Origin: a virus
Strand: one strand, 5' to 3'
Length of the DNA stretch: 26,000 nucleotides
Virus record (IMG/VR): IMGVR_UViG_3300033571_006626
Location: 1 to 26,000 of that record
This document shows positions 1 to 26,000 of this stretch, one piece after another. How positions within the stretch are numbered: position 1 is the stretch's first letter; each line of letters begins with the position of its first letter. The translations under genes and the position numbers were made by a program. Under the pieces are notes generated by a model. It searched no databases and was not told the origin of the DNA. It worked only from the letters and a program-made list of their open reading frames with translations.

Positions 1-2508
1 GACACGGAAGATCATGTTAGATGTGCTGTCTTTTGCGTCGATGTAGAGGTTATTGTCGGTAAAGTAAGTGAGTGCTGCGCCAGCGGTGGTAGCGTTCCAT
101 GTGCCGGAAGCATTAGGCCACAGCACGCTGCCGCCGTTCTTGATGTTAAGCGCCGGACCTCCTCCACCGTAACCGGAAGACAAGGAGGTTAGCCCGATCC
201 CGACGTTGCCGCTGGCGTCGATGCGGGCCGCAAGATTGGATGCGTTGTTGACGTAGAAGTCGAAGCCCGCGCCGTTGCGGTTCACGAACTCATACTGCGT
301 CGCGGTGCCGGGGCGCGTGTTAAGCTGCGTCGATGCGTGCGTGATGCTGCCACCGCTCACAACCAAGCGCGAGCTATCAGGGTTGCTCGTCGTCCCCACC
401 AGCAGGTTGCCGCTGCTGTCGATGCGCATGGCTTCGGAAGACGAAAGCAGAAAACGGTGGGACAGCGCATCGTAAGCCGCGCCGAGGTAGGCATTTGCCG
501 CAGGGTTGGTCGTAACCCACGTAGCTGTAGTCGTCGTGACTTCGAGGCGGCTGCGCGAACTGGAGCCAGAAACGTCGAGCCGCGCACTCGGCGACGTGGT
601 GCCGATCCCGACGTTGCCGTTGCCATCCACGCGCATACGTTCGGTGCCGCCAGTGGTTAGCGCGATCTGGCCGTTATCCGTGAATGCGGCAGTGTAGAAG
701 TCGATGCTGCTGCTGACAAATTGGTTCGCGCTCCCAGACATCGCTTGGATGCTTCGGATAAGCGAATTGCCAGTAGGAAAAGTGGTGCCGTTTGATACGC
801 GGATATTGCCATTCACTTGAAGGGCAGAGCCCGGCGCAGTCTCGCCAATCCCGACGTTGCCCGCGCCCGTGATGCGCATGGCTTCTGTGCCATTGGTAAA
901 GAGACGCAGCGGTCTGGTGCTAATTGTATTTAGAGTGAGGCCATTGGTAGTATCACTCGAAATTTGAGCGAAACGGTTGGCACCAGAGCCAAAATTGATT
1001 TGACCACCAGTGGAGCCGCGAATGTCAACTGCGGTATATCCCGTGTCATTAAAAGGCGAACTCGTCCCAATCCCGACGTTTGTGCCATCAAACACAAAGT
1101 TTGCGGAACCAGCCAAAGACCCGCTGTTATTATACTGGACCTGCGTGTTGCTGCCACCAATAGCAGGTGTCGCGCCCGTAGGGCCGGTAGCGCCAGTAGG
1201 ACCAGTGGGGCCGGTAGCGCCGGTAGGACCGGTTGGACCAGCAATCCCGGTAGGACCAGTCGGGCCAAGCTGGGTGTACATGACCTGCTGAGCCGTGACG
1301 ATAAGCGAAGGAATTGCGGGTCGGGTTGGGCTGGTACCAGCACTTTCGTGATGAAGTATAATGTTGGTGTCAGTTGCTCTCCAGTACAATTCAACATAGT
1401 CACCAGCTTGGAGCTCAAGCATATAGTTCCAAGCAGCGACAGTCTTAGCCTGAGCCGCGCTACCAGAAATGGTAACCTTAGTATTGGAGTCCGCGACATC
1501 TGTTCCGTTTTTGGCAAACCAAATGTCAACGACATCTGTTCCGCTACCGGATGCCCTGTCGATCTGGGCAGAGAACTCGATATTGTACACACCGCTATTT
1601 GCAAATGTGATGCGACTATTTGAAACAACGCTCACCCCATTGCTATCAGGGTCAGTGTTATTCAAAGTCATTGCATATGCAGTTGTCGTTGAGGCGATTG
1701 CCTGATCCTGAGTTGACCAGAACGAGCCCCAATAGCCCAGAGCGCCACCAGCACCGGTAGCTCCAGTCGGCCCAGTCGGCCCAGTCGGCCCAGTTAGGCC
1801 GGTAGAACCAGTGGGGCCAGTGGGGCCGGTAGCCCCAGTCAGACCAGTGGAACCGGTCGGGCCAGTCGCCCCCTGAATACCTTGAGCGCCTGTAGGGCCA
1901 GTCGGGCCAGCGCCGGTCGGGCCGATAGAGCCGGTAGGGCCGGTAGGGCCGACATTGCCTTGTGGGCCCTGAGCACCTGTGGGGCCAGTCGGACCGGCAA
2001 CAGTCGAAGCGGCACCAGTCGGACCGGTTGGGCCTTGAACGCCTTGAGCACCAGTCGGACCAGTAGGGCCCACTACAGTCGAGGCAGCGCCGGTAGGCCC
2101 TGTCGGACCAGTTACACTAGCACCGGTAGGGCCAGTAGCGCCCTGAGCGCCATTGTTGCCGGTCGGACCAGTCGGGCCAGTAACGCCGGGACCGGTGACG
2201 CCCTGAGCGCCCTGCGGGCCAGTGGGGCCAGTCGGACCGGCATTGCCCGTCGAGCCAGTAGGACCGGTGGGGCCAGTGGGGCCGACAGCGCCGCCCGCAC
2301 CTTGGTTACCAGTCGGGCCCGTGGGGCCAGTAGGACCAGTAGGACCAATCCCGCCCTGCGCGCCAGTCGGCCCGGTAGGCCCAGCCTGTAGGCCTGCAAT
2401 GGCAGAAGCAGTGGTGCGGCGGGAGGTGCCCGCCTGAACGATCTCAAGCTGCTCGGTGCCATCCAGCGAGGTAGCGAGGGGAAGCTGTGGGATCGTTGTG
2501 TTGGACAT
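1..2508 (-). CDS. Collagen-like tail fibre / receptor-binding protein (C-terminus beyond window)
   Basis: The frame is open from ATG 2508 to the left edge with no stop (836 residues visible), so the gene is partial. Residues 1-40 resemble the N-terminal segment of phage fibres ([10 protein letters not shown] start). Residues about 41-255 are Gly-X-Y repeats dominated by GPTGPTG. Residues about 258-415 look like a C1q/TNF-type beta domain. Residues about 416-450 are a second, short collagen stretch. After that come at least five copies of a [10 protein letters not shown]-type motif, as in beta-helical fibre shafts that often end in a self-cleaving S74 chaperone; any such domain would lie outside the window. 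Gly-X-Y repeats are known to form trimers. It is the last visible gene of the late block, as expected for a fibre. Host-receptor binding is inferred. Confidence 0.85.
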
Positions 2509-2510
2509 CT

Positions 2511-3245
2511 TTACACACCCGTCTGTGGTATCTGATCAAAACCATATGGCAGGCCGATATTAGCCGTCACCATAAGAGTTGTGCCAGTCAAAAGCGCACC
2601 AGCCGGTATAGCCACATTCGTCTGGTAGGTAAATGCAGTCGCCGTGGTCACGGTAATACTATACGCGCCAGTAGCGTCAGGATTGCTCAGCCCCTCAACA
2701 ACGATCTGATCATTGGTCGAGAGACCATGGGGCGTTGAAAAAGTAACGCTGATCTGATCGCTGCCGAGAGAGGACACGGACAGCGGATAGAGCCGCACCC
2801 TGTAATGCGTGGTGCCCTCAAGCGGCATTACCGCACTCTGATCAATGCCAGCAGGCTCCCCAATCGGCTGCGTCAGAAGGTTCTGTCCGTTCTGGGTGGA
2901 CAAAGTTGTCGTGCCGGGGATCGGGATGCCTGTGATCGGATCAATCGTCGGAGGCTGTGTGATGGTCTGATAATTGGTTTCGGCCTGCGCAAAGTCTTGG
3001 GTGCGCGGCTGATCAATCGGAACAGGGTCGGCAGGCACCACAATAGCACGAAGCTGCTCTTGCGGAGTGTCCATACAGGTGTCGCAGACCAGAATTCGGA
3101 CATTCTGTAGGGCCGCGCCGCGCCAATCATACTGCCAACTTAGGTCAACGCGATTGTAGCGGAACCCGCAGCGGTCACAGATAGCGTGTGCCTGCGGGTT
3201 CGTTGAGCTTGTTCTGGCCCTGCCAGAGATGGATGCATAAGCCAC
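2511..3245 (-). CDS. Zinc-ribbon virion-associated protein
   Basis: 244 residues. The start is GTG at 3245, because no ATG lies near the N-terminal conserved part; the ribosome site is weak. Residues 23-26 (CDRC) and 54-57 (CDTC) form a four-cysteine zinc ribbon, closely resembling a small phage protein family with an ICDRCGF-type motif. The middle (about 65-150) is Pro/Thr/Gln-rich and looks extended. The C-terminal part (about 150-235) contains [11 protein letters not shown] followed by [12 protein letters not shown], a beta-rich repeat seen in phage tail and fibre proteins. It sits between the tail-adaptor-like gene and the fibre, 2 bases from each, so a tail or fibre-attachment role is plausible. 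The zinc ribbon is seen; the function is inferred. Confidence 0.7.
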
Positions 3246-3247
3246 GG

Positions 3248-3940
3248 CTACGGCCTGTAATAGCCAGAGATGACCGGTGAGATGTATTGCTGCGCTGTTT
3301 CGACGTTCTGCGCCGCAGCAATCGCATAGGCCTCATCGGCCAGCGGCTTCAGCATCACGACCTTGTCCGGAGCCCAGATCAGAGCCAGACGCTGCGCCAG
3401 ACCGAAGGCAAAGGCCTCCATAAAGTACACCGGCAGGCTCAAAGTCTGGCCATTGGTGAAGTTCGCGTCTTCAATCTGGGTGACCTGATAGAAGTCCAGC
3501 GAGGTCTGAGTGCCATCAGGGACCGGCCAGAGCGTCACGGTGCCAGACAGCAGACGATCCTGCCAATAGGTGGTCGGGAAGCCCTGCTGCTCTTTATTCG
3601 GGTAAGAAGCATACTCAGTGCGGCTGATCGGAAGGATCAGGCGGTCAATTGCATTACCAGCGCCATCTGTGGTCGAGATGTACGTGTCGAGCATGACGAT
3701 GTTGTTGGCAGGGACATTGTAAGTCGCCTGCCCAGCAACAAGCGGGATGCTTTCCTTGGAGACCGTCCAGAGGTTGACGCCCTGACTGCTCCACCGCCCC
3801 AGAAGCAGGTTTGCCGCCATGCGGGCGGACTCCATGTGCTCCTGAATAATGGCGGTGTTGCGGATGCCGCAAAGATTAAAGGCGTAGAGCGTCAACTCGC
3901 CAAGCGAGGGATTGTAATTGTAAGTCCCGCTTGTGGTCAT
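3248..3940 (-). CDS. Head-tail connector / tail adaptor-like protein (P22 gp4/T7 gp11-type)
   Basis: 230 residues. The ATG at 3940 is preceded by an AAGGA site. The N-terminal helical part (LTLYAFNLCGI, then MAANLLLGRWSSQGVNLW at about 42-59) followed by a beta part (PLVAGQATYNVP, about 66-77, then VMLDTYI) matches a widespread podophage family. Members are often annotated hypothetical and are compared with P22 gp4 or T7 gp11 tail adaptors. Length fits that class. It lies in the late block between small structural genes and the fibre. I recognise the family pattern; the connector assignment is from memory of that family and was not tested here. Confidence 0.6.
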   Translation of the reverse strand: MTTSGTYNYNPSLGELTLYAFNLCGIRNTAIIQEHMESARMAANLLLGRWSSQGVNLWTVSKESIPLVAGQATYNVPANNIVMLDTYISTTDGAGNAIDRLILPISRTEYASYPNKEQQGFPTTYWQDRLLSGTVTLWPVPDGTQTSLDFYQVTQIEDANFTNGQTLSLPVYFMEAFAFGLAQRLALIWAPDKVVMLKPLADEAYAIAAAQNVETAQQYISPVISGYYRP

Positions 3941-3951
3941 CGGATTAGTCC

Positions 3952-4287
3952 TTAGTCGCCAGCGCCCGTCTGCAACACGGTCATCACAACCGAGCCAGCA
4001 CCGGTATTCTGCACCAGCTTAACGGCAGTGACGGGATAGTCCACATATGCCGCCAGCGTACCGGTTTTGGATGCCAGATCGGTGATGTTGTACCAAGTAC
4101 CGCTCGAAGGAAGGTAGCCCGGAGCCAGCACATTATCCAGCGTGTACTGGACAGTGTAATTGACGGTGCCGGTCACCGCGCAGCCAATCGAGGTCTGGAA
4201 CTGGGTGGCGAAGGTGTCGAGAGCGACGATGTCGCTGGTGACTGCACCACCACTGGCGTTAGAGGTCGAACGAGTAATGGGGTACAT
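3952..4287 (-). CDS. Small virion structural protein, unknown family
   Basis: 111 residues, ATG at 4287 after AAGGACTAAGCC. The protein is Thr/Ser/Val-rich with alternating hydrophobic residues (VNYTVQYTLDNV, then VTAVKLVQNTGAG), predicting an all-beta fold without cysteine clusters or membrane segments. Similar short beta proteins sit beside tail-adaptor genes in podoviruses from environmental surveys and are usually listed as structural. Eleven bases separate its stop from the next start (3940), so it is co-translated with the tail adaptor-like gene. A minor tail or decoration role is an inference. Confidence 0.6.
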   Translation of the reverse strand: MYPITRSTSNASGGAVTSDIVALDTFATQFQTSIGCAVTGTVNYTVQYTLDNVLAPGYLPSSGTWYNITDLASKTGTLAAYVDYPVTAVKLVQNTGAGSVVMTVLQTGAGD

Positions 4288-4290
4288 GGC

Positions 4291-4452
4291 TTAGTCCTTC
4301 CCTTTGCGGGCAACAGCCGCATTATCTACCAGATTGGGATAGGGCCTACCAGCGGCTCTAGCCCGCGCCTTGGCCTGCTGCACCTGCTTGTGGCCTAGGT
4401 GTTTTGTTTCATGCCCTTTAGGGAGGGCCTTGTCCCAGAATTCTTTTGCCAT
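4291..4452 (-). CDS. 53-residue basic protein of phage late operon
   Basis: The ATG at 4452 lies one base after the stop of the DUF6321-like gene and the TAA lies at 4291-4293, three bases before the next start. The product (MAKEFWDKALPKGHETKHL... AKARARAAGRPYPNLVDN...) has many Lys/Arg/His and an Ala-Arg helix ending in GRPYPNLVDN, a motif I recognise from environmental phage small proteins. The ribosome site is weak, suggesting translational coupling to the gene before it. No function is known. Its basic character and its place beside two other short basic genes suggest a nucleic-acid or capsid-interior role, which is speculation. Confidence 0.72.
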   Translation of the reverse strand: MAKEFWDKALPKGHETKHLGHKQVQQAKARARAAGRPYPNLVDNAAVARKGKD

Positions 4453-4453
4453 G

Positions 4454-4723
4454 TTAGCACTTAACGTCCCATCGTTTAAGGGCCAAATTGATCCGGCTGT
4501 TAGGATCGTGAGCGGTCTTAGCTGAAGTCAGCTTTTCCTTCATACCACACATCCGAGTCCGGAAGTTATCGCGCCGCTGCGCTGCCTCAGGGCTGCGCTT
4601 TGCCTCTTCGGCAGTGACCGGGCGCTTGATATCATGGCCCTGAGCGCGAAGCGAAGCGCGCCCCTTTTCATTCAGACCGCCCTTTTCGGACTGCCCTTCC
4701 TTACGCTGCCAAGCATCAGTCAT
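4454..4723 (-). CDS. DUF6321-like small phage protein
   Basis: 89 residues from ATG 4723, chosen over ATG 4735 because GGAG stands six bases upstream of 4723 and family members begin with a short segment before AWQRKEG. The sequence shows AWQRKEGQSEKGGLNEKGR near the N-terminus, then RRDNFRTRMCGMKEK and DPNSRINLALKRW near the C-terminus. This is the layout I associate with DUF6321, common in marine and freshwater phages. No enzymatic residues are recognisable. A strong hairpin stands immediately upstream, so expression may be set by read-through. The family call is from memory; the function is unknown. Confidence 0.75.
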   Translation of the reverse strand: MTDAWQRKEGQSEKGGLNEKGRASLRAQGHDIKRPVTAEEAKRSPEAAQRRDNFRTRMCGMKEKLTSAKTAHDPNSRINLALKRWDVKC

Positions 4724-4738
4724 ACGGGTCTCCATGGC

Positions 4739-4762
4739 AAAACGGGGGCCGTTAAGCCCCCG
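4739..4762 (-). terminator. Intrinsic terminator or attenuator just ahead of the DUF6321-like gene
   Basis: On the minus strand a 7-bp GC stem (CGGGGGC/GCCCCCG, loop TTAACG) is followed directly by TTTTG. It lies between the stop of the 91-residue gene (4791) and the start at 4723, leaving no room for a new promoter. It probably acts as a partial terminator or mRNA-end hairpin. Confidence 0.7.
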
Positions 4763-4790
4763 TCCGCTTAGTCAAGAAAAAGCCAGAGGC

Positions 4791-5066
4791 TTATTCCATT
4801 TCCATGTCGAGCTTGCGGCCCTTCGGCGCAGTGCCGTGACGAGCCGAAGTGAACGGATTAGCGTCCGAGGTCGCACGGCCACCGCTCTTGCGGGGCTTAC
4901 GGCCAGCATGGCACATCGCGTCCTTGCCCTTCACCTTACCACCGCTCTTACGCTTCTCGGCTTCGTCATTGACGTTGCTCTGATAGGTGTAACGGAGGTT
5001 CTTGCGGCCAAGGTCTTCGGCTGCCTGATTAACGCCACCAGTGGCGCGAGTCTTACGTCCCTTCAT
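4791..5066 (-). CDS. Basic Gly-rich protein with KSGGR/KSGGK motifs
   Basis: 91 residues, ATG 5066 after AAAGGAATATCGCT. The product is strongly basic, with RKSGGKVKGKD near residue 40 and PRKSGGRATSD near 60, plus RATGGVNQ near the start. The stretch GKDAMCHAGRKPRK is closely matched by GKDAVKHAGKKARS in the 474-residue protein at 9563-10987, so the two share ancestry in at least this segment. The C-terminal MEME is acidic. Similar KxGGR-rich short proteins occur in uncultured marine phages. A DNA- or capsid-binding role is inferred from charge and position between structural genes. Confidence 0.72.
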   Translation of the reverse strand: MKGRKTRATGGVNQAAEDLGRKNLRYTYQSNVNDEAEKRKSGGKVKGKDAMCHAGRKPRKSGGRATSDANPFTSARHGTAPKGRKLDMEME

Positions 5067-5078
5067 AGCGATATTCCT

Positions 5079-5573
5079 TTACGCCGTGAGGTTATTGGAC
5101 TGGATGTAGGTGACGGTGAGAACACCGACCCCGTTACCCGTATTGGTAGAGGTTACCCTGACCTGAATATCGGTGGTGCCGACATCCCTCCAGTTCGCGA
5201 TAGCCGCATCCACAGTGCCCGGATTGGCGCTAACGACACCCTTGGTGCCACCAGCGACAGCCCCCGCAGCAGTAAGCGCCGTAGCCGAAGCCGTGGTGCC
5301 AATGCCGAGAGTGCTGGCAGTGCCGGTCCAAGCAGTCGTCACCAGAAGGGTGATGCTGAGGATTTGGCTGCCAGCCGGGATCACGATGTCAGTCGTGAAG
5401 ACACCAGCAGAGCCACCGTTAGTAGCCTGCGTGATGGCCTGCGACTGGGCCATGACAGCGAAACCGACATTAGCGATGCCGCTGCTGCCGCCTTCGCCAG
5501 CGAGGACACCGCTGCCATCGCTCTGGAGAACGTTGCCCGCCTTAATCGGTCCGGTAAAAGTAGTTTCTGCCAT
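5079..5573 (-). CDS. Phage structural protein, beta-rich (decoration/fibre-like)
   Basis: 164 residues, ATG 5573 with AAGGAGACTGCAA upstream. The N-terminus (MAETTFTGPIKAGNVLQSDG) resembles phage structural proteins beginning MAxTTFSGP. The rest is Ala/Thr/Val/Gly-rich, has no cysteine and looks all-beta. It directly follows the major capsid gene in the operon, separated by a stem-loop. A head decoration or head-fibre role is plausible, though a minor tail protein cannot be excluded. Confidence 0.65.
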   Translation of the reverse strand: MAETTFTGPIKAGNVLQSDGSGVLAGEGGSSGIANVGFAVMAQSQAITQATNGGSAGVFTTDIVIPAGSQILSITLLVTTAWTGTASTLGIGTTASATALTAAGAVAGGTKGVVSANPGTVDAAIANWRDVGTTDIQVRVTSTNTGNGVGVLTVTYIQSNNLTA

Positions 5574-5593
5574 TTGCAGTCTCCTTTATGGAT

Positions 5594-5617
5594 GCCCCTC
5601 CCCCGAAGGAGAGGGGC
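5594..5617 (-). other. Stable stem-loop with cUUCGg tetraloop after the capsid gene
   Basis: The minus strand reads GCCCCTCTCC-TTCG-GGGGAGGGGC, a 10-bp stem (one T-G wobble) closed by the very stable C(UUCG)G loop. No T-run follows, so it is unlikely to be an efficient intrinsic terminator. It lies ten bases after the capsid stop and may protect the capsid mRNA end or lower downstream expression. Confidence 0.65.
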
Positions 5618-5626
5618 TACCGATTA

Positions 5627-6541
5627 TTACGAAGTCGGGAACGAACCGAAGATCGAGCGCCAGTTGTAGTAGCCGAAGCTGTAACGCTCGTAGCCCTTAA
5701 CCAGCAGGTTGTCGGTGACGAAGTCAACCTGCATGTCGGTTTCGAACTTCACGCGCTCCATGTACGACAGGCCGTCGATGTTGGTCAGCAGGAACCAAGC
5801 ATAAGCCGAGGTCAGGAAGTCGTTGACCATGTAACCCTCAGGCAGACCGCCAGCGGTCGAGAGGATGGCGTTGACATCGTTGTCGGCAGTGCCCGGACGC
5901 AGTTCCGTCTTCGTCAGACGGATTGCGATGGGTTCAAGCTGCGGCGGGACGACCAGCTTACGGCCACGGGCGAAGACCTTCAGACCGGCCTGATCCTTGA
6001 AGTTCGTCCGGATCGAGATCATCCCGTTCAGCAACGTAGCTTCGTTAAGGTCAACGTCAGTCGTCGGCTTGTTGGCAACCGTACCACCGTCAATCGGGTG
6101 CGAAGTCGAGCACAGGGCCACGCCGTCGCCGCCAATGTTGGCGTTGTAGGTGGTGGCCGTGTTCAGGATGTTCGCGCCGTAGATTTCCTTGGTCTGCTGG
6201 AAGGACTCGATCAGACCGAGGTTCGACGGGTGGAACTGCGTCTTGTACAGGTTGTCATCAATGGCCTTGCGCGTGATGGCGTAGCCGAGCGCAATTTCAT
6301 TGTGTTCCTGATTGTAGACGTAACGTTCACCAGCATTGTTGTCGAAGCTGGTCTGGCCACCTTCGGTCTTAAGCTGAGCGAGACCGAGGTACCGCATTTC
6401 GGCAGTACGTTCGAGCGCCAGCTTCGAGTCATGCTTGGTGAAAATCTTGTCGTACTGAGACGGGATCATCTCGTACTTGCCTTCAACCCCACGCAGGCCG
6501 GGGAGCAGAAGGTCCTTAATTGCTGAAAGATTAACAGCCAT
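5627..6541 (-). CDS. Major capsid protein (HK97-fold, Mu gpT-like)
   Basis: 304 residues, ATG 6541 with AAGGAG nine bases upstream. The order of motifs fits Mu gpT-type coat proteins: YDKIFTKHDSKLALERTAEM (about 30-49), then GERYVYNQEHNEIALGYAIT (about 70-90), a central NTATTYNANIGGDGVALCST with HPIDGG (about 145-175), the FARGRKLVVPPQLEP segment (about 215-230), and a C-terminal VTDNLLVKGYERYSFGYYNW typical of this coat family. Length is usual for an unprocessed HK97-fold coat with separate scaffold. It is encoded behind the scaffold and an accessory capsid gene, after a terminator and promoter candidate, consistent with high expression. The fold assignment rests on family knowledge. Confidence 0.9.
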   Translation of the reverse strand: MAVNLSAIKDLLLPGLRGVEGKYEMIPSQYDKIFTKHDSKLALERTAEMRYLGLAQLKTEGGQTSFDNNAGERYVYNQEHNEIALGYAITRKAIDDNLYKTQFHPSNLGLIESFQQTKEIYGANILNTATTYNANIGGDGVALCSTSHPIDGGTVANKPTTDVDLNEATLLNGMISIRTNFKDQAGLKVFARGRKLVVPPQLEPIAIRLTKTELRPGTADNDVNAILSTAGGLPEGYMVNDFLTSAYAWFLLTNIDGLSYMERVKFETDMQVDFVTDNLLVKGYERYSFGYYNWRSIFGSFPTS

Positions 6542-6554
6542 GGTCCCTTACTCC

Positions 6555-7148
6555 TTAAATGCCGGTCAGGGTCTTGGTGCTGACATTGTTGAACGCCACA
6601 ACTGCATAGTTGTAAGCGCCAGCTTCAGTACCATTGGAACCCGGAGGCGAAGTGACAAGGCCGACAACCCTGAACGGCAGCGTAGCCGTAGTCGTCGGGG
6701 TCACGGTGATGTCGATAAAAGCACCCGAAACACCGCTCATGGTGTTGGGAGTGCCATAGGCGAACTGGACGTTAGCACCGATATCGGTGGCGGCCAGACC
6801 GGTCGAGGTCGATCCACCAACCTGAGCGAGGAACTTAGCGTTCGGATCGTTCACGTAGTAGACTTCAACCGTGTTACCCGAAGCAACGTCAGCAGCGCCC
6901 CAGAAGTTCGACCAAACGGTGCGCTTCTGAGAAACCGAGAGATACTTACAGCCCGCAAAGACACCAGCAAGCTGGGCAGTGCCGGGGGTAGTCGGATAGA
7001 CAGAACCATCAGAATTCTGGAAAATGGGGTCACCAAAGTACATGGCAGCCGTGTTATGGGCGCAGAAACCTACAACCTGCTCATAAGTCGGAGCAGAACC
7101 GGTACCGCTGTACTGGCGAAAACCGAAAGGCGCAAAAGTATTCGCCAT
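6555..7148 (-). CDS. Capsid-associated protein (putative head decoration)
   Basis: 197 residues, ATG 7148 with AAAGGAG seven bases upstream. The motifs ANTFAPFGFRQYSGTG at the N-terminus and GVFAGCKYL (about 62-70) followed by a YYVNDPNAKFLAQ segment (about 97-109) are characteristic of a beta-rich family encoded next to major capsid genes in many phages. It is the first gene after the terminator/promoter pair and lies 13 bases from the capsid start. A decoration or cement role on the head exterior is inferred. Two cysteines are present without a metal motif. Confidence 0.7.
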   Translation of the reverse strand: MANTFAPFGFRQYSGTGSAPTYEQVVGFCAHNTAAMYFGDPIFQNSDGSVYPTTPGTAQLAGVFAGCKYLSVSQKRTVWSNFWGAADVASGNTVEVYYVNDPNAKFLAQVGGSTSTGLAATDIGANVQFAYGTPNTMSGVSGAFIDITVTPTTTATLPFRVVGLVTSPPGSNGTEAGAYNYAVVAFNNVSTKTLTGI

Positions 7149-7240
7149 GACGGGTCTCCTTTGGGAAAGCCATCATCGCACACCGGGGCGACTAAGACTG
7201 AAAAGGTTAAAACCTCCACGCCGGGGGAGGCTGGAGGGCA

Positions 7241-7269
7241 CAATGCCTACTTTTTCCAGTAATTGTCAA
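7241..7269 (-). promoter_or_regulatory. Candidate late promoter for the capsid operon
   Basis: A perfect minus-strand -35 hexamer TTGACA (7269-7264) stands a few bases beyond the terminator hairpin. At 17-bp spacing the -10 is only GCATTG, a weak match. Being directly after a terminator and 116 bases before the capsid-associated start supports a promoter, but the -10 is poor. Confidence 0.4.
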
Positions 7270-7274
7270 CCGAC

Positions 7275-7302
7275 AAATAAAAAGGGCGGCTATAAGCCGC
7301 CC
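7275..7302 (-). terminator. Intrinsic terminator after the AT-hook gene
   Basis: On the minus strand GGGCGGC-TTATA-GCCGCCC, a perfect 7-bp GC stem, is followed by TTTTTATTTG. It begins 18 bases after the stop at 7320. The opposite strand also ends in CCTTT, so it may be weakly bidirectional. It separates the packaging/scaffold block from the capsid block. Confidence 0.88.
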
Positions 7303-7319
7303 CTTTCACCCTATTTACC

Positions 7320-7976
7320 TCAATCCGGAACCGGAATTGACTCGTAGGATTTCTTGACTTTGACCAGCGATTGGTCCTTATTCGTGCGCTCGAAGTGGCC
7401 GCTTTCAGACGAATTAAGCTGTGCTTCCTTCTGGCGGACCTGCATGCGGGCCTTGCGAAGTTCTGCGTTGCGGGCGTCTTCCGTAATTTCGAGCGGACGC
7501 TCCATCAGGATCATGCCCTTGCGCTCAATAAACGGATAATCACCGCCCATCGGCATGTAGGACGGGTGACGCGAGGTCGGCACCGGCTCCCAACCAGCGC
7601 GGGCCAGAGCGACCTGATAAGCCGGGTCTTCTGCGCCAAGCACCGTGCGGCGCTTCCATTCGTAAGACCAGCCCTCTGGAATGTCGGCAGGATCGACGTA
7701 AAATTCATCGACGCCATCATCCATGTCGCCATTGTGGTGATCGCGCAGTTCTGCCGCACGGCGCGCAGCACGGGCGCGAGGGTCTTCTTCGCGCATCGTG
7801 GGGCGCATTTCCGGTCGGCTGGGAGCGACAGGAGCCTTCTCGACAGGCTCAAAAGCCTCTTCGAGGGCATGTGCATTCTGCTCGTTCAGGGCTGCCGAAG
7901 TCGTGATCGACTCCTCGACAAGCTGCTTAACCTTGGGCGGACGGCCCCGCTTCTTGGGTGCATTAGTAGGCGTCAT
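7320..7976 (-). CDS. AT-hook-containing phage protein beside scaffold
   Basis: 218 residues, ATG 7976 after AAGGAGATATTGCT. The N-terminus KKRGRPPKVK (residues 8-17) is a classical AT-hook, a minor-groove DNA-binding motif. Residues about 60-80 are Arg/Ala-rich. The conserved core (about 90-165) reads DEFYVDPADIPEGWSYEWKR, then GAEDPAYQVALARAGWEPVP and RKGMILMERP, a block I recognise from uncharacterised proteins of many environmental phages that sits next to the scaffold or capsid. The C-terminus is charged. The enzyme or structural role is unknown; DNA contact during packaging is an inference from the AT-hook. Confidence 0.75.
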   Translation of the reverse strand: MTPTNAPKKRGRPPKVKQLVEESITTSAALNEQNAHALEEAFEPVEKAPVAPSRPEMRPTMREEDPRARAARRAAELRDHHNGDMDDGVDEFYVDPADIPEGWSYEWKRRTVLGAEDPAYQVALARAGWEPVPTSRHPSYMPMGGDYPFIERKGMILMERPLEITEDARNAELRKARMQVRQKEAQLNSSESGHFERTNKDQSLVKVKKSYESIPVPD

Positions 7977-7992
7977 AGCAATATCTCCTTAA

Positions 7993-8877
7993 TCAGTTCA
8001 TTCGGCCTTCTTTTTTCAGGGCGAGTTTGTTGCGACCATACTCTTCCGGGGTCATCCCCATCATGCTGGCCATTTCGCGCTCTTCAGGAGTCAGAGTGAC
8101 CCGGTTAGGGCGCGTCCCGGTTGCAGTGCCACTGCGTGAGACAGGGGCTGCCGGAGGGGCGGAGCGGCGCTGCACAGGCCTTGCCGCAGAAGACGAGGCG
8201 TCTTCATATCTGTCACGGCTGCGGATGCGGAGCGTGTCCTCAATCGACGCAAAATAATCGTCGGTGTCGGGATCAATCCCATCAGCAACAGCGAGGTTAT
8301 GAGCGGCCAACATCTTCTGGTAGAGGCGATTGTCGGTCGCAAACTGCGGATTGCGGCGTACCCAATCAGCCGAGCGCGGCGAAAGCTGCGAAGCGAGGGC
8401 CTCGACAGGATCAGCCGTGTACGGGCGCGGAGCTTCGCCACGGGGGGCGTTTTCCAGAGCCTGCTTGCCCTGCTCAAGCTGAAGCAGCTTGGCAGCGTTT
8501 GACGACATCTCAGCCTGAATTTCGGCAGCGATGTCATAGTCACCAGCGGCCATCGCATCGCGATAGTTGGCCTTCAGGATCGAGTTGGTCTGATTGACCG
8601 TTTCAATGGCATTTGTGACGAGGTGCAGGTTATTGTCCTGCATCTCGACCTGCGCCTGATAGGCAGTCTGGGTGGCCTCATTAGCGCGGCGCTCAGCTTC
8701 TGCGCGGGCCTGACGCTCACGCTCAAGCTGCTCCTTGAGGGTCTCAAGACTGTTTTCGATAGGATCGTCGTTCTTCGCGACCTCCTCAGCCTTCTCGACA
8801 ACTACCGTCTCCTCGACGGGAGCGTCATCGGTCAGTTCGATCTCGATAGGATCATCGTTCTTGTCATCGATATTCAT
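7993..8877 (-). CDS. Putative capsid scaffolding protein
   Basis: 294 residues, ATG 8877 with AAGGAGG five bases upstream. Residues 1-40 are very acidic (repeated NDDPIE). Residues about 42-145 are predicted coiled coil, rich in Glu, Gln, Ala and Arg (LKEQLERERQARAEAERRAN). Residues about 150-225 carry a conserved block (SADWVRRNPQFATDNRLYQK), followed by a Pro/Ser/Arg-rich linker and a basic C-terminal helix with LTPEEREMASMMGMTPEEY. An acidic start, coiled coil and basic C-terminal coat-binding helix is the usual scaffold architecture, and the gene lies between portal and capsid. The function is inferred from architecture and order. Confidence 0.72.
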   Translation of the reverse strand: MNIDDKNDDPIEIELTDDAPVEETVVVEKAEEVAKNDDPIENSLETLKEQLERERQARAEAERRANEATQTAYQAQVEMQDNNLHLVTNAIETVNQTNSILKANYRDAMAAGDYDIAAEIQAEMSSNAAKLLQLEQGKQALENAPRGEAPRPYTADPVEALASQLSPRSADWVRRNPQFATDNRLYQKMLAAHNLAVADGIDPDTDDYFASIEDTLRIRSRDRYEDASSSAARPVQRRSAPPAAPVSRSGTATGTRPNRVTLTPEEREMASMMGMTPEEYGRNKLALKKEGRMN

Positions 8878-8887
8878 AGGTACCTCC

Positions 8888-9280
8888 TTACCAAACCATG
8901 TCGGGGTGCGGAATGCTGCCGCGAATGTTGGTATCCTTCAATGCGCGGCACAGAACGCCATTCACAGTCTGACTCCAGCCGTCAGACGGGCGATAAACGA
9001 CCCAGTCATGCAGCTTGACGTTGACGCCACGGAACCAGTTGCCGTTCGGATCGTCAAAGGCCTCAGGGCCCATTTTCACGACCAAACCGACCTTGCTCTG
9101 GTGGCGGTCTTCGTCACGGTGACTATCGGGCAGGTAAATGCCGCTCTTGGTCTTCTCAGGGCGAATATAGACAGCAACAACTACTTCATTGTGGAAGACG
9201 TTATAGTCATCGATGTCGCCAAGAGCGTCAAGCAGCGTCTTCTTGGGGTCTACATCATGGGTCATATTCATATGTGGCAT
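8888..9280 (-). CDS. Phage-encoded GroES-like co-chaperonin (Cpn10)
   Basis: 130 residues from ATG 9280, chosen over the preceding TTG because GGAG lies eight bases upstream. The Cpn10 pattern is clear. VVVAVYIRPEKTKSGIYLPD (33-52) corresponds to the first strand and mobile loop, with IYL as the hydrophobic tripeptide that binds GroEL. It is followed by KVGLVVKMGPEAF (63-75), VKLHDWVVYRPSDG (88-101) and a C-terminal strand. About 25 extra N-terminal residues precede the core. T4 gp31 is the known precedent for a phage co-chaperonin needed for coat folding. No GroEL is encoded in the window, so it presumably works with host GroEL. Position next to scaffold and capsid supports a coat-folding role. 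Confidence 0.85.
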   Translation of the reverse strand: MPHMNMTHDVDPKKTLLDALGDIDDYNVFHNEVVVAVYIRPEKTKSGIYLPDSHRDEDRHQSKVGLVVKMGPEAFDDPNGNWFRGVNVKLHDWVVYRPSDGWSQTVNGVLCRALKDTNIRGSIPHPDMVW

Positions 9281-9295
9281 CAATAGGTCTCCATA

Positions 9296-9493
9296 TTATC
9301 GCTTCGACAAAGTAGTATTGACCTCTTCGCACAGGTCGAAAACTGAGCGAAGGGCTAGGATTTTACCAACTTGGTGCTTGTATTCAGCGTAATCAACAAC
9401 CGCAGCAGGGTTCGTCAGATTTTCTGATAGCCGAATAATCTCGGCCTCAAGGAGCTTGCGAAGCTCGAACTCGAACATGTTGTTAAAATTCAT
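9296..9493 (-). CDS. Small helical phage protein, unknown function
   Basis: 65 residues, ATG 9493. The product is predicted helical throughout, with LRKLLEAEIIRLSENL, a YAEYKHQVGKILALRSVFDLC segment and a Glu-rich end. Short proteins with a YK..VG.I.GLR...D.CEE pattern are common in late operons of podophages, and I know no function for them. The ribosome site is weak. The gene ends 16 bases before the GroES-like start. Confidence 0.6.
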   Translation of the reverse strand: MNFNNMFEFELRKLLEAEIIRLSENLTNPAAVVDYAEYKHQVGKILALRSVFDLCEEVNTTLSKR

Positions 9494-9510
9494 AGGTAAC
9501 TCATAGAATA

Positions 9511-9555
9511 AAATCGGTGGGCGGTACGAGAAAGGGAGGGGTTCCCGTACCGCCC
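9511..9555 (-). terminator. Strong stem-loop, possible terminator, after the Lys-Gly-Gly repeat gene
   Basis: Minus strand: GGGCGGTACG (9555-9546) pairs perfectly with CGTACCGCCC (9528-9519), a 10-bp stem around a 17-base loop. The following bases are ACCGATTTTATT, so the T-run is delayed by four bases. It could be a weak terminator or an mRNA-end hairpin between 9563 and the small gene starting at 9493. Confidence 0.55.
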
Positions 9556-9562
9556 TTGGGTA

Positions 9563-10987
9563 TTACCTCTTGTGCTTCTGTATCTCCGTCTTTTCCAGAC
9601 GACCAAGGCCGCTACCGGCACCAGCATCCATGTCCTTATAGGAACGATAGGTGCGGCCACCAGCCTTGCGCGGCATCGGGGCAGGCATCGGGCCAGCGCC
9701 TCCCATGGGAGGCATAGGCATCGGAGGCGGCCCACCAGCAGGCATCGGCGGAGCGCCAGCGCCCTGAGGCGGGATGGCGATTGGGATGCCAGCGGGACGA
9801 GGCGGAATACCACCCGGCATCTGACCGTCCTGCGGCTGCCCCCTGCCAGTCGAAATGACGATGTTGATGTTGGTCTTGCCCTTGCCGCCCTTCTTTGCGC
9901 GGCCACCGCTGTTCATTTCGAGGCCAGCAAGGCTGCCGCCATCGCGCTTGGCGATACGACCACCCTTCGGACGGGTGCCCTGATATTCGCCATCCAAAGC
10001 CAGACCACCATGCTTCTTGCCGGTCAGCGCGCCCTTCTTGACCATCTTACCGATCAGAGCACGATCTTCCCGCTCGTCCATGTGGGCCTTGCCGCCGCTC
10101 TTGCGCGGAGGGCGCGGAGTACGCAGCATGCGCGCTTCTTCCGATGCCTCAAGGGCCTGCATGCGGTTGCCGCGATCAATGGCATCAGCGTCACGCTGGG
10201 CCTGAGCGCGGGCGGCGGCAGCCTGACGGGCAGCTTCCGCCTTGGCAGCGGCGGCCTTAAACTCAGGCGTAGTGCTGTTAATCTTGGCGTTGCCCGACTT
10301 GGTTGGATCAAGCTGGAAGCCGCCGCCGCTCTGCTTCTTGGCGCGCCCACCCGACTTAAAAACGTTGCCGCTACCGGGCAATGAAGCGTACTGCCCGCCA
10401 CCGTAGCCGCCACCGTAGCCGCCACCCATGACTGCGCTACCCGGCAATGATGTGTTCTGCGCGTCACCATAACTGAGGCCCATGGCTCCGCCGCCCATGT
10501 CTCCACCGCCCATGGCTCCGCCGAAAAACTTCTTGGCGCGGCCACCCTTCTTCAGCGCGGTAGCGCGCTTCGGGTTCGGATTGTTCTTCATGCCATAGAG
10601 ATCACCACCCATGGCATCCAGCGGGCCACCCGTGTTTTTATTGGCACGACCACCCGTCTTCAGGCCACCAACGTGCTTGACGCCTTCACGGGCCTCATTG
10701 GCGTCCTTGTAATTGCGATTAACCAGAGCATCGACGGTCAGGTGCTTAGGCTTGCTGCGGGCCTTCTTGCCTGCATGCTTGACCGCATCCTTGCCTTCGC
10801 TGGCGACAACCTTGCCGCCCTTCTTGTAAGCGCGGCGCGAGATCGGGCGCATACCCGTCTTCACATTAGCATTAAGAACTTCTTCGGGACCGTAGTCAGA
10901 AGCGTCCACCTTGCCGCTTTCACCCTTGGTGATGCGATGAATTTTTGCCCGCATAGCGCGGCGGGCTTGCCTTGAAAGTTCCGACAT
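9563..10987 (-). CDS. Lys-Gly-Gly repeat protein (about nine KxGGRxxK motifs), putative virion protein
   Basis: 474 residues, ATG 10987 with AGGAG upstream. Motifs of the form K-x-GG-[RK]-[AVI] recur about nine times: YKKGGKV (54-60), LKTGGRA (109-115), LKKGGRA (145-151), FKSGGRA (210-216), PRKSGGK (294-300), then near 326, PKGGRIA (340-346), NSGGRAK (359-365) and RKAGGRT (440-446). Between them lie a Gly/Met/Tyr-rich segment (154-200), an Ala-rich helix (about 240-268) and a Pro/Gly/Met-rich tail (390-440). The C-terminus AGAGSGLGRLEK (455-466) and the strand TNINIVIST (372-380) are patterns I recall from uncultured marine podophages. It shares a segment with the 91-residue protein at 4791. 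Low-complexity, basic and disordered; function unknown. Confidence 0.75.
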   Translation of the reverse strand: MSELSRQARRAMRAKIHRITKGESGKVDASDYGPEEVLNANVKTGMRPISRRAYKKGGKVVASEGKDAVKHAGKKARSKPKHLTVDALVNRNYKDANEAREGVKHVGGLKTGGRANKNTGGPLDAMGGDLYGMKNNPNPKRATALKKGGRAKKFFGGAMGGGDMGGGAMGLSYGDAQNTSLPGSAVMGGGYGGGYGGGQYASLPGSGNVFKSGGRAKKQSGGGFQLDPTKSGNAKINSTTPEFKAAAAKAEAARQAAAARAQAQRDADAIDRGNRMQALEASEEARMLRTPRPPRKSGGKAHMDEREDRALIGKMVKKGALTGKKHGGLALDGEYQGTRPKGGRIAKRDGGSLAGLEMNSGGRAKKGGKGKTNINIVISTGRGQPQDGQMPGGIPPRPAGIPIAIPPQGAGAPPMPAGGPPPMPMPPMGGAGPMPAPMPRKAGGRTYRSYKDMDAGAGSGLGRLEKTEIQKHKR

Positions 10988-11050
10988 ACAGTCTCCTGTC
11001 TTACCGAGTTACCGGCGAATACGCGCCGAAAAGCGTGACGCGCAGCGACA

Positions 11051-14000
11051 CTACTTCTTTTTACTGCCCTTAGCAATCATCAAGGCCCTGCGGACTGCGC
11101 CGCCCTTCTTAAATCCGTACTTGGGCTGGTTCTCCATGCCCATCATGACGCTGTCCAAGAAACGCTGATTGATCGGCTGGACCTGCTTCTGCTCCTCAAA
11201 CAGCTTGCGGGCAGTGGCACGGCCCAGAGTGTCTTCAGAGTAAGGGTGAACGATCTGACCAGCCTTGGTTGGCTTCGACACCATCTCTTCGATGACATCG
11301 GGAGCCGCATAGTGGCGCTGCACCAGTGGCACATCCATGACATACTCACCGCTGGTGTAAGTCGGATAGGTCGAGTGCTCGAATGCGCGCTCAGCCCCCG
11401 GCAGCTTTTCCGAAGACAGTTTGACGATCCGGTGGCCAATCTTGTTACCGCCGACGCCCTTAAGGTCAGGATCGGTAATGGCAGCACGGGTCACGCCGAC
11501 CTCAGGGAAGCCCTTCTTGAGCCAGTCCGCCTTGTCCATGAACTTAACGATCATGGTGCGGTGAGTGCCAGTCAGGTTGCCTGCTTCGGGACGAGCGAAT
11601 TCGCTGGCCTCCTTGGCGTTCTCCAGACCCGGCCACGCCTTCAAAGCATCGAGATGAGCCTTAAGCTTCCTCGGCTCCTTCTTGATGCTGGCCTCAAGGT
11701 GGTCGCCGCGCTTCAGGGCAGCATCGAACTCCCGCAGGTGCTTCTTGTCGATCCCGGCATTCGGGATTTGCGCCATGAGCGCGTCGAACATGTTGTGCGA
11801 GGAATTAACGGCTGACGGGCCCATTGGCGAAAATGCGCCAAAGACCTCATGCCCCGCCTCTTCCGCAGCCCGGATTTTGTTCTCAAACGCGGTCGAGTGA
11901 CCGGGAGCATTGCCCCAAACATACTTGGGATTGGGCTCAAGCATGAACTTGGTGCCTGCATGCAGGTCCACCGGCCACGCCAGTTCCTTGTCGTTAATGT
12001 GCGTCAGGCGTCCGAAGTTGGACAGATCGCCGCCCATGTTGATGAAAACGCCGCCCTTGCCGCGCTGATAGAAGTCCTCCCACGACTTCTTCTCCGGCTT
12101 CTTCATCGAGATGCCGGGGATGTCGCCAATGGTGGCCTTTACGTCCTTGGCAGGCAGCGACTGCTTGATGTTGTACAGGCTGCCAACGCCTGTCTCCATG
12201 CCGACAGGCGACTTGTACGAGGCAGCGAACTTCAGCGCCTTTTGGACGCTTGCAGGGTCCTCGCTGAGCGGGCTGTGGATGCGCTTGAGGTGCTGCATGT
12301 ACTGCTTGAAGCGAGGCGTATCGATCTCGCCGCCATCAGCGTAGCCCTCAACCTCACCACCCTGAGCGTAGGCCGGGAAGCCCTTCTTCAGGATGCTTTC
12401 GCGCATCTTGGGGGTGATGCGGATGGCGTGGAGAGTCGTTTTCGCAAACGGCTTTTCGCTCCTGACGCCGCTGGTAACAGTGCCTTCTTCTTCGGGCTCC
12501 CAATCATAAAAATTGGAGTTACTTGCGTTAGAATGCGAAACCACCGACTGCGACAATGTGGCCTCAGGATCATGCATCTTCGCAAGCCGCAGCGCCCGCT
12601 TGGGGATCATGCGGTCATACATCTCAAACGGCCACTTTTCTCCCATTTGGAGATCGACACCGGATAGTTTGCGCCAATCTCTGTAGGGAGATGTGTACCG
12701 ACCCATTACAACGTGATCACCATAAGCTTCCCTATAGGCACGCTTGATCGGCTCGTATTCTTCAAGAATTCCTTGATGACGAGCATGAGTAGACGGATTT
12801 TGCGTAATCGACTCTCGGACGATATCGCGGGTCATATCGCGGGCCATCTGCTCTTCGTCTTGCGAGTATTCGGCTCCGAGTTTGCGCTCATGCCAAAGAC
12901 CCATGCGGCGGGCGACATCATTGTCGATAAGACGCTCTATAAATTCAGAATGGGCCTGCTTGGCGTCCTCAAAGCGTTTTTGAGCCTCTTCCCCAGAAAT
13001 CCCTTCTCCAGCGACAATCCGCTCGGCAACGCCTTTGCCAAAGTGATCGACTAGCTTCTCTGTCTCAATATCTTCTTGATCAAAAATATTACTGCCGCTC
13101 TTGTCGGTCACGACAATGTTATGGGTGCCGTCTTCGTTTTTCTCATGGAAAATGTCTTGGACATGCTTGGCCAAATTGTACCGATCAACAATGGTGCTGC
13201 CCGGTGACCAAGCCAGCTTGTCGTGCCCCTGCTGCACCGCTTCGCGCAAAGCGCGCTTCAGGCCCAGATCAACCCAATCTTCGGTCTTGGTGACGTAAGG
13301 CGCTTCACTGATGCCCTCTTCGGGGGCAAAGCCACGCCTGCGCCCCTGCTGCGCCCAGTCGCTCTGAAGCTCATCAAGGTGCAGGACCTTCTCGCCCTCT
13401 TCGTCCTGACGGTCTTTGACCATAAGGCTGGCCAAAACGTCTGGCTCACCGCCAAAGTGAACAGGCACACCCTTGAACATGTCACCGTTGCCATGCTTGA
13501 GCAGGATTTCGCGATAGTTCTCACCGCCCGGAAGAGTGAGCCCCTCATGGTGCGGAAAGCCCTGCCACGCATTGCGCCGCTCAGCAGCATGGCGGACGCT
13601 CATCTCGCGCCTTCTGGCATTGACAGTCGCCGGGTCCATGCCCTGATCACGCTCATCCCAGAACTGCTGACGTTCCAGATAGTGCTTGTCGCTAAGCTCC
13701 CTTACGCTAGGCTCGTTATCCTTACGGTAACGGAACACCTTCTCCTGAATTGGAGGGATCATCGAGTCTAGATGCTTGGCGATTTCATCGCGGGTTACCT
13801 CTGGCTCATTGCCAAAGGCGTAATCATACTCACCCCAGTGCAATTCTGACGGCTTCACGCCCTTGTTGAGCAGCATGCCACGGAACTGCTCAGGAGTTCC
13901 CCGCTCCTGAGGCAGCCCGGCGGCAGTCACCGCAGCGTGACTGTAAAGGCCCAAATTATTCGGTTGGGCGTAGGGGTTTTCGTCTTCGACTTCGCCCCCA

Positions 14001-15169
14001 GCGGCGTAACGATCAGCGCCTGATCCATCTAGGCGATGGAAGATTTCACCAATCCAGTGCTCATGCGGCATAATGGCCCCGCCAGAAGCGGCGTGGCGCA
14101 TGGAACGCATGACATCTTCATGGGTCGTCTCATCGCCGCCAGCCTGATCCCAAACGGCATGGTGTGCCAGATGCTGGTAATATGGAGAAAGGCGATCAGG
14201 AAGCTCCAAGCCCATAGCCTCTTGGCGCGCAGTCAGGCGGTTGACAGCCTCAACACCGCCAGCACCGCCCTTGCGGGACAAAAACCGTGTCGCCTCCTTG
14301 GTAGGGCGACCGGTGTGAAGGATAATTTGCCGTGCATCGAGTGTGGGCTGGTCGCCGCGCCCCAGCAAAGAGGCATAGAAGCCAGACTTAGACGGCCCAA
14401 TACCGCGAATACCGCTGGTAAAGTCGCGCCATTCCGCAGGATGGCTTGCCTTCAAGCGGCCAGCATGAATAAGCTCAGAAACCCTGCTTTCGTTGCCCGG
14501 AAGATGAACTGCAGCCCACGACAGCGCATCAGGAATATCTTTTTCATGCTTGCCGAAGGGTGCCATGACGCGAACGGCGTCTTCAATCGCCGCATGGTGT
14601 ACCTGTCCCTTTTCGGCAGCGTCAAGATAGGCTTGACCAGCAGGGGAATGCAGCCATTCACCAAAAGCGCCTTCTGGGCGGATCATTTCATCATGGAAAT
14701 CATGCAAAGGTAGCCCAGCTTGGCGCACCTTATCCGTCTTTGCGGCCCTGCGCTGAATGCTGGAGCGCGTGATTGTGTACGCCTTGATGAGATCACGAGG
14801 TGTAAGGCCCTGATCAGATGCCTTGCGCGCAATCTCGTCCATAAAGTCGCCAAACTTGAGCACATGCGATGGGATTTCCCGCATATACCCAAGGTCAGAT
14901 TGGACATCCTCTAGCGGTCGCCAGTTCCATTCGGAGATGTGCGATGTTTCCGGGTCACGATAAGGCTCAACATCACCCCCGGCAGCATACTGGCGCGGCA
15001 TCGGCACCCCAAATGCTTCATGCATAGCCGGGGAGTGCTCAGGAACCACTACTTCAGGCGCAGGCATGCCCAAATCAGGCAGAGGAACACGCGCAAACTT
15101 AGGATCAACGAAGGCAGCGACGGACCTTGCAGCCATAATGGCCTTACGGATGGCCTTCGGGTCCCTCAT
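11051..15169 (-). CDS. Giant multi-module (polyvalent-type) phage protein, 1372 residues
   Basis: ATG 15169 follows the portal stop by five bases. Short linkers of the form xYAxGG[DE][VI] at about residues 60-67, 387-394, 934-940 and 943-949 divide it into three modules, and a GFKKGGAV tag stands near the C-terminus. Module 1 (about 70-386) contains SGIRGIGPSKSGFYASLLG (252-270), resembling a helix-hairpin-helix, followed by TLDARQI. Module 2 (about 396-931) has LHLDELQSDWAQQGRRRGF (596-614), SEAPYVTKTEDWVDLGLKRAL, then KLAWSPGSTIVDRYNLAK (651-668) and YDRMIPKR with a RITPKMRES ending. This block is found in large phage polyvalent proteins. Module 3 (about 951-1350) has GGVFINMGGDLSNFGRL and SPMGPSAVNSSHNMFDALM, also seen in such proteins. 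The family is thought to be ejected into the host with the DNA; the individual activities are unproven. Confidence 0.8.
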   Translation of the reverse strand: MRDPKAIRKAIMAARSVAAFVDPKFARVPLPDLGMPAPEVVVPEHSPAMHEAFGVPMPRQYAAGGDVEPYRDPETSHISEWNWRPLEDVQSDLGYMREIPSHVLKFGDFMDEIARKASDQGLTPRDLIKAYTITRSSIQRRAAKTDKVRQAGLPLHDFHDEMIRPEGAFGEWLHSPAGQAYLDAAEKGQVHHAAIEDAVRVMAPFGKHEKDIPDALSWAAVHLPGNESRVSELIHAGRLKASHPAEWRDFTSGIRGIGPSKSGFYASLLGRGDQPTLDARQIILHTGRPTKEATRFLSRKGGAGGVEAVNRLTARQEAMGLELPDRLSPYYQHLAHHAVWDQAGGDETTHEDVMRSMRHAASGGAIMPHEHWIGEIFHRLDGSGADRYAAGGEVEDENPYAQPNNLGLYSHAAVTAAGLPQERGTPEQFRGMLLNKGVKPSELHWGEYDYAFGNEPEVTRDEIAKHLDSMIPPIQEKVFRYRKDNEPSVRELSDKHYLERQQFWDERDQGMDPATVNARRREMSVRHAAERRNAWQGFPHHEGLTLPGGENYREILLKHGNGDMFKGVPVHFGGEPDVLASLMVKDRQDEEGEKVLHLDELQSDWAQQGRRRGFAPEEGISEAPYVTKTEDWVDLGLKRALREAVQQGHDKLAWSPGSTIVDRYNLAKHVQDIFHEKNEDGTHNIVVTDKSGSNIFDQEDIETEKLVDHFGKGVAERIVAGEGISGEEAQKRFEDAKQAHSEFIERLIDNDVARRMGLWHERKLGAEYSQDEEQMARDMTRDIVRESITQNPSTHARHQGILEEYEPIKRAYREAYGDHVVMGRYTSPYRDWRKLSGVDLQMGEKWPFEMYDRMIPKRALRLAKMHDPEATLSQSVVSHSNASNSNFYDWEPEEEGTVTSGVRSEKPFAKTTLHAIRITPKMRESILKKGFPAYAQGGEVEGYADGGEIDTPRFKQYMQHLKRIHSPLSEDPASVQKALKFAASYKSPVGMETGVGSLYNIKQSLPAKDVKATIGDIPGISMKKPEKKSWEDFYQRGKGGVFINMGGDLSNFGRLTHINDKELAWPVDLHAGTKFMLEPNPKYVWGNAPGHSTAFENKIRAAEEAGHEVFGAFSPMGPSAVNSSHNMFDALMAQIPNAGIDKKHLREFDAALKRGDHLEASIKKEPRKLKAHLDALKAWPGLENAKEASEFARPEAGNLTGTHRTMIVKFMDKADWLKKGFPEVGVTRAAITDPDLKGVGGNKIGHRIVKLSSEKLPGAERAFEHSTYPTYTSGEYVMDVPLVQRHYAAPDVIEEMVSKPTKAGQIVHPYSEDTLGRATARKLFEEQKQVQPINQRFLDSVMMGMENQPKYGFKKGGAVRRALMIAKGSKKK

Positions 15170-15174
15170 GGCAC

Positions 15175-17493
15175 CTATTCCTCTTCAAATTTGCGCTCAG
15201 ACGGCCCAATCAGTGGCTGGAGCTGCTGCTCCGCTTCCGGATGCATGACAATATCACGCGCAAGGTTCAACATCGCAATACGCTCGCGACTCTGACGGTC
15301 AAGATCGCGGTTTTCATCGTCTGCCATGCGCTCCTGATGCCGAATTCCGACCTCACCAGCCTTGGTTTGGGCGTTCATCAGGTCCGCCTGCGCCTTAATC
15401 AGTGCCGCCTGACCCTGCTGCGGGTCCAAACCACCGCCCTGAACAGGCTGCTTGGGCGCAAAGGCCCCAGACTGGATTTTAGCCATCGTTTCGGCCTCAC
15501 GGGCCTTGGCCTCAATCATCCGCGCATCAGCAGTCTTGGTGTCGTTCTGCATTTTGGCGATTGCCTGCATCATTTCAGGCGGCGGGTTCTTCTGAGCCTG
15601 CGGCGGAGCCATGAACTGCGCCGGGTTCGACCAGCCAATGGCCTGCAAAGCAGCCGTATCAATGGCAATCGGGTCATACATCGACGGGTTAGCAGCCTGA
15701 AGCTGCTTCAACGCCGTAATCTTCATCACGCGCTGGGCATGCGAAGACGTATTCGGGTCTGCCTGAGGCACCAGATCATAGTCTTCCAGCGCCTGAAGAA
15801 ACGTCTGATGGTCCCAATAGTAGCTGGGCTTGGCGTTACGCTGCCAGAAGCTCTCCGGATGCTGCCGGAAGCAGTCGCAAAGCAGCTTGAACTCTTCAGC
15901 CTGCGCCGCATGCAGCCGCTTGTGGACCGAATTCTCGATCTTGGTCGCCTGCTCGATCATCGCCAGCGTGGTTCCGACCGGTGCATCAGCACGGCCCTCA
16001 CCAACCTGCAATTCAGACGTACCGCCAACACGCATGCCGGTCTGCGCCATGTTGTCCACCAACTGCATCAGCGCGGGGCTAGGCGGCTGGTACGGCAATG
16101 GCATGATTGCCTGACTGATCGGCATGCCGCCAGTCTTTACCAGCGCGCCGCCCCCCGGCGGAACACGGAAGATGTTGGTGTTCTGACGCGCACCAGTGTC
16201 AGCCATGAGGAAGCCGGGGAAGTTTGAGTACATCCCAGCGTCCAGAAGCTCACGCCAAGCAGCAGTAATGGCGTTCGTGGTATTTCCAAGAATGTGCAGC
16301 AGGCCGATATCGTAAAAGCCAAAGCCCGGAACGTAGGTATACTTGACGAACACCTTCTTCGCGACCGGCAGGTCAGCGACCTCTTCGTCATAGTTACGGA
16401 CAATTGACAGAATTTCCTTCGAGGAAACGTCAATAGTCACCCGGTACGGAATTTCGAGGCCGGTGATCTTGCCCTTATGCTCGTGCTCGAAGCCCTTGAT
16501 GTCGAGTTCGCAGTAGCATTCGTAGATTTCGCGGTCGCGATCCAGCGGGTTGGTGCTCTCAGCCGCGATGCCCTGCTGCGCCTTCTCCTCGCGCTGCAAC
16601 GGATCGAGCCTGCGCGCCATGGCAGTGCCCAGTTCAACGTCCCGATACACGCCCAAAATCTGCATGCGCTTCACCACCGAAGGCCGCATCATGATGCGGT
16701 GGGTGATGCGCTTGGCATTCGACAAGTCAGTGGCGTCATTGTTGACGATCAGGTCGTCAGCATCCACTGTCTCCGAGACAGGCCGGTTACGCAGCGGGCA
16801 GTAATAGACCTTCTTGAAGGCTGTACCACCAAAGCCCAGCATCAGCAGCATGCGGTCGGTGTCCGGATAATACTCAGACGCCGTCGAAGTCAGGTAATGG
16901 TTGAGATCGCGCTCCAGAGCGTTCGCAATCTGGTCTTCCTCAAGCGTGGCGGTGTTGTCGTCGTTGCGGATTTTCACCGGGCCATCGGTCGGCAGCAGTT
17001 CAGAACGGCAATTGGCCTGAAAACGCAGCACAGCCTCAAGCAGAAGCGGGTGGCGCACCTTCGACATGCCCTCAACCGGCGCACCATCAGTCGCACCCTG
17101 AAGCGAAGGCACCTCAATCTTCAGGCCAAGCAGCTTCACGCCCTGTGCGCGGTTCTCGATCCAGTCCTTACGCGAGATCAGGTCATCATCGATGCCGCGC
17201 ATGAGTTCGCCAGAGATGCGCGAGAGTTCGTCTGCGTCGATCTTATCGACCAGATTGTCCCACCAGTCGTCGCCATCGCTACCATTATCAGCCCGCTCAA
17301 GCGGATTGTCGTCCAAAGACACCGTGATCGAGCCATCAGCATGCTCAATCGAGAGCAAATTGCCCTCTTCATCCCGCTCCTCGCGGTCCTCCGGCTCCTC
17401 AAAGTCGATGTGGATCGGTTCAAGGTCAATCGCGCCAGCCTCAGGACCGGGCTGGCGGATGTTCATCGGAGCGAGGCCGGGTTGCGTAGCCAT
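15175..17493 (-). CDS. Portal protein (P22-like, 772 residues)
   Basis: ATG 17493 overlaps the preceding stop (TAATG), with AAGGA six bases upstream. The acidic N-terminus (1-75) precedes the portal core. Core landmarks are EGMSKVRHPLLLEAVLRFQANCRSELLP (about 140-167), DRMLLMLGFGGTAFKKVYY (about 213-231), VKYTYVPGFGFYDIGLLHIL with NAITAAWRELLDAG, and GRADAPVGTTLAMIEQATK. These match portals of podophages with P22-size proteins. A Gln/Ala-rich coiled C-terminal tail (about 640-760) resembles the P22 barrel. It forms the dodecameric DNA gate at one capsid vertex and binds the terminase. It lies directly behind terL, as usual. Confidence 0.92.
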   Translation of the reverse strand: MATQPGLAPMNIRQPGPEAGAIDLEPIHIDFEEPEDREERDEEGNLLSIEHADGSITVSLDDNPLERADNGSDGDDWWDNLVDKIDADELSRISGELMRGIDDDLISRKDWIENRAQGVKLLGLKIEVPSLQGATDGAPVEGMSKVRHPLLLEAVLRFQANCRSELLPTDGPVKIRNDDNTATLEEDQIANALERDLNHYLTSTASEYYPDTDRMLLMLGFGGTAFKKVYYCPLRNRPVSETVDADDLIVNNDATDLSNAKRITHRIMMRPSVVKRMQILGVYRDVELGTAMARRLDPLQREEKAQQGIAAESTNPLDRDREIYECYCELDIKGFEHEHKGKITGLEIPYRVTIDVSSKEILSIVRNYDEEVADLPVAKKVFVKYTYVPGFGFYDIGLLHILGNTTNAITAAWRELLDAGMYSNFPGFLMADTGARQNTNIFRVPPGGGALVKTGGMPISQAIMPLPYQPPSPALMQLVDNMAQTGMRVGGTSELQVGEGRADAPVGTTLAMIEQATKIENSVHKRLHAAQAEEFKLLCDCFRQHPESFWQRNAKPSYYWDHQTFLQALEDYDLVPQADPNTSSHAQRVMKITALKQLQAANPSMYDPIAIDTAALQAIGWSNPAQFMAPPQAQKNPPPEMMQAIAKMQNDTKTADARMIEAKAREAETMAKIQSGAFAPKQPVQGGGLDPQQGQAALIKAQADLMNAQTKAGEVGIRHQERMADDENRDLDRQSRERIAMLNLARDIVMHPEAEQQLQPLIGPSERKFEEE

Positions 17494-17705
17494 TAGTCGT
17501 CCTTCATCTCAGCATCACGCAGGCACTCCATCTCCTCTACAAAGAGTCGAAGGCCTTCTTGGGCGGCAGAATTATCATCCTTTGCCCCCAATGTATAGGT
17601 TCGCTCATGGTCAAAGGGCTTCACGCCCCAAACCCTTACTGCGAATTGGCGTTGGCCCAGATCATCCACAGTACAAGAAGCAAGAATACGATCTTCATGG
17701 CTCAT
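17493..17705 (-). CDS. Small protein between terminase and portal, unknown
   Basis: 70 residues from ATG 17705, preferred over ATG 17717 because GGAGGGGAAA stands just upstream. Product MSHEDRILASCTVDDLG... includes RQFAVRVWGVKPF and a C-terminal acidic helix (LRLFVEEMECLRDAEMKDD). It resembles no family I can name. It overlaps the portal start at TAATG, so the two are probably translationally coupled. Possible roles in packaging are speculative. Confidence 0.65.
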   Translation of the reverse strand: MSHEDRILASCTVDDLGQRQFAVRVWGVKPFDHERTYTLGAKDDNSAAQEGLRLFVEEMECLRDAEMKDD

Positions 17706-17716
17706 TTTCCCCTCCA

Positions 17717-19336
17717 TTACGCAGGATAAAGTGGGGCATCCTGCTTGCCCGGATAAATCTTCTGGCGATCAATCTCATGAATGCGCTCAGCAGAGCGCGT
17801 CAGCAAGCCAATATCGCGCAAATGACGAATGCTCATCGACACAGTATCAACCAAGTCATCATGCTTCCCCTTAGGGAACTGCCCAACTTGGGTAATAACT
17901 TCTTCAGCCCACTGCTTGTCAGGAGCGTAAACCATCTTCTCAGCAAACAAATGCTGCACAGAATAGAGCCGCGCCAGCTTGTCCATACTCTTAGGGTCAG
18001 ACAACTGCACAGCAAAGCCCTCATAGCCGTACAGACGCCTAAGCTCCTGCGACACAGAAATACCTGCGGCCTTATTCTCAACCAGCAGCTTATCAACCTT
18101 ACAGGCCTTGCAGGTCTTGGCCACCTTCTCCACCAGATCGTGGAACTCCAGTCGCTCCTGCCACGCATGCATCAGCATCAACTTAGGCGCAAACTCACTA
18201 TACGTCCGGTCGTAATAAATCGGACGGCCATCAGCATCCAAAATGCGATTAGCCACCGAAGTGGCGTCAGTCGTAAACACACCCCAGACAGTCAAAGCCG
18301 AATAGTCATTGTTGGTCTTAGTCGTGTACGCCGTATCAAGACTGGCCACGATGTAATCCATGGGCGGAAACGACCGCTCCTCCCACAATTGCCACCACTC
18401 ACGCTTAATAACACCGCCACCAGCAGGCTCCGGGCGCTGCTGCAACTGCCCAGCAGCCATAAATGGCCCAAGAGCGCGCTCAAGCTTAGCAACCTCTTCT
18501 TCACCAAACCGATCAGGCCACAGCAATTCACCATCCTTGGTGCGCGGGTCCTCCCAGCCAATGTTGGTCACAAACGACCGTTCAGGCTCAAAACGCATCG
18601 GCAGACACAAATGCGTCCACCCATCCGCCTCCTTCTCCAGAATATGACCCGTCAAGTCATCCTCAGCCAGCCGCTGCTGAATGATGATATACGCGCCCGT
18701 CTTCATGTCATTCAAACGGGTGCTCATCGTCCCGTCCCACCACTCCTTGGTGGCCTCAATGCTGGCCTCTGAGAACGCCTCAGACGCCGAGTTAGGGTCG
18801 TCGCAGATAATGATCGAGCCACCCTCGCCCGTAACAGCCGCGCCAACAGAGGTAATCAGGCGCTCACCGCCCTGATCATTCGAGAAACGGCTCTTGGTGT
18901 TCTGGTCAGAGTTCAGGCTATACCGCTCACCCCACAGGCCCTGATACCAAGGGCTCTCAATCAATCGGCGGCACTTCACACTATCACGCAGCACTAGCTG
19001 GTTGGCATAAGACGCCATCAGAAACTGCACACCCGGGCCACTTGTCGGGCTGCGATGCTGCTGCGCCCACACCCACGCCGGAAACGCCACAGACGTAATC
19101 GTAGACTTACCATGGCGAGGCGGAATGTTAATGATCAGCCGCTTGATGTCGCCATCACACACCGCCTGCAAGTGCTCGGCCACAGCCTCAATCGGCCAGC
19201 CATCCTTCCAAGGGCTGGCGTCAATGTACTTCCACGCATTCGCCAAAAACAGATACAGGCTCTCTTCGCAATCCGCCCGGTCCAACGCCTGCAACTGGCG
19301 CTCAAGATCAAGCTGGGAGATGTCGAAGTCGATCAT
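17717..19336 (-). CDS. terL: Terminase large subunit (ATPase and nuclease)
   Basis: 539 residues, ATG 19336. ATPase part: an adenine/N-terminal helix, Walker A PPRHGKST (72-79), Walker B IIICDD (175-180), and QRLAEDD near 221-227 as the coupling motif region. Nuclease part, RNase H-like: ASLDTAY with D334, VENKAAG with E420, and KHDDLVD with D493/D494 as the metal-binding acids. It packages concatemeric DNA into the prohead by ATP-driven translocation and cuts it. Its length is normal for the family. It overlaps the preceding small gene by ATGA and is followed by the portal operon. Confidence 0.95.
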   Translation of the reverse strand: MIDFDISQLDLERQLQALDRADCEESLYLFLANAWKYIDASPWKDGWPIEAVAEHLQAVCDGDIKRLIINIPPRHGKSTITSVAFPAWVWAQQHRSPTSGPGVQFLMASYANQLVLRDSVKCRRLIESPWYQGLWGERYSLNSDQNTKSRFSNDQGGERLITSVGAAVTGEGGSIIICDDPNSASEAFSEASIEATKEWWDGTMSTRLNDMKTGAYIIIQQRLAEDDLTGHILEKEADGWTHLCLPMRFEPERSFVTNIGWEDPRTKDGELLWPDRFGEEEVAKLERALGPFMAAGQLQQRPEPAGGGVIKREWWQLWEERSFPPMDYIVASLDTAYTTKTNNDYSALTVWGVFTTDATSVANRILDADGRPIYYDRTYSEFAPKLMLMHAWQERLEFHDLVEKVAKTCKACKVDKLLVENKAAGISVSQELRRLYGYEGFAVQLSDPKSMDKLARLYSVQHLFAEKMVYAPDKQWAEEVITQVGQFPKGKHDDLVDTVSMSIRHLRDIGLLTRSAERIHEIDRQKIYPGKQDAPLYPA

Positions 19337-19500
19337 CCCACCAAGTCCTCAAACATCTGCTGCAAATACTCATGGCTCTGCTGCTTGGCCCCAATAAACC
19401 GCTCACAGTCCTGCGGGCACTCCAGCCGCTCACCACAAGTGCAGCGCATCCAGCCCAGCGGCACCACAGCCTCCATGTACTCCTTGGCCCGCTCAGTCAC
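19333..19500 (-). CDS. Small Cys-rich protein between terS and terL
   Basis: 55 residues. I use GTG 19500, preceded by AAGGTGG six bases upstream and overlapping the terS stop by eight bases, rather than the TTG/ATG at 19527/19524, which have no ribosome site. Cysteines at 20, 22, 28 and 32 (CTCG...CPQDC) form a compact likely metal site; the rest is a helix of Gln, Glu and Tyr. The stop shares ATGA with terL. No family recognised. It may be a packaging accessory, or only a translational linker; function unknown. Confidence 0.62.
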   Translation of the reverse strand: MTERAKEYMEAVVPLGWMRCTCGERLECPQDCERFIGAKQQSHEYLQQMFEDLVG

Positions 19501-20194
19501 CGCCAACCACCTTATAATCGCCATCAATCTGCACAGGCCCCGGCTGCTGGGCCAGCTTCATCGCGCTCGTCAAAATCTCACGCAGCGCATCACGCTGCTC
19601 CGGATTAAGCAACGTAGGATCAATCGTCTTCGTCTGATGATCAATCTGCAACGGCTTCCCATCAGGGCCAGTAAGCTCAACCGCCTTCTTATCCCGGTAC
19701 GCCTCCCCACCAAGCTTACCCAGCAAGAAAATACCCGCCTGCACCGTCCCCTTATGCCTCGGATCACGCGCAATGTTATAAAGATTGGCCTGAATGTCAT
19801 TCATCATGACAGCCTGCGCAGACTCCAACTCCTCCTCATAATGGCTCCGCAGCGTAGCAATGCTAATCCCAATGACCTTCGCAATCGCCTCCTGCGACAG
19901 CCCAAGCCCCGCCGCATACATCACACCCTGCCTGCTCTTCGCTGTCGGAACATGGCTGCCGCTGCTAATCGTCCGCCCGCGATCCGCCAAAAGCGCCCGA
20001 AAAGGCGAAACCGTATACTCCGGCCCATCCTCAGTCGCATCAGCCACAGGCAAAGTAATTACCTCACGGCCCGTCTCCAACTTCTCCGGCGTGTCATTAA
20101 TCGGCTCCGCACCCTCAGGCAGCGGATCATGAGCCTTGCGCTTGGCCAACTTGGCCTTCTTACGCACCATTACTGTCGTGGGACGCTTGGCCAT
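19493..20194 (-). CDS. terS: Terminase small subunit (DNA-recognition, HTH)
   Basis: 233 residues from ATG 20194; the TTG at 20197 is possible but neither has a clear ribosome site. The N-terminus is Lys/Arg-rich (residues 9-20). Residues about 90-118 (GVMYAAGLGLSQEAIAKVIG, then ISIATLRSHY) form a helix-turn-helix like that of small terminases. It is followed by helical segments (NDIQANLYNIARD, TVQAGIFLLGKLGGEAYRD) that would form the ring. It binds the phage packaging site and brings it to TerL. It lies immediately ahead of terL in the same operon. Position and HTH support the call; primary similarity alone is modest. Confidence 0.82.
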   Translation of the reverse strand: MAKRPTTVMVRKKAKLAKRKAHDPLPEGAEPINDTPEKLETGREVITLPVADATEDGPEYTVSPFRALLADRGRTISSGSHVPTAKSRQGVMYAAGLGLSQEAIAKVIGISIATLRSHYEEELESAQAVMMNDIQANLYNIARDPRHKGTVQAGIFLLGKLGGEAYRDKKAVELTGPDGKPLQIDHQTKTIDPTLLNPEQRDALREILTSAMKLAQQPGPVQIDGDYKVVGGD

Positions 20195-20380
20195 CAATAA
20201 TACCCAAATCAGATAAGATCAGGCCAATCTAATCAATCCGGCCATCTTGGGCAAGGTATGTGTGATGGTGCGCCGCAAGCCACCGTCACAGCAAGCTCCA
20301 TCCTTTTCCCGAGTACCCCCCCGGGTCTTTTTTTAGCAAGAGGGGGGTGGGGGTCTTCCGGGGGCCAGATCGCCCGCCAG

Positions 20381-20416
20381 AAAAAAGGCGGTCCGCCAGT
20401 GAGAGCGAACCGCCTT
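20381..20416 (-). terminator. Intrinsic terminator, minus strand, upstream of terS
   Basis: The minus strand reads AAGGCGGT (20416-20409), a 16-base loop, then ACCGCCTTTTTT (20392-20381): an 8-bp stem whose 3' arm runs into six Ts. It would stop transcripts coming from the small gene at 20752-20976 before they enter terS. Confidence 0.85.
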
Positions 20417-20649
20417 AATCAGCAAGGAGCAAACTTGTTGACCCACCCGCCCTAGCGGCTCTCGCGCTTCTACGCAAGTCCGTTGGTCCTTGAGCACGTT
20501 TTTTTGTGGGTTGTTGGGGGTTGGCAGAATGTAACCCCCATATGGTACCAAAACCTACAGAAAAGGGGGTATAGGGTATTCTTCTTTCAGGTAAAAAAGT
20601 CTTACACCACAGGATAGCAGACTGTCTTCGACAGGCGTCTTGTTTTCTG

Positions 20650-20689
20650 GTCAGCCTGTCGGCTGACGGGCGCGGGCGCGGAGCGCCCG
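20650..20689. repeat. Two adjacent perfect hairpins
   Basis: GTCAGCC-TGTC-GGCTGAC (20650-20667) and CGGGCGC-GGA-GCGCCCG (20673-20689) are 7-bp perfect inverted repeats five bases apart. Neither is followed by a T-run on either strand, so they are not typical terminators. They would fold in the 3' untranslated part of the leftward early transcript. Confidence 0.6.
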
Positions 20690-20751
20690 GTGGGCGCGGG
20701 GCGCGAGGGCGCGTCGGCATTTAACATAATGTCGAGCGCGCCCGTGGGCGG

Positions 20752-20976
20752 TCAGTGCATCGCGCCCTGCTGCTCCCATGCCTGCTGGCTGCACAGTTGG
20801 CGGTAGGCGCGCTCGGTGCCGCTGTTGTACTGCTCGACGGTCAGCGCGGTAACATCAGTGTCGGCATGCTCGAAGCGGTGCTTGTCGCAGTCGGCCAGCA
20901 CGGCCTCGGCCCATGTGGGATAGGTGGCGACTACTGCGATGGCGATGCCGTGGCTGCGGGCGATGACGTTATACAT
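20752..20976 (-). CDS. Small leftward early-type protein, unknown
   Basis: 74 residues, ATG 20976 with a strong AAGGAG eight bases upstream. Product MYNVIARSHGIAIAVVATYP... is a small mixed protein with Gln/Cys/Trp toward its C-terminus (YRQLCSQQAWEQQG) and no membrane segment. It has its own promoter candidate with a dyad operator and its own terminator (20381), so it forms a separate one-gene unit, apart from the late block. No family recognised. Its place opposite the rightward early operon suggests a regulatory or early take-over function, which is inference. Confidence 0.75.
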   Translation of the reverse strand: MYNVIARSHGIAIAVVATYPTWAEAVLADCDKHRFEHADTDVTALTVEQYNSGTERAYRQLCSQQAWEQQGAMH

Positions 20977-21002
20977 AAGGTGTGCTCCTTGTTGACACCC
21001 AA

Positions 21003-21031
21003 CACTTAGGGCACCTCGCCCTACAGGTCAA
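21003..21031 (-). promoter_or_regulatory. Leftward promoter with 17-bp dyad operator (site 1)
   Basis: Minus strand: TTGACC (21031-21026), a 17-bp spacer, then TAAGTG (21008-21003). The dyad TAGGGC-GAGGT-GCCCTA (21023-21007) fills the spacer and overlaps the -10 by two bases, so binding would block RNA polymerase. It reads toward the gene at 20976. Confidence 0.7.
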
Positions 21032-21089
21032 TGCGGAAAATTCGATCAAAAGAAAATTATTGATCAGTTTTTCCCATGTACGATTTCTC

Positions 21090-21118
21090 TTGCTAGGGCG
21101 ACATGCCCTAGTTATAAG
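21090..21118 (+). promoter_or_regulatory. Rightward promoter with 17-bp dyad operator (site 2)
   Basis: TTGCTA (21090-21095), a 17-bp spacer, then TATAAG (21113-21118). The dyad TAGGGC-GACAT-GCCCTA (21094-21110, extended to C/G at 21093/21111) lies within the spacer and touches the -35. It reads toward the gene at 21147. Confidence 0.7.
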
Positions 21119-21146
21119 GGGGCATCAACCAAGCAAGGAGCCGCAC

Positions 21147-21332
21147 ATGACCAAGACCGAACTAAAGCACAGCGCGCAGGACCGGCTGCTGGGCTTCATG
21201 GCCGAGGCCGTCTACCGCGCCGAAGATGAAGGCGACAAGGAGATGGCCGCAGAGCTGCTGCGTCAAGCGCGCCGCGCCATGACCATGTTCGGCGTGGTCA
21301 GCTATCCCGGCCTTGAAGCCCCCAACGCATAA
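21147..21332 (+). CDS. Small acidic/helical early protein, unknown
   Basis: 61 residues from ATG 21147, chosen because AAGGAG stands six bases upstream; the frame is open further left but has no signal there. Product MTKTELKHSAQDRLLGFMAE... is mainly one or two helices with EAVYRAEDEGDKEMAAELLRQ and ends PGLEAPNA. It is the first gene after the rightward promoter with operator site 2. No family recognised. Confidence 0.72.
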   Translation: MTKTELKHSAQDRLLGFMAEAVYRAEDEGDKEMAAELLRQARRAMTMFGVVSYPGLEAPNA

Positions 21333-21344
21333 GGAGCACACGAC

Positions 21345-21599
21345 ATGATCACGCCCCTATTAAACATCAACGGCAGCAGCGCCGACGTTCTCATCAATCC
21401 GCGCCTAGCCGCCATGGACCACCTGATGGATGCCATTGAGGCCTTGTCGCAGGCAGTGCCAAACGGGCGCGACTATCCCGGCAACAGTACCGCCTGCCTT
21501 GCCGACCGCGAGGAACACTATGACCGCATCAAGGCCATCAAGGCCTTGCGAGAGGCCATCTATGCCGAGGCCATCGCCATCAAGGAGCAGCAAGCATGA
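21345..21599 (+). CDS. Small early phage protein with NGRDYPGNS motif
   Basis: 84 residues, ATG 21345 with AAGGAG upstream. The start MITPLLNINGSSADVLINP, the central AVPNGRDYPGNS (about 38-49) and the closing helix match a family of short phage proteins found beside early genes in many podo- and siphophages; no function is established. It is predicted as two helices around the PNGRDYPG turn. It overlaps the following gene by ATGA. Confidence 0.78.
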   Translation: MITPLLNINGSSADVLINPRLAAMDHLMDAIEALSQAVPNGRDYPGNSTACLADREEHYDRIKAIKALREAIYAEAIAIKEQQA

Positions 21600-21823
21600 T
21601 CGACTACAGCCACCTCAACGCCCTCGAATTAGGCCTGTCGCATGAGCGCGAGCGCCTGCGCCTCGCCCGCAGCCAGCAAGAGATCGCATACCGCGAAATC
21701 TGGGTGCGCCAGTATGAACGCGAGATCGCCAGCGAGCGCGAGCTGCTCGGCCTCCCGCCCGAAGGCGATGCGCCCATGACCCTCGATGAAATCTTGGCCG
21801 AGCTTGAGGGGCCGCTGGCCTGA
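21596..21823 (+). CDS. Small coiled-coil early protein, unknown
   Basis: 75 residues, ATG 21596 in an ATGA overlap with the previous gene, so translation is probably coupled. Arg/Glu-rich segments (LSHERERLRLARSQQEIAYR, then YEREIASERELLG) predict a long coiled coil, ending in an acidic helix LDEILAELEGPLA. No conserved family recognised. A rightward terminator follows ten bases after its stop, closing the first three-gene unit. Confidence 0.68.
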   Translation: MIDYSHLNALELGLSHERERLRLARSQQEIAYREIWVRQYEREIASERELLGLPPEGDAPMTLDEILAELEGPLA

Positions 21824-21832
21824 TCGGATAAG

Positions 21833-21863
21833 GCGATCATCCTTCACCGGGTGATCGCTTTTT
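21833..21863 (+). terminator. Intrinsic terminator after the first rightward unit
   Basis: GCGATCATCC (21833-21842) pairs with GGGTGATCGC (21849-21858), a 10-bp stem with one wobble around a short loop, followed by TTTTT (21859-21863). It ends the 21147-21823 transcript just before the third promoter. Confidence 0.88.
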
Positions 21864-21868
21864 CCCTC

Positions 21869-21897
21869 TTGCATGTTAGGGCATCTCGCCCTATCTA
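21869..21897 (+). promoter_or_regulatory. Rightward promoter with 17-bp dyad operator (site 3)
   Basis: TTGCAT (21869-21874), a 17-bp spacer, then TATCTA (21892-21897). The dyad TAGGGC-ATCTC-GCCCTA (21877-21893) lies in the spacer and overlaps the -10 by two bases, the same register as site 1. It follows the terminator directly and reads toward the gene at 21924. Confidence 0.72.
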
Positions 21898-21923
21898 CAG
21901 ATCACCAACAAGGAGAAAACGAC

Positions 21924-22148
21924 ATGAGGCCCAACGCAGCATACGGATCAGATATCGTCATCATCAAAGAGGCGGTCGGCTGGTCTGTCTGGTCACAGAA
22001 CGACATCATCGCCAACGTCACCCGCGAGGGGCTCGACCTGCTCGTCTACGGAGCGGTCAGCAAGGGGCTGTCGGTTTACAATGAGGATACAGAGCAATGG
22101 CTTGCAGGCACCCTCGCCCAACTCGACCCTACCCAAGAGGTACCATAA
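21924..22148 (+). CDS. Small early protein, unknown
   Basis: 74 residues from ATG 21924, chosen because AAGGAG stands upstream; the open frame to the left crosses the promoter. Product MRPNAAYGSDIVIIKEAVGW... is a mixed beta/helical small protein with SVWSQNDIIANVTREGLDLL and an acidic end; no motif recognised. It is the first gene under promoter site 3. Confidence 0.68.
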   Translation: MRPNAAYGSDIVIIKEAVGWSVWSQNDIIANVTREGLDLLVYGAVSKGLSVYNEDTEQWLAGTLAQLDPTQEVP

Positions 22149-22173
22149 TACCGCAAACGCACGAATTTCATTT

Positions 22174-22202
22174 CTAAAACGGGACACATTGTCACGTTTT
22201 AG
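22174..22202. promoter_or_regulatory. 29-bp near-perfect dyad (operator or bidirectional terminator)
   Basis: CTAAAACGGGACA - CAT - TGTCACGTTTTAG: 13-bp arms with one mismatch around a three-base centre. It lies alone between the genes ending at 22148 and starting at 22259. It is different from the 17-bp dyads. Flanking A4/T4 inside the arms would also suit a weak bidirectional terminator. No promoter is clear next to it. Confidence 0.6.
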
Positions 22203-22258
22203 CAGACCACCGAAACGCAAATTACCTATTCAATCACAATCAGTTAAGGAGCAAAAAC

Positions 22259-22576
22259 ATGATCACCGTAATCTCGAACAAGACCAACCTGTGCGACATC
22301 GACCAACTGGGCGAGATCAAGGCGCAGATCGCGGACCTTCAGGCGGTCGCTGACAAGCTTGCCAAGGGCATCAAGGAACTGGGCGCGGGCAAGCATGAGG
22401 GCGACCTGTTCAGCGCCACTGTGAGCGTGGTTGATGAGCGTTGGTCGGCAGACCCGAAGGCTATCAGCGCCAAGCTCAAGGAACTGATGGGCGAGACTGC
22501 CTTCGACCGGTTCTGCGCAGCCAACCAGAAGAAGACCGCTGGCTACACCAGCCTCACCCTCGCAGCGCGTAATTGA
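22259..22576 (+). CDS. Helical early phage protein, unknown (conserved family)
   Basis: 105 residues, ATG 22259 with TTAAGGAG upstream. The N-terminal part is a coiled coil (DQLGEIKAQIADLQAVADKL), then GKHEGDLFSATVSVVDERW, which resembles a beta hairpin, then a C-terminal helix and TSLTLAARN strand. This layout (helix, Glu-Gly-x-L/F strand, variable helix, final TVxVxA strand) recurs in small proteins of many phages near early genes and has no known function. It follows the 29-bp dyad directly. Confidence 0.75.
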   Translation: MITVISNKTNLCDIDQLGEIKAQIADLQAVADKLAKGIKELGAGKHEGDLFSATVSVVDERWSADPKAISAKLKELMGETAFDRFCAANQKKTAGYTSLTLAARN

Positions 22577-22587
22577 TGGAGGACATC

Positions 22588-22923
22588 ATGACCCTAGGTG
22601 AACGGTTCTACGTCCTGAAATTGGTCCGCGACATCCTGTCGCGTGGTTACAGCATCAGCGTGAATGATGGTGAGGAATGGACTCTCAGCCGCAACCGTCA
22701 TGAGGATCAGATCATGGCTGCGCTTGGCACCACAGAGATGGACACCATCATGTTCCGGGATGATCTGGATGACAAGATCATGGGCAGGTTCATGCTGATC
22801 TACGGCAATGACCCTGACGGCAGCGAGGTGGTTGCGGATCACACGGACAACCGCATGTGCAACAACATATGGCGCGAGGTCTTTGGCTGGCCGAAGGAAG
22901 ATCAATTGGAGATCGAGCTATGA
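22588..22923 (+). CDS. Small early phage protein, unknown (conserved family)
   Basis: 111 residues from ATG 22588, preferred over TTG 22573/ATG 22576 because GGAGG stands five bases upstream. The core reads GYSISVNDGEEWTLSRNRHEDQIMAALGTTEMDTIMF, then FMLIYGNDPDGSEVVADHTDN. This pairing of a small alpha/beta start with VYGND..EV..DHT is a family I have seen in many phage early regions; no activity is known. Stop overlaps the next start by ATGA. Confidence 0.75.
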   Translation: MTLGERFYVLKLVRDILSRGYSISVNDGEEWTLSRNRHEDQIMAALGTTEMDTIMFRDDLDDKIMGRFMLIYGNDPDGSEVVADHTDNRMCNNIWREVFGWPKEDQLEIEL

Positions 22924-23045
22924 GCACTGTGCATGCGCTGATCGTGGTGTGTGAGATCGTCTTGCTGGTGGGCTTGTCGATCTTCATTTACCGGACCATC
23001 CGGGAAGCCATCAGGATTTACCGGGACATGTATGACGAGGAATGA
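22920..23045 (+). CDS. 41-residue single-pass membrane peptide
   Basis: ATG 22920 overlaps the previous stop (ATGA); TTGGAG stands upstream. Residues about 4-25 (VHALIVVCEIVLLVGLSIFI) are one transmembrane helix, followed by a basic/acidic tail RTIREAIRIYRDMYDEE that is probably cytoplasmic. Too short for a holin by itself; no family recognised. It overlaps the HTH gene by 14 bases. Confidence 0.72.
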   Translation: MSTVHALIVVCEIVLLVGLSIFIYRTIREAIRIYRDMYDEE

Positions 23046-23268
23046 GTATAGGGCCCTGATCAGGCGTTTGGGGCTGAGGCAAGTAGACGTAGCATGGATT
23101 GCCGGGGTGTCGGGACGGCAGGCGAAACGCTGGTCAAGCGGAGCCTGTCCTGTCCCGCGCTCCGTTTTTTTGTTGCTGCGGGCGCTGGAGGATGGTCGCC
23201 TTCACCCGTACTGGTTCAGGCGCAACATCCCTGAGCCGATCCCTTACAGCGACAGCGAGAGGCCCTAA
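23032..23268 (+). CDS. Helix-turn-helix protein, candidate phage regulator
   Basis: 78 residues from ATG 23032; the longer open frame to the left overlaps the membrane peptide gene and reads as noise. Residues about 17-37 (LRQVDVAWIAGVSGRQAKRW) form a helix-turn-helix with Gln-Val-Asp at the first helix and Gly in the turn, similar to XRE/Cro or YdaS-type regulators. It is the last gene of the rightward block and ends convergently, sharing bases with the stop of the leftward gene at 23265. It is the only DNA-binding regulator visible and thus a candidate for the protein binding the TAGGGC dyads; unproven. Confidence 0.7.
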   Translation: MTRNEYRALIRRLGLRQVDVAWIAGVSGRQAKRWSSGACPVPRSVFLLLRALEDGRLHPYWFRRNIPEPIPYSDSERP

Positions 23269-23927
23269 AAGGGGATCTCATCGTCCAGCGGATCGCGCAG
23301 CGGATCATCCAACGACAGTCCGGTGTCCCAAATATCGTCCAGAACGTCCCCTACAGAGCGTTTCTGGACCTCGACCACCTCCGCCCCCGGAAACAGCTCC
23401 TTTGCCTCTCCTACGGGGCTCTGAGCGTCCAGAATGCGGCATACCTCCTCTAGGGTAAACAGGCGGACCTTCCGTTCAGCCTTGTAGTAGACCTTTGCAT
23501 GGTCTCTGTGGCGCACGAAAGCGTAGACATTCCCCTCTTCACTGATGTGGTCCCAGACTTCGGGCAACTGGGGTGTGAGGCCTGTTTCGGTTGCTGCGCG
23601 GTCGAGGGCGTTCCATGCATTGATCATGCGCTTGGACTGGATGCGGACATCTTCGAGCTCACCAATCGTGATGGCTTGATTGAACAGGTACCGCTGCCGG
23701 TCGAACTTGTCTCTGAGCTCGGCACCGACAATCAGGCGTAGCTGGCCTGCGCCCCATTTGCTTTCCATCTTGTCGGCCAGCAGCGTGACTTCATCGACCA
23801 TGCTTTGGCCGGTGATGAACATGCCGTATGTCTTTTGCCATCTGGCGGCTGGTCTGCGGCGTTCTGGTGGGACGATGGGTTGGACCTCATAATTCACCCT
23901 GCCGCTTTTTCTTGTTGCTCTGGCCAT
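23265..23927 (-). CDS. Phage protein with SSB-like acidic C-terminal tip
   Basis: 220 residues from ATG 23927, which overlaps the preceding stop by ATGA and has AAGGAG eight bases upstream; the longer frame to 24131 is rejected for that reason. Basic N-terminus, then MVDEVTLLADKMESKWGAGQ, ELRDKFDRQRYLFNQAI and RMINAWNALDRAA, predicted helical. The conserved-looking centre (LPEVWDHISEEGNVYAFVR) is shared with uncharacterised proteins of alphaproteobacterial phages. The end reads DPLDDEIPF, very like the DDDIPF tip of SSB that recruits partner proteins, but no OB-fold is recognisable. Possible role in replication or recombination; inference. Confidence 0.68.
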   Translation of the reverse strand: MARATRKSGRVNYEVQPIVPPERRRPAARWQKTYGMFITGQSMVDEVTLLADKMESKWGAGQLRLIVGAELRDKFDRQRYLFNQAITIGELEDVRIQSKRMINAWNALDRAATETGLTPQLPEVWDHISEEGNVYAFVRHRDHAKVYYKAERKVRLFTLEEVCRILDAQSPVGEAKELFPGAEVVEVQKRSVGDVLDDIWDTGLSLDDPLRDPLDDEIPF

Positions 23928-24337
23928 CAGTTTTGCTCCTTCACTATGTTCCATCCTTTGCCAGCGGTGAAGACCACCTGCTTGGCCTTTTCGGCCTTCA
24001 GCCTGATCTTTCCTTCGGCCAGTAGCTTGGCCTGTTCCACCACCCAGTCGATCCTTCCGGGGTGATGTTCTTCTAGCAATTGCTTCTCCCGGCATTTGGC
24101 TGGTTGGCCATCCTTCACGCCGAGGTGCCACAGGTTCTTGCGGGCCTTCCGGTTGAGGTACAATTTAAAGTTCAGCCATCCGCCATCATTCCAAGCTGGC
24201 ACGGTGACCAGATGCCATGGGCCATCACAGGCAACCAGCCTTTGCCCCGGATAGACCAGATAGTTTCTCGATCCGTACCGCACCCCGATCTCACCATCGA
24301 CGGGCAACCGCCTTCCACCTTTCCGTTCCTCGCTCAC
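23927..24337 (-). CDS. Conserved hypothetical protein with KLYLNRKARKNLWHLG motif
   Basis: 136 residues. I use GTG 24337 with GGGAG seven bases upstream; the GTG at 24391 has no site and lies in the repeat-rich leader. The centre reads GPWHLVTVPAWNDGGWLNFK, then LYLNRKARKNLWHLGVKDG and AKCREKQLLEEHH. I associate such a pattern with uncharacterised proteins of proteobacterial phages. Basic (pI high) with two cysteines. Stop overlaps the next start by ATGA. Function unknown. Confidence 0.66.
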   Translation of the reverse strand: MSEERKGGRRLPVDGEIGVRYGSRNYLVYPGQRLVACDGPWHLVTVPAWNDGGWLNFKLYLNRKARKNLWHLGVKDGQPAKCREKQLLEEHHPGRIDWVVEQAKLLAEGKIRLKAEKAKQVVFTAGKGWNIVKEQN

Positions 24338-24541
24338 AGCCCCGCTCCCATCAGCCCACCTGCCCTTCCCCGCATCGCAGCGGATGTACACCGGGGGAGC
24401 GAAGCTCCAGCGGATGGCGAAGCGAAAGCGAAGCCTTCCGCGACCGGGGGACTTCCGCGAAGAGATGCCCTTTTGCGCCCACCTTCCGCGCAGCCAAATG
24501 GCGCGGAGGTAAAATGTTTGTTTACCTTACGGTACCACAAC

Positions 24542-24564
24542 CTACTTCCGCATACCTTAGGTAA
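24542..24564 (-). repeat. 23-bp direct repeat, copy 1
   Basis: Exact match to 24611-24633, 69 bases apart start to start. On the minus strand it begins TTACCTAAGGTATGCGG and contains an 11-bp palindrome TACCTAAGGTA. Confidence 0.85.
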
Positions 24565-24610
24565 ATGGGTTTGGGTGGTTTTGGTGTAAAAGATTGGCTT
24601 CATTGGATTT

Positions 24611-24633
24611 CTACTTCCGCATACCTTAGGTAA
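24611..24633 (-). repeat. 23-bp direct repeat, copy 2
   Basis: Exact match to 24542-24564. The flanks (TAGGTT versus TAGAAA beyond the repeat on the minus strand) are different, so the repeated unit is sharply bounded. Confidence 0.85.
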
Positions 24634-24730
24634 CTTGTGTTTTGGATAGGTCGATATCAATTGCTTTAAGCTGTTGGTTTTGTTGGGCTTGCGGAAGTAA
24701 CGGAAGTGTTACCTCCGCACTTCCGCACCC

Positions 24731-25012
24731 TCATTTACGCAGCCTTTCAAATTCATTAAGGGCATCGTCTGCGATCTCCCTTGATACCTTGTCTGTGGTG
24801 CTCATGGCGATGGCTCTGAGGGCTGTTTCTAGCTCATCAATGATGTCTGCTGCTGCCCTGATCCGGTGAATGAACTTGCGATCTCCGTAGTGCGCTTCGA
24901 GCCCTTCGGCATTGTGCCTGAGGATCGCTGTCATGGCGAAGGCTGGGCGGTTGGGCTCCCGGATCGGGGTGGGGGCGCTGATCTTGGCTTTGATACGCTC
25001 GATGAACTTCAT
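24731..25012 (-). CDS. Small helical phage protein, unknown
   Basis: 93 residues, ATG 25012 overlapping the preceding stop (ATGA), AGGGAG eight bases upstream. Basic, Pro-rich first third (KFIERIKAKISAPTPIREPN) followed by a helical part with FIHRIRAAADIIDELETALR and DKVSREIADDALNEFERL, reminiscent of small phage proteins of unknown function. It is the last gene before the repeat-rich gap. Confidence 0.72.
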   Translation of the reverse strand: MKFIERIKAKISAPTPIREPNRPAFAMTAILRHNAEGLEAHYGDRKFIHRIRAAADIIDELETALRAIAMSTTDKVSREIADDALNEFERLRK

Positions 25013-25173
25013 GGCTTGATCTCCCTGATGATGCTGGTGAGGCCCAGCCGCCTTGCTTCGCGTTGTAGGGCTTCCACGCGCCTGTAGGCCCGTTCTAGCT
25101 GCTCAGGCAGCAGACGGACCCTGTAGGCGGTGTGAGCGTCCTGTTTTTCCTTTATCCATGATGCCTGCTCCAC
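25009..25173 (-). CDS. 54-residue basic helical protein
   Basis: I use GTG 25173 with AGAGG upstream, because the earlier part of the frame (to 25458) overlaps two better-supported genes in other frames and looks like noise. Product begins VEQASWIKEKQDAHTAYRV (read as Met at the start) and has LLPEQLERAYRRVEALQREARRLGL, an amphipathic helix rich in Arg. Overlaps its neighbours by 22 and 4 bases. No family recognised. Confidence 0.55.
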   Translation of the reverse strand: MEQASWIKEKQDAHTAYRVRLLPEQLERAYRRVEALQREARRLGLTSIIREIKP

Positions 25174-25373
25174 GCTTGGCCTCTGGCTGCCCTTTTGATC
25201 TGCGAGATTGTGTTCTTGACGCATCGCATGTCCGTTGTCTGGAAGCCGCTGAGAGGCAGGATGCCGACCATCCGACCTTCCAGCTTGATCTTGAGGTGCC
25301 GTTTGCCCTGAGCGATCTCCCAAGGCTTCCCTGTGGCGTTGAGGGCCTGCTCTATGGCCGGTGGGAGCTTCAC
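25152..25373 (-). CDS. Small conserved phage protein, possibly HicA-like fold
   Basis: 73 residues, GTG 25373 with GGAGG seven bases upstream, overlapping the preceding stop by GTGA. Product contains KPWEIAQGKRHLKIKLEGRM, then VGILPLSG and VKNTISQIKRAARG. The alternation of basic strand, GRxVGILP strand and terminal helix recalls small HicA/dsRBD-like proteins, but the typical catalytic His in a G-S-H context is replaced by GKRH, so toxin activity is doubtful. Family assignment is tentative. Confidence 0.65.
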   Translation of the reverse strand: MKLPPAIEQALNATGKPWEIAQGKRHLKIKLEGRMVGILPLSGFQTTDMRCVKNTISQIKRAARGQAWSRHHG

Positions 25374-25543
25374 TGGAGCGCCTCCAGTTCCCTAAGGGCC
25401 CACTGGATGCCTTGGATTTCGACACCCATGTCGTGCAGCCCATGCGCGTCCTTGGCATGGAGAAACACCCCAGCCATCTCCCAGCACACCCGCTCCCGGT
25501 CCTTGAGGGTGGCGATGCGCTCTTGCATTTGGTTATTGGTCAT
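25370..25543 (-). CDS. 57-residue helical protein, unknown
   Basis: ATG 25543 with AAGGAG eight bases upstream; stop TGA at 25370-25372. Product MTNNQMQERIATLKDRERV... VEIQGIQWALRELEALQ is a helix-rich acidic small protein (W-x-M...). It shares ATGA with the gene before it and GTGA with the gene after. Its spacing and signal support a real gene; no function seen. Confidence 0.7.
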   Translation of the reverse strand: MTNNQMQERIATLKDRERVCWEMAGVFLHAKDAHGLHDMGVEIQGIQWALRELEALQ

Positions 25544-25755
25544 TTGAAGTGCTCCTTGCTATTCCCAGAACCGGCGAGGGCAGCCTGTGCTGCGATGGCC
25601 CGTTGCTCATACATTGCGTATCGTTCGCGTTCCTTCAGCTTGGGCTTTGATTTGCAGTCGGCGCGCAGGCAGGCGCGCACACCTGCCGGTGCGATGTCGG
25701 CTTTGCAGTGTTCGCACCACATCGCCATTGGGTGGGGTTTTTTCTGTCGGGTCAT
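25540..25755 (-). CDS. Small zinc-finger-like basic protein
   Basis: 71 residues, ATG 25755 overlapping the preceding stop (ATGA). Cysteines at 14, 17, 29 and 34 (CEHC...CLRADC) suggest a zinc-binding knuckle, followed by a Lys/Arg-rich helix (KSKPKLKERERYAMYEQR). A nucleic-acid or protein contact role is plausible. No family recognised. Confidence 0.72.
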   Translation of the reverse strand: MTRQKKPHPMAMWCEHCKADIAPAGVRACLRADCKSKPKLKERERYAMYEQRAIAAQAALAGSGNSKEHFK

Positions 25756-26000
25756 CGCTCCGTTTCCTGCGCAGTGGGGACATACTCAGGGCCGTTGCAG
25801 TTCTTGCCGCAGCCAACCGTGGTCTGTGTCCCACTGGCCGCAAAGTACACCGTCCGTGAAAGGCCCGGTGCGTCGAAGGCCCAGAGCTTCGTCCCGTCAG
25901 GCGCAACAGCCATCAGGTAGACCTTGCCCCCGTCCGTGCGCCCACCATCGCCGGTGGCGATAGGGGCTGGGCCTTCGCACCCGGCCAGACACAGCGCCAA
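25752..26000 (-). CDS. Phage lipoprotein (N-terminus beyond window)
   Basis: The frame continues past the right edge; 82 residues are visible. The first residues LALCLAGCEG form the end of a signal peptide with lipobox L-A-G-C, so the mature product would be lipid-anchored at the Cys. After it come a Gly/Asp linker, KVYLMAVAPDGTKLWAF and TVYFAASGTQTTVGCGKNCN. The family is unrecognised; small phage lipoproteins often act in superinfection exclusion or lysis, but no spanin-like proline-rich part is seen. It overlaps the next gene by ATGA. Confidence 0.7.
   Translation of the reverse strand: MALCLAGCEGPAPIATGDGGRTDGGKVYLMAVAPDGTKLWAFDAPGLSRTVYFAASGTQTTVGCGKNCNGPEYVPTAQETER

Follow-up and report, generated by a model that had tools for sequence, protein, structure and literature searches.

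A promoter dyad dispersed across a clade of phages, a probable operator of an Aca1-like mini-HTH repressor

Introduction

Aca10 and Aca2 are small HTH autorepressors, and the inverted repeats that they use as operators overlap the -35 and -10 boxes (PMC9410906, PMC9410881, PMC8434428). The DNA bound by Aca1, in turn, contains the palindrome TTAGGCACAATGTGCCTAA, that is, TAGGCAC-N3-GTGCCTA (PMC9410881). We compare here with these systems a 26,000 nt stretch of viral DNA (positions 1–26,000 of the IMG/VR record IMGVR_UViG_3300033571_006626; hereafter, the window), for which an earlier note reported three promoters sharing the 17-bp dyad TAGGGC-N5-GCCCTA. The observation proved to be genuine, and the dyad is well conserved and of wider occurrence than the note supposed. 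The architecture, which resembles that of the autorepressors of anti-CRISPR operons, is best read as a regulon of the Aca1 type, autorepressed and spread over several promoters.

Results

Three intergenic dyads at promoters in both directions

An exact scan of the window for TAGGGC-N5-GCCCTA retrieved three sites (21,007–21,023, 21,094–21,110 and 21,877–21,893) and no others, all of them intergenic; the 6-bp arms are the same in the three and the N5 differs, in agreement with the positions, arms and differing centres given in the earlier note. None of 120 dinucleotide shuffles of the window produced a dyad family in which one pair of 6-bp arms occurred three times at a constant spacing. Site 2 reads TAGGGCGACATGCCCTA on the plus strand and site 3 reads TAGGGCGAGATGCCCTA on the minus strand, as originally assigned; however, site 1 (TAGGGCGAGGTGCCCTA) is also on the minus strand when the consensus of the note is applied.

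As had been proposed, each dyad lies within or overlaps the spacer of a -35/-10 pair. The spacer taken up by dyad 1 belongs to a leftward promoter (-35 TTGACC, 21,026–21,031; -10 TAAGTG, 21,003–21,008), and that taken up by dyad 3 to a rightward one (-35 TTGCAT, 21,869–21,874; -10 TATCTA, 21,892–21,897). The placement of both is ideal (TTGACC-tg-dyad and TTGCAT-gt-dyad), and the -10 box begins with the last TA of the dyad. Dyad 2 overlaps the -35 box of its promoter (TTGCTA, 21,090–21,095), and the -10 box (TATAAG, 21,113–21,118) starts 2 bp past it. Of the -10 hexamers, that of site 2 is good, whereas TAAGTG (site 1) and TATCTA (site 3) match weakly, so that the promoters of the window are convincing mainly because the identical spacing between -35 box and dyad recurs in relatives, among which the arrangement of the dyad 1 promoter is also found.

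The genes behind these promoters start at 20,976 (minus strand), 21,147 and 21,924 (plus strand), as the note had claimed. Promoter 1 precedes a 74-aa orphan gene (20,752–20,976, minus strand), homologs of which follow this operator also in L063/L142 and L119/L147. Promoter 2 precedes a run of three orphan genes on the plus strand, of 61 aa (21,147–21,332; without Pfam or PHROG match), 84 aa (21,345–21,599) and 75 aa (21,596–21,823), and promoter 3 precedes another 74-aa orphan gene (21,924–22,148, plus strand). In several relatives, the slot of the 84-aa gene is occupied by ardC (PF08401 plus PF18818); the divergent slot contains ardC in some phages, other orphans in others and the three small orphans (21,147–21,823) in the window.

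Further downstream, a gene for a conserved protein of 105 aa is located at 22,259, and in relatives it has a TAGGGC dyad upstream. In the window, the upstream position (22,174–22,202) holds a different large dyad, CTAAAACGGGACA-CAT-TGTCACGTTTTAG, with 13-bp arms and one mismatch; it is present in single copy, is absent from the relatives that were fetched, and is possibly the operator of the diverged HTH protein encoded at 23,032–23,268 (plus strand; 78 aa, helix RQAKRW). Elsewhere in the window, a coding region (1,179–2,152) contains several near-matches, TxGGGCCxGTxGxCCCx, some of them 36 bp apart, which look like a collagen-like or other repeat and not like operators, and the structural region includes an ORF of 1,372 aa (11,051–15,169) without PHROG match.

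Conservation of the dyad in relatives

Relatives were gathered by searches with the terminase and early genes, which retrieved many related contigs; duplicates were removed before counting sites, and genes were called with a home-made caller. Near-complete relatives contain the dyad pattern two to six times each (at most one mismatch) and never the reversed control pattern. Altogether, the relatives contain 63 distinct dyad sites, located only at promoters of small genes and none of them (0/63) within a called gene; arms and promoter spacing are conserved, and the scatter over coding regions that the note had named as contrary evidence is not seen. Among 36 distinct promoter-oriented 17-mers, there is no variation at six arm positions; a purine always occupies position 7 and a pyrimidine nearly always position 11, and the three central bases vary freely. 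The distance from the end of the -35 hexamer, mostly TTGAC[AC], to the dyad is 2–3 bp in 47 of 55 promoters, which gives a -35/-10 spacer of 17–18 bp, and the start codon usually follows some 30 bp after the dyad. A second class of promoter, in which the dyad overlaps the -35 box and TATAAG comes just after, as in site 2 of the window, also occurs in L039, L048 and L116. Judged by this sequence conservation, the dyad in the relatives is under selection and is very probably a real operator. Of the repressor regulon for early genes in both directions that the note had proposed, the operator shared by promoters in both directions is strongly supported, whereas the early timing and the repression are inferred.

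Around 24 unrelated gene families, mostly small orphan genes, start directly behind dyad promoters in this clade; they include the anti-restriction protein ArdC (ArdcN plus zincin domains), the 105-aa protein (22,259 in the window) and about 20 orphans of 46–138 aa, and 19 of the 21 that we tested had no notable NCBIfam or PHROG match. In L149 (G003), the product of one gene behind the operator (8,333–8,578), which adjoins a primase/helicase gene, consists of a DnaA C-terminal DNA-binding domain (PF08299). The conserved leader CAACAAGGAGCAAACGAC was considered as a part of the cassette and rejected, being only partly specific, with a Shine-Dalgarno context common to other early genes. In dyad-free relatives (G011 and G016–G019), a search for another shared operator gave no convincing candidate, and the dyad that is repeated in G016 has the look of a tandem repeat.

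A 69-aa HTH protein is the candidate regulator

From the sequence comparisons, the protein binding the dyad is probably HTHreg, a 69-aa HTH protein whose gene is itself one of the conserved targets of the operator, and not the HTH protein at 23,032–23,268 that the note had suggested. The recognition helix of HTHreg (RTIRRY) is invariant, and its model is a four-helix HTH (pLDDT 89.7). On its own promoter, the gene normally has the dyad (19 of 24 loci, with two mismatches at most); four more loci have a degenerate form, the degenerate site of the G001 group being TTGACA-cg-CAGGGCGAGGTGCCCGTA, and the degeneracy often affects one half-site. The sole HTHreg locus lacking the dyad, L192, is only 46% identical, has a different recognition helix and belongs to a 67.8-kb record without dyads. 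HTHreg is present in all eight dyad-bearing records of at least 23 kb, and we did not find it in the dyad-free terminase relatives examined, including records of 55 and 60 kb. By synteny with G003, where HTHreg is encoded at 4,159–4,368, in this phage we place the gene outside of the 26-kb fragment, presumably about 9 kb past position 23,268. Searches for HTHreg gave no match in INPHARED phages and one partial match only (45%) in GTDB species genomes.

A protein-blind scan links the dyad to a helix signature

Scanning IMG/VR with the 25-bp pattern TTGAC-N3-TAGGGC-N5-GCCCTA, irrespective of the proteins encoded, retrieved 111 stretches, mostly from phages unrelated to the window clade, vs. three with a control palindrome of the same composition and rearranged arms (TGAGGC/GCCTCA). 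Many of these stretches contain, shortly downstream, a gene for an HTH protein of 55–75 aa whose recognition helix is RTxRR[WY], like that of HTHreg. Of 97 dyad promoters, 41 are followed by such a mini-HTH gene on the same strand within 1.3 kb, vs. none of 96 generic sigma70-like promoters, the loci of the latter being lower in GC (41% vs. 58%); for around half of the dyad promoters, no RTxRR[WY] gene lies close enough. Controls closer in GC are smaller and agree with this association: no genuine RTxRR[WY] HTH was found in 62 phage loci that have a similar GC and lack the dyad and, within dyad loci, the signature is 29-fold denser downstream of the dyad than elsewhere. Likewise, among HTH relatives found by profile, the signature is present in 52 of 68 from dyad loci and in none of 15 from dyad-free loci (Fisher 2.5e-8, ignoring kinship), although p-values overstate the case because most mini-HTHs form one loose cluster and the loci are not phylogenetically independent.

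Among annotated phages, the Bradyrhizobium phage ppBeUSDA76-2 has an RTARRW HTH gene with a perfect dyad upstream. In a small check from the protein side, there was no dyad at the corresponding genes of Pan3 (RTVQRW) or of Aeromonas phage 4_D05, in which the signature is absent; the closest annotated phage by terminase, MW202675 (47%), belongs to a dyad-free control set. The first genes behind the 25-bp pattern in unrelated phages are very diverse (77 families for 87 genes) and nearly all lack a known domain. In other dyad phages, the HTH gene has an orphan gene of the same orientation ahead of it, and these orphans had no match to known Acr proteins.

The number and disposition of TAGGGC dyads vary among these phages. 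The densest dispersed version is that of L222 and L266, which are one contig (IMGVR_UViG_3300023063_000005, 17 kb) with seven plus eleven dyad matches, and L213, L243, and L025 contain five dyads each. Overlapping or tandem dyads occur in L034 (6,124–6,691) and L029 (2,567–2,602 and 7,576–7,607; e.g., TAGGGCAATTCGCCCTAGGGCGTCAAGCCCTA), which suggests cooperative binding or terminator-like hairpins.

Relationship to Aca1 and a putative recognition code

A profile of the mini-HTH family (A4) matched Aca1 at 2.5e-6, its best solved relative, followed by Aca10 (5e-6), Aca2 (6e-5), and Aca3 (1.4e-3). HTHreg-type proteins are therefore small HTH proteins homologous to known Aca, which is not the case for any protein of the window, and the inverted repeat is in core promoters, including that of the regulator itself. 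Conversely, HTHreg is not in an acr operon but stands alone, and we found no known acr in the clade. One Aca1-like locus of the control set, L414 (helix RLMRYY), contains TAGGCACATAGTGCCTA within a -35/-10 spacer. Its region 1,008–1,592 is a candidate acr-aca operon, in which the core promoter contains TAGGCAC-N3-GTGCCTA and an ORF of 123 aa precedes the Aca1-like mini-HTH.

In dyads of the TAGGGC group, a helix with a terminal Tyr accompanies a G at position 7 in 11 of 15 cases, and one with a terminal Trp accompanies a C in 21 of 28 and a G in none; in the window clade, with a Tyr helix, position 7 is only G or A. In these sequences, which are related, the pattern looks like a recognition code. 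We tentatively extend it, with somewhat less than even confidence, to a phage-wide code for the Aca1-like superfamily (RxMRYY for TAGGCAC, RTxRRY for TAGGGC(G/A), and RTxRRW for TAGGGC(C/A)), with a single 17-bp frame inside the -35/-10 spacer and a docking cassette for counter-defence genes. If so, the operator and leader would be a docking point for interchangeable counter-defence genes, and a plain DNA search for the cassette would list many new anti-defence genes at once.

Discussion

The identity of the regulator is the main point on which readings of this locus diverge. The HTH protein encoded in the window (23,032–23,268) belongs to the same superfamily as HTHreg, since both match phrog_14076, if only weakly in its case, and in relatives the gene for its homolog is located a few genes downstream of a dyad promoter. 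Nevertheless, its homologs occur in dyad-free phages where HTHreg was not found, its recognition helix changes from RQAKRW in this phage to RHGRKW in relatives while the dyad remains unchanged, and it has neither the RTxRR[WY] signature nor a dyad of its own. Additionally, in the window the gene at 22,259, upstream of it, has lost the TAGGGC dyad and faces the unrelated one at 22,174–22,202, and we found no second dyad near this gene that is common to relatives and could be a target of the HTH protein. Together, these data make this protein an improbable, though not negligible, candidate. A host transcription factor or nucleoid protein is considerably less probable: the host RNA polymerase presumably uses the dyad promoters, but the dyads track an HTH signature borne by the phages and mark the promoter of the phage gene itself. 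Besides, the promoter-dyad pattern was not found in 385 alphaproteobacterial genomes, although the class of the host may differ and simple rarity is compatible with this result.

Other alternatives concern the mode of action. C proteins can activate transcription, and the controller protein C.Kpn2I is the nearest fold match by rank, such that a protein binding the spacer might switch the promoters on, in the way of MerR or of restriction controllers. MerR-type promoters need spacers of 19–20 bp, whereas those seen here, deduced from the spacing between -35 box and dyad, are of 17–18 bp, with a -35 close to the consensus and a dyad overlapping the -10 box. All the Aca families of this layout that have been tested repress (PMC9410906). 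We consequently regard activation as very unlikely. Operators of the CI/Cro type for a lysis-lysogeny decision would agree with the divergent promoters and with the fold class, as the P22 c2 and 434 repressors are among the weak structural matches. Against them, no PF00589 integrase match exceeded the cut-off in eight near-complete relative records of up to 60.7 kb, some 11 kb separate the gene of HTHreg from the main operator pair, some phages have it among 5–10 dispersed sites, and the protein is a single domain of 69 aa without a cleavable C-terminal domain. Nothing, then, points to a lysogeny repressor, and this possibility is very slight indeed.

The dyads are thus quite likely to be operators of a phage-encoded Aca1-like mini-HTH repressor, which would be HTHreg in this clade, controlling small genes for counter-defence or takeover. 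An HTH dimer would bind TAGGGCR-N3-YGCCCTA inside the -35/-10 spacer and, by covering it together with the edge of the -10 box, would repress through steric exclusion, which is the best-supported model, as in all the Aca families tested (PMC9410906). In this way, small genes for host takeover or counter-defence, with their strong promoters, would be silenced, and so would the gene of the repressor itself. Upon entry of the naked phage DNA these promoters might fire at once and, as the repressor accumulates, all the dyad promoters would be turned down together; with perfect sites on the targets and a frequently degenerate one at its own gene, the regulator could increase in amount before silencing itself. 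In this scheme we infer binding, repression, early timing, the presence of HTHreg in this phage and the counter-defence roles, for which ArdC is the one recognisable case. HTHreg would be expected to bind TAGGGCGACATGCCCTA but not TAGGCACAATGTGCCTA, and Aca1 to bind TAGGCACAATGTGCCTA but not TAGGGCGACATGCCCTA, and the proposal names which residues of the mini-HTH read which bases. Phage counter-defence genes are hard to find because they are small and share no sequence, and the 25-bp pattern could serve to find genes with which phages counter bacterial defences.

In the literature, we found no description of a TAGGGC-N5-GCCCTA promoter-operator. A conserved early regulatory sequence of archaeal viruses (PMC11065993) concerns archaeal promoters and viruses, whereas the operator described here is palindromic and comes with a candidate repressor and a helix signature. 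As with the immunity repressor of mycobacteriophages and its stoperators (PMC9283540), a single repressor site is dispersed in many copies over the genome; however, stoperators are asymmetric, also occur in transcribed regions and terminate elongation, whereas the sites described here are symmetric and limited to promoters (0/63 coding). With Aca10 and Aca2 the system shares a small HTH protein as candidate regulator and repeats overlapping the -35 and -10 boxes, but the operators of those proteins are repeats of 21 bp and about 20 bp, respectively, and Aca2 has an additional C-terminal dimerisation domain. We do not claim Aca membership for this phage because no operon joining an acr gene and the regulator was found, although the system would work like an Aca system. 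The closest likeness is to Aca1 (e.g., from Pseudomonas phage JBD30), also a mini-HTH dimer, whose site, within the promoter region, shares the TAGG ends and the frame of 17 bp (PMC9410881). They differ in positions 5–6 of the half-site (CA in Aca1, GC here), in the helix (RxMRYY in Aca1, RTxRR[WY] here) and in that the regulator gene of this clade, with no known acr, is outside of its target operons and would act on several scattered promoters, carrying the Aca theme beyond the single operon to a regulon that is dispersed.
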